Source: Brockia lithotrophica (GTDB taxonomy: Bacteria > Bacillota > Bacilli > Thermicanales > DSM-22653). Taken from it: a stretch of DNA of 64,000 nucleotides. Both the position numbers and the translations under genes were made by a program. Each line of letters opens with the position of its first letter. Within the stretch, counting starts at the first letter, position 1. Below are positions 1 through 64,000 of this stretch, piece after piece. The notes under the pieces are model-generated. The model ran no database searches, was not told the DNA's origin, and saw only the letters and a list, made by a program, of their open reading frames with translations. The DNA lies in contig PEBW01000003.1 in the NCBI GenBank assembly GCA_003050565.1, positions 151,347-215,346 of the forward strand, read 5' to 3'.

Positions 1-888
1 CACGCCCCGTCCGACGACGAACTCCCCGAGGAGACGGTGAAACTCTGCAAGGGAACCCATCGTCGTCCCCAAGAGGGAGTACTGCCCGTAGAAGAAAGGA
101 CGCAAGGCGAGCCGGACTTCGCCCCCGTAGGCGGCGGCAAAGGTGACGATGCGGCCGCCGGGACGGAGGGAGGCGAGGCTCTCGGCAAACGTCGCCCCGC
201 CTACCGCTTCGAGGACGACGTCGACGCCGCCCACCTCGCGCCGGACGTCGGCGGCAAACGAAGCGCTCGAAAAGGCGCCCGACGCACCGAGGGCCAGGGC
301 ACGGTGCCGTTTTTTCTCGTGCCGAGAAGTGACCCACACCCGCGCCCCCTGCGCCACGGCCAACTGCAGCGCCGCCAAGGCAACGCCGCCGCCGATCCCT
401 GTGATCAGGAGATCCTCGCCTTTTTCGAGACCCGCCCGCGTAAAAAGGGCGCGGTAGGCGGTGAGGAAAGCGAGGGGGAGAGCCGCCGCCTCTTCCCAAG
501 TCAGGCCGCAGGGAATGGGTACGGCGTTTTCTTGGGGCACGACCACGGCCTCAGCAAAGGTCCCGGGATCCGGCACGCCGAGGATGCGAAACCCTGCGGG
601 TGGGGCGGGGGATACCTCGTGCCAGCCTAGGCTCGGTACCACGAACACGCGTTCCCCTACGCGGGACGTAGGCACGCCCTCACCAACGGCACAAATCACC
701 CCCGCCCCGTCGGAGCCGAGGATTGCTCCGGGGCGGGCTTCCATCGAACCTTCGAGAAAGTACAAATCCCTGTGGTTTAGAGCGCTCGCCGCAAGGCAAA
801 CGCGTACCTCCCCGCGACCGGGTTCGGGGGGAGGAACCTCCTCGAACGCGAGAGGAACCCTTGCGCCGCGAAACACCCAAGCGCGCAT
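1..888 (-). CDS. Zinc-type alcohol dehydrogenase / quinone oxidoreductase family protein (3' end cut off)
   Basis: This is a medium-chain dehydrogenase/reductase of the NADPH:quinone oxidoreductase branch, which reduces quinones or enals with NADPH in the cytoplasm. The reading frame is open from the ATG at 888 (preceded by AGGGGTGA) to base 1, giving 296 codons without a stop; the family is usually 320-330 residues, so roughly the last tenth lies outside. The N-terminal GroES-like half includes an ALNHRDLYFLEG segment. The Rossmann fold follows with a glycine-rich ITGIGGGVALAALQLA stretch, where the family usually has GxxGxxG. I see no clear structural-zinc cysteine cluster, which favours the quinone oxidoreductase branch. 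It begins 55 bp downstream of oppF on the same strand and may be co-transcribed with it. The substrate is unknown. Confidence 0.8.
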   Translation of the reverse strand, partial: MRAWVFRGARVPLAFEEVPPPEPGRGEVRVCLAASALNHRDLYFLEGSMEARPGAILGSDGAGVICAVGEGVPTSRVGERVFVVPSLGWHEVSPAPPAGFRILGVPDPGTFAEAVVVPQENAVPIPCGLTWEEAAALPLAFLTAYRALFTRAGLEKGEDLLITGIGGGVALAALQLAVAQGARVWVTSRHEKKRHRALALGASGAFSSASFAADVRREVGGVDVVLEAVGGATFAESLASLRPGGRIVTFAAAYGGEVRLALRPFFYGQYSLLGTTMGSLAEFHRLLGEFVVGRGV

Positions 889-943
889 CCCGTCACCCCT
901 TTACCGGAAATTCGACAAAACGGACGGTAGGCCTGCGACCCGC

Positions 944-1900
944 TTATACGAAGTGGCAGGCGACGGAGTGTCCGGGTGCCACCTCCCGGAGAGGCGGAGA
1001 TTCCTCCGCACAGCGTGCCTGCGCCAGCGGGCAACGCGTGCGAAACGGACAGCCGCTGGGCGGATGGAGGGGACTAGGGATTTCTCCCTCGAGGACGATG
1101 CGCTCCCGCGTGCGCTCCACCCGCGGATCGGGAACGGGGATCGCGGAGAGCAGAGCCCGCGTGTACGGATGGAGGGGGTTCCGGTAGAGCTCGTCGCTCG
1201 GCGCGACCTCCACGAGGTGCCCGAGGTACATCACGCCGATGCGATCGGAGAGGTAGCGGACCATGGAGAGGTCGTGGGCGATGAAGAGATACGTAAGGCC
1301 GCGTTCTTCCTTGAGGCGAAAGAGGAGATTGACGATCTGGGCCTGAATGGAAACGTCCAGGGCGGAAATGGGCTCATCGGCGACGATGAAGCGGGGTTCC
1401 ACGGCGAGGGCGCGGGCGATGCCGATCCGCTGCCGTTGTCCGCCGGAAAATTCGTGCGGAAAGCGAAGGGCGTGCTCGCGCGTAAGCCCAACGGCTTCGA
1501 GCAAAGCGTAGACGCGCTCGCGGCGTTCCGCTGGCGTTTTCGCGAGGCGGTGGATGTCGATCCCCTCGGCGATGATGTCCATCACCATCATCCGTGGATT
1601 CAAGGAAGCGTACGGATCCTGAAAGATCATCTGCGCCTCGCGCCGGTAGCGGAGAAGGTCGCGACCGCGCAAGGCGAAGACATCCCGGCCGTCGAAGAGG
1701 ACATCCCCCTGCGTGCGGTCGTAGAGGCGAAGAATCGTCCGTCCTACGGTGGATTTCCCGCTCCCCGACTCGCCAACGAGGCCAAAGGTCTCCCCTTCGC
1801 GAATCGTAAAGCTTACGTCGTGTACCGCCCGAAGTACCTGTCCGCGCCGCAGGCGAAAGTACTTGCTCAGGCGCTTGACTTCGACCAAGGTCCGGCTCAC
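944..1900 (-). CDS. oppF: Oligopeptide ABC transporter ATP-binding protein OppF
   Basis: One of the two cytoplasmic ATPases that power peptide import. The 318 residues contain a Walker [10 protein letters not shown] at about 43-51, the ABC signature [15 protein letters not shown] from about 151, and a Walker B FIVADEP at about 171-177. The C-terminal region has the oligopeptide/dipeptide extension with HPYTRALL and a [14 protein letters not shown] cysteine cluster typical of OppD/OppF and DppD/DppF. The GTG start overlaps the oppD stop by four bases (GTGA), indicating translational coupling. It is the last opp gene. Family and operon position are clear; peptide rather than nickel or other substrates is inferred from the two neighbouring OppA-like proteins. 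Confidence 0.93.
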
Positions 1901-2964
1901 GCCCGCTCACCCCCTTGCAAGTCGGGAGCGACTCGGGGAGCCGCAGGATGGTGGAGAAAGCAGCGAGCACCGTGCGTCGGCGAAAACCGGTACTCAGGCG
2001 GTGACGCCTGCCGACAGATCTCCATGGCGAAGGGACAGCGGGGGTGGAAGGCGCATCCGGGAGGTGGCTTGAGGAGGTTGGGAGGGCTTCCCGGGATGGA
2101 AAGGAGGGGCTCCCGTCGATCTTTGTCCAAACGGGGAAGGGAGTTGAGAAGCCCCCAGGTGTACGGGTGGCGGGTTTCCGCAAAGACCTCCTCCGCACTC
2201 CCCCACTCCGCCGCCTCGCCGGCGTACATCACGAGGACGCGGTCGGCCACGCGGGCGACGACGCCGAGGTCGTGCGTGATGAGGATGAGCGACGTGCCAA
2301 ACCGCTCCTTGAGGTCCATGAGGAGCTCGAGGATCTGCGCCTGGATCGTCACGTCCAGGGCCGTCGTAGGCTCGTCGGCGATGACGAGCTTCGGATGCGC
2401 GGCGAGGGCGATGGCGATGACCACCCGCTGGCGCATCCCCCCGGAAAATTCGTGGGGGTACTGGCGAATCCGGATCTCCGGCTGGGGAATCCCCACGAGG
2501 CGGAGGAGTTCCACGGCCCACTCCTCCGCCTCCCGCGCCCCCGCCCCCATGTGCTTCTGGTACCCTTCGGAGATCTGCCGACCTATGGGCATCGTCGGAT
2601 TGAGGGCGGTCATGGGATCTTGAAAGACCATGGCGATCTCGCGCCCGCGGACGTTTTCCCACTCGCGTTCGGTGAGTTCGAGCAAATTCCTACCGCCAAA
2701 GAGAATCCGTCCGCTCCGGATGCGCGCCGGAGGCTGGGGGAGTAGGCCGAGGATCGCCTGAGCGGTCACGCTCTTCCCGCTTCCCGACTCTCCGACGATG
2801 GCCAGCGTCTCTCCATGCCCGAGCTCAAAAGAAACGCCGCGGACGGCCTGGACGACGCCGGCAAAGGTGTGGAAGTCCACGCCCAGATCCTCAACGCGCA
2901 GAAGCGGTCCACGGGATCCGGGGGGCGGTTCTTGAGGATGAAGCGTCTCGATCGCTTGCGGCAT
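1897..2964 (-). CDS. oppD: Oligopeptide ABC transporter ATP-binding protein OppD
   Basis: The partner ATPase of OppF. The 355 residues show Walker [10 protein letters not shown] at about 58-66, signature [15 protein letters not shown] at about 165-180 and Walker [13 protein letters not shown]. The C-terminal OppD-type extension carries [15 protein letters not shown] and a [14 protein letters not shown] cysteine motif. The first 20 residues before [13 protein letters not shown] are a short non-conserved leader, so an internal start is possible. The gene lies 12 bp after oppC and overlaps oppF by four bases. It is expected to form a heterodimer with OppF under the OppB-OppC channel. Confidence 0.93.
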
Positions 2965-2976
2965 AGCGGTCCCTCC

Positions 2977-3924
2977 TCACACCCGGAGCCGGGGATCGAT
3001 GGCGTCGCGGAGGGCGTCGCCAAGGAGGTTGAAGGCGAGAGAGGTCAACGTGATCGCCAATGCCGGAGAGAAGAAGGTCCACGGAAGGGTCTCGAGAAGG
3101 CGCCACCCGTCGTTTACGAGGACGCCCCAAGAGGCCAGCGGCGGCTGTAAACCGAGCCCGATGAAGCTCAAGGCGGCCTCCGTAAAGATCACGCCGGGGA
3201 TGTTCATGGTCAGGCGGACGACGACGATTCCCAGGACGTTGGGAAAGAGGTGGCGCCAGAGGATCCGCCACGTCGAAGCGCCTAATGCCTGGGCGGCGAG
3301 GACGAATTCCTGATTTTTCAGGGCAAGAACCTGCCCGCGCACGAGTCGGGCCATCGTCGTCCAACCCGTGATCGCCATGGCGACGATCATCGTGAAGAGG
3401 CCACTCCCAAGGTAGAGCATGAGGAGGATCACCATGATGAGCCACGGGACCCCCGAGAGGACTTCGATCGTGCGCATGACCACGCTGTCCGTAACTCCGC
3501 CCCGGAGTCCTGCCAAAGCTCCCAAGAGCACGCCGATGAGGAGATCGATCGTCGTCGCCGCAAAGGCGATGAAGAGGGAAATGCGCGCGCCTTGGGCGAC
3601 GCGGAGAAAGAGGTCGCGACCAAACGTGTCCGTCCCGAAGGGGTGCTCCCAACTCGGGGCGAGGCGTGCGTTGGCGAGATCGAGGTTGATCGTCCGGTAA
3701 GGAGACAGCTCCGGAACGAACAGGGCGTATGCGATCATGAGGAGAAGAAACCCGAGGGAAACGAGGGCGACAGGATTTCGGATCAGCCGCCGCCATACTT
3801 CCTGCCAAAAGGTGAGGGAAGGGCCGGCAAGTTCTTCGCGGTCTACCCCTTTGGCGAGAGGCCGAAAGAGCGAGGCGTCATACGTCTGTCCTCCGGGCAG
3901 GACGTGATCCCGTTCCCCCAACAT
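2977..3924 (-). CDS. oppC: Oligopeptide ABC transporter permease OppC
   Basis: Inner-membrane channel subunit of the peptide importer, 315 residues. A cytoplasmic N-terminal segment precedes the first membrane helix (PVALVSLGFLLLMIAYALFV, about residues 51-70), and five more hydrophobic segments follow. The short ELSPYRTINLD segment after the first helix and the GTDTFGRDLFLRVAQGARIS motif are hallmarks of the OppC/DppC family. The EAA-type coupling loop is around QALGASTWRILWRHLFPN. Translation starts four bases after the oppB stop, so oppB and oppC are tightly linked. Confidence 0.93.
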   Translation of the reverse strand: MLGERDHVLPGGQTYDASLFRPLAKGVDREELAGPSLTFWQEVWRRLIRNPVALVSLGFLLLMIAYALFVPELSPYRTINLDLANARLAPSWEHPFGTDTFGRDLFLRVAQGARISLFIAFAATTIDLLIGVLLGALAGLRGGVTDSVVMRTIEVLSGVPWLIMVILLMLYLGSGLFTMIVAMAITGWTTMARLVRGQVLALKNQEFVLAAQALGASTWRILWRHLFPNVLGIVVVRLTMNIPGVIFTEAALSFIGLGLQPPLASWGVLVNDGWRLLETLPWTFFSPALAITLTSLAFNLLGDALRDAIDPRLRV

Positions 3925-3927
3925 CGC

Positions 3928-4857
3928 TCACTCCTTCCGTCCGGCGATGCGAATTCGGGGATCGACGAGCCCGTAGGCGATGTCCGTGAAGAAGATCGCG
4001 AGGACGAAGAGGAGACTGTAAAAAATGGTGAGGCCCATCACCAGGGTGTAGTCGTTGTTGTTGATCGACGTCACGTAGTGCTGACCGATCCCGGGAACGC
4101 TGAAGATCTGCTCGATGATGATCGATCCGGTGATCAAATCGACGACGAGGACGCCGAAGATCGTCACGATCGGAAGGAGGGCGTTTCGGAGAGCGTGACG
4201 CCAGATCACGGTCCTCCGGCTCAAGCCCTTGGCCACCGCGGTGCGGAGGAAGTCCGCGCCCAACACATCGAGCATGGAGGTGCGCATGAGGCGGGTAACG
4301 AGGGCGATGACCCCCACGGCAAGCGACAGCGAGGGGAGGATGGAGTATTCGAACCCTCCCCAGAGGGCGACGGGGAGGACGCGCAGCTTCACCCCAAAGA
4401 TGTACTGGAGAAAGCCCGCAAGCACGAAGCTGGGGATCGAAACTCCAAGGACGGCCAAAAACACGAGGCCAAAGTCGAGCGCCCGTGCGCGGTAGAGGGC
4501 CGCCAAGATGCCAAAGAGAAGCCCTACGGGAAGTCCAACGAGGAGGGCCTGAAGGCCGATTTGGGCGGAAACCGGGAAACTCCGAGCGATGATCTCGTCG
4601 ACGGTCTGATTTTCGTACTTAAACGAGTACCCTAAGTTCCCCTGGAGGAGGTTTTCCAGATACATCACGTACTGTACGGCGACGGGCTTGTCCAGGCCGT
4701 ACTTCCGGTCGAAGAGCTGCTTAATCTCCGGGGTGAGCTTTTCCGGGTTCTTGTACGGCCCGCCCGGAAGCGCGTGTACGAGAAAAAACGTGAGCGTGGC
4801 GATGATGAAGAGCGTAAAGAGCATGGAAATGAAGCGCCGAAGCGTGTACACCAGCAT
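3928..4857 (-). CDS. oppB: Oligopeptide ABC transporter permease OppB
   Basis: Second channel subunit, 309 residues, in the OppB/DppB family. The N-terminal helix (FISMLFTLFIIATLTFFLVH) leads into the periplasmic loop LPGGPYKNPEKLTPE. The coupling loop AKGLSRRTVIWRHALRNAL is near residue 215. The C-terminus DPRIRIAGR is the usual family ending. It is preceded by a 173-bp gap holding a strong hairpin behind the upstream oppA copy, a common arrangement that lets the binding protein be made in excess over the membrane subunits. Confidence 0.93.
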   Translation of the reverse strand: MLVYTLRRFISMLFTLFIIATLTFFLVHALPGGPYKNPEKLTPEIKQLFDRKYGLDKPVAVQYVMYLENLLQGNLGYSFKYENQTVDEIIARSFPVSAQIGLQALLVGLPVGLLFGILAALYRARALDFGLVFLAVLGVSIPSFVLAGFLQYIFGVKLRVLPVALWGGFEYSILPSLSLAVGVIALVTRLMRTSMLDVLGADFLRTAVAKGLSRRTVIWRHALRNALLPIVTIFGVLVVDLITGSIIIEQIFSVPGIGQHYVTSINNNDYTLVMGLTIFYSLLFVLAIFFTDIAYGLVDPRIRIAGRKE

Positions 4858-4943
4858 CGTCCCGCACCGCCTCCGAAGTTCTTCTCCCTATTAAAGCACA
4901 CGACCCCCCAAAAAAGAAAGTTTCTTTCCCGATCCCGCCGCAG

Positions 4944-4976
4944 CAAAAATTGTGAAGGGGCGGCTCCGCCGCCCCT
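4944..4976 (-). terminator. Intrinsic terminator or attenuator between oppA and oppB
   Basis: Read on the minus strand, the stem AGGGGCGGC / GCCGCCCCT (loop GGA) is followed after a few bases by TTTTT. It sits right after the downstream oppA copy and before oppB, so partial termination would set a high OppA-to-channel ratio. I see no separate promoter for oppB, which suggests read-through. Confidence 0.75.
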
Positions 4977-5030
4977 CCTTGCTGGCCGCACTTCGCCGCC
5001 ACGCCCGCGGACGGATCGGCGAAAGGGTGT

Positions 5031-6818
5031 TCAGCGCACGACCTTGGCCCACTTGAGTTCCATGCTCGCTCCCGTGGCGCGCATGAAGAGCCCCTGGACG
5101 TACGGCTTCTGGAGGTAGGCGACGGCTCGATGGTCGAGAGGGGCAACGCCCATGTCGTCGCGGATGAGGATTTTCTCCGCTTCCGCGTACGCATCGGTAC
5201 GCTTCCCCAAGTCCGTTCCGGCCGAACGGGCTACCGCCAGAGCGCGGTCGTAAGCAGGGTTCGTGTACTTCCCCCAGTTGAAGGCCGCGCCCGTCTCAAA
5301 AAGGCCCAGCCACGTCTCGGGATCGTTGTAATCGGCCCCCCAGCGGGTATAGGCGACCTCGAAGTCCCCCTGCCGCATGCGCGCGAGACGGTCCTTGAAC
5401 GTCACCTGCTTGAGTTCGACGTCGATCCCGAGGTTCTGCTTCCAGGAGGCCTTGAGAAATTCCGCGGCCTTGCGCGTCGTTTCGTTGTCGTCGTGGAGGA
5501 GGACGAAGCGGAACTTCTCAAAGGGGATTCCCGACTCGCGCAGACCCTCCTCGAGAAGCTTTTTGGCTTCCTCCTTAAGCGCCGGGTTCTCTCCGACGTC
5601 CTGGAAGAGCGGGCCCCCGAACATCTTTTTGCTCCAGTCGCGGAAGGTGGTGTCCGCCCCGGCCCAGGCCGGTTCGCTCTCGGGTACGAGTCCGTAGGCC
5701 GGCGGTGAACCGTTTTGGAGTACAGTTTCCGCGTAGGCCTTGCGGTCGACGGCGTAGGCGAGCGCCTTACGCACCTTTTCGTTTTGGAACGGCGGCTTTT
5801 CGAAGTTAAACATGAGGAAGTATGTGAAGTACTCCACGAATACGTGATAGTCGTCGCGCTGCCGGTACTTCGGGGCGAGATCACCGGAGAGAACCACGCG
5901 ATCGATCTGGCCTCCCTCGTACAGACGCACGGCTGTGTTCACGTCTTTCAGGACATCAAAGGTGACGCGATCGAGACTCACCGAATCCCGGTCCCAGTAG
6001 TTCGGGTTCTTCGCAAGCACGACTTTAGACCCGTGCACCCACTCCGAGAGCACGAAGGGACCGTTGTACAGAAGCTCGGAGGCTTCCGAGGCGTACTTCT
6101 CGCGGTGCTCCGCGTAAAACCTCTCGTGGAAGGGAAAGTACGTGGGAAAGGCAAGGAGTTCGTAGATGTAGGGTATGGGCTTGAGAAGCGTGATTTCCAG
6201 CGTACGGTCGTCCTTTGCCTTTACCCCTACGGCGTCGAAGGTCACCTCGGGCACCGCGTCCATCTTCTCGCCGTAGACGACCTCCGCCGGGGTTCTGTCG
6301 CCGTAGGCCTTCCGGTAGTCCGCCGGCGACTTTTCCGCCTGTTCTTTGAGCATGAGGTAGCGCTGGTAGTTGGAGTAGTCTTGCGCTCCCACGATGTAGT
6401 CCGTGAGGAGAAAGGAGTACTCCGAAGCCGTCTCCGGTGCGAGGACTCGTTTCCAGCCCGCGAGGAAGTCTTGGGCCGTCACGGGATCGCCGTTGGACCA
6501 CTTCGCGTCCTTGCGCAGGTAAAAGGTGTACACCGTGCCGTCCGGAGATACCTCCCAGCGTTCCGCTACGCCCGGTCGAGGCTTTCCGTCCGGGCCGATG
6601 CGCACGAGGCCTTCTTGGACGGCGTTCAAGATGTCGATGGAGACAGCGTCCGTGGTCTTTTGGGCGTCGAGCTCGGGCGGCTCGTCCATGAGCGGGAGCC
6701 GGAGAACCTGCTCCTTAGGGGCGGGCGCGTTGGCGCCTTCCGAACCGGATGCGGGGGCACGACCGCATCCCGCTAGGAAGAGGGCGAAGATCGCAAACGC
6801 CGCAACCCATCGGCGCAC
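5031..6818 (-). CDS. oppA: Oligopeptide-binding lipoprotein OppA (copy 1)
   Basis: Extracellular, membrane-tethered peptide-binding protein (SBP_bac_5 family) that feeds OppBCDF. I chose the GTG at 6818 because GGAGGTGA lies 8 bases upstream and it gives a clean lipoprotein signal: basic MRRW, a hydrophobic VAAFAIFALFL core, then the lipobox LAGC with the lipidated cysteine at about residue 19. The frame stays open further upstream, but that extension looks non-coding. At 595 residues the size is normal. Family landmarks include RKDAKWSNGDPVTAQDFLAGW and KVRKALAYAVDRKAYAE. It is a diverged paralogue of the next gene and shares almost identical patches with it (see findings). Confidence 0.92.
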   Translation of the reverse strand: MRRWVAAFAIFALFLAGCGRAPASGSEGANAPAPKEQVLRLPLMDEPPELDAQKTTDAVSIDILNAVQEGLVRIGPDGKPRPGVAERWEVSPDGTVYTFYLRKDAKWSNGDPVTAQDFLAGWKRVLAPETASEYSFLLTDYIVGAQDYSNYQRYLMLKEQAEKSPADYRKAYGDRTPAEVVYGEKMDAVPEVTFDAVGVKAKDDRTLEITLLKPIPYIYELLAFPTYFPFHERFYAEHREKYASEASELLYNGPFVLSEWVHGSKVVLAKNPNYWDRDSVSLDRVTFDVLKDVNTAVRLYEGGQIDRVVLSGDLAPKYRQRDDYHVFVEYFTYFLMFNFEKPPFQNEKVRKALAYAVDRKAYAETVLQNGSPPAYGLVPESEPAWAGADTTFRDWSKKMFGGPLFQDVGENPALKEEAKKLLEEGLRESGIPFEKFRFVLLHDDNETTRKAAEFLKASWKQNLGIDVELKQVTFKDRLARMRQGDFEVAYTRWGADYNDPETWLGLFETGAAFNWGKYTNPAYDRALAVARSAGTDLGKRTDAYAEAEKILIRDDMGVAPLDHRAVAYLQKPYVQGLFMRATGASMELKWAKVVR

Positions 6819-6974
6819 ACCGTTCACCTCCGGATGTTCGCTTCGGGGAAACCCTCTGCCCTCCGTTCCACGCCTTCCCCGACCGCGGCGGGGAAACGCC
6901 CCGCGGCGGAAAAAGGTCGACGTTGGCGCGTCCGCGGATCCGAGGGGGTACCGTTGGACTCCAACAGAGAAAGC

Positions 6975-7000
6975 GGGGCGAAGCCCGAGGGCCTCGCCCC
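6975..7000 (-). terminator. Hairpin behind the upstream oppA copy
   Basis: On the minus strand GGGGCGA pairs with TCGCCCC around an inner GCCC/GGGC stem. Only a short pyrimidine stretch (GCTTTCTC) follows, so this is a weak terminator or an mRNA 3'-end stabiliser between the two oppA genes. The rest of 6819-7053 shows other GC-rich stems and no convincing separate promoter for copy 1. Confidence 0.55.
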
Positions 7001-7053
7001 ACCGCAAGGGGCGCCGCCGATCCCGAGGGATCGCGAGAGCCTTGGACTCAATC

Positions 7054-8856
7054 TCACTTCTTGGCCGCCGTGTCGATGTACGCCCACTTGAACTCGAGAT
7101 CCGGCCCGGAAGCGCGCTGGATCAGGTTCTTCACGTACGGCTGCTGGAGGTACGAAATCACACGGTAGTAGATGGGAGCGATCCCCATGTCGTCCTGGAC
7201 GAGGATCTTCTCCGCCTCCGCGTAGGCGTTCGTCCGCTTCGTGAGATCCGTACCCGCCGTCCGCGCCATCTTGAGGGCCTCATCATAGGCAGGATTGGAA
7301 TACTTCCCATAGTTGAACGGATTCCCCGTCTCAAAGAGCCCGAACCACGTCTCGGGGTCGTCGTAGTCCGCACCCCAGCCGGCCAAGACCACGGTGAAGT
7401 CTCCGGTCTTCATGCGGTTCAACCGTTCTTTGAAGATCACGGTCTTGATCTCCACGTCGATCCCCAGGTTTTCCTTCCACATCGACTTGAAGAATTCCGC
7501 AGACTTCCGGGCGACGTCGGAATCGTCCGTGAGGTACTCGAAGGTGAAATTCGCCGGGTCGAACCCCGACTCGCGCAGGCCCTCCTCGAGGAGCTTTTTG
7601 GCTTCCTCCTTAAGCGCCGGGTTCTCTCCGACGTCCTGGAAGAGCGGGCCTCCAAACATCTTTTTGCTCCAGTCGCGGAAGGTGGTGTCCGCCCCGGCCC
7701 AGGCGGGTTCCGTCTCGGGCACGAGGCCGAAGGCGGGGACGGAGTCCGTCTGGAGGACCGTCTGGATGAACGCCTTGCGGTCGATGGCGTAGGCGAGCGC
7801 CTTGCGCACCTTCACGTTGTCGAAGGGCTTCTTTTGCGTGTTGAACTGGAGGTAGAAGGTGACGTACTGGGCGAAGGTGTGGTAGTCGGGGCGATCCTTG
7901 TACTTCGGCACTTGCTCCGAGGCGAGCCCCGTACGGTCCACCTTTCCCGTGAGGTAGAGGTTGACCGCCGTGTTCGTGTCCTTGACGACGTCGAAGGTGA
8001 TCTTGTCGAGCTTCACCGTGTCCTTGTCCCAGTAGTTCGGGTTCTTCGCAAGCACGACCTTAGACCCGTGTGCCCACTCCGAGAGGACGAAGGGCCCGTT
8101 GTACAGGAGGTACTGCGGGTCAGAGCCGTACTTGTCCTTGTTCGCCGCGTAGAACTTTTCGTTGAGGGGGAAGTACGTCGGGAAGGCCAGGAGGTCGAAG
8201 AAGTAAGGGATCGGCTCCTTGAGCGTGATCTCGATCGTGTAGTCGTCCTTGGCCTTGAGGGCCACGGCGTCGAAGGTCACCTCGGGCACCGCGTCCATCT
8301 TCTCGCCGTAGACGACCTCCGCCGGGGTCTTGTCCCCGTGCGCCGTCTGGTAGTCCGCCGGCGACTTTTCCGCCTGCTCTTTGAGCATGAGGTACTTCTG
8401 GTACTTGTAGTAGTCTTCCGCCCCCACGACGTAGTCCGTGATGAGGTTGGCGTACTCCGCCGCCGTATGCGGATCGAGAACGAGCTTCCAGCCTGCGAGG
8501 AAGTCCTTGGCCGTCACGGGGTCGCCGTTGGACCACTTCGCGTCCTTGCGCAGGTGGAAGGTGTACGTCTTTCCGTCGGAAGACACGTCCCACTTCTCCG
8601 CCATGCCGGGAACCGGCTTCCCGTCGGGTCCGAGCCGCACGAGCCCCTCCTGTACCGCGCTGAGGAGCATAATGGAATACGTGTCCGTCGTCGTCTGGGC
8701 GACCATGTCCGGCGGCTCGTCGCCGATCATGAGCCGAAGCACCTGTTCCTCGGAGGCCGGCGCCTGGGATTTTCCGCCGCACCCCCCGAGAACGGCGGCG
8801 GCCGCGAAGAGCAACGCCATGAGAAGCGCCGCCCCACGTAATGCGCGTCCGTGCAT
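7054..8856 (-). CDS. oppA: Oligopeptide-binding lipoprotein OppA (copy 2)
   Basis: Second peptide-binding lipoprotein of the system, 600 residues. The ATG at 8856 follows AGGGGGGG at a 5-base gap and starts a lipoprotein signal peptide: MHGRALRGA, then a long alanine/leucine core and lipobox LGGC at about residues 23-26. The frame is open upstream, but the predicted promoter and ribosome-binding site argue for this start. The same landmarks as copy 1 are present (RKDAKWSNGDPVTAKDFLAGW, KVRKALAYAIDRKAF), and the two align along their full length. As the first gene after a good promoter it is probably the most highly expressed member of the operon. The two copies may differ in peptide preference. 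Confidence 0.92.
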   Translation of the reverse strand: MHGRALRGAALLMALLFAAAAVLGGCGGKSQAPASEEQVLRLMIGDEPPDMVAQTTTDTYSIMLLSAVQEGLVRLGPDGKPVPGMAEKWDVSSDGKTYTFHLRKDAKWSNGDPVTAKDFLAGWKLVLDPHTAAEYANLITDYVVGAEDYYKYQKYLMLKEQAEKSPADYQTAHGDKTPAEVVYGEKMDAVPEVTFDAVALKAKDDYTIEITLKEPIPYFFDLLAFPTYFPLNEKFYAANKDKYGSDPQYLLYNGPFVLSEWAHGSKVVLAKNPNYWDKDTVKLDKITFDVVKDTNTAVNLYLTGKVDRTGLASEQVPKYKDRPDYHTFAQYVTFYLQFNTQKKPFDNVKVRKALAYAIDRKAFIQTVLQTDSVPAFGLVPETEPAWAGADTTFRDWSKKMFGGPLFQDVGENPALKEEAKKLLEEGLRESGFDPANFTFEYLTDDSDVARKSAEFFKSMWKENLGIDVEIKTVIFKERLNRMKTGDFTVVLAGWGADYDDPETWFGLFETGNPFNYGKYSNPAYDEALKMARTAGTDLTKRTNAYAEAEKILVQDDMGIAPIYYRVISYLQQPYVKNLIQRASGPDLEFKWAYIDTAAKK

Positions 8857-8916
8857 CCAAACCCCCCCTAAGGTCTCGCTTTCGGGCACAATCCGTCTGG
8901 CCCGTGATGTACACTC

Positions 8917-8945
8917 ACTATAGCGAAACCGTTTTCCAAAGGCAA
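8917..8945 (-). promoter_or_regulatory. Sigma-A-type promoter of the opp operon
   Basis: On the minus strand TTGCCT is separated by exactly 17 bases from TATAGT, about 60 bases upstream of the oppA copy 2 start. This is the only good promoter I see before the opp genes, so it probably drives oppA-oppA-oppBCDF. Confidence 0.75.
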
Positions 8946-9006
8946 TGCCCGAGGCAACGAAAGATCGACAAAAGAAGATCTGGTAAGCAACGAGGAGAGT
9001 GCTCCC

Positions 9007-9303
9007 GTGCCAACTTGTGACCTCCGCACTTGCCTCGACTTCGGCTTTTTGGGGGGACTCACCCTCTTCTCGGCAGGGGGATTTCTCTACCTGATCACCT
9101 CTCCTGGGTGGGCCTTCCTCCGCTTCGCCTGGCGTCAGCTGATCCCCTATGCGTCCTCCGGGGAAGACCCCCCATTTCTCCAAGACCCCTCCCCTCTCCA
9201 AGACCCCTCCCCTCTCCGCAGGATCGCCTGCTGGCTTCTCGGGATCGGCGGAGCGGTGATGCTCGTGTTCCTCGTGGCGACCCTCGGATTGTGGAGGGAA
9301 TGA
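9007..9303 (+). CDS. Small two-helix membrane protein of unknown function
   Basis: A 98-residue protein starting at a GTG with AGGAGAG 7-8 bases upstream. Two hydrophobic segments (about residues 14-30 and 73-94) flank a loop with a short tandem peptide repeat, QDPSPLQDPSPL. The GGLTLFSAGGFLYLITSPGW segment followed by a basic FRFAWRQ loop recalls DUF3899-type small membrane proteins of Bacillus, but I cannot confirm this. It is divergent from the opp operon. No function can be assigned. Confidence 0.6.
   Translation: MPTCDLRTCLDFGFLGGLTLFSAGGFLYLITSPGWAFLRFAWRQLIPYASSGEDPPFLQDPSPLQDPSPLRRIACWLLGIGGAVMLVFLVATLGLWRE
9181..9216 (+). repeat. Two exact 18-bp tandem repeats inside a small gene
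   Basis: The unit caagacccctcccctctc occurs twice in direct succession and a degraded copy precedes it. The unit is a multiple of three and encodes the repeated QDPSPL peptide, so unit gain or loss would keep frame. Confidence 0.9.
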
Positions 9304-9464
9304 AGAAAAGCGAATCTTCCGGCGCGGCAAAACCCGAGAACCCGATTCCCTCCTTCCGCGTACGTATGGGCAAAAGCCGGAAGCCCACGGGAAGACCCGC
9401 GGCGGTATTCGCCTCGTCTTCCCCTGTGCGTACGGGAACGTACGGGAAAAAGGAGGCGGGTGAA

Positions 9465-9641
9465 GTGCTCGAGTGGATGCGCAGCGTCCTCGGTCGGGCA
9501 AAGGAATTTTTCCGCGCCGTGCTCTTACCGGTGATCCTCGTGTACTTCCTCCGCACGCTCATCTCGCCGACGACCTTCGACGTCTTCGTGCTCCTCGTCC
9601 TCTTCCTCCTCTACGTCGGCGCTCTCCTCGACTGGTACTGA
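9465..9641 (+). CDS. Small membrane protein (58 residues), overlapping ysxE on the other strand
   Basis: Starts at a GTG preceded by AAAGGAGG at good spacing. After an amphipathic start (VLEWMRSVLGRAKEFF) there are two hydrophobic segments (AVLLPVILVYFLRTLI and FDVFVLLVLFLLYVGALL). The last 117 bp overlap the 3' end of the convergent ysxE gene. The excellent ribosome-binding site and membrane-protein composition favour this frame as real, and then the acidic tail predicted for YsxE would be its mirror image. No family recognised. Confidence 0.5.
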   Translation: MLEWMRSVLGRAKEFFRAVLLPVILVYFLRTLISPTTFDVFVLLVLFLLYVGALLDWY

Positions 9642-10709
9642 GGAAAACGGAACGGCGGCGGCGAGCACGCCCGCAAGGTAATCCTCGTCCAGGTAGCGTT
9701 CGAAACGGCGCACGAGGTCGAGCTCGTGACCGGTGGTGTCTGCGGGATAGCGGCAAAAAAAGGCGAGGGAACGACCGGGGGCCGCGAGGAGTGCCCGAAG
9801 CAGGGCGACCTCGCTTTCGGCGGGCGACCGTACCGCCGCGTACGCTTCCCACACTTCGCGTGACCGGGCGAGCCAGGTCTCGCTCCCCCGACGAAAGCGA
9901 AAGGCAGGACCTCCCGCAGCGACGGCCGCTTCGATCCCCCCGCGGTAGAAGGCCGCCAGGTCGACGGCGGCCGGCGCAAACGCCACGGCGCTCCAGGAAC
10001 CAAGAGCGCGCCCCGCGGAATCAAAAGCGCCGGGCCCGGGACGTCCGTGTACGAGGACAAGCGGGCACGTCCCGCCTATTTCGATGCCTTCCAGGAAGGA
10101 CCGTGCGGCCTCCACGGCGGCGCTCAAAAAGGAGAGGTTGGCGAAAAACAGCGCTTCGACGGGGGAAGGATAGGCCGTCGAGGCGATTTCCCGTTCCCGG
10201 CGGGCCAAACATTCCGCCCCTTCGGCAAGCGCCCGGCGCTCGCGTTCGAGGAACGCGGCGAAAGCGGATGGCGTACCGGCGAAAGCCGTAAGCCGGTGTA
10301 GACGCGCGAGGGTTTGCGCGGCGCGAAAGCGCCACTTCGAAGCTTCTTCCGAGTCGTCCCAACGGGAGAAATGCGGGGACGACCCTTGCGATAAGGGCTC
10401 GTAGACGCGGCATACGGCGTACGCCGTGCCGCGAACGTGCACCGTGTACGTGCCGAAAAGGTTGGGAAGCGGTTCCCACGACGAAAGCCCCCGACCGTGG
10501 ACGTACTTGAGCGCGCGAAAGGCAGCCTCCGCCTGCGTACCCGAGGACGCGGCGACCAGCGCGTACTTCCCCCCGCCCATGCGGAAGAGAAAAGCTCCCC
10601 GCTCGCAAAGATCGGCTTCGGGTACGACGCTGCGCATCCCCCAGTACGCCCCGAGGAGGGCCGAAGCGAACGCCGCGTCGTGCGCGATCTCTGCCTCTTT
10701 GGATCCCAT
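9525..10709 (-). CDS. ysxE: YsxE-like spore coat protein of the CotS kinase-like family
   Basis: A 394-residue protein with the layout of CotS/YsxE/YutH spore proteins, which have an aminoglycoside-phosphotransferase-like fold. Assignment rests mainly on position: it follows spoVID and the hem cluster, exactly as ysxE does in B. subtilis. The segment matching the kinase catalytic loop reads HGRPGPGAF near residue 221; the usual HGDxxxxN aspartate and asparagine are missing, so it is probably a pseudokinase. A second landmark, PAAVDLAAFYRG, resembles the DLA-FYR segment of the family. The last ~40 residues are very acidic (ADVEEEEDEEHEDVEG) and antisense to a small membrane-protein gene; the true end may be earlier. 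Confidence 0.7.
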   Translation of the reverse strand: MGSKEAEIAHDAAFASALLGAYWGMRSVVPEADLCERGAFLFRMGGGKYALVAASSGTQAEAAFRALKYVHGRGLSSWEPLPNLFGTYTVHVRGTAYAVCRVYEPLSQGSSPHFSRWDDSEEASKWRFRAAQTLARLHRLTAFAGTPSAFAAFLERERRALAEGAECLARREREIASTAYPSPVEALFFANLSFLSAAVEAARSFLEGIEIGGTCPLVLVHGRPGPGAFDSAGRALGSWSAVAFAPAAVDLAAFYRGGIEAAVAAGGPAFRFRRGSETWLARSREVWEAYAAVRSPAESEVALLRALLAAPGRSLAFFCRYPADTTGHELDLVRRFERYLDEDYLAGVLAAAVPFSSVPVEESADVEEEEDEEHEDVEGRRRDERAEEVHEDHR

Positions 10710-10734
10710 CGGCCTTCACCGCCGCTCCCTTGGA

Positions 10735-12156
10735 TCACCGGTCCTCGCCTTCGCGCCACGCGGAGTGGGTCTCTCCGAGCGAAGAAACCCACGGCCGTGG
10801 AATTTCGTCTTTCCCGCCTGCAGACGTTTCTCCTCCGAGGTAGACAAAGCGAAGGGCGGAATCCCCTTTCGCCCGCCCTCGCCCGCGCGAACGGGCGATC
10901 TGCGGGGGAAGGAAGTTTCCCTTGCCGGAGCGGGGAGCTCCCGAGAAGGGTGGCGGGTCAGCGGAGGAGACTCGTTCGCCCGCGCCCCCCGGTCTGCTCC
11001 CTTCTTTGTCCTTCGCGAAGCCTTCGGTCGCCCGAAGGTGCTCAGGGTGCTCCCGCCGTGCCTGCGGCGCGCCCCAGCCGGGGAGAACACCTCGGCCTTT
11101 CTTCGGGAGAACCCGTCCTTGCTCCTCTCTTCGGACGGCTTCTCCTCCCTCCTCGTCCTTCTGATCTCCTATTTTTCGCGGCGGCCGTTCCTGTCTCGGA
11201 TCTGCCGCCGCCGGCGTTTCGTCCGAAGCGCCGCCCGCGGCACCCGTTTCGAAACGCTTGTCTTTCCCTTCTTTCGCTACCTCGTCCCTGCTCTTCTCCC
11301 CCGCATTTCGCGCCTCTCCCGAAGGAAAGGCGGGGGGAGGGACTTCTTGCGGGGAAAGGGCGAGGAGGGGGTCCTCCTGCGGCGAAGGAGGAGACGGAGA
11401 CTCCAACGGGGCGTGGGACGCAGGGCCGAGTCTGGGAGAAGAAGCCGACGGCGAGGCCTCGTGCGTCTGTGCAAATGCCTCCGTTTCGGGAGGAAGGTCC
11501 GGACCGGACGAAGCGGCGTCCGAGGGAGAATACGCGAGGGCCGCCAGGGCCGGGTCGTCTCCGAGAGGGTCGGGTTCCCCCTCCTTCGTCTCCGACGGCT
11601 CATCCGCAAAAGGCCAAAAGCCCGTCGCTTCAAACGCGTACCCCGTATCGACGACGGGGATTACCTCCCCTTCGGGGGAGGTTGCGATGCCCCCCAACTC
11701 CAAAACCGTGCTCAAGAGGAGCTTCTCGCGGCCGAGAAGCTCCACCTCGAGCGAACGGATTTCGAGCAGGAGTCCTTCCCCGCTCACGCGTTCGCGAGGC
11801 ACGGAAATGTCGAGCGGGATGCGGTAGACGAGATGCCGCGTCGGCGAAGGTGCGCCTTCCTTAACGGCCTCTTCCGCAGAAAGTTCGCCCGCACCCTGGG
11901 GGGCACGGGGGGAAGTGCGGTACTCCGCGGTGAAGCGGAGCGAACCTACGATCCGTACGTGTCGCTCGTCCTCCTCGATGCGCACGTCCGGAACGAGCTC
12001 GGCTCCGAGGATCTGCGCCTCGTTTTCGAGCGGTTCGTCCAAGGCGATGCGCTCTACGAGTTCAAAGGAAAGCCGCTCTCGATCGGACATCCGCTCCCCG
12101 ATTTGCCGCCACCCGGATCCCCGGGCGGTCTCCCAAACCGGGCGCTCACCTCCCAC
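10735..12156 (-). CDS. spoVID: SpoVID-like spore coat assembly protein, long low-complexity C-terminus
   Basis: SpoVID organises the spore coat around the forespore in Bacillus. The N-terminal domain matches it: SFELVERIALDEPLENE, VRIVGSLRFTAEY, then RIPLDISVPRERVS and a final beta segment ending STVLELGG. Gene order (hemL, ispH, spoVID, ysxE) supports the call. After about residue 190 the protein becomes a Pro/Ser/Glu-rich low-complexity tail of about 280 residues, and I do not see the C-terminal LysM domain that SpoVID normally carries. Start: the GTG at 12156 has AGAGG 5 bases upstream, but the ATG at 12090 (MSDRERLSFELVE) fits the Bacillus N-terminus better, so either is possible. Confidence 0.75.
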   Translation of the reverse strand: MGGERPVWETARGSGWRQIGERMSDRERLSFELVERIALDEPLENEAQILGAELVPDVRIEEDERHVRIVGSLRFTAEYRTSPRAPQGAGELSAEEAVKEGAPSPTRHLVYRIPLDISVPRERVSGEGLLLEIRSLEVELLGREKLLLSTVLELGGIATSPEGEVIPVVDTGYAFEATGFWPFADEPSETKEGEPDPLGDDPALAALAYSPSDAASSGPDLPPETEAFAQTHEASPSASSPRLGPASHAPLESPSPPSPQEDPLLALSPQEVPPPAFPSGEARNAGEKSRDEVAKEGKDKRFETGAAGGASDETPAAADPRQERPPRKIGDQKDEEGGEAVRREEQGRVLPKKGRGVLPGWGAPQARREHPEHLRATEGFAKDKEGSRPGGAGERVSSADPPPFSGAPRSGKGNFLPPQIARSRGRGRAKGDSALRFVYLGGETSAGGKDEIPRPWVSSLGETHSAWREGEDR

Positions 12157-12166
12157 ACCAATACCT

Positions 12167-13144
12167 CTATGCAGGAGGACGACCGGTATGCGGGATTTCG
12201 GACTCGGGCGGGATCTTGGGGAGGATGTCCTCCAAGGTCACGCGGCGAACGGGTTGCCACGTCGCGGGATCCTCGGGGCGAAAGCGTTCGAGGTAGGCGA
12301 TCACCTCGTTCGTAATCGCCGTAGGTGTGGACGCACCGGACGTAACGGCGACGCGCCGGGCACCGAAGAGCCACCGCGGGTCGATCTCTTCCACGTCGGA
12401 GACGCGGTACGCCTTGACACCGGCAACCTGCTCGCTCACCTGGGCGAGACGGGCCGTGTTGTTGCTGCGGGGGTCGCCGACGACGATCGTGAGGTCGGCG
12501 CCGCGCGCCTGCTTCGCCACGGCCACCTGACGTACCTGCGTGGCGAGGCAGATCTCGTCGTGCACCTCGGCGTGGGGAAAGCGCTCGCGGGCGTATGCCA
12601 CGATGTCCGCCACGTCCCACTGGCTCATCGTCGTCTGGTTCGTGATCGCCACCGGCCGTCCGGTGAAATCAGGCAGGCGGTCGACGTCCTCCGCGGTCTC
12701 TACGAGGTAGACGTGTTCGGGGGCTACCCCCACGGCCCCTTCCGGCTCGGGGTGCCCCGCGCGCCCAATGTAGAGGATCGCGTACCCTTGCCGCGCTTTC
12801 TTCGCGATGAGCTCGTGGGTGCGGAGGACGTCCGGACAGGTCGCGTCGACCACCGTGAGCCCTTTTTCTGCGGCGCGCCGCCGCACGGCCGGAGACACAC
12901 CGTGGGCGGTAAAGATCACCGTACCCCTTTCGATCGTCTCCAAAAGCGACAGGCGGTCCGCACCGTCGAGGGTCTCTACGCCCAGGCGGGCAAAGGCCTC
13001 GACGACGTAGCGGTTGTGGACGAGCATCCCCAGGATGTACAGAGGTCGCGGAAAGGACGGATCGCGCGCGGCGCGGATCGCCTTGACCATCGCGGCGACG
13101 ACGCCGTGGCAGTACCCTCGGGGCGAAATGCGGACGACTTCCAC
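12167..13144 (-). CDS. ispH: 4-hydroxy-3-methylbut-2-enyl diphosphate reductase (IspH/LytB)
   Basis: Last enzyme of the MEP pathway; it reduces HMBPP to isopentenyl and dimethylallyl diphosphate with a [4Fe-4S] cluster. The 325 residues have the three cluster cysteines at C12 (GYCHGV), C103 (DATCPDV) and C199 (DEICLATQ), the TAHGVSP motif at about 79-85, and the substrate-binding SNNT at about 227-230. It lies between hemL and spoVID on the same strand, an insertion relative to B. subtilis order. The intergenic gaps are 49 bp upstream and 10 bp downstream. Confidence 0.95.
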
Positions 13145-13193
13145 CGATGCTCCCCTCCCGCCAAACTTCTGGCGCTTCCCCGAAGAATGCCGT

Positions 13194-14513
13194 TCATTCC
13201 CTTCCGGCTTCGCGTTTGCGCTCTGCGAGCGCGCGCGGCAGGGCCCGCTCCAGCGCTTCCCGCGTGCGTTCTACGTCCTCCTCCGTGTGGGCGAGGGAGA
13301 GGAAGTGCGCCTCGAACGCCGAAGCGGGGAGGTAGATCCCCTCGGCGAGCATTTCGCGAAAGAGGTGGCGGAAGAGCACGAGGTCCTGCCGCCGGGCGTC
13401 TTCGAAGTTGCGCACGGGGCATTCCGTGAGGAAGGGCGTGAGCATAGAGCCGACCCGCTGCACGCAGACGGGAACGCCGTGGCGGGCAAAGACTTCGCGG
13501 TAGGCATCGGCGAGGCGGGCGGCGAGGCGGTCGAGGTAGGCGTAGGCTTCTGCGTCGAGGAGCTCGAGCGTCGCCCATCCTGCGGCCATCGCCAAGGGAT
13601 TCCCCGAAAGCGTCCCCGCCTGGTAGACGGGTCCTGCCGGGGCGACGAGCTCGAGGAGTTCCCTCCGGCCTCCGTAAGCGCCCACGGGAAGGCCGCCGCC
13701 GATCACCTTGCCCATCGTGGTGAGGTCGGCGTCCACGCCGTAAAGCCCCTGCGCCGAGGCGGCGTGGACGCGAAAGCCCGTCATCACCTCGTCGAAGACG
13801 AGGAGCGCACCCGCCTCCCGCGTGAGCCGCCGGAGCCCCTCGAGGAAACCGGGCTCCGGCGGAACGACCCCCATGTTGCCGGCGACGGGCTCTACGATTA
13901 CCGCGGCGATTTCCTCCCCAAAGCGTCGGAAGAGCTCCTCAACCGCGGCGAGGTCGTTAAAGGGCGCCGTGAGGGTGAGGCCCGCCGTCTCCTCCGGTAC
14001 GCCCGGGCTGTCAGGTAGGGCGAGGGTTGCTACGCCCGAGCCGGCTTGCACGAGGAAAGGGTCGGCGTGCCCGTGGTAGCAGCCCTCGAACTTCACGATT
14101 CGCCGGCGCCCCGTCGCCGCCCGGGCCAAGCGCACGGCGCTCATCGTCGCCTCCGTTCCTGAGTTCACCATGCGGACCATCTCCACCGAGGGAACGCGAC
14201 GAACGACCTCTTCCGCGAGGAGGACTTCTTCTGCCGTGGGCGCACCGAAGCTCGTCCCCCGCTCGAGGACGTCGCGGATCGCCCGAACGACGTGCGGGTG
14301 TCCGTGGCCTGCGATGAGCGGGCCCCAGGAGAGGACGTAGTCGAGGTAGCGGTTCCCGTCCACGTCGTACAGGTACGCCCCCTCTCCCCGGGCGATGAAG
14401 CGTGGAGTAAGGCCCACCGCGCGAAAGGCCCGCACGGGGCTGTTTACGCCTCCCGGCATGAGCTCTACCGCGCGGCGAAAGAGTTCTTCCGAACGCGCGA
14501 CTTTCTCGGACAT
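13194..14513 (-). CDS. hemL: Glutamate-1-semialdehyde 2,1-aminomutase
   Basis: PLP enzyme that makes 5-aminolevulinate from glutamate-1-semialdehyde, the second step of the C5 haem pathway begun by HemA in this window. The ATG at 14513 follows AGAGGAGGG at a 5-base gap and gives 439 residues, the normal size. Motifs include [11 protein letters not shown] near residue 20, [15 protein letters not shown] at about 117-131, YHGHAD at about 146-151, FDEVMTGFR near 240 and the PLP lysine K269 in TMGKVIGGG. In B. subtilis hemL directly follows hemB; here an ABC importer and dcd separate them. Confidence 0.96.
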
Positions 14514-14726
14514 GGAATCCCTCCTCTGCCTTCTACTGTACCGCACCGCCCGCCTCCGTACCGCATGCAAAAAGCGGGGGCCCCCCCTCCGACGCACAAA
14601 CCGCGCCGCAACTGGGTTCTCCCCGCCCTTGCCCGACAAACCCGCACCGTGTGCGAACGGCGTTTTTGCACCGCTCGTTCTCCGTGCTATAGCGAGAAAT
14701 CGGAGCCCTCGCCCCGCAACCCCGCC

Positions 14727-15521
14727 TCACAGCAAGGCCCGGTCTTCGGCAAACTTCTCCCCGCGAACGCGCTCGAAGGCGGCGATGAGGTCGGGGACGG
14801 TGAGACCCCGCTTCTTTTCGCCGGAAATGTCGAGGACGATCTCCCCTTCGTGCATCATGAGCAGGCGGTCGCCCATGGCGATCGCCTGCTCCATGTTGTG
14901 GGTGACCATGAGGGTGGTGAGATGCCACTCCCGGACGAGCTTTTCCGTGAGCGCGGTGATGTCCCGCGCCCGTTTCGGGTCGAGGGCGGCGGTGTGTTCG
15001 TCGAGGAGGAGGAGTTTGGGGCGCGTAAAGGTGGCCATGAGGAGGGAAAGGGCCTGGCGCTCGCCGCCGGAAAGCGTACCCACGCGGGCGTCGAGGCGGT
15101 CTTCGAGGCCCATGCCAAGGATCCGAAGCGCCTCTCGAAAACGCTCGCGCTCCTTGGGTCCCGTGGAAACGCGCAAACCGCGACGCTCGCCGCGCCGCAG
15201 GGCGACGGCGAGGTTTTCGGCGATCGTGAGGCTCGGAGCCGTACCCTGCAGGGGATCTTGAAAGACGCGGGCGATCGCGCGGGCGCGCACGTGTTCCGGC
15301 GCGCGGGTGATTTCCTCCCCGTCGAGGAAGATCTTCCCGCGGTCGGGTCGGTGCGTGCCGGCGATCACGTTGAGGAGCGTGGATTTCCCGGCTCCGTTGG
15401 AACCGATCACGACGGCGAATTCCCCTTCCGCGAGGGTGAGGGAAATGTCGCGGAGGGCCGGCCGCTCCAAGGGAGTTCCGGGGTAAAACGTCTTCGCGAC
15501 TCCTTCCAGGACGAGCCACAT
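14727..15521 (-). CDS. ABC transporter ATP-binding protein of a TrpXYZ-type importer
   Basis: Cytoplasmic ATPase of 264 residues. The ATG at 15521 has GGAGGGGG about 10 bases upstream. Walker A GSNGAGKST lies at about 39-47, the signature is LSGGERQALSLLMA and Walker B is LLLLDEHTAALD. The ends match the putative ABC systems whose binding proteins belong to the ABC_sub_bind family. The membrane and binding subunits are the next two genes upstream. Some relatives are regulated by tryptophan in streptococci; nothing here fixes the substrate. Confidence 0.88.
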   Translation of the reverse strand: MWLVLEGVAKTFYPGTPLERPALRDISLTLAEGEFAVVIGSNGAGKSTLLNVIAGTHRPDRGKIFLDGEEITRAPEHVRARAIARVFQDPLQGTAPSLTIAENLAVALRRGERRGLRVSTGPKERERFREALRILGMGLEDRLDARVGTLSGGERQALSLLMATFTRPKLLLLDEHTAALDPKRARDITALTEKLVREWHLTTLMVTHNMEQAIAMGDRLLMMHEGEIVLDISGEKKRGLTVPDLIAAFERVRGEKFAEDRALL

Positions 15522-15622
15522 CGCGCGATCCGCCCCCTCCCACCGAAAAAGTACCAATCGCGATCCGCAAGGAAACGGCGCGCCGACGTGGAAGCGCCGC
15601 AGATTCCGCGGGAAGCTTCCTC

Positions 15623-16513
15623 CTACGAGCCCCCAAGAGGGGAGGTGAAGCGCCCGGGCCAAAAGCGAGGGCCGAGGAGCGTGACGAGGACGAGAAGGGC
15701 GGTGACGAGCTTCATGTCCGAGGTCTGCAGGTTGAGGGAGAGGGCGCCGGCAATCACGAGGCGGTACAGGACCGCCCCGACGACCGCGGCAAGGGTGGAG
15801 CGAAAAACGCCGTCGCCGCGTACGACCGCCTCGCCCAGGATCACGGAGGCGAGTCCCACGACGATCATGCCGATCCCCATCTGGATGTCGGCATAACCTT
15901 GAAACTGCGCCATGAGCGCTCCGCTGAGCGCGACGAGGCCGTTCGCCAGGGCGAGGCCGAGGAGGATGGACCCGTGAGGGTCGATCCCGAGGCTCGGAGC
16001 CATTCGCGGATTGTCCCCCGAGGCCCGAAGGGAGAGGCCGAGGTCCGTCCGGAGAAAGGCGTCGAGGAGGAACTTCACCACGAGAACGGCGAGGAGGAGA
16101 ACCCCAACGAGCGCCGCGTGCCGCATCCACCCGGAAAGTTCCTCTACGGGGGTGAAGAGGGTGTCCTTGCGGAGGAGGGACACGTTTGCCGTGCCCATGA
16201 TCCGCAGATTGATCGAGTAGAGGCCCGTCATCGTGAGAATCCCCGCGAGCAGGCCGTGAACTCCGCCCTTCGTGTTCATGAGCGCCGTCGCGAGTCCCGC
16301 CAACACTCCGGCAAAAAAAGCCGCGGCGGTCGCCCACGCGGGCGAAACCCCCGCGACGATGAGCGTCGCCGCCACGGCTCCCCCGAGGGGGAAGCTCCCG
16401 TCCACGGTGAGGTCTGGGAAATTGAGGACGCGGAAGGTGAGGTAGACCCCCAAGGCGAGGATCCCAAAGATAAGCCCTTGTTCGATTGAACCGAGGAGGA
16501 GTTCCATCGTCAT
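15623..16513 (-). CDS. ABC transporter permease of a TrpXYZ-type importer
   Basis: Membrane subunit of 296 residues with about eight hydrophobic segments, belonging to the branched-chain-amino-acid-type permease group (BPD_transp_2). Recognisable family stretches are FPDLTVDGSFPLGGAV near the N-terminus, LRASGDNPRMAPSLGID in the middle and MIVVGLASVILGEAVV towards the end. It sits 19 bp after the binding-protein gene and 101 bp before the ATPase gene. Confidence 0.88.
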   Translation of the reverse strand: MTMELLLGSIEQGLIFGILALGVYLTFRVLNFPDLTVDGSFPLGGAVAATLIVAGVSPAWATAAAFFAGVLAGLATALMNTKGGVHGLLAGILTMTGLYSINLRIMGTANVSLLRKDTLFTPVEELSGWMRHAALVGVLLLAVLVVKFLLDAFLRTDLGLSLRASGDNPRMAPSLGIDPHGSILLGLALANGLVALSGALMAQFQGYADIQMGIGMIVVGLASVILGEAVVRGDGVFRSTLAAVVGAVLYRLVIAGALSLNLQTSDMKLVTALLVLVTLLGPRFWPGRFTSPLGGS

Positions 16514-16532
16514 ACGCCTCGCGCCGAAGATT

Positions 16533-17558
16533 TTAGTAGGTCTCGTTCGCGCGCTTCTTCCACGCGTCGGGGACTTCCACGCCCATCCGCTCCGCCGCCT
16601 TGAGGTTGAGGAAGAACTTTAGGTCCTTTTGCCGTTCGACGGGCATGTCTTGGGGTTTCGCTTCGCCGCGGAGGATCTTGGCGGCCATCTTGGCCGTCTG
16701 CTTGCCCAAGGAATAGTAGTCGATTCCGTAGGTGGCGAGGGCTCCGTTTTTTACGGAATCCCCTTCCCCGGCGATCACGGGGATTTTGTGCCTTTCCGCC
16801 ACCTGCAGCACGTTCGGAAGACCCGCGACGACCGTGTTGTCCGTGGGGATGTAGAAGGCGTCGACACCTTGCGCAGCCAAGGCTTCTGCCGCCTGCTGCA
16901 CCTCGTTCGTATTCGTCACCGTGCGCTCGACGAGCTCGAGACCGAGCTTCTTCGCCGCTTCCTTGGCGATGTCCACCTGGACGCGCGAGTTTACCTCGCC
17001 GGAGTTGTAGAGGATGCCGACGCGCTTCCCCTTGGCGACGTCGAGGACGAGGGCGAGCTGCTCTTCCACGGGGTTCATGTCCGTCGTCCCCGTGACGTTC
17101 GTCCCCGGTTTCTCGAGGGAGTGCACGAGTCCCGCGGCCACGGGATCGGTTACGGCGGTGATCACCACGGGGATGGAGCTCGACTTCGTCGCCTGCGCCG
17201 CCGCCTGCGCCGCCGGGGTGGCGATGGCGAGGATGAGGTCGACGCGGTCGGAGACGAACTTGTCGGCGATCTGCCGCGCCGTATCCTGCGAACCCTCGGC
17301 GTTGCGCAGGATGAGATTGAGGTTCTTGCCCTCTTCGAAGCCCTCTTCCTTCAACCCGTCGACAAACCCTTGCCGCGCCGCGTCGAGGGCGACGTGAGAA
17401 ACGATCTGGACGACGCCTACGGTGTACGTCTTTCCCGACGAAGGATTCCCCGAACCGCACCCCCCAAGGGTCAGCACGGCAAGAAGGAGGGCGAGGGCGA
17501 ATGCCGCTCCCCGCCGCCACCGTACCCCCGACAGCCTGGACCAACTGCTCCTCCGCAC
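16533..17558 (-). CDS. ABC transporter substrate-binding lipoprotein (ABC_sub_bind family)
   Basis: Membrane-anchored binding protein of a TrpXYZ-type importer. After a basic N-terminal region (MRRSSWSRLSGVRWRRG) there is a hydrophobic core and lipobox TLGGC, then VGVVQIVSHVALDAARQGF, the start of the periplasmic-binding fold. The start is uncertain: GTG at 17558 gives 341 residues and a plausible signal peptide, but the frame is open to a GTG at 17693 and neither has a strong ribosome-binding site. Mature-domain landmarks are TDMNPVEEQL, VGILYNSGEVNS and DAFYIPTDNTV. First gene of a three-gene operon with its own promoter. Confidence 0.85.
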   Translation of the reverse strand: MRRSSWSRLSGVRWRRGAAFALALLLAVLTLGGCGSGNPSSGKTYTVGVVQIVSHVALDAARQGFVDGLKEEGFEEGKNLNLILRNAEGSQDTARQIADKFVSDRVDLILAIATPAAQAAAQATKSSSIPVVITAVTDPVAAGLVHSLEKPGTNVTGTTDMNPVEEQLALVLDVAKGKRVGILYNSGEVNSRVQVDIAKEAAKKLGLELVERTVTNTNEVQQAAEALAAQGVDAFYIPTDNTVVAGLPNVLQVAERHKIPVIAGEGDSVKNGALATYGIDYYSLGKQTAKMAAKILRGEAKPQDMPVERQKDLKFFLNLKAAERMGVEVPDAWKKRANETY

Positions 17559-17772
17559 GCGAATCCGAAGTCCGGATTCCCGCCTTTCCGCGCTCCACCT
17601 GCGCACACCACGCACCCCCCGAATGCTCTCGCGTCTTCGTCCCCAACTCCGCTCTCCTGCATCAAGGCGCCGCCGCGAACTTCGCCCCTTCACCTCTTTG
17701 TCCGTCCCGAAACCTGGAAACGCTTTACCGCCACAAAGCGACGGCGCGAAAAAGGGTGAGAAGTTAGGTTAT

Positions 17773-17801
17773 ACTATAGCAACGAGAGGCGAAAGACGCA
17801 A
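17773..17801 (-). promoter_or_regulatory. Promoter of the TrpXYZ-type importer operon
   Basis: On the minus strand TTGCGT, 17 bases, TATAGT. Transcription would begin near 17766, leaving a leader of about 200 bases before the predicted start codon. I looked for T-box landmarks in that leader and did not see them. Confidence 0.65.
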
Positions 17802-17836
17802 GAGAAGGGCCGAGGCCCGACGGGAGGACGAGGTCG

Positions 17837-18499
17837 TTGACAGACGCGGAAGAGTTCTTTTCCATCGAGCCCTATCCGAATCCCGGACGGAGTTCACCCG
17901 GAGAAAAAGAAAAAAAAGAAGAAGCGGCGACGGGGGTCCTCCACGACGCCGCGATCGCAGCGCTTGCGAGGCAGGGGATGATCGAGCCGTTTTCTCCAAC
18001 GCAGGTGCGCGAAGTGGACGGAAGGAAGATCATCTCCTACGGCCTTTCGAGCTTTGGTTACGACGTCCGCATCGCCGGCGAATTTTACATCTTCGCCTCC
18101 CTCGACGCGGCCGTCGTCGATCCGAAGGACTTCCCCGCACACGCCATGGTGCGGAAGGAGGTCGGGCCGCACGAGGCGGTGATCATCCCGCCGAACAGCT
18201 ACGCCCTCGGCCGCTCCCTCGAATACTTCCGCATGCCCGAAGACGTCGTTGGGATTTGCCTCGGGAAGTCCACGTACGCCCGGGCGGGGATCATCGTAAA
18301 CGTCACGCCGCTCGAACCGGGCTGGGAAGGACACGTGACGATCGAGATTTCCAACGCCACACCGCTCCCGGCGAAGGTGTACGCCCACGAAGGGATCATG
18401 CAGGTCGTGTTCCTGCGCGGCGCGCGTCCCGGCGTCACGTACCGAGACCGCGAGGGAAAGTACCAGATGCAGCGGGGCGTGACTTTCCCGCGCGTGTAG
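17837..18499 (+). CDS. dcd: dCTP deaminase
   Basis: Deaminates dCTP to dUTP (or, in the bifunctional branch, to dUMP) for thymidylate synthesis. Core motifs are [13 protein letters not shown] (about residues 68-80), [10 protein letters not shown] with the trimer-interface arginine, and [15 protein letters not shown], which contains the catalytic glutamate. The start is a TTG at 17837. The first ~35 residues form a charged, A-tract-encoded extension ([13 protein letters not shown]) before the usual beginning [18 protein letters not shown], so the protein is longer than usual at 220 residues. It is the only plus-strand gene inside the haem block. Confidence 0.92.
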
Positions 18500-18571
18500 A
18501 GCCGCCGGAGTGGCGGCAGATCCACCGCCAGTTGCAAAGGTGACCTTGCCGCGCGTAGAGAGCCGCCCGGT
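18479..18571. repeat. Imperfect direct repeat of the dcd 3' end
   Basis: The ~31-bp stretch covering the last dcd codons and stop (18479-18509) recurs with five or six differences at 18540-18571. Shared blocks include CCGCGCGT and AGAGCCGCC. A short stem GCCGCC/GGCGGC lies at 18501-18517, between the convergent dcd and hemB genes, without a T-run. Confidence 0.6.
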
Positions 18572-18589
18572 GCGGGAGGTGGGAAGGGT

Positions 18590-19588
18590 TCAGCTTTCCC
18601 AAAACGAGCCGTCCTTCAGCCAACGGGCGACATCCTTGGCGTGGTAGGTGATCACGAGGTCGGCGCCGGCCCGGCGAATCCCCAAGAGGATTTCCCGCAC
18701 GGTGCGGCGTTCGTCGAGCCAACCCACGCGGGAAGCAGCCTTGACCATGCTGTATTCGCCGCTCACGTTGTACGCCACGAGGGGATGGGGGAAACGCTCG
18801 CGAAGGAGGCGGAGCACGTCGAGGTATGCGAGCGCGGGTTTGACCATGAGGAGGTCGGCTCCCTGGGCGACGTCCGCCTCCGCTTCGCGCAGGGCCTCGC
18901 GGGAGTTTGCCGGGTCCATCTGGTACGTGCGGCGATCGCCGAAGGCCGGCGCCGACTGCGCCGCATCGCGAAACGGCCCGTAGAAGGCGGAAGCGTACTT
19001 CACGGAATAGGCGAGGATGGGTACGTCGGTGAACCCGTGCTCGTCGAGCGTCCGGCGGATCGCCGCCACCACGCCGTCCATCATGCTGGAGGGGGCGACA
19101 ATGTCCGCACCCGCCCGGGCCTGGGAAAGGGCGGCGGCCGCGTGCAGAGGAAGCGAAGCGTCGTTGAGCACCTTGCCGTCCTCGACAAGGCCGCAGTGGC
19201 CGTGGGAGGTGTACTCGCAGAGGCAGGTGTCCGCAATGAGGACGAGCTCGGGGTGCGTGCGCTTGAGCTCGCGCAACGCCCGCTGGACGATCCCTTCCGG
19301 ATCGTAGGCGCAGCTCCCGCGCTCGTCCTTTTGTTCCGGGGGCAGAACGCCAAAGAGGATCGCGGCGCGAATCCCGAGCTCCAGAAGTTCCTCCGCCTCG
19401 TAGGGTAACCGATCCAGGGGGATTTGGAAGACTCCCGGCATGGAGGGAACCTCGCGCCGAACGCCCGTCCCCTCCGTCACGAAGATCGGGTAAATGAGGT
19501 CGGCCGCGTCCAGAGTAGTCTCGCGTACGAGGGAGCGTAAGGTTTCGCTGGCGCGCAGGCGCCGAAGCCTGGCAAAGGGATCGCTCAT
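18590..19588 (-). CDS. hemB: Delta-aminolevulinic acid dehydratase (porphobilinogen synthase)
   Basis: Condenses two 5-aminolevulinate molecules into porphobilinogen. The 332 residues contain the zinc-binding cysteines C122, C124 and C132 ([14 protein letters not shown]) and both Schiff-base lysines, K197 (YSVKYAS) and K250 (MVKPALAY). This is therefore the zinc-dependent form. Gene order hemA-X-C-D-B matches B. subtilis. It starts 24 bp after hemD. Confidence 0.96.
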
Positions 19589-19612
19589 CGAACCGCCCGG
19601 CGTCCGCCGGGC

Positions 19613-20419
19613 TCACCTCCTTTCCCGCAGGGGGAATTTTCCTTCTGCAACCGCGCGGGCGAGGGCCGCAACGAGCGCCTCCGCCGTGTAGTGCTCCGGC
19701 TGAACCACCGGCGTGATGCCGAGCTCCTCAAGGCGCCGCGTCGTCACGGGACCGATGCTCGCGAGAGGAACGCGGCGAAGGAGGTCCTCTCTCCCTTCCA
19801 CGGCTTGGACGAGCGCGTCGACCGCCGAGGGGCTGAAGAGGAGGACGACGTCCACGGCGCCCGCGGCGAGAGCGTTCCGGACGCACGCCTGGCCCTCGGC
19901 GTCCGGAAGGGTGTCGTAGAGCACCACTTCGTCCACCGCCCATCCGGCCGCCCGCAAGCGCTCCGGGAGGACTTCCCGCGCCTTCCGTGCACGGGGGAAG
20001 AACGCGCGCCGCGATCCCTCGGGAAATTCCGCCAGGACGGCCTGGGCCAGCCCTTCCCCTGTCTCCTCCTCCGCTACGAGGTCCGGAGGACGGCCGAAGG
20101 TCCGGGCGAAAGCCTCTGCCGTCCGCGGCCCGACGCAGGCGACGCGCGGGGAAGTCCCAAGCACGACATCCGCCGGTAGGACCTTCCGCAGGATGCGGAC
20201 CGCGTTCCGGCTCGTGAGGAGAAGGAGATCGTACGAGGCGAGAGCCTGCAAGCGGGGGACGTCGGAAGGGGCAAGAGGGAGGGGGGCGATCGCGAGAAGC
20301 GGGCAGACGACCGGAATTCCCCCCCACGACGCGACGAGCTCCGCCGCCTCCTGGGCGTCTTCCCGCGGGCGCGTCACGAGGACGCGCAACCCGCGGAGCG
20401 GGAAAGCCGACGATTCCAA
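19613..20419 (-). CDS. hemD: Uroporphyrinogen-III synthase
   Basis: Closes hydroxymethylbilane to uroporphyrinogen III. HemD sequences are poorly conserved; recognition rests on RVLVTRPREDAQEAAELV at the N-terminus, LLLTSRNAVRIL, a central VACVGPRTAEAF and the late segment ASIGPVTTRRLEELG, plus its place between hemC and hemB. The start chosen is the TTG at 20419, with AGAGGAGG 7 bases upstream, giving 268 residues; the frame is open to another TTG at 20467, which lacks such a site. Confidence 0.9.
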   Translation of the reverse strand: MESSAFPLRGLRVLVTRPREDAQEAAELVASWGGIPVVCPLLAIAPLPLAPSDVPRLQALASYDLLLLTSRNAVRILRKVLPADVVLGTSPRVACVGPRTAEAFARTFGRPPDLVAEEETGEGLAQAVLAEFPEGSRRAFFPRARKAREVLPERLRAAGWAVDEVVLYDTLPDAEGQACVRNALAAGAVDVVLLFSPSAVDALVQAVEGREDLLRRVPLASIGPVTTRRLEELGITPVVQPEHYTAEALVAALARAVAEGKFPLRERR

Positions 20420-20498
20420 GGCATTTCCTCCTCTACAACGCTCTCTACACGCGCACCGGGATCCCAACCCTTTGGAAAGTGCGGTCCGGGCGGACTCT

Positions 20499-21476
20499 CT
20501 AGACCTCGCCCGCGTCAGGGGGGGAAGGAAGCGACGGGCTTCCCCGGACGCCGGACGCCGGTGTCGCCCATCCGGCGAGGGCGCGGGCGGCGCCGCGAGC
20601 GAGGAGCGCTTCGGCCAGGGTGCGGGCGACCTCGTCGGGATCCCGCCCGCGCGCTTCGGCCTCTACGTAGGACGTACCGTCGGGAGCGGCGACAAAGCCC
20701 TTCATCGCCAGGATTTCCCCCTCCCACCACGTGTACGCCCCGATGGGGACGTGACAGTTCCCGCCTACGGCCCGGAGGAACGCGCGCTCCGCCCGGACGC
20801 GGGCGGCGCTCTGGGGATCGTCGAGGGCGCGCAAGATCTCTCCGACCGCCCCATCCTCCTCCCGCGCCTCGAGGGCGAGCGCTCCTTGGGCGATCGCCGG
20901 GATGAACTCCCTCGGGTCGAGGATCTCTCCGGCGAGCTCCGCTAGACCCAGGCGTACGAGGCCCGCCCGGGCAAGGACCACGGCGTCCACTTCCCCGGCC
21001 TCGAGTTTCCGCAGGCGGGTGTCTACGTTTCCCCGCAAGGGAACTACCACGAGGTCGGGGCGAAGGCGCCGAAGGAGCACGGCGCGGCGCAGGCTGCTCG
21101 TTCCCACGCGCGCACCCCGCGGCAGGGCTGCGAGGGATTCCCCCCGCCGTGCGACGAGCACGTCCTCTGCTGCCTCGCGCGGGGGTACGGCGACGATGGC
21201 AAGACCGGGGGGGAGCTCGGCGGGAAGATCCTTAAAGCTGTGGACCGCGAAGTCCGCGCGCCCGGCGAGAAGTTCGGCTTCGATCGCCTTTACGAACAAC
21301 CCCTTCCCGCCGACTTCTGCGAGAGAGCGATCGAGAAAGCGATCCCCTTCCGTGACGACTTCCCTCAGCTCGATCCTAAGGTCGGGAAAACGCGCGAGGA
21401 GGGCCACGCGCACCGCCCGACTCTGGGCGAGCGCGAGGGCGCTCCGCCGCGTAGCGAGGACGAGAGTCCCATGCAC
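20499..21476 (-). CDS. hemC: Porphobilinogen deaminase (hydroxymethylbilane synthase)
   Basis: Assembles four porphobilinogens into hydroxymethylbilane on a covalently bound dipyrromethane cofactor. The 325 residues show LATRRSALALAQS at the start, the catalytic HSFKD (D83), GTSSLRRA at about 125-132 and LRGNVDTRLRKL at about 148-159. The cofactor-binding cysteine is C241 in GGNCHVPIGAY. Translation begins 65 bp downstream of hemX. Confidence 0.96.
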   Translation of the reverse strand: MHGTLVLATRRSALALAQSRAVRVALLARFPDLRIELREVVTEGDRFLDRSLAEVGGKGLFVKAIEAELLAGRADFAVHSFKDLPAELPPGLAIVAVPPREAAEDVLVARRGESLAALPRGARVGTSSLRRAVLLRRLRPDLVVVPLRGNVDTRLRKLEAGEVDAVVLARAGLVRLGLAELAGEILDPREFIPAIAQGALALEAREEDGAVGEILRALDDPQSAARVRAERAFLRAVGGNCHVPIGAYTWWEGEILAMKGFVAAPDGTSYVEAEARGRDPDEVARTLAEALLARGAARALAGWATPASGVRGSPSLPSPPDAGEV

Positions 21477-21541
21477 CGAAGTTCGGCCTCCTCACGTTAC
21501 CGGAACTCGTCGACGAGGACGGGAATTCCGGACCGTTCGCG

Positions 21542-22375
21542 TTACGGAAAGACCGCGTACGCAAACGTATGCTCGAGGATGGAATTGGCGAAAGCCAGGA
21601 GGAAAAAGGCGAAGACGACGACCATCTCCATCCTCCAGCCGACCGGAAGCCGGAGGACGAGGATTACCGAGGCGAGAAAGAGGAGCGTGCCTACGGCCTT
21701 GGGATCGCTGGAGAGCACGAACCCCCGGGCGTAGGCTTCCCAGACCCCCAAAAGGGCGGCGAAGGCGAGCGAAAAGAAGCCGCCGCGGACGAGGAGACGT
21801 GCCCTCCGGAGGAGGTCCGCCAGCGGCAGAAAACCCACGTGCCACACCTTGGCGGGATCGCGCCGCAAGAGGTGTTCCTGCAGGAGGTAGAGGAGCGCGA
21901 GGACGCCGGCTGCGGCAAACGCCAGGTAGGCGAGAAAGGCGAACCCCACGTGCAGGGAGAGCCAGGGGTGCTCCCGCAAGACGGACTCCACGGTCACCCC
22001 CGAACCCAAAAACCTGGCCCCTTCCTCCGCATACGCAAAGAAGGCCCCCCGCAACGCGAGGAAGAAGGCAACGAAGTCCAAGAAGGGCAAAATCGCCCCT
22101 CCGAAACGCCGCTCGAGCGCCCGGCCCGCGGCAAAAGCGACGGTGACCCACGACCAGAGGAGCGCGAGGGAGGTCGTGGCGAACAACGATTCGCTCCGGA
22201 GAAATGCGGCGGCGACGCACGTTCCCGTAAGGACCGCCCACAGAAAGCGAAAATGCGACCAGGCGGGGTGCATCCCCGAAAGGGGTTCGGGCCTACCTAC
22301 CCGGAGGTAGGCGTACACACCCGCGACCCCGTACAGGATGGCCAGCGTGAGGAGGAGGTTTCCCACGGCCATCAC
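21542..22375 (-). CDS. hemX: HemX-type cytochrome c assembly family membrane protein
   Basis: Integral membrane protein of 277 residues with about eight hydrophobic segments. It belongs to the CcsA/ResC-like group and sits between hemA and hemC as in Bacillus, where HemX lowers the amount of HemA. The tryptophan-rich WxWxxxxP-type haem-handling motif of true CcsA is not evident. An inter-helix histidine appears in WLSLHVGFAFLAYLAF. The gene begins 18 bp after the hemA stop. Confidence 0.85.
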   Translation of the reverse strand: MMAVGNLLLTLAILYGVAGVYAYLRVGRPEPLSGMHPAWSHFRFLWAVLTGTCVAAAFLRSESLFATTSLALLWSWVTVAFAAGRALERRFGGAILPFLDFVAFFLALRGAFFAYAEEGARFLGSGVTVESVLREHPWLSLHVGFAFLAYLAFAAAGVLALLYLLQEHLLRRDPAKVWHVGFLPLADLLRRARLLVRGGFFSLAFAALLGVWEAYARGFVLSSDPKAVGTLLFLASVILVLRLPVGWRMEMVVVFAFFLLAFANSILEHTFAYAVFP

Positions 22376-22393
22376 CTCGTTGTTTCCCCGGCT

Positions 22394-23818
22394 TTACGGC
22401 GAGGACGGGGACGGGGAATGCGAGGAGACCTCTCGCCTGAGAACCTCTTTCGACGCCGTACGGGAGGGGCCCTCCTGCGTCTGCACGTCCTCTTCCCCCT
22501 CGGGATCCGTAAGCCACCGGAGGGAAGGATAGGCCGTGCGGCGGAGTACCTCTTCGGATAGGCCGAAGGCGCGAACGAACACCTCGCGCGCCTCACGTCC
22601 CTCCGGCGTTCCCGCCTGCTCTTTCAGGTAGGCAAGGGGGTCGCGGAGGATCTGGTTCACGATGCTCCGCGTGTGCTTCCGGAGGAGGCGGCGCTCCCGC
22701 TCGTCGAGGTCGGGGAGCTTGCGGAAGAGGCTCGCCAAGACCTCTTCCTGCACGCGGAACGCCTTCTCCCGCAGGGCGACGAGGGTGGGGAGCACATCCA
22801 GTTCCTCGAGCCAGCGCAAAAACTCCTGGGCTTCCCGCGCGACCTCACCTTCCAAGCTCTCCTTCATTCGACGTCGCCACGCGAGGTTGGCCTCTACGAC
22901 CCCCTTGAGGTCGTCGACGTTGTACACGTACGCTCCGGGGAGTCCGCCGATCTCGGGAGGCACGTCCCGGGGGACGGAAAGGTCCACAAAGAGGAGGGGG
23001 GAGCGCCGGCCGCGGAGTGCCTCTTCCGCCCACTCGGGACGCACAAGGGGGGAGGGGGCAGACGTGGCCGTGAGGACCACATCCGCTTCCTCGAGGCGGG
23101 CGGGGAGCTCGTCCAACCCGCCCCCCTCACCCCGAATCCCGAGCTCGCGCACGAGCTGGCGCGCCCGTTCCGCGGTGCGGTTGAGCACGACGACGCGCTC
23201 GGGGTCGAGGGCCCGAAGGTGCGCAAGGAGGAGTCGACCCGTCTCCCCTGCTCCGACGAGGAGCGCCCTTCGTCCGCGGAGGTCCCCGAAGATCTGCCGG
23301 ATGAGGGAAATGGCGACGTAGGCGACGGAAATCGGGTTGTCGTTCAGGCGCCGGTCGCGGTGCACCCGCTTGGCAAAGGCGATCGCCCGCAGAAAGGCCT
23401 GATTGAGCACCTTCCCCGTCGCTCCCCGGGCGAGGGCGTCCTCCCACGCCCGCCGCAACTGACCGAGGATCTCCGTCTCCCCGATCACGAGGGAGTCCAG
23501 ACCGGCGGCCACTCGGAAGAGGTGGCGGACGGCTTCGGTCCCTTCGTAGCGGTACACGTACGGACGTAGGCTCTCGCGCTCCGCGCGGGCGAGACGGGCA
23601 AACTCCGCCAGGACGACTTCGTCGGCCACCTTGGAATCCGCGGCGAGGAGGTAGACCTCCGTGCGGTTGCAGGTGAAGAGGAGGACGACTTCGTAGATTC
23701 CCGCGACGCGTAGAAAGTGGGCATAGGCTGCATCTACGTCATCTTCGGCACCGGAAAGACGCTCGCGTACCTCGAGCGGAGCCGTGCGCACGCTCACGCC
23801 GTAGACAAACAGCTTCAC
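22394..23818 (-). CDS. hemA: Glutamyl-tRNA reductase
   Basis: First committed enzyme of haem synthesis; it reduces glutamyl-tRNA to glutamate-1-semialdehyde with NADPH. The catalytic cysteine is C50 in FTCNRTEVY. Other landmarks are GLDSLVIGETEILGQ at about 105-119, the NADPH fold LLVGAGETGRLL and a C-terminal dimerisation helix. The GTG start follows AAAGGGGTGG. The final ~40 residues are a Ser/Thr/Glu-rich tail beyond the usual end. It heads the hem operon from a promoter with a cre-like site. Confidence 0.96.
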   Translation of the reverse strand: MKLFVYGVSVRTAPLEVRERLSGAEDDVDAAYAHFLRVAGIYEVVLLFTCNRTEVYLLAADSKVADEVVLAEFARLARAERESLRPYVYRYEGTEAVRHLFRVAAGLDSLVIGETEILGQLRRAWEDALARGATGKVLNQAFLRAIAFAKRVHRDRRLNDNPISVAYVAISLIRQIFGDLRGRRALLVGAGETGRLLLAHLRALDPERVVVLNRTAERARQLVRELGIRGEGGGLDELPARLEEADVVLTATSAPSPLVRPEWAEEALRGRRSPLLFVDLSVPRDVPPEIGGLPGAYVYNVDDLKGVVEANLAWRRRMKESLEGEVAREAQEFLRWLEELDVLPTLVALREKAFRVQEEVLASLFRKLPDLDERERRLLRKHTRSIVNQILRDPLAYLKEQAGTPEGREAREVFVRAFGLSEEVLRRTAYPSLRWLTDPEGEEDVQTQEGPSRTASKEVLRREVSSHSPSPSSP

Positions 23819-23912
23819 GTCGCTTCCACCCCTTTGCGGAAGCCGCCGCCTCCCGAATCGGGACGTGGGCGTCCCGAGCCTTCGGTACGGCCTATCTCGT
23901 CCGATCTCTACG

Positions 23913-23926
23913 TGAAAACGATTCCA
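23913..23926 (-). promoter_or_regulatory. cre-like site at the hemA start point
   Basis: The plus-strand bases TGAAAACGATTCCA match the Bacillus cre consensus TGWAANCGNTNWCA at every position except one (C for W at position 12). It lies six bases downstream of the hemA -10 box. The ccpA promoter in this window has a perfect match at the same relative place. Confidence 0.5.
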
Positions 23927-23932
23927 AAAAGG

Positions 23933-23962
23933 ATTCTACCATATACACTGGCTTTAGAGGAA
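23933..23962 (-). promoter_or_regulatory. Promoter of the hem operon
   Basis: On the minus strand an extended -10 box TGGTAGAAT, with a weak -35 (TTCCTC) 18 bases before TAGAAT. The leader to the hemA start is about 110 bases and includes a small CGGGACG / CGTCCCG stem. Confidence 0.6.
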
Positions 23963-24005
23963 CCTCCCTTTGCGGCAAAAAGAACCAAGGAGAGGGGATG
24001 CGGCT

Positions 24006-24641
24006 TCAACGCATCCCCTCGACCTCTACCCGGGAACGCGGATCCGCCTCCGCCAGAGCGTTCACCTCCCTGGCCGCCGCCCCGGAAACCCCGTAAACGG
24101 TCACATCCGCTCCGATCGGCCGATTCCGGCGGTTGAAGATGAGGCGAATGCGTACGGCACCGCCGTCCAATTCGGTAACCGCTTCCCCACGGTGAAAGGC
24201 CTTCTCCAGGTCCCTCCGCAAGGGCAGGTGGGGAGGGAAGGGCTTTTCGAGGAGCTCCTCCGCCGTCTTCCCGAGGTACCGCTCCGCGCCGGCGTTTACG
24301 GCCAAGATTCGGTAGTGGCGGTTCACCACGATACGCGCGACTTCCTCCGGCCTGCCGCGGGTGAAGACGGGGACGAGGAGCTCATGGGGGTCGACCCCGA
24401 GGGCGCGCGCGATCGTTTCCACCTTGCGCAGGGAGAGATTTCCCCGGCCGCTCTCGATTCGGGCGACAAACGGCTGGCGTACCCCTAAAAGGTCGGCGAG
24501 TTCGCGCTGTGTGAGCCCTCGCTCTCGCCGCAAACGCTTCACGTGGTAGGACAGGCGGAAGTTCGTCGTATCCTCTACGTCTCGGAGAAAGAGCGGATCT
24601 TCGCGAAGGACCGAGCGCACATACGAGGTGAGTTCGTCCAA
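24006..24641 (-). CDS. XRE-family transcriptional regulator with a PAS-like sensor domain
   Basis: A 211-residue protein starting at a TTG with AGGGGGG 6 bases upstream; the frame is open to 24707 but without a comparable site. Residues about 33-88 form a Cro/C1-type helix-turn-helix (RLRRERGLTQRELADLLG, then RQPFVARIESG). Residues about 98-190 look like a PAS domain (VNRHYRILAVNAGAERYLGK). It probably senses a small molecule or redox state through the PAS domain and binds DNA as a dimer. It lies upstream of hemA and divergent from the EamA transporter gene. No cofactor-binding residue can be named. Confidence 0.8.
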   Translation of the reverse strand: MDELTSYVRSVLREDPLFLRDVEDTTNFRLSYHVKRLRRERGLTQRELADLLGVRQPFVARIESGRGNLSLRKVETIARALGVDPHELLVPVFTRGRPEEVARIVVNRHYRILAVNAGAERYLGKTAEELLEKPFPPHLPLRRDLEKAFHRGEAVTELDGGAVRIRLIFNRRNRPIGADVTVYGVSGAAAREVNALAEADPRSRVEVEGMR

Positions 24642-24990
24642 GGTGAGCCCCCCTGTTCTCTTGTGCTTTTCTTTCTCTGCACCGTCGACCTTTCTTTCTC
24701 CCTGCACCGCCGAGAAGCCGTACGCGATCCGCCGAAGTCCTTCGCTTCGTGACGTGCCCGGAAAAATTCGCTATAATCGGCGGTATGGCGGTCCGAGAAA
24801 AAGCCGGAGAAGCGGGGAAATCTTTCCGCGAAGGTACCGCCCGCCGCCGGCGGCTGAAGCGAATCGCATTCCGAACACCGCCGGCGGCCCCGGCGCCAAA
24901 TTTCTCACGTTAAAGATACACCAAAGAACCACCTTACACAAGAAATGTACATCTTCCGGACGTTTCCGCAAACAAGGTGAGGAACCGCAC
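24642..24990. other. Intergenic region between the XRE-PAS regulator and the EamA gene
   Basis: This 349-bp gap holds two imperfect copies of TTTCTTTCTCtGCACCG-like sequence (24668-24684 and 24691-24708), just upstream of the regulator and possibly its own operator. It also holds the plus-strand promoter at 24749-24777 and a ~207-base transcribed leader for the EamA gene. The leader contains a GGAAA/TTTCC hairpin near 24816-24835 and two copies of the palindrome CCGCCGGCGG (24844-24853 and 24879-24888). I recognise no known riboswitch. Confidence 0.55.
24749..24777 (+). promoter_or_regulatory. Promoter of the EamA transporter gene
   Basis: GTGACG, 17 bases, TATAAT on the plus strand. The -10 is a perfect consensus. 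Confidence 0.7.
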
Positions 24991-25932
24991 ATGTCCGAAT
25001 TTCTCCTCGTCGGAGTGAGCTTTGTATGGGGGACGACGTTCGTCCTCGTGAAGGACGCCCTCCCCATCCTTCCCCCGTTTGCGTTTTTGGCGGTCCGCTT
25101 CGCCCTCGCCTTCCTCTTCTTCCTCCCCCTCTGCCTGTGGGAACGAAGGCGGGGCCGTGCCCCCGTTCGCCCTGCCGACGTCGCCCTCGGCTTCCGGCTG
25201 GGAATGTGGTTGTTTTTGGGGTACGCCTTGCAAACGGTGGGACTTCAACATACGACGGCCGCCAAGGCGGGGTTCCTCACCGGCCTCTCCGTGATCCTCG
25301 TGCCCCTCCTGGGTTGGCTTCTCGGGAGGAACGACCTTCGGAAGCGGGACCTCCTCTCCGCCGCCGCCGCGCTCCTCGGGCTTTACTTCCTCACGGGAAC
25401 CGAGGCCGCCGCTTCCGCCGGCGCGGCGCACGAGTCCTTGGGCGATCTTCTCGTCCTCCTTTGCGCCCTCTTCTTCGCCGTGCAGATCGTCGAAACCGAC
25501 CGCCTCGTCCGCCAAAGCTCGCCCACCGTGCTCGCAACCTTTCAGGTCCTCGCCGTGGCGGTCTTTAGCATTCCCTTTTCCCTCCTCTGGGAAGCGGATG
25601 CCCTGGCGACCCTCGGCCCGAGGCTCCTCGCTCCCCCCGTCCTCCTCGCCCTCGCGGTCACCTCGTTTTTCGCGACGACGTTTGCCTTCTGGGCCCAGGC
25701 GCACGCGCAACGGCGCGTGCCCCCGTCCCACGTCGCCCTCATCTTCGCCCTGGAGCCGGTGTTCGCCGCGCTGGCCGGTGTGCTCTGGGCGGGCGAACCG
25801 TTTACCCTGTCCATGGGAATCGGCAGCGCCCTGATCCTCGGAGGGATCCTCCTCACGTCCCTCCTCCCCCGGTCGCCGCAATCCGAAGGCGAAAACGGGC
25901 GCAACGCCGAGGAAATCCCCACGTCGGAATAA
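24991..25932 (+). CDS. EamA/DMT-superfamily transporter
   Basis: Inner-membrane protein of 313 residues with about ten hydrophobic segments arranged as two EamA repeats. The ATG at 24991 is preceded by AGGTGAGG. Motifs include VGVSFVWGTTFVLVKDAL at the N-terminus, TTAAKAGFLTGLSVILVPLLG in the first repeat and HVALIFALEPVFAALAGVL in the second, as in metabolite exporters of the RhaT/YdcZ type. It probably exports an amino acid or other metabolite; the substrate cannot be read from sequence. Confidence 0.88.
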   Translation: MSEFLLVGVSFVWGTTFVLVKDALPILPPFAFLAVRFALAFLFFLPLCLWERRRGRAPVRPADVALGFRLGMWLFLGYALQTVGLQHTTAAKAGFLTGLSVILVPLLGWLLGRNDLRKRDLLSAAAALLGLYFLTGTEAAASAGAAHESLGDLLVLLCALFFAVQIVETDRLVRQSSPTVLATFQVLAVAVFSIPFSLLWEADALATLGPRLLAPPVLLALAVTSFFATTFAFWAQAHAQRRVPPSHVALIFALEPVFAALAGVLWAGEPFTLSMGIGSALILGGILLTSLLPRSPQSEGENGRNAEEIPTSE

Positions 25933-26036
25933 GACGTGCCGCGAGGATCGGCGACCGCGACAAAAAAACTTTATCGAACACGCGCTCCCGAAAGTTCCTC
26001 GGCGCTTCGGACGCTCTCGGGGAGGTGACATCCTTC

Positions 26037-26525
26037 TTGCACACGCGAACGGTGTTGGGGCTCGTGCTCTTCTTCGTCGGGCTTGTCTTCCTCCTCTGGC
26101 CGGATCCCCTCCGCTTCCTTCCTCCGTGGACGAACCTCGCGGCTGCGGACGCGCGGTTCGCCCTCCCCCTCGTCGGGGGAGCGCTCGCCATCTTCGCCTT
26201 TCGCGTTCCCGGGAGCGCGCGCGAAGCATACCTCACGTCCGCCCTCGTCCTCCTCACGTTCGGAGGAGTGTCCTGGTTTCCTCCCGCTTTCCCCGCAGCC
26301 AACGCCGGAACGATCTTCTGGACGTGGGGGACGGCAGCGGTGGGGGTCGCCCTCTTCTTCGCCTTTGCGCGGACGGGACACCGCCCCGCCGTCGTGTGGG
26401 GAGGTGCGCTTCTCCTTCCCGCAGTGTTTTCCTTTCTCGGCGTTCGCGCGTTCGCCTACGCCGTGCTTCTCGCCGGCCTTTCCCTTCTCCTCGAGCGGGC
26501 GCCCGCGCGGAGGAGCCGCAGGTGA
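26037..26525 (+). CDS. Hypothetical multi-pass membrane protein
   Basis: A 162-residue very hydrophobic protein with about six membrane segments, starting at a TTG behind GGGGAGG; a GTG twelve bases upstream is possible but overlaps that ribosome-binding site. The first segment, TVLGLVLFFVGLVFLLWPDPL, loosely resembles the small DUF5668/LiaF-type membrane domain. The end is a basic ARRSRR tail. It is convergent with engB, with two bases between the two stops. No family assigned. Confidence 0.6.
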   Translation: MHTRTVLGLVLFFVGLVFLLWPDPLRFLPPWTNLAAADARFALPLVGGALAIFAFRVPGSAREAYLTSALVLLTFGGVSWFPPAFPAANAGTIFWTWGTAAVGVALFFAFARTGHRPAVVWGGALLLPAVFSFLGVRAFAYAVLLAGLSLLLERAPARRSRR

Positions 26526-26527
26526 GG

Positions 26528-27124
26528 TCAGCCGTTCCCCCGCAGGGCATCGCGGATCGCACGCCACACCTCGCCGAGACCCTCGCCCGTCCGCGCAGAG
26601 GTGAGGATGGGGGGCTCCGAAAGGGCGAAGGCCTGAACGAAGCGGCGGCCCGCCTGCGCGCGCTCCGCCCGAGCAAGGGCGTCGACCTTGGTCACCACCG
26701 CGCGAAAGGGCAACCCTTGGCTTCGGAGCCAGGCAAAGGTCTCCGCGTCTTTCCCTTGGGGGGGAACGCGCCCGTCCAAAAGGACGAACGTGAGCCGAGG
26801 GCGTTCGGCAAAGTAGGCTTCCGTGAGGGCGGCGATGCGCACGAGTTCCCGCTGCGGGAGCTTGGCATACCCGTATCCCGGAAGGTCGACTACGTACCAC
26901 GCCCCGTCCACGAGCACGTAGTGCACCGCTTGCGTGCGTCCGGGAGTCTTGCTCGTGCGGAAGAGATCCTTCCCGAGAAGGGCGTTTACGAGCGAAGACT
27001 TGCCGACGTTAGAACGGCCGATAAAGGCAAACTGCGGCCGCACGTCCCGGAGCAGTTGCTCCGGCGTGTAGGCCGCGCCGACGTATTCGACCGATTTGGG
27101 CTTCACGGCAAGATCCGGGCGCAC
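26528..27124 (-). CDS. engB: Ribosome biogenesis GTP-binding protein YsxC/EngB
   Basis: Essential GTPase needed for late 50S subunit assembly. The 198 residues contain G1 GRSNVGKS (36-43), G2 region SKTPGRTQ, G3 DLPGYG (80-85) and G4 TKVD (145-148). In B. subtilis ysxC lies between lonA and hemA; here it follows lonB and is separated from hemA by three other genes. The start is a GTG at 27124; GGAGGTGG lies 13 bases upstream, a rather long gap. Confidence 0.94.
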   Translation of the reverse strand: MRPDLAVKPKSVEYVGAAYTPEQLLRDVRPQFAFIGRSNVGKSSLVNALLGKDLFRTSKTPGRTQAVHYVLVDGAWYVVDLPGYGYAKLPQRELVRIAALTEAYFAERPRLTFVLLDGRVPPQGKDAETFAWLRSQGLPFRAVVTKVDALARAERAQAGRRFVQAFALSEPPILTSARTGEGLGEVWRAIRDALRGNG

Positions 27125-27151
27125 CGATGCACGGCGACCACCTCCGCCCCC

Positions 27152-27180
27152 ATTCTAGAGAAGGAAACACCCCGGCGCAA
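27152..27180 (-). promoter_or_regulatory. Promoter of engB, overlapping the lonB terminator
   Basis: On the minus strand TTGCGC, exactly 17 bases, TAGAAT. The -35 hexamer lies inside the terminator stem of the upstream gene. Confidence 0.55.
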
Positions 27181-27195
27181 AGATGCGCCGGGGTG
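27160..27195 (-). terminator. Intrinsic terminator of lonB
   Basis: A perfect 12-bp stem CACCCCGGCGCA / TGCGCCGGGGTG with a 4-base loop lies nine bases beyond the lonB stop, followed on the minus strand by TTTCCTTCT. Confidence 0.8.
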
Positions 27196-27204
27196 CCCGC
27201 GCGC

Positions 27205-28968
27205 TCAGGCCCCAAAGGCCGAACCGGTTTCCGGAAGGGCGCCGCGGTGGGGGCCCTCGCCGGACGTCGTTCGGGAATCCACGCCTTCCACGTCACCGAA
27301 GATGAGCTGAAGTGCCTCGGCCACGTGACGTACGGGGATCACCCCTCGGCGCAAGGGCAACGCCGTGTCATACGGAACGAACACCCGGCCGAGGCCCGCT
27401 TCAAGGGCGGCGTCGATTTTAGCCTTGAGTCCGCCCACGGGGAGAACCTCGCCCGTGAGGCTCACCTCCCCCGTCGCCGCCACGTCCGGTGGAATGGGAA
27501 GACGGCGTACGGCGGAGTACAGGAGAAGCACGAGGGCGAGGCCGGCCGAAGGGCCGTCCGTCGGCATGCCGCCCGGAACGTTTACCCGAACGTGATACCG
27601 TTCGGGGGTGATCCCAAAGCGGCGGAGGACGACGAGGGCGTTTTCGACGGAGGCGAGAATCAGGCTCCGCCGCCGCAAACTTCCCTGCGGCGCCCGCAAC
27701 GTCTCCTCTTCCGAAGCCCCCGCGAGGTGTAGAGAACCGCCTTCCGGCCCCGCCGGCCAGGCAACGGCTTCCAACGCGAGGACCTGCCCCACGCCGGGAC
27801 CTACGACGGCGAGGGCGTGTACGCGTCCGACTTCCGCCTGCGCGCGCCGCGGCGCCTCGGGCCGCGGCGTGAGCCGGCTCACCTCCGCAACCCAGAGGAC
27901 GTCTTCGCGCGTGATCGCAGTTCGACCTTCGACTTCCGCCAGGCTCGCCGCCAGCTCCACGAGGTTCGCGGCATCTCGTCCGGTCTGGGCGTAGCGGCGA
28001 ACGAGGGCGTAGACCTCCTCTTCGGCGGATATCCGAAGACGCCGTACGGCTCGCCCTGCGATTTCTTCGAGATGTTCGGGGCGAAGGGGACGGAAGTAGA
28101 TCTCCAGACAGCGCGAACGAAGGGCGGGAGGGAGCTCCTCGGGAAGCCGCGTCGTCGCCCCCACGAGGCGGAAATCGGCCGGCAGGCCGTTTTGAAAGAT
28201 GTCGTGTACGTGCGCGGGAATCTGCGGGTTTTTCGGGCTGTAGTACGCGCTCTCGAAGAAAACTTTGCGGTCTTCGAGCACCTTGAGCAAGCGGTTGAGC
28301 TGAATCGGATGAAGTTCGCCGATTTCGTCGATGAAGAGGATTCCCCCGTGGGCACGGGTCACGGCGCCGGGTTTGGGCTGCGGGATGCCCGCCTGCCCGA
28401 GCGGCCCGGCTCCCTGGTAGATCGGGTCGTGCACGCTCCCGAGGAGGGGATCCGCAATGCCCCGTTCGTCGAAGCGGGCGGTAGTTGCGTCGACTTCGAC
28501 GAACGGGGCGTCGGGGCGGAAAGGAGAACGGGGGTTGCGCTTCGCCTCTTCGAGGATGAGGCGCGCGGCGGTCGTCTTCCCCACGCCGGGCGGGCCGTAG
28601 AGGATCACGTGCTGCGGGTGGGGACCGGCGAGGGCCGCGCGCAGGGCGCGGATGGCGTCGTCCTGCCCCACGATGTCCTCGAGGCGACGCGGGCGCGTCT
28701 TTTCCATGAGGGGTTCCGTGAGCGAGATTTGCCTGAGTCGCGCGAGGTCTTTGAGTTCGTCCGAAGGACGAACGTCCGCAGGCGACGGGGACGGCGACGA
28801 GACCCGGGGCCGCCGCGCGAAGATCCGGGCCAAAAGCCACCAAAAGGCGATCGGGACGACAAAGAGGCCGACAACCAAGAGGGGAAAGGGAACGTGGGAA
28901 ACCCAGGCGAAGTGCCCGGCCCCCAACATGTCCGCACCCCATTTGCCGCTTCCGAACACGTCGGGCAC
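27205..28968 (-). CDS. lonB: Sporulation-associated ATP-dependent protease LonB
   Basis: Membrane-anchored Lon-type protease made in the forespore in Bacillus. Order in the 587 residues: a membrane helix at about 27-46, the AAA+ domain with Walker A YGPPGVGKTT (from 124) and Walker B LFIDE (211-215), and the Lon protease domain with the catalytic dyad S474 (DGPSAGLAL) and K515 (GGLKAKID). It lacks the long N-terminal domain of LonA. It is placed directly after clpX, as in B. subtilis, but lonA is absent downstream. The GTG start and its GGGGGGCG site lie within a long hairpin. Confidence 0.93.
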   Translation of the reverse strand: MPDVFGSGKWGADMLGAGHFAWVSHVPFPLLVVGLFVVPIAFWWLLARIFARRPRVSSPSPSPADVRPSDELKDLARLRQISLTEPLMEKTRPRRLEDIVGQDDAIRALRAALAGPHPQHVILYGPPGVGKTTAARLILEEAKRNPRSPFRPDAPFVEVDATTARFDERGIADPLLGSVHDPIYQGAGPLGQAGIPQPKPGAVTRAHGGILFIDEIGELHPIQLNRLLKVLEDRKVFFESAYYSPKNPQIPAHVHDIFQNGLPADFRLVGATTRLPEELPPALRSRCLEIYFRPLRPEHLEEIAGRAVRRLRISAEEEVYALVRRYAQTGRDAANLVELAASLAEVEGRTAITREDVLWVAEVSRLTPRPEAPRRAQAEVGRVHALAVVGPGVGQVLALEAVAWPAGPEGGSLHLAGASEEETLRAPQGSLRRRSLILASVENALVVLRRFGITPERYHVRVNVPGGMPTDGPSAGLALVLLLYSAVRRLPIPPDVAATGEVSLTGEVLPVGGLKAKIDAALEAGLGRVFVPYDTALPLRRGVIPVRHVAEALQLIFGDVEGVDSRTTSGEGPHRGALPETGSAFGA

Positions 28969-29030
28969 GGGAAAACGCCCCCCTTTATCCGACCGGTACG
29001 AGCACCAGTATCGGCAGAGGGGCGTTTCCG
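28969..29030 (-). promoter_or_regulatory. Hairpin enclosing the lonB ribosome-binding site
   Basis: On the minus strand GGAAACGCCCC (29029-29019) can pair with GGGGCGTTTTCC ending at 28970, one base before the lonB start codon. One arm contains the GGGGGGCG ribosome-binding site. A smaller imperfect stem (CCGATACTGGT with ACCGGTCGG) fills the loop. This could restrain lonB translation. Confidence 0.5.
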
Positions 29031-29063
29031 TATACCTTCTACACGATCGAACTTCTCGGGCGC

Positions 29064-30359
<1,296 letters not shown>

Positions 30360-30472
30360 GTGGACCACCTCCCTTGCCGAAAAGACTTACCCGGCCGCTC
30401 GAAAAGGACTCCCCGTCCCCTGCCGAGGTCGAGGCGACGCGCTCTCCGAACCGCCGCGCGAACCGGGGGATT

Positions 30473-31075
30473 TCACGACTTGGATTGGGTGACCGACGTG
30501 GCGTGCGCGATCACTTCGTCGATGATGCCGTACTCGCGGGCATCTTCCGCGCTCATGAAGAAGTCGCGGTCCGTGTCCTGCTCGATCCGCTCGAGGGGTT
30601 GGCCGGTGTGCGAGGCGAGGATCTTGTTCAGGCGTTCGCGCGTCCGGAGGATCCAATCCGCGTGAATCTTGATGTCCGTAGCCTGCCCCCTGACCCCGCC
30701 GAGAGGCTGGTGGATGAGAATTTCGCTGTTCGGCAGGGCGTAGCGCTTCCCCTTTGCCCCGCCGGCGAGAAGCACGGCGGCCATGCTCGCCGCCATGCCG
30801 ATGCAGATCGTGGAGACGTCCGGCTTGATGAACTGCATCGTATCGTAGATGGCGAGCCCCGCCGTCACAGAGCCGCCCGGCGAGTTGATGTACAGGTAGA
30901 TGTCCTTTTCTGGATCCTCGGCAGCGAGGAAGAGGAGTTGGGCGACGATCAGGTTCGCCACGTGATCGTCGATGGGTGTGCCGAGGACGATGATCCGGTC
31001 TTTGAGAAGGCGCGAGTAGATGTCGTACGCCCGTTCTCCCCGCGCCGTCTGCTCGATCACCATGGGAATGAGCAC
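30473..31075 (-). CDS. clpP: ATP-dependent Clp protease proteolytic subunit ClpP
   Basis: Serine protease that forms the double-ring chamber for ClpX. The 200 residues contain S97 (GMAASMAA), H122 (LIHQPLGG) and D171 (DTDRDFF). The GTG start has GAAGGGGG 8 bases upstream. In B. subtilis clpP is elsewhere on the chromosome; the tig-clpP-clpX order seen here is common in other bacteria. I found no CtsR operator (GGTCAAA direct repeats) upstream. Confidence 0.97.
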
Positions 31076-31202
31076 CGCGAAAACCCCCTTCTTGCCCCTT
31101 TACTCTCTCCACCCGAGGGGCGCTCTACGCACCGCCGGACGCCGCGGCCGTAAGCTGCGTCTCGACGGTACGGGTGCCACCTCCAGTTTACACAAAGCCG
31201 GG

Positions 31203-31229
31203 AGAAAAAAGAAAGGGGAGAAGCTCCCC
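31203..31229 (-). terminator. Intrinsic terminator of tig
   Basis: On the minus strand GGGGAG-CTT-CTCCCC is followed by TTTCTTTTTTC. It lies about 75 bases past the tig stop and ahead of clpP, so clpP should have its own promoter in 31076-31200, although I could not place one with confidence. Confidence 0.8.
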
Positions 31230-31302
31230 CGCAAACCCCGGGCGATGTGCCTCGGATTTCGGAACGTACGCCGCCGACGCGGGCGCCTGCGGGACCCGAG
31301 GT

Positions 31303-32697
31303 TCACTTCTCCTCCGCAGCGGATCCTTTTCCCTCCGCGGATGCGGAGTCCTCGCCTTCAGAAGGAACGGAAGGTTCCTCCACCCACGTGACGTACGAGA
31401 GGAGGCGATCGACGACCTGGTCGAAGAGGACGCTCCGGCGCAACGCCTCGTAGGCGCCTTCCCGCCGCAACACCCTCTCCAGCTCCTCGGGAGTCGTGCG
31501 GTAGACCCGGGCGAGCTCCGCGAGCTTTTCCTGCCAGCGCCCTTCGTCGATCTCAATCCCCTCTTTGCGCGCAACGGCGAGCAGGCCGAGACGACCGACG
31601 ACGCGACGGCGTGCTTCTTCCCAGTGTTCCCGGACGACGGCTTCGCGGTCTTTGTTCACGGCCTCGAGGTACTTCGCGAAGTCCGTTCCCATGGAGCGGA
31701 GGACGTTGTCGAGTTCCTCCACGATTGCCTCCGCCTCGCGACGAACCAGCGACTCCGGGAGTTCAACTTCCGTGATGTCGACGAGCTTCGCGACGACCGC
31801 GTCTCGAACTTCGCGCTCCTTGGCCTCGCGGGCGCGCGCCTCGAGCTTCGCGCGGATGTCGGCCTTAAGTTCCTCCAACGTATCGAAATCGCTTACTTCG
31901 CGGGCAAACTCGTCGTCCAGCGGCGGATACTCCTTGCGCCGTACGGCCTTGACGTGTACGGAAAGGCGGACGGGTTTGCCGCTCAAGGAAGCGTCGTGGT
32001 AATCTTGAGGTAGAGTGAGGAAAATATCCTTTGTTTCGCCGACGCGCATTCCCACGAGTCCCTCGGCAAAGCCGGGAAGGAGTCGTTCCGGGACGACCTC
32101 CACCGTGACCTCGTCCCGCCTCGCGTCCTCGAGTTCGTGCTCGGAAGCGTCCTCACCCTCGCCTTCCCGGACGAACACGCGGTACGCGAGGTCCACCTCG
32201 TCGCCTTCCCGAACGACCGCCTCCTCTCCTTCGAGCGGGCGAAGAACGGCGACGCGCTCGCGCATGGCGGCGAGTTCCCGCTCGACCTCCCCTTCGCCGA
32301 CGGAAACGACGGGTTTCGCGAGCGTGATCGAACGGTAGTCACCGACCTCTGCCTCGGGTTCCACGGTCACCGTCGCCTTGAAGCGCAGGGGCTGCCCCTT
32401 GCCGATGGACTCGACGTCAATCTCGGGTTCCTCTATGGGGACAATGCCCGCCTCTTCGACCGCTGCGCGGTACGCTTCGGGGAGAAGGACGTTCAACGCT
32501 TCTTCGTACAAGGATTCAACTCCGTAACGCGCCTCGAAGATGAAGCGGGGAACTTTGCCGCGGCGAAAGCCCGGGACCTCGACGTGGCGGATGACGCGGC
32601 GGAAAGCTTCTTCCAGTGCGCGATCGAAGCGATCGGCCTCGACTTCTACGGTAAGTACGCCTGCGTACGGGCCGGTGCGCGTAAACTCGACCTTCAT
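31303..32697 (-). CDS. tig: Trigger factor, ribosome-associated chaperone and prolyl isomerase
   Basis: Binds nascent chains at the ribosome exit. The 464 residues include an N-terminal ribosome-binding domain with GFRRGKVPRFIFEARYG (family signature GFRxGKxP), a central FKBP-type domain from about residue 160 (EGDEVDLAYRVFV to SVHVKAVRRKEYP), and a helical C-terminal domain ending in an acidic, low-complexity tail. The gene is first in the tig-clpP-clpX-lonB string and has its own promoter. Confidence 0.95.
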   Translation of the reverse strand: MKVEFTRTGPYAGVLTVEVEADRFDRALEEAFRRVIRHVEVPGFRRGKVPRFIFEARYGVESLYEEALNVLLPEAYRAAVEEAGIVPIEEPEIDVESIGKGQPLRFKATVTVEPEAEVGDYRSITLAKPVVSVGEGEVERELAAMRERVAVLRPLEGEEAVVREGDEVDLAYRVFVREGEGEDASEHELEDARRDEVTVEVVPERLLPGFAEGLVGMRVGETKDIFLTLPQDYHDASLSGKPVRLSVHVKAVRRKEYPPLDDEFAREVSDFDTLEELKADIRAKLEARAREAKEREVRDAVVAKLVDITEVELPESLVRREAEAIVEELDNVLRSMGTDFAKYLEAVNKDREAVVREHWEEARRRVVGRLGLLAVARKEGIEIDEGRWQEKLAELARVYRTTPEELERVLRREGAYEALRRSVLFDQVVDRLLSYVTWVEEPSVPSEGEDSASAEGKGSAAEEK

Positions 32698-32743
32698 GGG
32701 GGAAACCTCCAGAACCGTGGTGTTGGCGCCTTCAAACTCTTAC

Positions 32744-32772
32744 AGTATAGCATACACGTGCCCGAGGACAAA
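32744..32772 (-). promoter_or_regulatory. Promoter of tig
   Basis: On the minus strand TATACT is preceded by TTTGTC at 17 bases. It lies in the 147-bp gap divergent from acuA; I saw no clear promoter for acuA itself. Confidence 0.6.
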
Positions 32773-32844
32773 CACCCCGCCGGCACCGCCAAGAGGTCCG
32801 AAGGGGATCCGGCGATCGCACCGCCGGCATAGAGGGGAATTGCC

Positions 32845-33492
32845 ATGGTCGAAACCTTCCTCCACCGGAAGACGCCCCACCGTCGTGTGATACCCGTGGA
32901 GCACGGTCCGCCGATCGTCGTCGAGGGACCCCTCCCCCCGGAAGAACTCCGCTCCCTCCGCATGCACCCCGAGCTCGACGCCTTCCGTCCCCCCGAACGC
33001 CAGAAGGAGGCCCTCGTGGAAATTGCCGGCCTCCCGGAAGGGCGCGTGATCGTCGCCAAAGAAGGGGATACCATCGTAGGCTACGCCACCTTTCACGCCC
33101 CGGACGAGATCGAACGCTGGGCCCTCGCCCGCGACCCGCGGATCCTCGAGCTCGGTGCCATAGAGGTGTCTCCGCCGTACCGCGGGCGCGGACTGGCCCG
33201 AACGATCCTCGAAGTCGCCTTTGCCGACGAAGCTCTGGAGGAGTACATCGTCTTTACGACGGAGTACTACTGGCACTGGGACCTCGAACGCACCGGGCTC
33301 GACGTTTGGGGCTACCGCAAGCTGATGGAAAACCTCATGCGGAGCGTAGGGATGTACCCCGCGGCCACCGACGATCCGGAAATCGTAGCCCACCCCGCCA
33401 ACGCCCTCATGGTCCGCATCGGCGCGCGCGTGCCGATGGAAACGATCGAGCGTTTTGACCGCGTGCGCTTCATGCGTCGCCCGTTGTACTGA
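32845..33492 (+). CDS. acuA: Protein acetyltransferase AcuA
   Basis: GNAT-family enzyme of 215 residues. In B. subtilis AcuA acetylates and inactivates acetyl-CoA synthetase AcsA; AcuC reverses this. The N-terminus (KTPHRRVIPVEHGPPIVVEGP) and the acetyl-CoA-binding segment IEVSPPYRGRGLARTILE (about 111-128) are characteristic. ATG at 32845 follows AGAGGGGAAT. The target acsA, next to acuA in B. subtilis, is not in the window; tig lies there instead. Confidence 0.92.
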   Translation: MVETFLHRKTPHRRVIPVEHGPPIVVEGPLPPEELRSLRMHPELDAFRPPERQKEALVEIAGLPEGRVIVAKEGDTIVGYATFHAPDEIERWALARDPRILELGAIEVSPPYRGRGLARTILEVAFADEALEEYIVFTTEYYWHWDLERTGLDVWGYRKLMENLMRSVGMYPAATDDPEIVAHPANALMVRIGARVPMETIERFDRVRFMRRPLY

Positions 33493-33550
33493 AAGGTGTC
33501 GGCCACTCGCGGCCGCCGTTGGGAAATTCGCCCGTCGGGAGGGACGTGCC

Positions 33551-34255
33551 TTGCTCGTTCGGGAAATCATGAGCCGCCCCGTGTTTACCGTGCGCGCCAC
33601 GGACACCCTTCGCGAAGCGTGGGAGCTCATGCGCGACCGCCGAATCCGCCACCTGCCCGTCGTCGACGAAGGTGGGCGCCTCGTGGGCATCGTCACCGAC
33701 CGCGACCTCCGCGGTGCAAGCCCCTCGAAGCTCATCTTTCACGAAAAGGACCTCGCCCTTCTCGAGGCCCCCGTCTCTACGGTGATGAGCCAGGACGTCG
33801 AGACCGCCCACCCCCTCGACCCGATCGAAGAAGCCGCCCTCACCCTCGTGAAGAAAAAGATCGGCGCCCTTCCCGTGGTGGACATGGGGAACCTCGTGGG
33901 CATCGTCACGACGACCGACCTCCTCCGGGCCCTCGTGGAGCTCTTGCGCGTAGACACCCCCTCGAGCCGGATCGACGTCGAAGTCGAAGACCGCATCGGC
34001 GCCGTCCACGACCTGACGGGGATCTTCAAGGAACTCGGGCTCTCCCTCTCGAGCCTCATCCTCTACCCCGCAGAACACCCCGGCAGACGGCGCGTCGTGC
34101 TCCGGGTGATGACGATAGACCCCACCCCCGCGCTCCGGCGCCTGCGGGAAATCGGCCCGCAGGAGGGAATCCAGCTCCTCTGGCCCGTAGAGGCCGCGGA
34201 GGCGCCGGGGGTTCCGGAGGAGGAGACGAAGGACGCGTCGGGTGACGAGAGATGA
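33551..34255 (+). CDS. acuB: CBS-ACT domain protein AcuB
   Basis: A 234-residue regulator-like protein starting at a TTG with GGGAGGG 7 bases upstream. Two CBS domains occupy about residues 7-58 (VREIMSRPVFTVRATDTL) and 77-130 (VSTVMSQDVETAHPLDP), followed by an ACT-like domain from about 140 (VEDRIGAVHDLTGIFKEL). The CBS pair probably binds an adenine nucleotide. AcuB belongs to the acetoin/acetate utilisation operon, but its molecular task is not established. Its stop overlaps the acuC start by four bases (ATGA). Confidence 0.9.
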   Translation: MLVREIMSRPVFTVRATDTLREAWELMRDRRIRHLPVVDEGGRLVGIVTDRDLRGASPSKLIFHEKDLALLEAPVSTVMSQDVETAHPLDPIEEAALTLVKKKIGALPVVDMGNLVGIVTTTDLLRALVELLRVDTPSSRIDVEVEDRIGAVHDLTGIFKELGLSLSSLILYPAEHPGRRRVVLRVMTIDPTPALRRLREIGPQEGIQLLWPVEAAEAPGVPEEETKDASGDER

Positions 34256-35397
34256 GCGACGTGAAGCTCGTATACCGCCCCGAAGTCCTCGCCTACAGCT
34301 TCCCCGACGGACATCCGTTCACGAGCCGACGCATCGAGGCGGCCGTAGACTTCATGGAGTCCCTCGGGATTCTCCGTCCGGAAGACATCCTCCCCGGGCG
34401 CAAAGCCCGCGACGAGGATATCCTCCGCGTGCACGACCCCGCCTACGTAGAGCACGTGCGCCGCGCCTCGGAAAATCCGTACGCCGCAAGTCCCGTCTAC
34501 GGACTCGCCACGGCGGACGTCCCGGCTTTCCCGGGCATGCACGACGCCGCCGCCTGGGTCGCAGGAGGGGCGCTCGCCGCCGGAGAAGCCGTAGCAGAAG
34601 GCCGACTCGTCCACGCCTTCGTCCTCGGCGGCGGCCTCCACCACGCCCAACGGGATCACGCCTCCGGCTTTTGCCTCTACAACGACGCCGCCATCCTCAT
34701 CCACCTCCTCGCCTCGGACTACGGAATGCGCGTGCTCTACATCGACCTCGACGCCCACCACGGGGACGGCGTGCAGGCGATCTTCTACCGCGACGCTCGC
34801 GTGATGACCCTCTCCTTTCACGAATCCGGGCGCTACCTCTACCCCGGCACCGGTTTCGTGGACGAGCTCGGCGAGGGGGAGGGTTTCGGCCTTTCCCTGA
34901 ACGTCCCCCTCGAGCCGTACACGGAGGACGACTCCTACCTCGAAGTCGTCCACGCCGTCGTCCCCCTCGTCTTTCAGGTGTTTCGCCCCGACGTCGTCGT
35001 CACGCTCCACGGCGCCGACCCGCACCTCTACGACCCCCTCACGCACCTCTCCTTGAGCATCCGCCCCTTCGCGGAAGTTCCCAAACTCCTCCACGAACTC
35101 GCCCACACGTACGCCCACGGCCGCTGGATTGCCCTTTCGAGCGGCGGCTACGACTTCCGCGTCTTCCCCCGGGCATGGGCGTGGGTCTGGTCTGCCATGG
35201 CCGAACGGCCCCTCGACCCCCATACCCCCATCCCCGAAGGCTGGGTGGAGCGGTGGAAGAACGCCCTGCACGACCCCGTACCGCCCGCCGTAGGCGTCGA
35301 TCCCCCGTTTCCCCGAAACCCGCGGGCCGAGTCGATCGCCGAACGCAACCGCCGTACGGTAGCCCAGCTCCTCCATCACCTCCGCCATCGGATGTAA
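34252..35397 (+). CDS. acuC: Histone-deacetylase-like protein AcuC
   Basis: Zinc- and NAD-independent class I/II HDAC-type lysine deacetylase of 381 residues, thought to reactivate AcsA after acetylation by AcuA. HDAC motifs are clear: LGGGLHHAQRDHASGFCLYN (active-site HH and the tyrosine-side loop), YIDLDAHHGDGVQ with the zinc-binding Asp and His, and a later TLHGADPH segment with the third zinc ligand Asp. It is translationally coupled to acuB. Confidence 0.94.
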   Translation: MSDVKLVYRPEVLAYSFPDGHPFTSRRIEAAVDFMESLGILRPEDILPGRKARDEDILRVHDPAYVEHVRRASENPYAASPVYGLATADVPAFPGMHDAAAWVAGGALAAGEAVAEGRLVHAFVLGGGLHHAQRDHASGFCLYNDAAILIHLLASDYGMRVLYIDLDAHHGDGVQAIFYRDARVMTLSFHESGRYLYPGTGFVDELGEGEGFGLSLNVPLEPYTEDDSYLEVVHAVVPLVFQVFRPDVVVTLHGADPHLYDPLTHLSLSIRPFAEVPKLLHELAHTYAHGRWIALSSGGYDFRVFPRAWAWVWSAMAERPLDPHTPIPEGWVERWKNALHDPVPPAVGVDPPFPRNPRAESIAERNRRTVAQLLHHLRHRM

Positions 35398-35439
35398 CTC
35401 TTCCCGGTCTGCCCTTGAATACGAGAGGAGGACCTTCCG

Positions 35440-37608
35440 GTGAAGCTCGTGATCGTCGCCAACCGCCTTCCCTACCGCGTGCGGCCGGACCGATCGCTCG
35501 AGCTGAGCCCGGGCGGCCTCGTGTCCGGCCTTCTCTCGTTTTTCCGCGCCGCCGGACTTCAGAAAGACGAGTACCTGTGGATCGGCTGGCCGGGAAACGA
35601 GGAGAACAACGATCCAAAACTGCGAGAGGTGCTCGCCAATCACCAGGCACTTCCCGTATTTCTCGACGCAGAAGAGGTAGAGACCTTTTACCACGGTTTT
35701 TCCAACGACACCCTCTGGCCGCTTCTCCACTCCTTTCCCTGCTGGGCGAGCTTTTCCCAAGAACATTGGAAAGGGTACGTGCGCGTAAACGAAAAATTCG
35801 CCCGGGCGGCGCTCGAGGTCCTCGAGGACGACGACATCGTCTGGATCCACGACTACCAACTCATGCTCGTTCCGGGCATCCTCCGAAGGGAGCGCCCGGC
35901 TCTCCGCATAGGCTTCTTCCTTCACATTCCCTTCCCCGCACCGGAAGTCTTCCTCCTTCTCCCTTGGGCGCGGGAGATCCTCGGCCACCTCCTAGGGGCC
36001 GACCTCATAGGCTTTCATACCTACGAGTACACGCAAAACTTCATGCGGGCGGTAACCCGAGCCCTGGGGTTCGAACACGACATGCAGTACGTCGTCCTCG
36101 AGGACCGCGTCGTGCGCGTGGACACGTTTCCCTTGGGCGTGGATTTCGCGCGCTGGAATACATGCGGGGAACTTCCCGAGGTACAGGCGGAAGAAAAGAA
36201 GCTCCGGGAAGCGGCACTCGGGCGCAAGGTTGTCTTTTCCGCCGACCGCCTCGACTATACAAAGGGAATATTCGGTCGTCTCCTCGCCTTCGAACGCTTT
36301 CTGGAAGCGCACCCGGAAACGCGCGAGAACGTCCTCTTTATGCTCGTCGTCGTGCCCTCGCGGGAACAGGTACCTCGTTACCGGGAGATGAAAGAGGAAA
36401 TCGAACGGAAGGTCGGGGAAATCAACGGCCGCTTCAGCTCCCACGGACGCATCCCCGTCCACTACTACTACCGGAACCTGTCCTTCCCCGAACTCTGTGC
36501 GTCCTACCGCACCGCGGACGCCGTCCTCGTGACGCCGCTCAAGGACGGCATGAACCTCGTCGCCAAGGAATTCGTGGCGACGCGCTCAGACCTTTCCGGG
36601 ACCCTCATCCTCTCCGAGTTTGCGGGGAGCGCCCGTGAACTCGGAGAAGCGTTCCTCGTGAACCCAAACTCCCCCGAAGAACTCGCCCGCGCTCTCGCCA
36701 TTGCCCTCGATCTCCCTGAAGACGAGAAGCGCCGCCGCCTTGCGGCGATGCGCGAGCGAATTCGCCGCTACGATGCGAGGCGCTGGGGGGAAGATTTCCT
36801 CCGCGCCCTCGCCGAGGTGTCCGGACGGCGTATCGAGCTCCGGACGCGAGTCGTGACCGAACCTCTTGTGGCGGCCTTCCGCGCTGAGTACCGGAAAGCC
36901 CAAGACGCCATCTTCTTCCTCGACTACGACGGCACGCTCGTCCCGCTCGTTCGCGATCCTTCCCTCGCTGCGCCTGATCCCGAGCTCCTCAAACTCCTCG
37001 CCTCTCTCGCCCGCCCGCGTAAAAGCGAAGTCGTCGTGATCTCCGGACGCAGCCGCGCGGATCTCGAGCGTTGGTTAGGTCAACTTCCCATCGCCCTCGT
37101 CGCCGAACACGGGCTCTGGATTCGGACGGTGGAAGGGACGTGGGAACAGGCAGCAGAGGGAGTTCCAGAGGAGCTCGAAAGGCTCAGGGGCGTGCTCGAA
37201 TTCTACGTCGACCGCCTGCCCCAGGCCTTCCTCGAGGAAAAGACGTTCTCCATCGCCTTCCACTACCGCAAGGCCGACCCCGAAATGGCGGCGGTGATCG
37301 TACCCGAGCTCGTGGACGAACTCGTACAGCTCACGGCAAATTCCCCGCTCCACGTCCTCTCCGGACACAAAGTCGTAGAGGTGCGCCCGGCAGGAATGAC
37401 CAAGGGGAGCGCCGCCCGACGTTTCTTACGCGATCAGAGCTTTGTCTTCGCCGCCGGCGACGATGTCACAGACGAAGATCTCTTTCGCGCCCTTCCCGAG
37501 ACGGCGATAACGGTGCGCGTAGGGGCAAAGCCCTCCCACGCCACCTACACCGTCCCCACGCCCCACGATCTCCGCAAAATTTTGGCGGCGTTCGTGGAAC
37601 GTCCTTGA
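35440..37608 (+). CDS. Bifunctional trehalose-6-phosphate synthase / phosphatase
   Basis: Single protein of 722 residues that can make trehalose in two steps. Residues 1 to about 470 are a GT20 synthase: IVANRLPYRV, GGLVSGLL, WIGWPG, WIHDYQLMLVPGILR and DRLDYTKGI, the glucose-6-phosphate and UDP-glucose sites. From about 490 a HAD-family phosphatase follows: FFLDYDGTLVPL with the nucleophilic aspartate, VVISGRSRADLERWL, and GDDVTDEDLF with the metal-binding acids. The GTG start follows GAGAGGAGG. Trehalose would serve as a thermo- and osmoprotectant. It is 42 bp after acuC on the same strand, possibly co-transcribed, but functionally unrelated. Confidence 0.93.
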   Translation: MKLVIVANRLPYRVRPDRSLELSPGGLVSGLLSFFRAAGLQKDEYLWIGWPGNEENNDPKLREVLANHQALPVFLDAEEVETFYHGFSNDTLWPLLHSFPCWASFSQEHWKGYVRVNEKFARAALEVLEDDDIVWIHDYQLMLVPGILRRERPALRIGFFLHIPFPAPEVFLLLPWAREILGHLLGADLIGFHTYEYTQNFMRAVTRALGFEHDMQYVVLEDRVVRVDTFPLGVDFARWNTCGELPEVQAEEKKLREAALGRKVVFSADRLDYTKGIFGRLLAFERFLEAHPETRENVLFMLVVVPSREQVPRYREMKEEIERKVGEINGRFSSHGRIPVHYYYRNLSFPELCASYRTADAVLVTPLKDGMNLVAKEFVATRSDLSGTLILSEFAGSARELGEAFLVNPNSPEELARALAIALDLPEDEKRRRLAAMRERIRRYDARRWGEDFLRALAEVSGRRIELRTRVVTEPLVAAFRAEYRKAQDAIFFLDYDGTLVPLVRDPSLAAPDPELLKLLASLARPRKSEVVVISGRSRADLERWLGQLPIALVAEHGLWIRTVEGTWEQAAEGVPEELERLRGVLEFYVDRLPQAFLEEKTFSIAFHYRKADPEMAAVIVPELVDELVQLTANSPLHVLSGHKVVEVRPAGMTKGSAARRFLRDQSFVFAAGDDVTDEDLFRALPETAITVRVGAKPSHATYTVPTPHDLRKILAAFVERP

Positions 37609-37740
37609 ACCTCGAACTTAGATCTTTCGCGCCGCGGAAAAAACGTAAAGGGACGGGGTAGTGCATGGAACGGGCGTAAGCGTCGGCGAGCTCCGTTTCC
37701 CCGCGCCACGCCCCCGTCTCTACGAGGGCGCGGAACGGCG

Positions 37741-38430
37741 TCACCCCGCGATCGCGCGCACGAGGATGGACGCGGCCCTCTCGGCCGACTCGGCCAAAAA
37801 AGCGGAAAAGTCCCGCGGCGCCTCTCCGTCCGCCGTATCGCTCACGGTGCGCAAGACGGCAAAGGGCACCCCGTTGGCCCACGCCACCTGCCCGAGGGCT
37901 CCTCCCTCCATCTCCACGGCCGCGGCGCGAAACCGCTCCCGAAGGCGGACGACCTCCTCCCGGTCGGCGATGAAACGGTCGCCGGAAACGATGCGCCCGA
38001 CGAGGGGCGGCTTCCCGGTCACGGCTTCCGCCGCCCAAAGAAGGCGAGCGCGCAGCCGTTCGTCGGTGGAAAAGATCCACCGATCGGCAAAGGGGATTTC
38101 CCCCGGCGCAAACCCCAGCGGCGTGGAATCCACGTCGTGCTGGAGGACTTCGTCCGCGACGACCACGTCGCCGGGACGAAGCCCCGGGGCGGCGCCGCCG
38201 GCTACGCCGGTGAGGTAGAGGGCGGAAACGGCGTACCGATCGATGAGGATTTGCGCGGCCATCGCCGCGTTCACCTTGCCCACGCCGGCGGCGATGAGGG
38301 TGACCTCCTGTCCTCCGAGGCGGCCGTGGACGACGGGCCGGCGGGCGGCTTCCCCTTCGCGCACGTCCTCCAAGCGGGCGACGAGCGGCAGAAATTCTTC
38401 GCGCAACGCGGCGAGAATTCCGATGCGCAC
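37741..38430 (-). CDS. mtnN: 5'-methylthioadenosine/S-adenosylhomocysteine nucleosidase
   Basis: Cleaves MTA and SAH to adenine and the thioribose product in methionine salvage. The 229 residues start MRIGILAALREEFLPL (catalytic glutamate near residue 12) and include AAGVGKVNAAMAAQIL, LYLTGVAGGAAPGLRPGDVV, VEMEGGALGQVA (ribose-binding Met-Glu) and RTVSDTAD with the proton-donor aspartate. MTA is also the by-product of aminopropyl transfer, so the enzyme complements BpsA in this window. It lies 81 bp downstream of ccpA. Confidence 0.92.
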   Translation of the reverse strand: MRIGILAALREEFLPLVARLEDVREGEAARRPVVHGRLGGQEVTLIAAGVGKVNAAMAAQILIDRYAVSALYLTGVAGGAAPGLRPGDVVVADEVLQHDVDSTPLGFAPGEIPFADRWIFSTDERLRARLLWAAEAVTGKPPLVGRIVSGDRFIADREEVVRLRERFRAAAVEMEGGALGQVAWANGVPFAVLRTVSDTADGEAPRDFSAFLAESAERAASILVRAIAG

Positions 38431-38511
38431 GCGAGGTTCCTCCTTTTTATCCGGAGCATCCGGGGTATGGAGTTCTGGGGCCCTTTCATCCGTGCATCCG
38501 GCGGAGAACGC

Positions 38512-39531
38512 CTACGGCGTCCCCACGCGCGGGCGCGTAGAGGCGCGGAACTCGATGCGATGGGGAAGAACGACGTCCCGCGACTCCACCGGTTCCTGCC
38601 GGATGAACTTCGTGAGAAGCCGCATGGCGACGGCTCCCAGGTCGTACATGGGCTGCACGACGGAGGTGAGCATCGGGCGGACCATCTGGGCGATGCGCGT
38701 GTTGTCGAAGCCGACGACTTCCACGTCGTCGGGCACGGAAAGGTCGGCGTCCTGTACGGCGTGCACGGCGGCGATGGCGAGCTCGTCGCTCGCGGCGAAG
38801 ATCGCCGTAGGCCGTTTTTCCGACGGGAGAGCGAGGAGGGTAGCCATCGCCTTGAGGGCGCGCTCGTAGTACGGGTGCGTCTCCACGACGAGGTGCTCCT
38901 CTACGCGCCGCCCTTGTTCGGCCAGAGCCTCCACGTACCCGGCGTAGCGGGCGCGCGCCATGGGGGCGTGAAGGGGATCCGTGAGGAAGGCGACGCGCTC
39001 GTGCCCGCGCTCGAGGAGGAAGCGTACGGCGTCGTAGGCGGCGCGTCGCAGGTCGATGCGCACGGAAGCGAACTCTCGCTCCGGATCTTCCGTGGCGACG
39101 AGGACGACCGGAACGTTGGCGGTCTTGAACAGGCGGCGGTGGGCGTCATCCAAATGGCCACCGAGGAAGAGAATCCCCTCCACCTGGCGCTCGAGCATGC
39201 TCCCGATGAGCGAGAGCTCCTTGTCCCGGTTGGCGTCCGAACTGGAGATGATGATGTCGTAGTCGTACATGTTGGCGATGTCTTCGATGCCGCGGGCAAG
39301 CTCGGCAAAGAAGACGCTCGAGATGTCCGGCAAAATCACGCCGATCGTCGTCGTCCGGCGGCTTGCGAGCCCGCGGGCGACGGCGTTGGGGCGGTAACCT
39401 AGCTCTTCGATGACCTTGAGCACCTTCTTCCGCGTGGCGGGGCGTACGTTGGGGCTCCCGTTGATCACCCGGGACACCGTGGCCATGGAAACGCCTGCAC
39501 GCTTCGCTACGTCGTAAATCGTTACCGACAT
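38512..39531 (-). CDS. ccpA: Catabolite control protein A (LacI family)
   Basis: Global carbon-catabolite regulator that binds cre sites with HPr-Ser-P. The 339 residues align closely with B. subtilis CcpA: helix-turn-helix IYDVAKRAGVSMATVSRVIN (4-23), hinge helix YRPNAVARGLA, VGVILPDIS-type core start, and the C-terminal VVQPMYDLGAVAMRLLTKF. I chose the second of two nearby ATG codons (39531), as GGAGGGG sits six bases upstream of it. Gene order with aroA and acuABC is that of Bacillus. Its promoter carries a perfect cre, implying autoregulation. Confidence 0.94.
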   Translation of the reverse strand: MSVTIYDVAKRAGVSMATVSRVINGSPNVRPATRKKVLKVIEELGYRPNAVARGLASRRTTTIGVILPDISSVFFAELARGIEDIANMYDYDIIISSSDANRDKELSLIGSMLERQVEGILFLGGHLDDAHRRLFKTANVPVVLVATEDPEREFASVRIDLRRAAYDAVRFLLERGHERVAFLTDPLHAPMARARYAGYVEALAEQGRRVEEHLVVETHPYYERALKAMATLLALPSEKRPTAIFAASDELAIAAVHAVQDADLSVPDDVEVVGFDNTRIAQMVRPMLTSVVQPMYDLGAVAMRLLTKFIRQEPVESRDVVLPHRIEFRASTRPRVGTP

Positions 39532-39559
39532 GGCCATCCCCTCCCGGCGGCCTGCACTT

Positions 39560-39573
39560 TGAAAACGATCTCA
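39560..39573 (-). promoter_or_regulatory. Perfect cre site at the ccpA start point
   Basis: TGAAAACGATCTCA matches TGWAANCGNTNWCA at all 14 positions. It lies five bases downstream of the ccpA -10 box, where bound CcpA would block initiation. Confidence 0.8.
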
Positions 39574-39578
39574 CGAAC

Positions 39579-39607
39579 ATTCTACCAGAGCTCGAACGGG
39601 CTTTCAA
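39579..39607 (-). promoter_or_regulatory. Promoter of ccpA
   Basis: On the minus strand TTGAAA, exactly 17 bases, TAGAAT with a TGG extension. About 45 bases upstream of the ccpA start codon. The remainder of the 312-bp gap (39532-39843) holds the cre site and the aroA terminator. Confidence 0.8.
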
Positions 39608-39707
39608 TAGGTTGCGGATATTTTTTCATAGATTTTCAAGAAGGGACGAGGAGGGGCCTTGTCCACGACGCGCAGGCGGAAGACCTCCGTACGAGAAAAA
39701 AACACAA

Positions 39708-39744
39708 GAAAAAACGCCCGATTTCCCTCCGCGGACATCGGGCG
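39708..39744 (-). terminator. Intrinsic terminator of aroA
   Basis: On the minus strand CGCCCGAT pairs with ATCGGGCG across a 14-base loop and is followed by TTTTTTC, about 100 bases past the aroA stop. It separates aroA from the ccpA promoter. Confidence 0.85.
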
Positions 39745-39843
39745 TACCTTCGGGTGCGATAGCCTTCCCTTCACCGTCCGTCCGCAGCCGGCTTTGGAAA
39801 AGCCGTGGGCGCGTTTCCGCACCTGCGGCGTCACCCCGATTCC

Positions 39844-40956
39844 CTACACGACTGCACCGAACATGCGGCGGAGCTCTCCAAGCCACGCGCGGAAATCGGA
39901 GACGTTCACCTGCTGCTGGGCGTCGGACAGGGCGACCTCCGGCTGCGGATGGACCTCGATCATGAGGGCGTCGGCCCCCGCGGCGAGGGCCGCCTTGGCC
40001 AAGGGAAGGAGGATGTCCCGCCGACCTGCGGCGTGGGTGACGTCTACGCACACGGGCAGATGCGTTTCCGCCTTGAGAATGGGGACGGCGGAGATATCCA
40101 GGGTGTTGCGCGTCGCCCGTTCGAAGGTGCGGATTCCGCGCTCGCAGAGGATCACGTTCGGGTTTCCGTGGGCGAGGATGTACTCCGCGGCGTACTTGAA
40201 CTCCTCGATCGTCGCCGAAAGCCCCCGCTTGAGGAGAACCGGACGATCGATGTGTCCCGCCGCCTTGAGGAGGGCGAAGTTCTGCATGTTGCGCGCTCCG
40301 ATCTGGACGACGTCGACGAAGGGAAGGGCCGTCTCCAGATCTTCCGGCGCGAGGATCTCGCTCACGACCTTGAGGCCGAACTCGTCGGCTACCTCGCGGA
40401 GGATCCTCAGCCCTTCGAAACCGAGCCCCTGGAAGTCGTACGGCGAGGTACGTGGCTTAAACGCCCCGCCCCGGAGGAGCGTGAGCCCTTCTTCCCGGAG
40501 GGCCTCGGCTACCGCCCGGGTCTGCTCGTAAGATTCCACGGAACAGGGACCGGCGACCACCGCCGGCACGCCGGCGCCGATGCGCACGGGGCCCACTTCG
40601 ACGACCGTTCCCTCGGGGTGCCGCTTCCGGCTCACGAGGAGCGAGGCTTCTTCTTCTTTCTTTTGCAGCTGAAGCGAGGCGGCGAAGATCGTCTTGAAGA
40701 TGTGGCGAATCGTGGTATCATCGAAAGGACCGGGGTTCATCGCCGCAAGGCGGTCGAGCATCTCCTTTTCGCGCACGGGGTCGAAACGGTTGATCCCCTG
40801 TCGGAGCTTGAGGCGCCCGATCTCGAGCACCACTTCCGCACGACGGCTAAGCCAGCGGAGGATCTCTGCGTTGATCTCGTCGAGTTCCTCGCGCAACGCC
40901 TGAAGGGTGCGCTCCGCTGTCTGCTCCTCGGTTTCGCGAGAACCCAACTCCCCCAC
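39844..40956 (-). CDS. aroA: DAHP synthase with N-terminal chorismate mutase domain
   Basis: First enzyme of the shikimate pathway (3-deoxy-7-phosphoheptulonate synthase; aroA in B. subtilis usage). Residues about 15-95 are an AroQ-type chorismate mutase ([39 protein letters not shown]). In this family it also serves as the allosteric sensor for chorismate and prephenate. The type I-beta DAHP synthase follows with [37 protein letters not shown] and [10 protein letters not shown]. Size (370) is close to Bacillus AroA. The GTG start at 40956 is tentative; a TTG nine bases further in has better spacing from GGGAGG. Confidence 0.94.
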
Positions 40957-41062
40957 CCTCCCGGTCCCCTTTCCTCGGCACTACCTGCCTTGCGGGAACC
41001 CTTGTTTTCGCGCTTTTACGTATTGATGCTTTTAAGGGGTAAAGTAGCCCCTGTTGTTGGCT

Positions 41063-41091
41063 ATTATAGCACGGCTCGCCATCCCTGTCAC
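41063..41091 (-). promoter_or_regulatory. Promoter of aroA
   Basis: On the minus strand GTGACA, exactly 17 bases, TATAAT (perfect -10). The ~100-base leader contains a GGGG/CCCC stem near its start. Confidence 0.75.
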
Positions 41092-41194
41092 GGCTCAGGG
41101 TTTGCGATTCGCACGCCCAGGCCGAGGCGAGGGTGAAGTCGCGCCCATTCCCCGCTCCGCAGCGCCAAATCTCGGCATCGGAGAGGACCGGACG

Positions 41195-43411
41195 ATGCGC
41201 TTCGCGCTCGACATCGGGACGCAAAACGTCGTTGGCGTACTTCTCGAAGAGGTCGACCAAGACAAGGGAGACGGAAAGCGGGTGTTTCGGCCGATCGCCT
41301 GGGCGGAAGCCGCCCACGTCCACGGGGCGATGCGCGACGGGCAGGTCCTCGACGCGGCACGCGCCGCAGATACCGTCCGCCGCGTCGTAGACGCCCTCTT
41401 GGCTTCGGCGGACGTGCCCCGCCTCCCGCCCGTACGCCTGGCGGCGGCGGGACGCGCGCTCACCACGGCCCACGGGCGCGCGCGGGAAGTGCACGGCACC
41501 CGCCGCCGATTCGCCGAGCAAGACGCCTCGCGTCTGGTCTGGGAAGCTTTGGAAAACGCCCGGAGCGAAGCGCCGAAGGGCGCGACCCTCGTGGGCTACG
41601 AGGTCGTGCGCTTCGTCCTCGACGGCGAGGAGTACCCTTCCCTCGCGGGACAAAGCGGCTTCGTCGCGGAGGGGGAAGTCCTCGCCACCTTCCTCCCGCG
41701 GTCGGTCCTCGACGGCCTTCTGGCGACCGTGGAGCGCGCGGGTCTCGAACCCCACTCGATCACCCTCGAGCCCCTCGCCGCCCTCCACGCCGTCGTCCCT
41801 TCCGAGCTCCGTCACCTCGACCTCGCCCTCGTGGACATGGGGGCGGGAACGAGCGACGTGGCGATCGTCCGCGAAGGGAAGATCGTCGCCTACCGCATGC
41901 TCCCCCTGGCGGGCGACGAGCTCACGGAGGCTTTGGCGCGCGAACTTTTCGCGGGAATCGACGAAGCGGAGCGCGTAAAACGGGAAGCCTACGGAAACGG
42001 CGCGGCGGCGGAAGACCTCCTCTCCTTCGAAGACGCCCTGGGCCGGGGGCGGAAAATCCGCGTAGCGGAAGTGCGCGAGATCCTTCGGCCCACCCTGGCC
42101 CGAATTGCAGACGCCCTCGCCGAACTCCTCGCACCGGAGGCCGTACGCCCTCAGGGGATCTTCCTTGTAGGGGGCACCTCGCACATCCCCGACTGGCCCC
42201 GAATGCTCGCGGACCGCCTCGGCCTTCCCCAAGAGCGGATCGTTCGCCGCGACGCGCGGGGGATTCGCCGCCTCGCCCTCGCCGCAGACGACCCCGCAGG
42301 CCCCGAGACGGTCACCCCATACGCCATCGGCCTCGCGGAGGAAGACGCAACTCTTCGGGCGACGGGCGTGTGGGTAAACGAGCGGCCGGCCGTCGTCCTC
42401 AGCTTCCGGACCCCCACCGTCGCCGACGCCCTGCTCGCCGCAGGGCTCGGCCCTCGGGACGCCTACGGTCCTCCCGGTGCCGGCGTGAGCGTACGCGTGA
42501 ACGGCGAAGTTCGTACCTTCCCCGGGGAGTTGGGGAGCCCACCGACCCTCGAACGGAAGGGGGAACGCGTTACCCCGGACACCCCCGTAGCCGCGGGCGA
42601 CCGAATTACCGTCCGTCGAGGGGCACCCGGACGACCCAGGCAGCTCGCCGTGCGGGACCTCCTCCGCGCCCAAGACTACGTCCCCCTCGTCTTGAACGGG
42701 GCCTTCCGGCTTCTGCCTCCTCTGGTGTTTCGCCGGGGGGAGCGCCTCTCGCCCGAGGACTTCCTCCACGACGGAGACGAAGTCCTCGTTCGCCCCCTGA
42801 CAACCGTCGGAGACCTCCTCGAGTCTCTCGGGGCGCCCGAACCGTGGTGGGAAGAACACACGGCCGTGGTGGACGGCCGCGCCGTCCGCTGGGTCCGCCG
42901 GGCGGTTCGCGTGTGGGAAGAAGGCCCGGAAGGGCGGCGTGAGCTCCCTCCCCACGCACCTCTCGGGCGCGGGATGCGGCTCTTCCTCTCCCCCATCCCG
43001 CCCGTCCACCCTCCGCTAGAGGAACTCCTCGTGCCCGGAGAGGGAGAGGTACCGACGACGCTCGTGTACGTGCAGGGGCGTTCGGTCCGCCTCCCCCGCC
43101 TCCGTCGGGTTTGGCGCACCCCCGACGGGCGCACCTTTACCCGCGAGACGCCCGTAGAACCGGGCGTGCTTCTTGCGCGGGTGGAGGAACCGCTTCCCGA
43201 ACCCACGGTAGGAGCGGCCCTCTCCGCAGTCTTTTCGGAACTCCCCCGGCCGCCGGCGGGGTTCCGCATCCGCATCGAAAAAAACGGCCTTCCGGCCGAA
43301 CCGGAAGACCCCGTACGCGAGGGGGACCGGGTAGACCTCCGCCTCGAACGCCGCGAACGAAAGGACGACGTGGCTCAGACTCCCTTAGGAACCGGGGGCG
43401 CCGAAAGCTAA
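41195..43411 (+). CDS. FtsA/PilM-like actin-fold ATPase with a long C-terminal extension
   Basis: A 738-residue protein whose first ~400 residues form an actin-like fold: MRFALDIGTQNVVGVLLEE (phosphate 1), LALVDMGAGTSDVAIV (phosphate 2) and GIFLVGGTSHIPDW (adenosine motif). This resembles FtsA and PilM, but the protein is almost twice as long. The remaining ~330 residues hold repeated beta-rich units that often end in G-D-x-[IV]-x-[VL], for example AGDRITVRRG, DGDEVLVRPL and EGDRVDLRLE, suggesting beta-grasp-like domains. ATG at 41195 follows GGAGAGG. Similar long FtsA-like proteins are annotated near ccpA-aroA in some Bacillaceae. A cytoskeletal or division role is inference. Confidence 0.8.
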   Translation: MRFALDIGTQNVVGVLLEEVDQDKGDGKRVFRPIAWAEAAHVHGAMRDGQVLDAARAADTVRRVVDALLASADVPRLPPVRLAAAGRALTTAHGRAREVHGTRRRFAEQDASRLVWEALENARSEAPKGATLVGYEVVRFVLDGEEYPSLAGQSGFVAEGEVLATFLPRSVLDGLLATVERAGLEPHSITLEPLAALHAVVPSELRHLDLALVDMGAGTSDVAIVREGKIVAYRMLPLAGDELTEALARELFAGIDEAERVKREAYGNGAAAEDLLSFEDALGRGRKIRVAEVREILRPTLARIADALAELLAPEAVRPQGIFLVGGTSHIPDWPRMLADRLGLPQERIVRRDARGIRRLALAADDPAGPETVTPYAIGLAEEDATLRATGVWVNERPAVVLSFRTPTVADALLAAGLGPRDAYGPPGAGVSVRVNGEVRTFPGELGSPPTLERKGERVTPDTPVAAGDRITVRRGAPGRPRQLAVRDLLRAQDYVPLVLNGAFRLLPPLVFRRGERLSPEDFLHDGDEVLVRPLTTVGDLLESLGAPEPWWEEHTAVVDGRAVRWVRRAVRVWEEGPEGRRELPPHAPLGRGMRLFLSPIPPVHPPLEELLVPGEGEVPTTLVYVQGRSVRLPRLRRVWRTPDGRTFTRETPVEPGVLLARVEEPLPEPTVGAALSAVFSELPRPPAGFRIRIEKNGLPAEPEDPVREGDRVDLRLERRERKDDVAQTPLGTGGAES

Positions 43412-43587
43412 CGGCGCACGTTGTCCCGTCCCGGCCGCGAAAAGGGTTCGGCCAACGAGATCGCCTCCCGAATCGGCACAAAAGCCGAGGACGCGGAAAA
43501 ACCGCACACGAACTCCCTTCGCCTCCGCCGGGTGAAATCCTTCCGCGCCGTCCGTGCCAAATAGGTGAAGCGAAGTCCCCCACGTGC

Positions 43588-43593
43588 TATCAT
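43588..43593 (+). promoter_or_regulatory. Probable -10 box of bpsA
   Basis: Extended TGCTATCAT 53 bases before the bpsA start codon, with only a weak GTGAAG at the -35 place. A hairpin CCGCCG/CGGCGG framed by GGTC/GACC lies at 43597-43621 in the leader. Confidence 0.4.
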
Positions 43594-43645
43594 AGGGTCG
43601 CCGCCGCACGGCGGTAGACCCATTTCGTGCGAGGTAGGTGAAAGC

Positions 43646-44710
43646 GTGGATCCCCTGTCGCAACTTGCAACGCGCGCCCAGGAACGGGGAGGCGTTCGCC
43701 TCTACCGCAAAAACGTGGAAAAGGCCCTCACGGCCCTCAGGAGTACGGAGGACTTTTGGGTGTTCGTCGACCGCGCGGATCTGCCCGTGCCGGCGGCAGC
43801 GGCCATCGTCGAGGTTCTCCGGGAAGACGGGTACCTCGCCGTCGAAGAAGACCGCCTCCGATGGACTCCCGCAGGGCTCGCGTGGCTCGAAACCCAAAAC
43901 GTCCCCCCTTACACCTCCCACCTGTGCCCCGCGTGCGAAGGCCGGGGAATCCCGTTTACCGCGGATAAGGAGCTCTATCGCGAATTTCTCCGCGTGAGCG
44001 CAGGCCGACCTCCGGCCATTCAAGACTTCGACCAGGGCTCCGTGACCCCGGAGACGACCGTGTCGCGCGTCCTCTTCCTCGAACAAAACGGCGACCTCTG
44101 GGGGAAGGACATCCTCGTCCTCGGCGCGGAAGACGACCTCACGGGGCTCGCCATCGCGCTCACGCGCAAGGCGCGCCGCGTGCTCGTCCTCGACATCGAT
44201 GCCAGGCTCGTCGATTTCGACAACCGCGCCTTCCGCGAGCTCGGGATCGACAACGCGGAGGCGCGGGTCTTCGACCTGAGAAACCCTCTACCCGAAGAGC
44301 TCCTCGGCGCCTTCGACGTCTTCGTCTCCGATCCCCCGGAAACCCTCGCTTCCTTCCGCGCCTTCATCGGCCGCGGGATCGCCGCCCTGCGGGAGGAGGG
44401 GGCTGTGGGCTACTTCGGGCTCACGCTGCGGGACGCCTCCGTCTACAAATGGCGGGAATTCCAGCGCCTCCTCACCGGCGAATTCGGCGTCGTGATCACG
44501 GACATCTTGCAAAACTTCAACCACTACACGAACTGGGACTATCACCCGCGCACGCGGGCGGCGCAGATCGCCCCCGTCGCCCACCCCCCGCGGGATATTT
44601 GGTACCGCTCGGCCTGGTACCGCATCGAAGTCCTTCCGGGGTTTGTGCGCTGGAACGAACCGATCGACGACGACGTGTTCTACCTCGACGAGGAAGGAAC
44701 GACGACCTAG
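43646..44710 (+). CDS. bpsA: Branched-chain polyamine synthase (N4-bis(aminopropyl)spermidine synthase)
   Basis: Transfers two aminopropyl groups from decarboxylated S-adenosylmethionine to spermidine, giving branched polyamines that stabilise nucleic acids in thermophiles. Starting at the GTG at 43646 (GAGGTAGG upstream), the 354 residues show an N-terminal winged-helix-like region, the PPY motif at 87-89, a C94-x2-C97 pair, the gate-like GAEDDLTGLAI at 160-170 where characterised homologues have GDDD, and LDIDARLVDF at 182-191. A C-terminal FNHYTNWDYHP segment is typical. MTA, the by-product, would be removed by MtnN encoded nearby. No S-adenosylmethionine decarboxylase is in the window. 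Confidence 0.9.
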   Translation: MDPLSQLATRAQERGGVRLYRKNVEKALTALRSTEDFWVFVDRADLPVPAAAAIVEVLREDGYLAVEEDRLRWTPAGLAWLETQNVPPYTSHLCPACEGRGIPFTADKELYREFLRVSAGRPPAIQDFDQGSVTPETTVSRVLFLEQNGDLWGKDILVLGAEDDLTGLAIALTRKARRVLVLDIDARLVDFDNRAFRELGIDNAEARVFDLRNPLPEELLGAFDVFVSDPPETLASFRAFIGRGIAALREEGAVGYFGLTLRDASVYKWREFQRLLTGEFGVVITDILQNFNHYTNWDYHPRTRAAQIAPVAHPPRDIWYRSAWYRIEVLPGFVRWNEPIDDDVFYLDEEGTTT

Positions 44711-44721
44711 GGAAGACCGAA

Positions 44722-44751
44722 GAGCCGGGAGTCGACGTCGACTCCCGGCTC
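44722..44751. terminator. Perfect 30-bp palindrome between convergent genes
   Basis: Arms GAGCCGGGAGTCGAC and GTCGACTCCCGGCTC are exact reverse complements with no spacer. It lies 11 bases past the bpsA stop and 60 bases from the slipin stop. No T-run follows on either strand, so a bidirectional terminator is likely but not certain. Confidence 0.6.
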
Positions 44752-44811
44752 CGCCGTCGCCCTTCGGAGGCGGGCACCTCTGGGGAAAGGAGGGGTTCGC
44801 CCCTATCCCCT

Positions 44812-45630
44812 TCATTCCGGTCGAATCGGGGGCTCCCCTTCCGCCGGCGCCGAAGGCGGCGAGGAAGCGGAGCGCATCTGCCCCAAGATTCCTTGAAGCG
44901 CCGCTTCGAGGTTGATGGGAAAGACGATCACCGTGCTCCGCTCGGAAGCGATCTCTCGCAAGGTCTGCAAATACCGCAGGGTAATCGCATTCGGATCTTG
45001 GGAGATGAGGCGGGCGGCGTCCACGAGGCGGTTGGCCGCCTGGTATTCCCCGTCGGCGAGGATGATCTTGGCGCGGCGTTCGCGTTCGGCTTCCGCCTGG
45101 GCGGCAATCGCCCGCTGCATGCCCGCGGGGAGCTCGATGTCTCGAATCTCCACCGTGCTCACCTTGACCCCCCAAGGCTCCGTTCCCTCGTCGATGATCT
45201 CCCTCAGCCGCGAGTTCACCGCCTCGCGGTGGGCGAGGAGCTCGTCGAGGTCCGACTGCCCGACGACGCTCCGGAGGGTCGTCTGGGCGAGCTGAAACGT
45301 GGCGTGGTGCGGGTCCATGACCATGACGACCGCCCGACCGGGATTGATGATCCGGTAGTAGACGACGGCGTTCACCTTGATCGGGATGTTGTCGCGGGTG
45401 AGCGTCTCCTGCGTGGGGACCTCGAGCGTGATCACCCGCGTGTCGACCTTCTCCGCCCGCTCGATGAAAGGGACGATGTACACGATCCCCGGGCCGCGTT
45501 CGCCTACGTAGCGCCCCAGGCGGAAGACGACGAGGCGGTCGTACTCCGACACGATGCGAAGCCCCATGAGGAGGAAGATGACGGCGAGGAAAAGGAAGAG
45601 GAAAAACGTAGAGGCGAGTAACTCCGCCAC
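44812..45630 (-). CDS. Slipin (SPFH/stomatin-like membrane protein)
   Basis: Membrane-anchored SPFH-domain protein of 272 residues. An N-terminal hydrophobic hairpin (FFLFLFLAVIFLLMGLRIV, about 9-27) precedes the SPFH domain: EYDRLVVFRLGRYVGERGPG, VDTRVITLEVP, WGVKVSTVEIRDIELPAGMQ. A coiled-coil AEAERERRAKIILADGEYQ and a short Pro-rich end follow. Such slipins typically pair with NfeD, encoded just upstream, to form flotillin-like membrane microdomains. The GTG start follows AAGGAGGG. Confidence 0.9.
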   Translation of the reverse strand: MAELLASTFFLFLFLAVIFLLMGLRIVSEYDRLVVFRLGRYVGERGPGIVYIVPFIERAEKVDTRVITLEVPTQETLTRDNIPIKVNAVVYYRIINPGRAVVMVMDPHHATFQLAQTTLRSVVGQSDLDELLAHREAVNSRLREIIDEGTEPWGVKVSTVEIRDIELPAGMQRAIAAQAEAERERRAKIILADGEYQAANRLVDAARLISQDPNAITLRYLQTLREIASERSTVIVFPINLEAALQGILGQMRSASSPPSAPAEGEPPIRPE

Positions 45631-45675
45631 GGCATTCCCTCCTTAGCTTACCGGCATCGGGAACCTACACGAAAC

Positions 45676-47145
45676 TCAGGCGCGCGGAACTTCCGTTGTG
45701 GGGCCGCTCGACCCTCCCGCCGACTTCGTTGCGGCTTCTTGGGGCGTTTCCTTCTCCTCCGCGGTCACGCGCAAGGTGAGTCCTTCGACGGACACGACGC
45801 GGACGACCCCGCCCTTGCGCACCGGGCGATCGGCGACGGCCCGCCAGTGCTCGCCTTCGAGAAAGACCTCGCCGACGGGGTCGAGATCGCTCGTCACGAC
45901 GGCCTCCCGGCCGATGAGCCCCTCTCGCCCCGTGACCACGCGACGGCGCGCCCCGCGCACGGCGGCCGTCACGAGCAATGCCGCGACCGACGCAAAGGCG
46001 AGGATCGTGCCGAAGACGACCCCCGAACCCGGGCGCGGGGAGGAGGGAATCCCCGGAGCGAAGAGGAAGAGAGAGCCGAGGGCAAAGGCCAGCACCCCGC
46101 CTACGGCCAACAACCCGTGGGAGGGGACAAAGAGCTCGAGGGCGAAGAAGAGAAGGCCGAGGAGGACGAGGGCGAGGGCGCTCCAGCGGGCCTCCAAGGT
46201 CCCCAGGCCGTAAAGACCCAGGATGAGGGAAAGTCCGCCGAGGACGCCGGGGAAGATCGCGCCCGGATTGTAGAGCTCCACGAGGAGACCGAGCATCCCC
46301 AAGCTCATGAGGAGGTAGGCGATATCCGGGTTGGAAAGGGCGAGGAGGATCTGTTCGGCGAGGGAGAGGCCGAATTCTCGGGGTACCGCGGGGCGCGTGT
46401 GCAGGACCACCGGGCCCGCGGTCGTCACGACTTGGCGCCCGTCGAGCTCTTGGAGGAGGCTTTCGCGGTTTGCCGCGACGATGTCTATGAGGTGGAGTTC
46501 GCGCGCCTCTTCCGCCGTGTAGGAGCGGCTTTCCGTCACGGCGCGCTCTGCCGCCTCCACGTTGCGGTCCCGAAGGGCGGCGATGCTCCGCATCCAGGCC
46601 GCGGCGTCTTCCGTGACCTTGCTCTGCACGACTTCGTCGCCTCCGTCCCCGCCGACGGTGACGGGATGGGCGGCGCCGATGCGCGTCCCCGGCGCCATGG
46701 CCGCCACGTGGGCCGACAAGGTGATGAACGCGCCCGCTGAAGCGGCGTACGTGCCGGAGGGCGTCACGTAAACGACCACGGGGACGGAGCTTTCGAGAAT
46801 CGCCTCGACGATCTCCTGGGCGCTCGACGCGAGCCCGCCCGGGGTGGAAAGCTCGAGGAGGACAAAGGACGCACCTTCTCGCTGGGCGATCTCGAGGCCG
46901 CGGCGCACGTAGTCGGCGATCGGCGGGACGATGGGCGAACGAACGCGAAGGAGGACGTAGGGCGTCGTGTCGGAAGCTGCGGCAAGTTCCGGGGTACCCG
47001 TAGGCTTCGAAGAAGAGGCTCCCACGGGCAAGCCGAACGCCGCAAGCCAGGCCGCAAGGAGAAGGGCGAGCACGGTTGCGCGCCGCACGCCTTTTTGCAG
47101 CCGAAGTGCGCGCGTACCCGCCCCTCCTCTCTGCTTCGGACGCAT
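45676..47145 (-). CDS. NfeD-family membrane-bound serine protease
   Basis: Long-form NfeD, 489 residues from the ATG at 47145. Order: a basic, signal-like N-terminus with a hydrophobic core (VLALLLAAWLAAFGLPVG); a ClpP-class protease domain with LLELSTPGGLASSAQEIVEA and the serine in GTYAASAGAFITLSAH; four or five membrane helices; and the soluble NfeD/OB-fold domain from about residue 420 (GREAVVTSDLDPVGEVFLEGEHW). Longer starts (GTG at 47163 or 47175) are in frame, but the extended -10 at 47189-47194 would leave them too short a leader. It likely acts with the adjacent slipin, as in known NfeD-stomatin pairs. Confidence 0.88.
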   Translation of the reverse strand: MRPKQRGGAGTRALRLQKGVRRATVLALLLAAWLAAFGLPVGASSSKPTGTPELAAASDTTPYVLLRVRSPIVPPIADYVRRGLEIAQREGASFVLLELSTPGGLASSAQEIVEAILESSVPVVVYVTPSGTYAASAGAFITLSAHVAAMAPGTRIGAAHPVTVGGDGGDEVVQSKVTEDAAAWMRSIAALRDRNVEAAERAVTESRSYTAEEARELHLIDIVAANRESLLQELDGRQVVTTAGPVVLHTRPAVPREFGLSLAEQILLALSNPDIAYLLMSLGMLGLLVELYNPGAIFPGVLGGLSLILGLYGLGTLEARWSALALVLLGLLFFALELFVPSHGLLAVGGVLAFALGSLFLFAPGIPSSPRPGSGVVFGTILAFASVAALLVTAAVRGARRRVVTGREGLIGREAVVTSDLDPVGEVFLEGEHWRAVADRPVRKGGVVRVVSVEGLTLRVTAEEKETPQEAATKSAGGSSGPTTEVPRA

Positions 47146-47188
47146 CGCCCCGATTCCCTTCACCCCCTTTTCCACGTCTCCCACCCCC

Positions 47189-47194
47189 ACTATA
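47189..47194 (-). promoter_or_regulatory. Probable -10 box of the nfeD-slipin operon
   Basis: Extended TGCTATAGT on the minus strand; no good -35. The 308-bp gap 47146-47453 holds this box and the divergent manA promoter; I see nothing else in it. Confidence 0.5.
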
Positions 47195-47417
47195 GCACAC
47201 CGTACGTCGCACGTCCTCTGCGGATACGAACCGTCGCCGGCAAAGGCTGAAGGCAGACGCGCTTCCGTCCTCTGCCCGCCCACAACGTTCGCCTTCGCCG
47301 CGGGGTCCACCCCTACCGTCCACGCCCCGGCGCGTACGTCGGGCGTCGCGTGGAGTTTGGCGCGGGGGGTAGAGGACAAGGGGCGCAGGCCATCTCCGCG
47401 CGCCACCGAAAACATGG

Positions 47418-47423
47418 TACAAT
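47418..47423 (+). promoter_or_regulatory. Probable -10 box of manA
   Basis: Extended TGGTACAAT on the plus strand, about 30 bases before the manA start, with no strong -35. Confidence 0.5.
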
Positions 47424-47453
47424 GAACGCGTAGAGGGGGGATTTTCCCTGAAC

Positions 47454-48452
47454 GTGGAAGCGTATCCGCTCCGCCTCGAACCCCTTCTCGTCGAACGCCC
47501 TTGGGGAGGGACGTCGCTCGCCCGGCTCTTTCCCGGCGCTCCCAGACGGGGAAACGGAAAAAACCTCGTGGGCGAGGCGTGGATTCTCTCCGATCACCCC
47601 ACCCATGCGAGCCGCATCGTCGACGGTCCGTTGGCGGGGCGAACCCTGCGAGAATTTGCCCGCGATTTTCCCCACGCCGCCTTTGGCGCCTGCACGTCGC
47701 CCGGACCCGACGGGCGCTTCCCGCTCCTCGTGAAATTCATCGAAGCGGCGGAGGACCTCTCCGTTCAAGTTCACCCGGACGACGCCTATGCCCTCGAGCA
47801 CGAGGGGGACCTCGGAAAGAGCGAGGCGTGGTACTTCCTCCGCACGAATTCCGCAGGTACCGTACTTGCGGGACATCGGTTTCCCGACCGCGACACATAC
47901 TTCCGGGCCGTACGCGAGGGACGCGTGCGCGATTACCTCCTCGTGGCCGCCGTTCGCCCCAAAACCTTCCTGTACATCCCCGCAGGAACCGTACATGCGC
48001 TCCTCGCAGATACGGTTGTCGTGGAGATCCAAGAAGCATCGGACGTCACCTACCGCATCTACGACTGGGACCGCATCGACTCCGCAACCGGTAAGGCGCG
48101 CGAACTTCACGTGGAAAAAGCCGCGGACGTCCTCCGCTTCGATGCGGCCGGCAAAATCCCGGACGTCCGCGAGGGAGACATAGACACGCCTTACTTCTTC
48201 GCCTCGCGCTTCGCGCTCCCGCGGGGCGAACGTCTCTCCCTCGCGCCGGCCAGCCGACGTTGCCCGCTCGTCCTCGTAGGCGTGGAAGGCGAGGCAAGCG
48301 TCGATGCAGACGGCGCGCCCGTCGGAAGGGAATTCTTGCGGAAGGGTACGACGCTCTTCCTCCCGGCGACGTTGGGGGAGACGACGATCTTCGCCCGGGA
48401 AGACGCGGAATTCCTCCTCGTAGAGCCGAAATCGCCGACGCGCGGGGCGTAA
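47454..48452 (+). CDS. manA: Mannose-6-phosphate isomerase, class I
   Basis: Zinc enzyme interconverting mannose-6-phosphate and fructose-6-phosphate. The 332 residues start VEAYPLRLEPLLVERPWGG and contain the metal-binding QVHPDD (about 103-108) and the downstream SEAWYFL, plus IPAGTVHALL with the fourth ligand histidine. This is the short Bacillus-type form. The GTG start has AGAGGGGGGA upstream at a long gap. It probably supplies mannose units for polysaccharides; no sugar kinase or transporter is adjacent. Confidence 0.94.
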   Translation: MEAYPLRLEPLLVERPWGGTSLARLFPGAPRRGNGKNLVGEAWILSDHPTHASRIVDGPLAGRTLREFARDFPHAAFGACTSPGPDGRFPLLVKFIEAAEDLSVQVHPDDAYALEHEGDLGKSEAWYFLRTNSAGTVLAGHRFPDRDTYFRAVREGRVRDYLLVAAVRPKTFLYIPAGTVHALLADTVVVEIQEASDVTYRIYDWDRIDSATGKARELHVEKAADVLRFDAAGKIPDVREGDIDTPYFFASRFALPRGERLSLAPASRRCPLVLVGVEGEASVDADGAPVGREFLRKGTTLFLPATLGETTIFAREDAEFLLVEPKSPTRGA

Positions 48453-48513
48453 GCTCCGTCGGGGCTGAGGAAGGAGGTGAACGCTCGGCTCCTCTACCCG
48501 AGCCGAGGATGCG

Positions 48514-49137
48514 ATGCCCTGGGACGAACAGTTCGAACAGTGGATCGTCGACGCGTTTTGGCAGATGCTCGACGACCTCGAAGTACACTACTCCGTCTGG
48601 CCCGACCTCTTCGAAGTGACGCGGGAACACCCCGAGCACTACGGGCGCACGGAGGAAGAGCAAATCGAGAACTACGTCCTCGACGCCCTCTACGACATCA
48701 TGCAGAACGCCTGGTGGGAATCCATCTCCCCTGCCCAGGGCGAGGCCTTCTGGGAAGACGCGAAGAACACCTTTTTCCTCGCCGCCCTGGAGACGCTCGA
48801 GGAAGTCATCGCCGAACCGATCCACCAGATGAACGAGGCTGCGTACCGTGCGGTAAAGAGAAGCTTCGAACCGCGCTTCCCCCTCAAGACGCCGCTCGGG
48901 GAGTTCATGCGCGCCTACGGGGAGGAGGGCCCGGACCGCTACGAGGACTACTCCGAACGCCTGCACGTCATGGCCTACGTCTGGACGACGCTCTTCTTCG
49001 CCCACCTGGAAGCCATCTACCCCAACGCCAAGAAGGCCGTGATCTTCGGCCCCCACTACCGCCGAAGCCAGCTCCGGGTAATTTCCCCTCGAAACAAGAG
49101 CAAAGGGCCGTCTTCCTCGCAGACCGGCGACTCCTGA
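48514..49137 (+). CDS. Hypothetical acidic, tryptophan-rich protein
   Basis: A 207-residue soluble protein with no signal peptide or membrane segment. The first ~110 residues are acidic and aromatic-rich (FEQWIVDAFWQMLDDLEVHY, NAWWESISPAQGEAFW) and look mainly helical; the end is basic and serine-rich. It starts at an ATG with GAGG five bases upstream, 61 bp after manA, and codon choice matches its neighbours. I do not recognise a family. It may share the manA transcript. Confidence 0.65.
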   Translation: MPWDEQFEQWIVDAFWQMLDDLEVHYSVWPDLFEVTREHPEHYGRTEEEQIENYVLDALYDIMQNAWWESISPAQGEAFWEDAKNTFFLAALETLEEVIAEPIHQMNEAAYRAVKRSFEPRFPLKTPLGEFMRAYGEEGPDRYEDYSERLHVMAYVWTTLFFAHLEAIYPNAKKAVIFGPHYRRSQLRVISPRNKSKGPSSSQTGDS

Positions 49138-49394
49138 CGGGGAGCTACTTTCACGAGCGGCTGCCTTCCCGCGCCCACGCCGCCGCTTACGAACCCCGCC
49201 TTCGGAAGGAAACTCCTCGCGCGCATGGAGATGCGGACGGGAGGATTCCCGTGCCCGTTCTCGCCTCCCTCCTGAGCTCCAAACGCCGCCTTCCCCCACC
49301 TCCCGCTCCCCGTCGCGCAACTTTGCCCCGCGGGTCAGGCGCATACCCGCACGCCGGAGGGGGATTCTATCCTCGGTGGGAAACTCCTTTCCCC
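49138..49394. other. Non-coding stretch before the peroxiredoxin promoter
   Basis: Part of a 335-bp gap (49138-49472). I see no gene, terminator or repeat in 49138-49394; the signals of interest begin with the promoter at 49395. Confidence 0.5.
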
Positions 49395-49423
49395 TTGACG
49401 GAAGCGGAGCGTTGTGGTATTCT
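49395..49423 (+). promoter_or_regulatory. Promoter of the peroxiredoxin gene
   Basis: TTGACG, exactly 17 bases, TATTCT with a TGG extension, one of the strongest promoters in the window. Confidence 0.85.
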
Positions 49424-49431
49424 CTTCCTTA

Positions 49432-49449
49432 GAGACGATAATTCGTCTC
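49432..49449 (+). promoter_or_regulatory. Palindromic operator candidate at the peroxiredoxin start point
   Basis: GAGACGA-TAAT-TCGTCTC, a perfect 7-bp inverted repeat with a 4-bp centre, begins eight bases after the -10 box and covers the expected start point. It does not match the PerR box (TTATAATnATTATAA), so a different regulator is implied. It is AT-richer than its surroundings. Confidence 0.65.
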
Positions 49450-49472
49450 AATCCAACAATGGAGGGATTTCA

Positions 49473-50147
49473 ATGACACAGGAAGCTCAGGTTCAGGTCC
49501 AGGGAGAAGTGGCTCCCTCGCTTCCGCGGATTGGCGAAAAGGCCCCCTATTTCGACGCCGTGACCTCTCACGGCCGAAAGTCCCTCGACGACTACAAGGG
49601 GAAGTGGCTCATCCTCTTCTCCCACCCGGCGGACTTCACGCCCGTGTGCACGACGGAGTTCGTGGCGCTCCAAAACCTCTACGCCGAGCTCAAGAAGCGG
49701 AACGTCGAGCTTTTGGGCCTCAGCATCGACAGCCTCTACTCGCACATCGCCTGGGTGCGGAACATCGAAGAAAAGCTCGGGGTGAAGATCGAGTTCCCGA
49801 TCATCGCCGACCTCGACATGAAGGTCGCCAAGGCCTACGGGATGATCATGCCCGCCCAGTCCTCAACCAGCGCCGTACGCGCCCTCTTCGTCATCGACCC
49901 CGACCAGATCGTGCGCCTCATCCTCTACTACCCGCAGGAAATCGGGCGCAACACGGATGAGGTCCTTCGCATCGTCGACGCCCTGCAGGTGGCGACGAAG
50001 CACGGCGTGGCAATTCCGGCAAACTGGCGTCCCGGGGAAAAGGTCATCGTACCTCCGCCCCGGACGCAGCAAGACGCAGAAAAGCGCGTGAAGGAGCCGG
50101 GCCTCGAAGTCGTCGACTGGTACCTCTCGAAGAAATCCCTCGCCTGA
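49473..50147 (+). CDS. Peroxiredoxin, Prx6-type (1-Cys)
   Basis: Thiol peroxidase that reduces H2O2 and organic peroxides. The 224 residues contain the peroxidatic C59 in DFTPVCTTEF, then PIIADLDMKVAKAYGM and the C-terminal dimerisation domain NWRPGEKVIVPPP, as in Prx6 and archaeal Prx. It is the only cysteine in the protein, so an external thiol must complete the cycle. The ATG at 49473 follows GGAGGG. Monocistronic between its own promoter and terminator; a strong expression unit. Confidence 0.94.
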   Translation: MTQEAQVQVQGEVAPSLPRIGEKAPYFDAVTSHGRKSLDDYKGKWLILFSHPADFTPVCTTEFVALQNLYAELKKRNVELLGLSIDSLYSHIAWVRNIEEKLGVKIEFPIIADLDMKVAKAYGMIMPAQSSTSAVRALFVIDPDQIVRLILYYPQEIGRNTDEVLRIVDALQVATKHGVAIPANWRPGEKVIVPPPRTQQDAEKRVKEPGLEVVDWYLSKKSLA

Positions 50148-50162
50148 CCCATTTTCCGCATC

Positions 50163-50195
50163 AGGAGGGCACCCCAAGGGGTGCCCTCCTTTTTT
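50163..50195 (+). terminator. Strong intrinsic terminator of the peroxiredoxin gene
   Basis: Stem AGGAGGGCACCCC / GGGGTGCCCTCCT with loop AA, followed by TTTTTT; 15 bases past the stop codon. Confidence 0.95.
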
Positions 50196-50211
50196 GTCGC
50201 CCTTTTCGTGG

Positions 50212-50217
50212 TAGGAT
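50212..50217 (+). promoter_or_regulatory. Possible -10 box for the M20 peptidase gene, followed by a leader hairpin
   Basis: Extended TGGTAGGAT on the plus strand. Downstream, CCACCTCCCGTT and AACGGGAG-AAGGTGG can form a bulged stem (about 50231-50270), and ACTGGTAGAT is repeated directly at 50297-50315 just before the ribosome-binding site. Confidence 0.4.
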
Positions 50218-50331
50218 AGGGAGATGCGCGGTGCCCGTCCACCTCCCGTTCCGTGGAAAACGGGAGAAGGTGGGACAGCTCGTTTGCCGTACGCCTACTG
50301 GTAGATACTGGTAGATTAAGGAGAAAAGGGG

Positions 50332-51429
50332 ATGTCCATGCTCGCGTCCTTCCTTCTCACCCTACAAGAAGCCGCCTGCCGCGACCCGGCACGCGGTGCG
50401 GTCTATCCCCTGCAGGCGGCCCTCGTCGCCGCGCAACTTTCCCCGGAAGTTCTCGAATTGGGCGAGTTTCCGGCGCTTCTCCTTCCCCTTCACCCGCGGC
50501 CCCGGGGCCTCTTGAGCGTTCACTACGACGTCGTCCCCTGCGATCTTGGGGGAGTTCCGGCAACCCCCTCCGCCGACGAAACGCGCGTCCTTGGCCGGGG
50601 AAGCTCCGACGTCCTCGGCGCGGCAGCGGCCCTCGTCCTGGCCCTGCGGGACGCACGTGATCGTTGGAAATCCCCGCCGCCCTTGTGGGTGGCGTTTGTG
50701 GGCGACGAGGAATACGGGGGTACGGGATCGCGCCTTCTCGCCGAACGTTTGCCTTCGACCGTGCGTTGGAGCCTCGTCCTCGAACCGACGGAAGAGACCT
50801 TCGCCTTTGCCTCTGCCGGGTCCCTCGAGGTCCACATCGACGTGGAAGGGCGCGCGAGCCACGGCAGTACGCCCGAGGCAGGGGTGAACGCCGTGCGAGA
50901 AGCCGTGCGCCTCCTCCAGCGCCTCGAAGACGCCGTTGCCGCCCTCGCCCGCCGCGATGATCCCGCGCGCAATCCCGTTCTCACGCCGCTCATGCTCGCG
51001 GGAGGAAGCGACGAGCTCGCCGTCCCGGAAACCGCTCGCCTCGTCGTCGACGTGCGGATTCCCCCGGGGTTTTCTCCGACGGAAATCCGGAACGCCGTGG
51101 AAACAGCGCTTGCCGCCCACAGCGGACCGGCCAAAGTGCAGGCTACGTTTCTCGACGACTGCGCAGGCGCGTGGGAAGTCGATCCCGAGGCGGAGGTCGG
51201 GCCCCTTCTCCGGCGCCTGTACAGCGAGGCTACGGGACGGGAGCCGAGTCTCGGCTTCATGCCGAGCTGGACGGACGCCCACGCTTACCACGCCCACGGC
51301 CTGTACACCGTGGTGTGGGGCCCGGGTCGCCTCGACGTCGCCCACACGGCGCGCGAATTCGTGGATCGGGCGGCCCTCGAGCGGGCGTACCGCTTCCTCC
51401 TCGCCGTCCTCTCCCACCCGTGGGGCTAA
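50332..51429 (+). CDS. M20-family metallopeptidase (ArgE/DapE/CPG2-like)
   Basis: Two-zinc amidohydrolase of 365 residues. Catalytic-domain landmarks are LLSVHYDVVPC (first His-x-Asp), RGSSDVLGAAAAL (bridging Asp), VGDEEYGGTGSRLLA (general-base and metal glutamates) and EPTE. The dimerisation (lid) domain begins near HIDVEGRASHGSTPEAGVNAV, and the last metal ligand is the histidine in DVAHTAREF. Such enzymes deacylate acyl-amino acids or cleave dipeptides; the substrate is not evident. ATG at 50332 follows AAGGAG; a second ATG lies six bases further in. Confidence 0.88.
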   Translation: MSMLASFLLTLQEAACRDPARGAVYPLQAALVAAQLSPEVLELGEFPALLLPLHPRPRGLLSVHYDVVPCDLGGVPATPSADETRVLGRGSSDVLGAAAALVLALRDARDRWKSPPPLWVAFVGDEEYGGTGSRLLAERLPSTVRWSLVLEPTEETFAFASAGSLEVHIDVEGRASHGSTPEAGVNAVREAVRLLQRLEDAVAALARRDDPARNPVLTPLMLAGGSDELAVPETARLVVDVRIPPGFSPTEIRNAVETALAAHSGPAKVQATFLDDCAGAWEVDPEAEVGPLLRRLYSEATGREPSLGFMPSWTDAHAYHAHGLYTVVWGPGRLDVAHTAREFVDRAALERAYRFLLAVLSHPWG

Positions 51430-51465
51430 GCCGAACGCTCTCCCCGCGTGCGCCGCAAGCCGCGG

Positions 51466-51504
51466 AAAAAAAGAAGCAAAAACGGGAACGCTCCTGCGCT
51501 CCCG
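51466..51504 (-). terminator. Intrinsic terminator of the GNAT gene
   Basis: On the minus strand CGGGAGCGC and GCGTTCCCG form a nearly perfect stem, followed by TTTTTGCTTCTTTTTTT, about 70 bases past the gene end. Confidence 0.75.
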
Positions 51505-51573
51505 CCGCATTCGATTTCTTCCGTCCGCGGTTCGCCTCCGATCCTTCCCGGGCCTTGCCGAAGGTTCGAAAGA

Positions 51574-52164
51574 TCACACCTTTCCGCGGGCGGGAACTTC
51601 GACCAAGTGCGTGTCGGGATAGACGGCCTCGGGCTCCCAACGGTACATCCGAAGCCACTTCCCCCGTACGGCCCCTGGAACGAACCCGTTTTTCGCGTAG
51701 AAAGCCTTTGCGCGGTCGTTGTGTACCCCGACCCAGAGTCCGACCTTCGCATGGCCCGCGTCGCGAAGGTAGGCGAGTCCGGCGGAAAAGAGGCTCCGCC
51801 CCACACCACCGCCCTGGTACGCCGGGTCTACGACGAATTCGTGGATCTCTCCGTTCGTCTCGCCCGTCTCCTCATCGCGCCAAGCCGGGTCGGCGGCGAG
51901 GAATCCGACCGGACCAAGGGACGAAAAGGCGACAAAAAAACCGCCCCTCGTCGTGCGGCGCGCGAGCCAGGTGAGGTAGCGGTGAATCGCCTTTTCCTCC
52001 GTATACGCGTACTCGGGAAGAGCTGCGTACGCACGCGCGTACACCTGTGCCAAAAGGTCGCGAAGCGCCCGCTGGCGCTCCGGCGTGAGGGATTCCAGAA
52101 CAAGAAGGTAGCTGCCGCCTGATCGCGGCTCCGTGCGCCTGGCTTCCGTACTGCCGGCGACCAT
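51574..52164 (-). CDS. GNAT-family N-acetyltransferase
   Basis: A 196-residue acetyl-CoA-dependent acetyltransferase. After a ~20-residue variable start come RGGFFVAFSSLGPVGFLA, the acetyl-CoA-binding region EFVVDPAYQGGGVGRSLFSA (Q-x3-G-x-G/A type), and GVHNDRAKAFYAKNGFVP, the usual C-terminal beta-alpha segment. The acetylated substrate is unknown. A good -10 (extended TGGTATAAT) lies about 30 bases upstream. It is convergent with the M20 peptidase gene. Confidence 0.88.
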   Translation of the reverse strand: MVAGSTEARRTEPRSGGSYLLVLESLTPERQRALRDLLAQVYARAYAALPEYAYTEEKAIHRYLTWLARRTTRGGFFVAFSSLGPVGFLAADPAWRDEETGETNGEIHEFVVDPAYQGGGVGRSLFSAGLAYLRDAGHAKVGLWVGVHNDRAKAFYAKNGFVPGAVRGKWLRMYRWEPEAVYPDTHLVEVPARGKV

Positions 52165-52192
52165 GTTTGGATAACACCCCTTTGCGATGCTT

Positions 52193-52198
52193 ATTATA
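52193..52198 (-). promoter_or_regulatory. -10 box of the GNAT gene
   Basis: Perfect TATAAT with a TGG extension on the minus strand, about 30 bases before the start codon; no clear -35. Confidence 0.65.
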
Positions 52199-52265
52199 CC
52201 ACGGGGCGCACGATGCGCATACGGGAAAACAAAGCGGGCGGTGGCGGATGCGGCGGCTGAAGATT

Positions 52266-52309
52266 TCCGGGCACACGAGCAAACCCCATCGCGCCCGTGT
52301 GCCTTCCGG
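52266..52309 (-). terminator. Hairpin behind helD
   Basis: CCGG-GGCACACG and CGTGTGCC-CCGG type arms can pair across an 18-base loop shortly after the helD stop. Only AAATCTTC follows, so termination would be weak. Confidence 0.45.
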
Positions 52310-52336
52310 GCCCGATTTTCGTTCGCCCGCCGGAGC

Positions 52337-54733
52337 TTACTCGCCTCGGGTCACCACGCGGACGTGGCCCCGGGCGCGGGCCGCGGCGAGGAGGGGACTC
52401 GCGTCTCCCACGGCGAAGAGCTCCACGTCGTGCTTGGCGCGCATGAGGAGGGTGTAGAGCAGGCGTCGGTCTCGGTCTTCGCGGTAGCGCTCGCGGGACA
52501 CGTCGTACAACAAGACGACGTCGAACTCGATCCCCTTGGCGAGGTAGCTCGGCATGAGGACGACGCGTTCGCGCAAAGCCGGCGTGTCGTGCCGCACCCG
52601 CTGGTAGGGAAACCGCCCCTTGAGGAACGCCTCGGCTTCGTCGCATTCCCACTGCGAGCGGCAGAGGATGGCGACGAGACCGTACCCGCGGCGCAGGGCG
52701 CGCTGCACAGCGGCGGCGATCCCCTCCGCCAGGTCTTCGCGCCGTTCGAAGAGGTGGAGTCGGGGGATCTCGCCGCTTCGCGCAAAGGGGACGAGAGAAA
52801 GCGGCTCGGCGAGGACGTCCTGGGCGAGGCGGGCGATTTCGCGCGTGCTCCGGTAACTGCGGCGAAGGCAGAGGGCGCGAAAGCCGCTACGCTCTGCGGC
52901 GAGGAAGGCAAAGCCTTCTTCGTCGAGCAGCGAGGGAATACCGGAAATTTCTTGCGCGAGATCGCCGAGAAGCGTGAAGTTCGCCCGGGGGAAGAGTCGG
53001 GAAAGCCAGGCGAAATCGAGCGGTGTGTAGTCCTGCGCTTCGTCCACGACGACGAAGTGCACGCCGGACTCGCGTGGGAAATCCCCCACGCGCTCGCGGA
53101 GGTAGACGTACGGCACGGCGTCTTCGAAGGCCAGGCGTCCGCGGTCCAACGTGCGAAGCGTGGCCTCGCGAACCGCCGCCTGCGCCGTCGGAGGAAAGAC
53201 GCCTTCCAGGCCTGCGGTCGCCGTGCGCCACACATCGTCGTCGGCATACAGGAGGCGGTAGAGGGCGACCCAATCGAGAAAGCCACGCCGCTCGAGGACG
53301 GATTCTACCTCGCGGCGGATCTCGGCCAAAAGGTCGTCCTTGAGGACCTCCCGCATGTTGGCTTCGAGGGTGGCCGAGTCTGCGCGGCGCCGTGCCTTGA
53401 GGTAGGCGCGCTGCAGGCGCGCGCGGGACAGGTGGTGGAGGGCGTCCTCGAGCTCGGGAGAGTTGCGCATCTCCGCGAGCTTCCGCTCGAGTTCCCGACG
53501 TGCCCCTTCCACCAGCGCGTAGAGCCGCGCCTGCGGCGAAGGATCGGAGCGCTCTTTCGTGGGCTCGCCGCCCCCTCCGAGGTAAAGGGCGGTGAGTTCT
53601 TCCGGCGTGAGGACGAGAAAGCCTCGGGCTTGGACCGGACGGAAAGGCGGAGCGACGCGGGCCACGATGCGGGCAAAGCGGTCGAGGACGCGAACAAAGA
53701 CGGGCGAACCCTTCCAGCGAAGCGCCTCCCGCCGCATGCCGTGCCGCGGATCGGTGGGGTCGGCCTCCAGGAGGAGCTCGTAGAGGGCTTCCGGCGGTTC
53801 TACCTCGACGTCGGCGCCGATGCGGCGGACGACGTACTCGAAGAACGTCCGCTGGAGCACGTTTTCCTCCCCGAGCTCCGGCAAGACGGAGGAGATGTAC
53901 TCGCGGAAGAGCGGGTTCGGGGAAAGGACGAGCATTTGGTTCGCCCGGGCGCGCTCCCGGTGGCGGTAGAGGAGGTAGGCGAGGCGCTGGAGGGCGACGG
54001 AGGTCTTCCCGCTCCCCGCGACTCCTTGGACGACGACGAGGTCGTGGCGGTCGTCCCGGATCACGCTGTTTTGCTCCGCCTGAATCGTTTCGACGATCGC
54101 CCCCATCTCGGGACGCGCTCCGCGGCCGAGGACCTCCCGCAGGATGTCGTCCGTGACCGCCGCGCCGCTCACGTCGAACATCGCCCGCAGGCGGCCGCCG
54201 CGGATGTCGAACTGCCGCTTTTTCGTGAGCTCTCCCCGGATCTCCCCCGCCGGCGTCTCGTACGCCGCGGGACCGAGGACGCCCTCGTAGAAGAGCCCGG
54301 CGACCGGAGCGCGCCAGTCGAGGACGAGGTAGGCGTCGGTTTCGGCGTCGTAAAACGAACGTCGGCCGATGTAGTAGCGTTCGGCCTCCGCAGCTTCTTC
54401 CTCGCGGAAGTCCACGCGGCCGAAGTACGGCGAGGCGAGCAGGCGAAGGAGGGATTTCGCCTCCTCGCCGGACAGGTGGACCCGCTTTTCGAGCTCGGCG
54501 ACGACGGCCGACTGCTGGAGGATGTCGGCGAAGCTTTCGAGGACGTCGGTGCTCTCGTCGATGCCGAGAGAAACGTCTTCCCAAAGCGACGCGAGAAGGG
54601 CGTCGACGTCTTCCCGCTTCTGTCCGGCTTCCTCTTCTAAACGGAGGACCGCTTCGCGTATGCGCGCGGTGACGTAGGCGAGGCGGCGCTTCTCTTCTTC
54701 CCACTCCTCGTGCCACCCGGACGACGGCTCCAT
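52337..54733 (-). CDS. helD: HelD-like UvrD-family helicase, RNA polymerase recycling factor
   Basis: Superfamily 1 ATPase of 798 residues. In Gram-positive bacteria HelD binds stalled RNA polymerase and releases it from DNA. The ATG at 54733 follows GGGGTGGGAG. The N-terminus is an acidic antiparallel coiled coil (HEEWEEEKRRLAYVTARI onward) as in HelD, not UvrD. Walker A GVAGSGKTSV is at 237-246, helicase motif II is VVVDEAQDYT, then LRRSYRSTREIARLAQ (motif IV) and MPSYLAKGIEFDVVLLYD (motif V). The DNA-helicase 2B domain is replaced by a helical insertion around 390-500. Confidence 0.9.
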   Translation of the reverse strand: MEPSSGWHEEWEEEKRRLAYVTARIREAVLRLEEEAGQKREDVDALLASLWEDVSLGIDESTDVLESFADILQQSAVVAELEKRVHLSGEEAKSLLRLLASPYFGRVDFREEEAAEAERYYIGRRSFYDAETDAYLVLDWRAPVAGLFYEGVLGPAAYETPAGEIRGELTKKRQFDIRGGRLRAMFDVSGAAVTDDILREVLGRGARPEMGAIVETIQAEQNSVIRDDRHDLVVVQGVAGSGKTSVALQRLAYLLYRHRERARANQMLVLSPNPLFREYISSVLPELGEENVLQRTFFEYVVRRIGADVEVEPPEALYELLLEADPTDPRHGMRREALRWKGSPVFVRVLDRFARIVARVAPPFRPVQARGFLVLTPEELTALYLGGGGEPTKERSDPSPQARLYALVEGARRELERKLAEMRNSPELEDALHHLSRARLQRAYLKARRRADSATLEANMREVLKDDLLAEIRREVESVLERRGFLDWVALYRLLYADDDVWRTATAGLEGVFPPTAQAAVREATLRTLDRGRLAFEDAVPYVYLRERVGDFPRESGVHFVVVDEAQDYTPLDFAWLSRLFPRANFTLLGDLAQEISGIPSLLDEEGFAFLAAERSGFRALCLRRSYRSTREIARLAQDVLAEPLSLVPFARSGEIPRLHLFERREDLAEGIAAAVQRALRRGYGLVAILCRSQWECDEAEAFLKGRFPYQRVRHDTPALRERVVLMPSYLAKGIEFDVVLLYDVSRERYREDRDRRLLYTLLMRAKHDVELFAVGDASPLLAAARARGHVRVVTRGE

Positions 54734-54843
54734 CTCTCCCACCCCCTTCCTTCTCCCCCTACGGGGCAAGCGCGCAACGCCCGCGCATGCGGCTTCTACG
54801 CCCGATCGGCTTTCGAGCGACTGGGGCGGCGAAACTTCGTCCC

Positions 54844-55830
54844 CTACGAAGTAGCTCGAACTTCCCCTTCGCCAAAAAGCCCGGCGACGAAAGCGGGCGG
54901 GGAAAAGTCCAAAAGGTCCTCCATCCCCTCCCCTACACCGACGAGCTTCACGGGAATTCCCAGCTCCTTTTGAATGGTGACGACCACGCCGCCGCGCGCC
55001 GTACCGTCGAGTTTCGTCACGGCGATTCCCGTGACCCGGGCGGCTTCGAGAAACACCTCCGCCTGGCGAAGGCCGTTTTGCCCGGCCGTCCCGTCGAGGA
55101 CGAGGAGGACCTCGTGCGGCGCCCCGGGAAGCTTTTGGCCGACGACGCGGACGATCTTCCGGAGTTCGTTCATGAGGTGCTGTTTCGCATGGAGGCGCCC
55201 CGCCGTGTCTCCGAGGAGTACGTCGTACCCTTCGCGCTGCGCGCGGTCCACGGCCTCGTAGAGGACGGCCGCCGGATCCGCTCCTTCTCCCCGGGCGACG
55301 ACGTCCGCTCCAACGCGCTCACCCCAGAGGCGGAGCTGGTCGATCGCGCCGGCGCGGAACGTGTCCCCCGCGGCGAGAAGTACGCGCTTCCCCTCCCCCT
55401 TGAGGCGGTGGGCGAGCTTCCCGAGCGTCGTAGTCTTGCCCGTTCCGTTTACGCCGACGAACAGGATCACGGTCGGCCCTTCGGGAGCAAAGGCGAGGCG
55501 GAAGCGGCTCTCGTCCTCGCCGAATACCTCGAGGATCCGGGCGGCGAGAGCTTCGCGCACCTCCTCCGGCGTGGTGAGCCCCTTCTTGCGTACGTCGGCG
55601 CGCAGGGACTCTACGAGCCACGCGCTCGTCTTCACCCCGACGTCCGCGGCGATGAGGATCTCCTCGAGTTCGAGGTAGAAATCGTCGTCAAACGTGGTCC
55701 GCCGGCGAAAGAGTCCTTCCAGGGGATCTACGAGCGCGTGCCGAGTCTTGGCGAGTCCGCGGCCGAAGGCGCTGCCGATCCTTCCCCCCGCCTCGCCCAG
55801 GGTGCGGCGCAAGCGATCCCAGAGTCCCAC
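54844..55830 (-). CDS. ftsY: Signal recognition particle receptor FtsY
   Basis: Membrane-associated SRP GTPase of 328 residues that docks translating ribosomes at Sec. The N domain (helical, about 20-105) precedes the G domain: G1 GVNGTGKTT (126-134), the I-box DTFRAGAIDQL, DTAGRLH (G3) and TKLDGTARGG (G4 plus closing loop). The acidic A domain is very short, as in Bacillus. Gene order smc-ftsY is conserved. It begins 97 bp after the smc stop. Confidence 0.96.
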   Translation of the reverse strand: MGLWDRLRRTLGEAGGRIGSAFGRGLAKTRHALVDPLEGLFRRRTTFDDDFYLELEEILIAADVGVKTSAWLVESLRADVRKKGLTTPEEVREALAARILEVFGEDESRFRLAFAPEGPTVILFVGVNGTGKTTTLGKLAHRLKGEGKRVLLAAGDTFRAGAIDQLRLWGERVGADVVARGEGADPAAVLYEAVDRAQREGYDVLLGDTAGRLHAKQHLMNELRKIVRVVGQKLPGAPHEVLLVLDGTAGQNGLRQAEVFLEAARVTGIAVTKLDGTARGGVVVTIQKELGIPVKLVGVGEGMEDLLDFSPPAFVAGLFGEGEVRATS

Positions 55831-55927
55831 GGCAATTCACCTCCGCGTCACCGGCAGTTCCCGGTCCGTCCCTGCGCCCCGGAAACGCCCTTCTCGCACG
55901 TTCCCCTGCCCGAAACACCCAAACGGC

Positions 55928-58900
55928 CTACGGCGAAGTGCGGACGGTCGCCTCCGCTTCTTCGTCTGCGTCCTCGAGGGCAACGGAGAGGATTCGGCTC
56001 GTGCCGTCTTCGTCCAAAACGACGCCGTAGAGGACGTCGGCAAAGGCCATCGTCTTTTTCCGGTGCGTGATCACGAGGAGCTGCGTCCGTTCGCGAAAGC
56101 GGCGCAAGAGTTCGCCGAAGCGCTCGAGGTTCCCCTCGTCCAGGGCGGCCTCCGCTTCGTCGAGGATCACGAACGGCACCTCGCGCACCTGAAGGAAAGC
56201 AAAGAGAAGCGCGAGGGCCGCCAGAGCTCTCTCGCCGCCGGAGAGGAGCGTAAGCGGCATGCGCCGCTTTCCGGGCGGCTCGAGGACGACCTCTACGCCG
56301 CCCTCCAGGGGATGCGCGGGATCCGTGAGGACGAGGTACCCCTTCCCGCCTCCGAAGAGGAAGGCCACGTGGTCGCGGAAGGCGGCGTCCACGCGCGCAA
56401 AGGCTTCGCGAAACCGCTCCTCCATCTCCCGCTCGAGCCGACGAAGGAGTTCCGTGAGGCGCCGTTTCCCCGCCTCGAGGTCCTCGAGGCTCGCGGAAAG
56501 CTCTTCCATGCGTCGCTCGATGCGCGCCACTTCCTCGAGGACGTACGTGTTCACCGCACCGAGTTCGGCGAGGGCGGATTCGAGGGCGGCGAGGCGTTCC
56601 TGCGCCGCGCGGACTTCGTCGTCCGACAGCGGTGCATAGCGCTCCCGCGCCGCCTCCGGGGAAAGGTGGAGCGCCGCGCGCAGGCGATTTCGCACTTCCC
56701 CGGCGCGAAGCTCCGCCTCCCGTGCGCGGGAAGCGTACGTCTCGCGCCGACGCACGAGTTCGACGCGGGCGGCATCCGCGTGCCGAAGCCGTTCTTCCAC
56801 GTCTTCTGCTCGGCGACGGACGGCGCGCAGGGCCCTGTCGTAGCCTGCAAGAACCTGCCTTTTCCGCTCGAGTTCCTCGTCGTACATCGCCACCTCGTCG
56901 GCGTACAACCGGAGTTGCTCCGCCTGCGCGCGGGCGCGGCCTTTTCCCTCGCGGTAGGCTTCCCAGGTCCGCGCAATTTCGTCCCGGAGTGATGCCGCAA
57001 CCCTTTCGAGATCCGCGAGCGCGCGCTCCTGCGCTTCGAGCTTTTCTTCGAGCCGCGCCCGGTGGACCCGAAGCTCTTCCTGCCGCTGCCGGAGCTCTTC
57101 TCGTTCCCGCCGCCTGCGCTCCGCCTCGCGGGTGCGTTCCGCGAGTTCCGCGGTGAGGGAGGTTTCCGCCGCCTCCGCTTGGACGAGCTCTGCCCGAATT
57201 TCGGCGCGCTCCCGCTCCAGGTCGGCCCGTGTCGCCTCCACGAGGGCGAGCTCTTCCCCGATGGCTTGAAGCTCCGCGGCGAGGACCTCCGCTTCCCGTT
57301 GCGCGCGTAGGGCTTCCTCCCGGCGGGCTCGCTCCTCTTCTTGGAGGGAGAGGAACCGGACCCGGAGCGACTCTTCGGCGCGCGCATCCTCTTCGTAGGC
57401 CGCGCGCAGCTCTTCCGCCGCCCGGAGGGCTTCGCCGTGCACCGCCTCCGCCCGCCGGAGGTCGGCTTCCGCGGCGCGCAAGGCCTGTTCCGGAGAGAGG
57501 GGAGATCGGCCGCCGCGGCCGCGCGGCCTCGGTGCTCCGCCCGTCATCGCCCCACCGGGATGGACGACGTCGCCTTCGGGCGTGACGACGCGCGTGCGAA
57601 AGCCCAAGATGCGGGCTGCCTGGGTTGCCGCCGGGAGCGTGTCGGCGAGCACCACCTGCCCGAGGAGGTGGCGGACGACCACGGCGTAACGCGGTTCCGT
57701 ACGCACCCACTCGGCGAGGGCGCCACGCACTCCGGGGATTTGGGCAAGAAGGCCTCGCTCGCGCGGGGAAAGTTCCCGCGGTCGGAGCGTGTCCAGAGGG
57801 AGAAAGGTCGCCCGTCCTTTCCCGCGCTCCTTCAAAAAGGCGATGGCGCGCCGTGCGTCGGCCTCGCTTTCGACGACGAGGTGTTCCCACGCACCCCCCA
57901 AGGCGACGTCCACGGCGAGGCCGAGCTCCTCCGGAACGTCGAGCAAGGAGGACACGGTGCCGAGGATCCCCCGAAGTTCCTCCCGCGCCGCGAGGACGGC
58001 CCGCACACCTTCCCCGTAGGCCAGCGAGGCCTGATGGGCCAGAGCTGCCACGCGCGCCCGCAGCCGCTCGACCTCCCGCTCCGTCTCGAGAAGTCGGGCT
58101 TCCGCCGCCCGAAGTGCACGACCCGTAGCCTCGCGCTTTTGCCTCTGTTCGGCCAGTTCCACGCGCATACGGGCGAGCTCCGCCTGCGCGACGCCGAGTT
58201 CGGCTTCCACCCCCTCGGCGGCGCGGAGGGCGCGTTCGTGCCGATCGGTGAGTTCCGCTTGCGCCGTGAGGAGCTGACCGCGACGACGGTCGAGCCGCGC
58301 GAGCTCTTCCGTGAGGCGCCGGAGTTCGCTCCGCAACCGGGCGGCTTCGCGCGCCGCGGCGAAGGCGCGGTCTTGAAGCTCGGGCAGCAGCTCCCCCTCT
58401 CCCTCGGAAGACGCAGGAAGCTCGGCCTCTTCACGGACGAGGGCCGCGAGCTCCGCGGTGAGGACGTCCCGTTCCGCTTCCGCCCGTGCCAAGGCGGCCC
58501 GGACGTGCCGCCGTTCGGCAAAGGCCTTACGCAGCTCGTCGCGCATGCGGACGAGACCCTGCCGCCGCTCCGCATCCGCAGCCTCGAGGGCGAGAAGGTC
58601 GCGCAAGACCGCCTCGCGGCGGGCGCGAAGGGACTCGTGTCCCTCGTCCTCCTTACGCTTCCCCACCCGCAGGCGCTCTTCCGCATCGCGGAGCCGGGCA
58701 AGCCGCTGCGCCAACCTCGTCCTCCGCGTCAAAACGCGTTCCTCCGCCGCTTCGAGCGCCCGAGACAGGCGAGCGGCCCGGACCGCTTCTTCCTCATGGC
58801 GCAAAAGCTCCGTGAGGAGGAGGCGACCTTCCACCTCCGCGAGCTCCTCGCGAAGCGCGAGGTAGCGCCGCGCGCGTTCCGCCTCTTCCAGCAAAGGGGC

Positions 58901-59506
58901 CCGTTCTTCCGCGAGGGCCGTCAGGAGGTCGCGGACGCGGGTGAGGTTCGCCTCCACCTCCGCGAGGTCCGCCTCGGCCTCGCGCTTCCTTTCGCGGAAG
59001 CGGCGTATGCCCGCGAGTTCTTCGAAGGCCGTTCGGCGCGCCTCGGGGCGTTCGGCGATGAGCGCATCCACCTCGCCCTGCCCGACGATGGCGAAGGCAC
59101 CCTGTCCGAGCCCCGTGTCCAAAAACAGCGAAGACAAGTCCTTCAGGCGCGCCGGCGAACCGTTGATCCACGCGGCGCTCTCCCCGCTGCGCAAGATTCG
59201 CCGCGTGAGGGAGATCTCTTCGTAGGGGAGGGAGAAGAAACCGTCACGGTTGTCGAGGACGAGCGTAACTTCGGCGTAGCCCAGGCCCCGCCGCGTGGCG
59301 CTCCCCGAGAACACGAGGTCTTCGAGGCGGGAGCCGCGCAGCGAGCGGGCGTTTGCCTCCCCAAGAACAAACCGCACGGCGTCGATGAGGTTGGACTTCC
59401 CGCTGCCGTTCGGGCCGACAATGGCCGTAATCCCCGGCGCGAAACGTACCCCCGTCTTCCGCCCGAAGGATTTAAAGCCGTAGAGCCAAAGTTCGCGCAG
59501 GCGCAA
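55928..59506 (-). CDS. smc: Chromosome partition protein SMC
   Basis: Condensin ATPase of 1192 residues that organises and separates sister chromosomes. I chose the TTG at 59506 (GGGGGAGGTGGG just upstream), which begins the conserved LRLRELWLYGFKSFGRK. Walker A GPNGSGKS is at 31-38. Long coiled coils (about 170-490 and 670-1020) flank the hinge near 500-670, and the C-terminal head has the signature LLSGGERALAALALLFAF and Walker B PFVILDEAEAALD. Glu/Arg/Ala-rich coiled coils create long open antisense frames that are not genes. It follows rnc as in Bacillus. Confidence 0.96.
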   Translation of the reverse strand: MRLRELWLYGFKSFGRKTGVRFAPGITAIVGPNGSGKSNLIDAVRFVLGEANARSLRGSRLEDLVFSGSATRRGLGYAEVTLVLDNRDGFFSLPYEEISLTRRILRSGESAAWINGSPARLKDLSSLFLDTGLGQGAFAIVGQGEVDALIAERPEARRTAFEELAGIRRFRERKREAEADLAEVEANLTRVRDLLTALAEERAPLLEEAERARRYLALREELAEVEGRLLLTELLRHEEEAVRAARLSRALEAAEERVLTRRTRLAQRLARLRDAEERLRVGKRKEDEGHESLRARREAVLRDLLALEAADAERRQGLVRMRDELRKAFAERRHVRAALARAEAERDVLTAELAALVREEAELPASSEGEGELLPELQDRAFAAAREAARLRSELRRLTEELARLDRRRGQLLTAQAELTDRHERALRAAEGVEAELGVAQAELARMRVELAEQRQKREATGRALRAAEARLLETEREVERLRARVAALAHQASLAYGEGVRAVLAAREELRGILGTVSSLLDVPEELGLAVDVALGGAWEHLVVESEADARRAIAFLKERGKGRATFLPLDTLRPRELSPRERGLLAQIPGVRGALAEWVRTEPRYAVVVRHLLGQVVLADTLPAATQAARILGFRTRVVTPEGDVVHPGGAMTGGAPRPRGRGGRSPLSPEQALRAAEADLRRAEAVHGEALRAAEELRAAYEEDARAEESLRVRFLSLQEEERARREEALRAQREAEVLAAELQAIGEELALVEATRADLERERAEIRAELVQAEAAETSLTAELAERTREAERRRREREELRQRQEELRVHRARLEEKLEAQERALADLERVAASLRDEIARTWEAYREGKGRARAQAEQLRLYADEVAMYDEELERKRQVLAGYDRALRAVRRRAEDVEERLRHADAARVELVRRRETYASRAREAELRAGEVRNRLRAALHLSPEAARERYAPLSDDEVRAAQERLAALESALAELGAVNTYVLEEVARIERRMEELSASLEDLEAGKRRLTELLRRLEREMEERFREAFARVDAAFRDHVAFLFGGGKGYLVLTDPAHPLEGGVEVVLEPPGKRRMPLTLLSGGERALAALALLFAFLQVREVPFVILDEAEAALDEGNLERFGELLRRFRERTQLLVITHRKKTMAFADVLYGVVLDEDGTSRILSVALEDADEEAEATVRTSP

Positions 59507-59590
59507 ACTCCCACCTCCCCCGCGCGCTTCCGGCAAGGCGCAACGCCCCCATGCCGCCGAGAAGAGCCGCCCTCGGATTGTTCCCGGACG

Positions 59591-60349
59591 TCACCCCTCC
59601 CCTTCGTCCCCCGCCTCGAGGTACGCCTCCACACGTTCCAAGGCTTCGCGAGCCGCCTGTTGTTCCGCCTCTTTCTTGGATCTTCCCGCTCCCTGGCCGA
59701 TTTCCCTGCCGTTCAGGAGGACGACGGCGACGAAACGGCGGTTGTGGGCGGGGCCGCTTTCTTCGACGATCTCGTAACTCAGAGCGTACTGCGTCCCGTA
59801 GCGTTGGACGATTTCCTGAAGCAGGCTCTTGTAGTCCTGGTCGAGGCGAAACTCCCCGCGCTTCACGCGTGGAAAGACGAGGACGTCCAAGAGGCGCCGC
59901 GCCGCCTCAAGTCCGGCGTCCAGGTATACGGCCCCGATCACCGCCTCGAAGGCGTCGGCGAGGATCGAAGGGCGTTCGCGTCCTCCGGAAAACTCCTCGC
60001 TGCGTCCGAGGAGGAGGTACTCCTGCAACCCGAGCTCGCGGGCGTAGAGGACGAGAGACTCCTCGCGTACGATCTGTGCCCGCAGCTTCGTCATTTCCCC
60101 TTCGGAAAGGGGAGGGACGAGGTGGAAGAGGAATTCGGAAACGAGGAGTTCGAGGACGGCGTCGCCGAGAAACTCGAGGCGTTCGTTGTCCGGCGGCGCT
60201 TCCGCCGTTTCCTCCCAGTCGTGGGCGTAGGAGGCGTGCGTGAGGGCCTCGCGGAAGAGCGCGCGATCGCGGGCCGCGATCCCCCATGCGGCTAGGCGTC
60301 CGAGAAGGGCGTCGACGCTCGGCGTCGGGTCTTCCCACCCTCCACTCAC
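59591..60349 (-). CDS. rnc: Ribonuclease III
   Basis: Double-strand-specific endoribonuclease for rRNA processing, 252 residues. The GTG at 60349 follows GGAGGAGG and overlaps the fabF stop by four bases. The catalytic signature NERLEFLGDAVLEL lies at 55-68, the second acidic cluster is DAFEAVIGAVYLD (132-144), and the double-stranded-RNA-binding domain starts around residue 170 (DYKSLLQEIVQRYG, with GRSKKEAEQQAAREAL near the end). Confidence 0.96.
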   Translation of the reverse strand: MSGGWEDPTPSVDALLGRLAAWGIAARDRALFREALTHASYAHDWEETAEAPPDNERLEFLGDAVLELLVSEFLFHLVPPLSEGEMTKLRAQIVREESLVLYARELGLQEYLLLGRSEEFSGGRERPSILADAFEAVIGAVYLDAGLEAARRLLDVLVFPRVKRGEFRLDQDYKSLLQEIVQRYGTQYALSYEIVEESGPAHNRRFVAVVLLNGREIGQGAGRSKKEAEQQAAREALERVEAYLEAGDEGEG

Positions 60350-61653
60350 CGGGCTTCCTCCTCCGAACCCTTGTCTGCGCCGTTCGCCCCATCGCCTTCG
60401 GGGCGCTCGTCCCCCTCGTCGTAGCGCCTGAGGGCGAGGACCGCGTTTTGGCCGCCAAAGCCGAAGGAATTGGACAAAGCGACGCGGACGTCCGCGCGGC
60501 GTGCGACGTTGGGGACGTAGTCGAGGTCGAGCTCGGGATCGGGCTCCTCGAGGTTGATCGTCGGCGGTACGATCCCCGTCCTGAGCGTCATCACCGTCGC
60601 CGCGGCTTCCACGGCACCCGCCGCTCCGAGGAGGTGGCCGATCATCGACTTGTTCGAACTCACGAGGAGCCGATAGGCATGCTCGCCGAAGACGGTTTTG
60701 ATCGCCTTCGTCTCGCACCGGTCGTTGTACTCCGTGGCGGTGCCGTGGGCGTTCACGTAGTCTACGGCTTCCGGCGGGAGGTTGGCGTCGGCGAGGGCGT
60801 GGCGCATGGCTTCCGCCATCCCCCGCCCCTCGGGAGCGGGCGCCGTGATGTGGTAGGCATCGGCGCTCATTCCAAAGCCCACGACCTCCGCGAGGATGGG
60901 GGCGCCGCGGGCACGGGCGACGCTCAGGCGCTCGAGGACGAGCACCCCCGCGCCTTCTCCGATTACGAAGCCGTCGCGGCGACGGTCGAACGGTCGGCTC
61001 GCCCGCGGCGGATCGTCGTTGCGCGTAGACAGCGCCCGCGCCGCACCGAAGGCCGCGAAGGCGATCGGCCGCACGGCCGCCTCCGCTCCGCCGGCGAAGA
61101 CGACGTCCGCCTTGTTCGCCTTGAGGAGCTCGTACGCGAGCCCGAGGGCGTGTGTCCCCGTCGCACAAGCCGACACGGGGGCAAAGTTCGGCCCGCGGGC
61201 GCCGAGTTCGATGGCCACGTACCCCGCAGGCATGTTCGCGATCATCATGGGGACGAAAAACGGGCTCACGCGCCGCGGCCCGCGGGAAAAGAAGGCGGAG
61301 AAGTTGTCTTCGAGGGTACCCATCCCTCCGACGCCCGAACCGATGACGACGCCCACGCGTTCCGGATCCCACGCCCCGGGATCGAGCTCCGCGTGGCGAA
61401 GGGCCATCTTGGCGGCGGCCACCGCAAAGAGGATCGTCCGGTCGAGGCGCCGCGCTTCGCGCGCGTCCACCCACATCTCCGGGTCGAACCCCTTTACCGT
61501 GCCCGCGATCTGCGTGGCGTACCCCGTGAGGTCGAAGTCCGTGACGCGCACCACCCCGCTTTCCCCCGCGACGAGATTCGTCCAGAAGGTCTCCAGGTCG
61601 TTCCCAATGGGCGTGACGACGCCCATCCCCGTGATCACGACGCGTTCCGACAC
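60346..61653 (-). CDS. fabF: 3-oxoacyl-ACP synthase II (FabF)
   Basis: Elongating condensing enzyme of fatty-acid synthesis. Starting at the GTG at 61653 (AGAGGAG 8 bases upstream) the 435 residues include RVVITGMGVVTPIGND, the catalytic triad C163 (SACATGTHAL), H303 (NAHGTATEYND) and H340 (SMIGHLLGAAG), and the late NSFGFGGQNA. A ~20-residue acidic tail follows the normal end. fabF lies between acpP and rnc, whereas B. subtilis has it elsewhere. Confidence 0.95.
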   Translation of the reverse strand: MSERVVITGMGVVTPIGNDLETFWTNLVAGESGVVRVTDFDLTGYATQIAGTVKGFDPEMWVDAREARRLDRTILFAVAAAKMALRHAELDPGAWDPERVGVVIGSGVGGMGTLEDNFSAFFSRGPRRVSPFFVPMMIANMPAGYVAIELGARGPNFAPVSACATGTHALGLAYELLKANKADVVFAGGAEAAVRPIAFAAFGAARALSTRNDDPPRASRPFDRRRDGFVIGEGAGVLVLERLSVARARGAPILAEVVGFGMSADAYHITAPAPEGRGMAEAMRHALADANLPPEAVDYVNAHGTATEYNDRCETKAIKTVFGEHAYRLLVSSNKSMIGHLLGAAGAVEAAATVMTLRTGIVPPTINLEEPDPELDLDYVPNVARRADVRVALSNSFGFGGQNAVLALRRYDEGDERPEGDGANGADKGSEEEAR

Positions 61654-61713
61654 ACGTACCACTCCTCTGCGCCGAGGCTCCTGCCGAGACAAACCTCCTC
61701 CGGAAAGCGCGAA

Positions 61714-61740
61714 GAGGGGGAAGGGCTTCCCTTCCCCCTC
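61714..61740 (-). other. Perfect 12-bp hairpin between acpP and fabF
   Basis: GAGGGGGAAGGG and CCCTTCCCCCTC are exact complements around a 3-base loop, within the 210-bp gap. On the minus strand it is followed by TCTTCGCGC rather than a T-run, so it is more likely an mRNA processing or stability element, or a partial attenuator, than a full terminator. Confidence 0.6.
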
Positions 61741-61863
61741 CCCGATCGGGTGGTCCACCGAACCCTCGGGCGGGAGGAGAGTTTCGCCTCCTCCCCGGCG
61801 GAGTTCGCGTTCCCCGCAGCCCCCGAGCCCGGCTCCCGCATGCGCTTCCCCGGGAGAAACGCC

Positions 61864-62106
61864 TCAGCCCTTGTGATGCGCCTCAATATAGTCGATCACG
61901 TCCTGCACGGTCTGGATCTTCTCGGCGTCTTCGTCCGAAATCTCAAGGCCGAAGGCGTCTTCGAGCTCCATGACGAGTTCTACGAGGTCCAGGGAGTCCG
62001 CCTTGAGGTCTTCGCGGAAGCGCGACTCCGGCCGAACCTGGTCGGGTTCCACGTTGAGGCGTTCGACGATCACGCCCTTGATCTTCTCGAAGAGTTCGTC
62101 GCTCAT
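61864..62106 (-). CDS. acpP: Acyl carrier protein
   Basis: Small acidic carrier of 80 residues. S38 in [14 protein letters not shown] accepts the 4'-phosphopantetheine arm that carries growing acyl chains. Length, acidity and the [16 protein letters not shown] segment are typical. It follows fabG by 131 bp and precedes fabF by 210 bp. Confidence 0.97.
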
Positions 62107-62237
62107 GGGAAGGGCACCTCCTTGGGGGATTATACCACAGTCCGGGCAAGGTCCGCCTGGCAGGACGAGGCCGAGAGGCGAAAGGCACCTCGCCTCTGCA
62201 GCGCGAGGAGCCTCCGCTGCCGTCCGTTCGGCAGCGT

Positions 62238-62981
62238 CTACGTGACCATGCCCCCGTCGACGACGAGAACGTGCCCGGTGATGTACGCGGCGTCGTCTCC
62301 GGCCAAAAAGCGGACGGCACGCGCCACATCCTCGGGAGAACCGAACCGCCCCGCGGGGATCAGGCGGAGGAGGGCCTCCTTAGCCGCCTCGGGAAGCGAC
62401 TCCGTCATGTCCGTCTGGATGTACCCCGGGGCTACGGCGTTTACGGTGATCCCGCGGCTCGCGAGCTCCTTCGCCGCCGCCTTGGTGAGCCCGATGAGTC
62501 CGGCCTTCGCCGCGGCGTAGTTTGCCTGACCCGGATTGCCCACGAGGCCGACGACGCTCGCGATGTTTACGATGCGCCCGCGGCGCGCACGCATCATGTG
62601 CTTTGCCGCGGCGCGCATGAGGTAGAAAGGCCCCGAAAGGTTCGTCCGGAGCACCTCCTCCCACTCCTCGTCCTTCATGCGCAGGAGGAGGTTGTCGCGC
62701 GTGATCCCCGCGTTATTCACGAGGATATCCAGGCGCCCAAAGCGATCCAAGGCGAGGGAGACGAGCCGTTCGGCCTCTTCGGGTCGGGCCACATCCCCTT
62801 GCTCCGCAAAGGCTTCCGAACCCAGGCCGCGGATTTCCTCCACCACGGCTTCCGCCGCATCCCGCCGACCGCGGTAGACGACGAGAACGCGTGCCCCGCC
62901 CCGGGCGAGTTCGAGGGCGATCGCCCGCCCGATCCCCCGCGAGGCACCGGTGACGAGGGCGACCCTCTCGGCAAGCTCCAC
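62238..62981 (-). CDS. fabG: 3-oxoacyl-ACP reductase (FabG)
   Basis: NADPH-dependent short-chain dehydrogenase that reduces 3-oxoacyl-ACP. I chose the GTG at 62981, with AAAGGAGGTGA at proper spacing; a GTG nine bases upstream overlaps that site. The 247 residues show TGASRGIG (11-18), NNAG (89-92) and the catalytic S142, Y155 and K159 (NYAAAKAG). The ending [12 protein letters not shown] is standard. Confidence 0.96.
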
Positions 62982-63029
62982 GTAGGTCACCTCCTTTGGG
63001 ACGAAGTCCCGGAGAAACTCCGCACGTGC

Positions 63030-64000
63030 TTACGCGTCTTCCTCCACGTCGTTCGCGCTCCGAAGACGACCCGCGACGACCTGCGCTCCTGCCAGCGAGG
63101 CGACGTTGTACAGAGAAAACCCGGGATCCGTCTCGCGCACGAGCCCCGTGAGGACGCTCCGCGGGCCCACTTCCACGATCGTTTCCACGCCGAGGGCGCG
63201 GAGGGCGCGGACCGCATCCACCCAGCGCACGGGGCGAACGAGCTGTTCGAGAAGCGCCTCCCGAAGCTCCGCAGCGCTTCGCACGGGACGTGCCCAGGCG
63301 TTCACGAGGACGGGCACCGAAGGCTCCCTCAGGGCGACCTCGCGAAGGACCCGTCCCAGCTCCTTTTGGGCCGTCGCCATGTAGGACGAGTGGAAAGGAC
63401 CTGCAACGCGGAGGGGGACGACGCGCGGCGCGCCGAGCGCAAGGAGGCGGCGGCTCGCTTCCTCCACGCCCGCCGCACGCCCGGAGATGACCACCTGCTC
63501 CGGGGAATTCAAATTGGCCGCCTCCACGCCGAACGCTTCGCCGAGGGCGCTCACCTCTCGGCACACGGACTCCACAACTTCCGGCGAAAGGCCGACCACG
63601 GCGGCCATCGTCCCCGGATTTTGCCGCGCCGCCTCCGCCATCGCCAACCCCCGCGCGTGCGTGAGGCGAATTCCCTGGGCGAAGTCGAGGACGCCGGCGG
63701 CGTAGAGCGCCGCGTACTCGCCCAGGCTGTGACCGGCGACCACGACGGGGGGAGGGGCGCCGAGATCCCGAAGGGCGTCGAAGAGGAGAGTCTCCACGAG
63801 GAAAAGCGCCGGCTGGAGGACGACGGTCTCCGTGAGCTCCGCTTCGGGACCGCGGAGGACGACCTCCGCGAGGGAAATCCCCGTAAGGTCCTCCGCCAGG
63901 CGGAAGCGCTCGCGTGCCCACGGAAGCGCCTCCCAGAGGTCTCGCCCCATCCCCACCTTCTGCGCACCCTGGCCGGGAAAGACGTAGGCGACGGAAGGGA
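63030..64000 (-). CDS. fabD: Malonyl-CoA-ACP transacylase (FabD), 5' end cut off
   Basis: Loads malonyl groups onto ACP. The frame runs off the window at 64000; the visible N-terminal part is VAYVFPGQGAQKVGMGRDLW, so only a few residues are missing. Motifs are QPALFLVETLL, the nucleophile GHSLGEYAALYAAG, GPFHSSYM with the catalytic histidine, and LVNAWARPVRSAAEL. The acyltransferase fold ends near VEVGPRSVLTGLVRE. First of the fab-rnc-smc-ftsY string visible here. Confidence 0.95.
   Translation of the reverse strand, partial: PSVAYVFPGQGAQKVGMGRDLWEALPWARERFRLAEDLTGISLAEVVLRGPEAELTETVVLQPALFLVETLLFDALRDLGAPPPVVVAGHSLGEYAALYAAGVLDFAQGIRLTHARGLAMAEAARQNPGTMAAVVGLSPEVVESVCREVSALGEAFGVEAANLNSPEQVVISGRAAGVEEASRRLLALGAPRVVPLRVAGPFHSSYMATAQKELGRVLREVALREPSVPVLVNAWARPVRSAAELREALLEQLVRPVRWVDAVRALRALGVETIVEVGPRSVLTGLVRETDPGFSLYNVASLAGAQVVAGRLRSANDVEEDA

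Follow-up and report, generated by a model that had tools for sequence, protein, structure and literature searches.

A predicted sigma-F promoter spacer that may hide the lonB Shine-Dalgarno sequence in read-through RNA from clpX in Brockia lithotrophica, and spacer:Shine-Dalgarno matching in relatives

In Brockia lithotrophica the gene lonB follows clpX on the same strand, and the question raised by this locus is which RNAs would be translated into LonB, those that run through from clpX or those that start at a promoter of its own. The locus was analyzed in a window of 64,000 nucleotides, that is the whole stretch of DNA under analysis, to which all positions refer. The two genes are located as follows:

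27205-28968, minus strand: lonB, GTG start codon at 28968, with TIGR02902 (spore_lonB) as top match.
29064-30350, minus strand: clpX, with a putative start (the open reading frame opens at 30368); the upstream gene and would-be source of read-through RNA.

The clpX stop codon TGA (29066-29064, minus strand) lies 95 nt before the lonB GTG at 28968. ClpX scores above the curated cut-offs of NF003745 (680.5 bits) and TIGR00382 (672.8 bits). LonB reaches 696.1 bits for TIGR02902, which is below the curated cut-off of 723.3 and by far its best family, and the gene order clpX-lonB is kept.

It was proposed in an earlier note on this DNA that complementary arms enclose the leader between clpX and lonB and that one of them contains the lonB Shine-Dalgarno (SD) sequence. 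These arms were recovered as a main stem of 14 bp, formed by GGAAACGCCCCTCT (29029-29016) and AGGGGGGCGTTTTC (28984-28971) with 12 Watson-Crick and two G-U pairs. The elements on the lonB side of the stem and within it are:

28971-28984, minus strand: 3' arm AGGGGGGCGTTTTC, pairing with 29029-29016.
28979-28985, minus strand: lonB SD AAGGGGG, overlapping the 3' arm.
28989-29014, minus strand: inner hairpin CCGATACTGGTGCTCGTACCGGTCGG of the fold, enclosed by the main stem and identical in the sister species.

The minus-strand fold of 29034-28966 has an energy of -35.6 kcal/mol, compared to -21.75 kcal/mol (sd 3.03) for shuffled sequences, corresponding to a z of -4.57 with none of 200 shuffles being equally stable. 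The excess is smaller for the wider minus-strand stretch 29063-28940 (z -2.17, 6 of 200 shuffles), and the plus strand at 28940-29060 is unexceptional (z -1.07, 36 of 200 shuffles). In a repeat search this was the sole inverted repeat of at least 8 nt in 28900-29100. The GTG (28968-28966) is located just beyond the main stem, inside a short outer helix of five pairs. No Rfam family was matched at gathering thresholds across the whole 64-kb window. The hairpin in the lonB leader is confirmed as real; the evidence for a lock on lonB that is built from it is computational throughout.

The sister species (G001) retains the GTG at 28968 and has lost the in-frame ATG at 28929, and a simple calculation of the pairing between SD and 16S rRNA 3' end yields -13.8 kcal/mol for the GTG versus -8.4 kcal/mol for the ATG. 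Based on the conservation of the GTG and its stronger 16S pairing, the buried SD is likely the true SD of lonB. The alternative start ATG 28929, the SD of which would lie outside the stem, was rejected as it is not conserved in the sister species and has the weaker computed SD pairing.

A promoter that starts inside the loop would, according to the earlier note, remove one arm and free the site, and a candidate promoter of the forespore sigma-F type was found right there (29035-29006), at the site of the relatives' lonB promoter. It is composed of the following elements:

29031-29035, minus strand: -35-like element GTATA, with place and spacing as the relatives' GTTTA-type element; identical in the sister species.
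29016-29030, minus strand: 15-nt spacer CGGAAACGCCCCTCT, including the 5' arm (anti-SD arm) at 29029-29016.
29006-29015, minus strand: -10-like element GCCGATACTG, typically GGCAATACTA in relatives; identical in the sister species.
28998-29000, minus strand: expected transcription start, about 7 nt past the -10 element as is usual, in the loop of the inner hairpin.

The predicted promoter of the window is thereby GTATA-N15-GCCGATACTG, and the whole 14-nt 5' arm lies inside its 15-nt spacer. In relatives, the gap between clpX and lonB contains a terminator, then an element of the type GTTTA-N15-GGCAATACTA and then lonB, and the window promoter occupies the place orthologous to this lonB sigma-F promoter. 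Its sigma-F consensus score is 18.7 in both species of the genus, and the -10 element of the window departs from the relatives' consensus at the second base. The assignment to the sigma-F type, the start point and the dependence on sigma-F in this organism are predictions made from the sequence. As the 5' arm is wholly contained in the spacer and the expected start is in the inner loop, an RNA made by sigma-F polymerase would lack this arm. For B. subtilis, Serrano and co-workers reportedly described in 2001 a sigma-F-dependent, forespore-specific transcription of lonB, which is in analogy to the forespore-specific transcription of lonB predicted here for the genus. Both sigG and another sigma factor that fits the model used for it are present in the genus, as are gpr and ytfJ, and judged from these genes the genus probably sporulates.

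We consider it probable that the lonB element acts as a translational insulator inside a promoter, by which read-through RNA would be locked and sigma-F RNA would be open. The 15-nt sigma-F spacer would carry the complement of the lonB SD. An RNA coming from clpX would contain both arms and fold, and with its SD hidden it would yield no LonB during growth. Sigma-F polymerase in the forespore would start in the hairpin loop and produce a message without the 5' arm, in which the SD would be open. Most other Bacilli separate clpX from lonB by a transcription terminator, whose place the hairpin would take in this genus, and selection would act on the RNA. The pairing of the SD arm in read-through RNA, as claimed before, was reproduced in the calculated structures: the probability of the SD being unpaired, using a 6-nt window, is 0.00 in read-through RNA, 0.21 with shuffled spacer and 0.33 in the predicted sigma-F RNA of the window species, and 0.00, 0.25 and 0.46, respectively, in the sister species. 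With a 7-nt window it is 0.18 in read-through RNA versus 0.59 and 0.63 in the sigma-F RNA of the two species. A buried SD would also be found in an RNA thermometer, in which heat opens the hairpin and LonB, as the sole Lon of the genus, is made under heat stress, and lonB is the only match to the Lon model in both genomes of the genus. The computed SD unpaired probability from 37 to 90 °C is 0.18-0.30 for the window species and 0.18-0.23 for the sister species, and with a predicted opening of at most 0.30 up to 90 °C the thermometer was rejected and is regarded as highly improbable.

The inverted repeat could alternatively be mainly the intrinsic terminator of clpX (AAACGCCCC...GGGGCGTTTT), with the covered SD as a by-product. 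A terminator precedes the lonB promoter in 81 of the 85 leaders for which the clpX stop was located, and the four leaders lacking it include both species of this genus. It is in line with a terminator function that in the genus the stretch from clpX to the lonB promoter contains no further terminator and that the G+C-rich stem closes with TTTT. However, there are four T only, followed by CCC, the arms are separated by 31 nt and the repeat is absent from the matches of the terminator scans. Moreover, those 81 relatives have a terminator as well, yet the match between spacer and SD spans families. For these reasons we judge it unlikely that termination is the main role of the repeat. A partial termination by the stem would be compatible with hiding of the SD, and a weak terminator action is possible.

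Under the preferred reading, in which the promoter spacer hides the SD of read-through RNA, the strength of the spacer:SD duplex can be compared between species, and the two species of the genus rank first and third of 123. The duplex energy tracks the G+C content (rho -0.40), so that part of the duplex strength in the genus is due to composition. It is suggestive only that the lock is strongest where the terminator is absent, because of this contribution of G+C and because two species of one genus represent one event.

The comparison within the genus encompasses two genomes, those of the window species and of one sister species (G001). The 72-nt element differs between them at 4 of 72 positions, none of which breaks a pair, compared to 158 of 587 third codon positions of lonB. 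Of the four differences, three affect unpaired bases and one turns a G-U pair of the stem into G-C; the spacer has one change in 15 with the pairing preserved. Since promoter and SD are under selection anyway, it is the conservation of the spacer that is informative. In three relatives from other genera of the same family the switch is not clearly shown by the modeled RNAs, the SD unpaired probabilities in read-through and sigma-F RNA being 0.17 and 0.00 (L024), 0.24 and 0.14 (L009), and 0.17 and 0.21 (L113).

Compensatory change in relatives had been set as a test beforehand. The lonB leaders were taken from 127 genomes among the matches listed (one search alone matched 233 of 398 genomes, about 150 of them being listed), and the 123 leaders with a promoter score of at least 16, from 33 families and 81 genera of Bacilli, were counted. 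The leaders L022, L026, L160, and L213 were dropped for a score below 16, and L019 and L210 were given manually chosen start codons. A ClpX search of genome contigs yielded mostly distant species among the matches listed; nine of its loci with lonB, one of them from a Bacillus, were scanned for promoters and left out of the counts. Using one leader per family, the duplex of the spacer with its own SD has -11.56 kcal/mol, compared to -9.49 kcal/mol (sd 0.46) if exchanged between families, and none of 2000 exchanges was as strong. As both arms are G+C-rich in G+C-rich genomes, this was repeated with scores relative to shuffled spacers, by which the composition-controlled z is -0.83 for the own SD and -0.24 for those of other families (0 of 5000 permutations). 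The expectation of the earlier note is thereby borne out at the level of families, while within the genus it is represented by one sister species, in which a single stem pair went from G-U to G-C. Taken together, the three sequence-testable predictions of its reading hold and this reading is supported.

The target of the spacer is the SD region (family-mean z -0.74, p 1e-4). No matching was found between the spacer and the rest of the leader (z 0.01) or the initial 28 nt of the coding sequence (z 0.17), and two 15-nt segments upstream of the -35 element gave values of -0.16 and -0.15, which are not significant. Long ungapped stems (score of at least 7) are present in 38% of the lonB leaders versus 14% with shuffled spacers (100 shuffles, highest value 20%). 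A further alternative is that the inverted repeat acts at the DNA level, as a regulator site at the promoter rather than as an RNA lock. In a comparison meant to reveal an effect of the RNA strand, the count of G-U versus A-C oppositions in lonB is 52 versus 34, with 41.9 versus 34.7 in shuffles, which is compatible with action at either level. The sequences and registers of the arms vary between families, unlike the site of one protein, and the spacer pairs with the SD region but not with the remainder of the leader, which makes a DNA site very unlikely.

Chance would account for the matching if the pairing followed from composition alone, with sigma-F spacers being C-rich and SDs G-rich. The lonB spacers are indeed pyrimidine-rich (C 0.40, T 0.31) and the SDs purine-rich, and five of the 33 families show no effect or the opposite tendency (positive mean z); the effect is not universal. 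Nevertheless, it survives composition-preserving shuffles as well as composition-controlled permutations and the element is conserved in the sister species, and we give hardly any credence to composition as the sole cause. Many lonB spacers open with TCCC, TTCC or CTCCC immediately past the -35 element, which may reflect a preferred register of the anti-SD or, alternatively, an extension of the promoter.

The predicted accessibility of the SD was calculated for 120 leaders from 32 families, with L020, L021, and L220 taken out as their start is more than 200 nt from the -35 element. The mean SD unpaired probability, as mean of families, is 0.24 in read-through RNA, 0.33 with shuffled spacers and 0.53 in sigma-F RNA. 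It is lower in read-through than in sigma-F RNA for 108 of 120 loci, a gap that is inflated since the longer RNA has more partners, so that the comparison with shuffled spacers is the fair one. In the latter, 79 of 120 loci and 24 of 32 families have a lower probability in read-through RNA than the mean with shuffled spacers, and the remaining 8 families do not.

Further forespore genes were analyzed with a promoter score limit of 15, by which 34 of 37 leaders were kept for sigG, 22 of 36 for gpr, 37 of 37 for spoIIR, 29 of 30 for fin and 28 of 30 for ytfJ. The sigG genes of the window species and its sister, with scores of 14.8 and 14.6, were excluded from the sigG set. In the composition-controlled test of own versus other SDs an effect was found for sigG (0 of 5000, 22 families), spoIIR (21 of 5000, 22 families) and fin (0 of 5000, 21 families). 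No effect was found in this test for gpr (4108 of 5000, 15 families) and ytfJ (2084 of 5000, 19 families); as their scanned promoters are doubtful, these two serve as controls of the pipeline and not as examples of true sigma-F promoters free of a lock. In the sister species, the spacer of spoIIR (L344) contains CCTCCCGCC, which matches GGCGGGAGG at the SD perfectly over nine bases. The genome of the window species gave no spoIIR match at an E-value of 1e-15, and fin was found in neither genome of the genus at 1e-8. Perfect sigma-F-like elements were sought in 13 genomes, resulting in 25 pattern matches, 16 of them with an open reading frame and SD in reach; the reversed pattern gave 13 matches in the same genomes, and about half of the pattern matches may accordingly be due to chance. 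Among the matches other than lonB and spoIIR, a lock is present at the sigma-F-like promoters of a ctc-like gene (L432 in G051, spacer:SD z -3.56) and of a membrane protein gene (L436 in G027, z -3.80), and there is no spacer:SD lock at L438 (z 0.55) and L416 (z 0.35), which we take to be spoIIQ and csfB, respectively.

From these comparisons we lean, by a narrow preference, toward a rule for Bacilli by which the sigma-F spacer would serve as anti-SD for a number of early forespore genes (lonB, sigG, spoIIR, fin, and possibly the ctc-like gene), co-evolving with its own SD and being strongest where a terminator is lacking. If this rule is true, the promoter sequence would guard early forespore identity at the level of translation, as RNA entering from outside would be untranslatable, and it would also decide which transcripts of a gene are translatable. 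Furthermore, the spacers of alternative-sigma promoters, which are usually deemed neutral filler, would carry information. The lock itself would be a simple and testable design for tight conditional expression.

Locks of this kind have precedents. In the fold-back inhibition of IS10 and IS50, the SD of the transposase is covered in read-through RNA and not in RNA from its own promoter, the difference being that these are mobile elements and lonB is a developmental gene. In phage T4, the long early RNAs of the genes e, soc, 49, and I-TevI hide the SD, and late promoters located within the region coding for the 5' strand give rise to late RNAs that are translated, as was shown experimentally (PMC3014915; PMC2988022). 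An SD that is hidden in a long RNA and freed by an internal promoter is what is predicted for lonB. The T4 cases differ in being phage genes with phage late promoters and experimental proof, whereas the lonB lock is computational. For sigG (spoIIIG) of B. subtilis, a large hairpin of 20 or more pairs was predicted to block translation of read-through RNA from spoIIG, and this hairpin cannot form in RNA from the gene's own sigma-F/sigma-G promoter (PMC5942855). The sigG case has the same regulon and the same logic as the lonB lock, but it is one gene with a prediction from earlier work, and the lonB lock sits after clpX without a preceding terminator in the genus. If the rule holds, this long-known case would exemplify a more general protection of forespore genes from stray transcription. 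In the literature searched, with most subscription journals outside of it, no report turned up of an SD lock at lonB, spoIIR or fin, or of a co-evolution of spacer and SD across Bacilli. Thus, the kind of mechanism is already known from sigG and T4 e, and the inclusion of lonB, spoIIR and fin as well as the co-evolution are apparently new as far as this search extends.

In the surroundings of the element, some further observations were made. The Lon model is matched in both genomes of the genus (G000, G001) solely through lonB, and the other four genomes of the order have a LonA over the cut-off beside lonB. LonB may be the sole Lon of the genus, with ysxC right behind it (window 27205-27124). 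Between these two genes the following feature was noted by eye:

27160-27195, minus strand: terminator-like hairpin with a T-rich tail.

This hairpin is not among the matches of the pattern scan for terminators. The idea that ysxC depends on read-through from clpX through lonB was dropped because the terminator-like hairpin and a TAGAAT box come after lonB. On the plus strand, positions 32845-35397 of the window contain acetyltransferase-like, CBS-domain and deacetylase-like open reading frames, with family matches for the CBS domains only, a run that presumably resembles acuABC. It is followed at 35440-37608, also on the plus strand, by a long open reading frame that by eye looks like a trehalose-phosphate synthase fused to a phosphatase.
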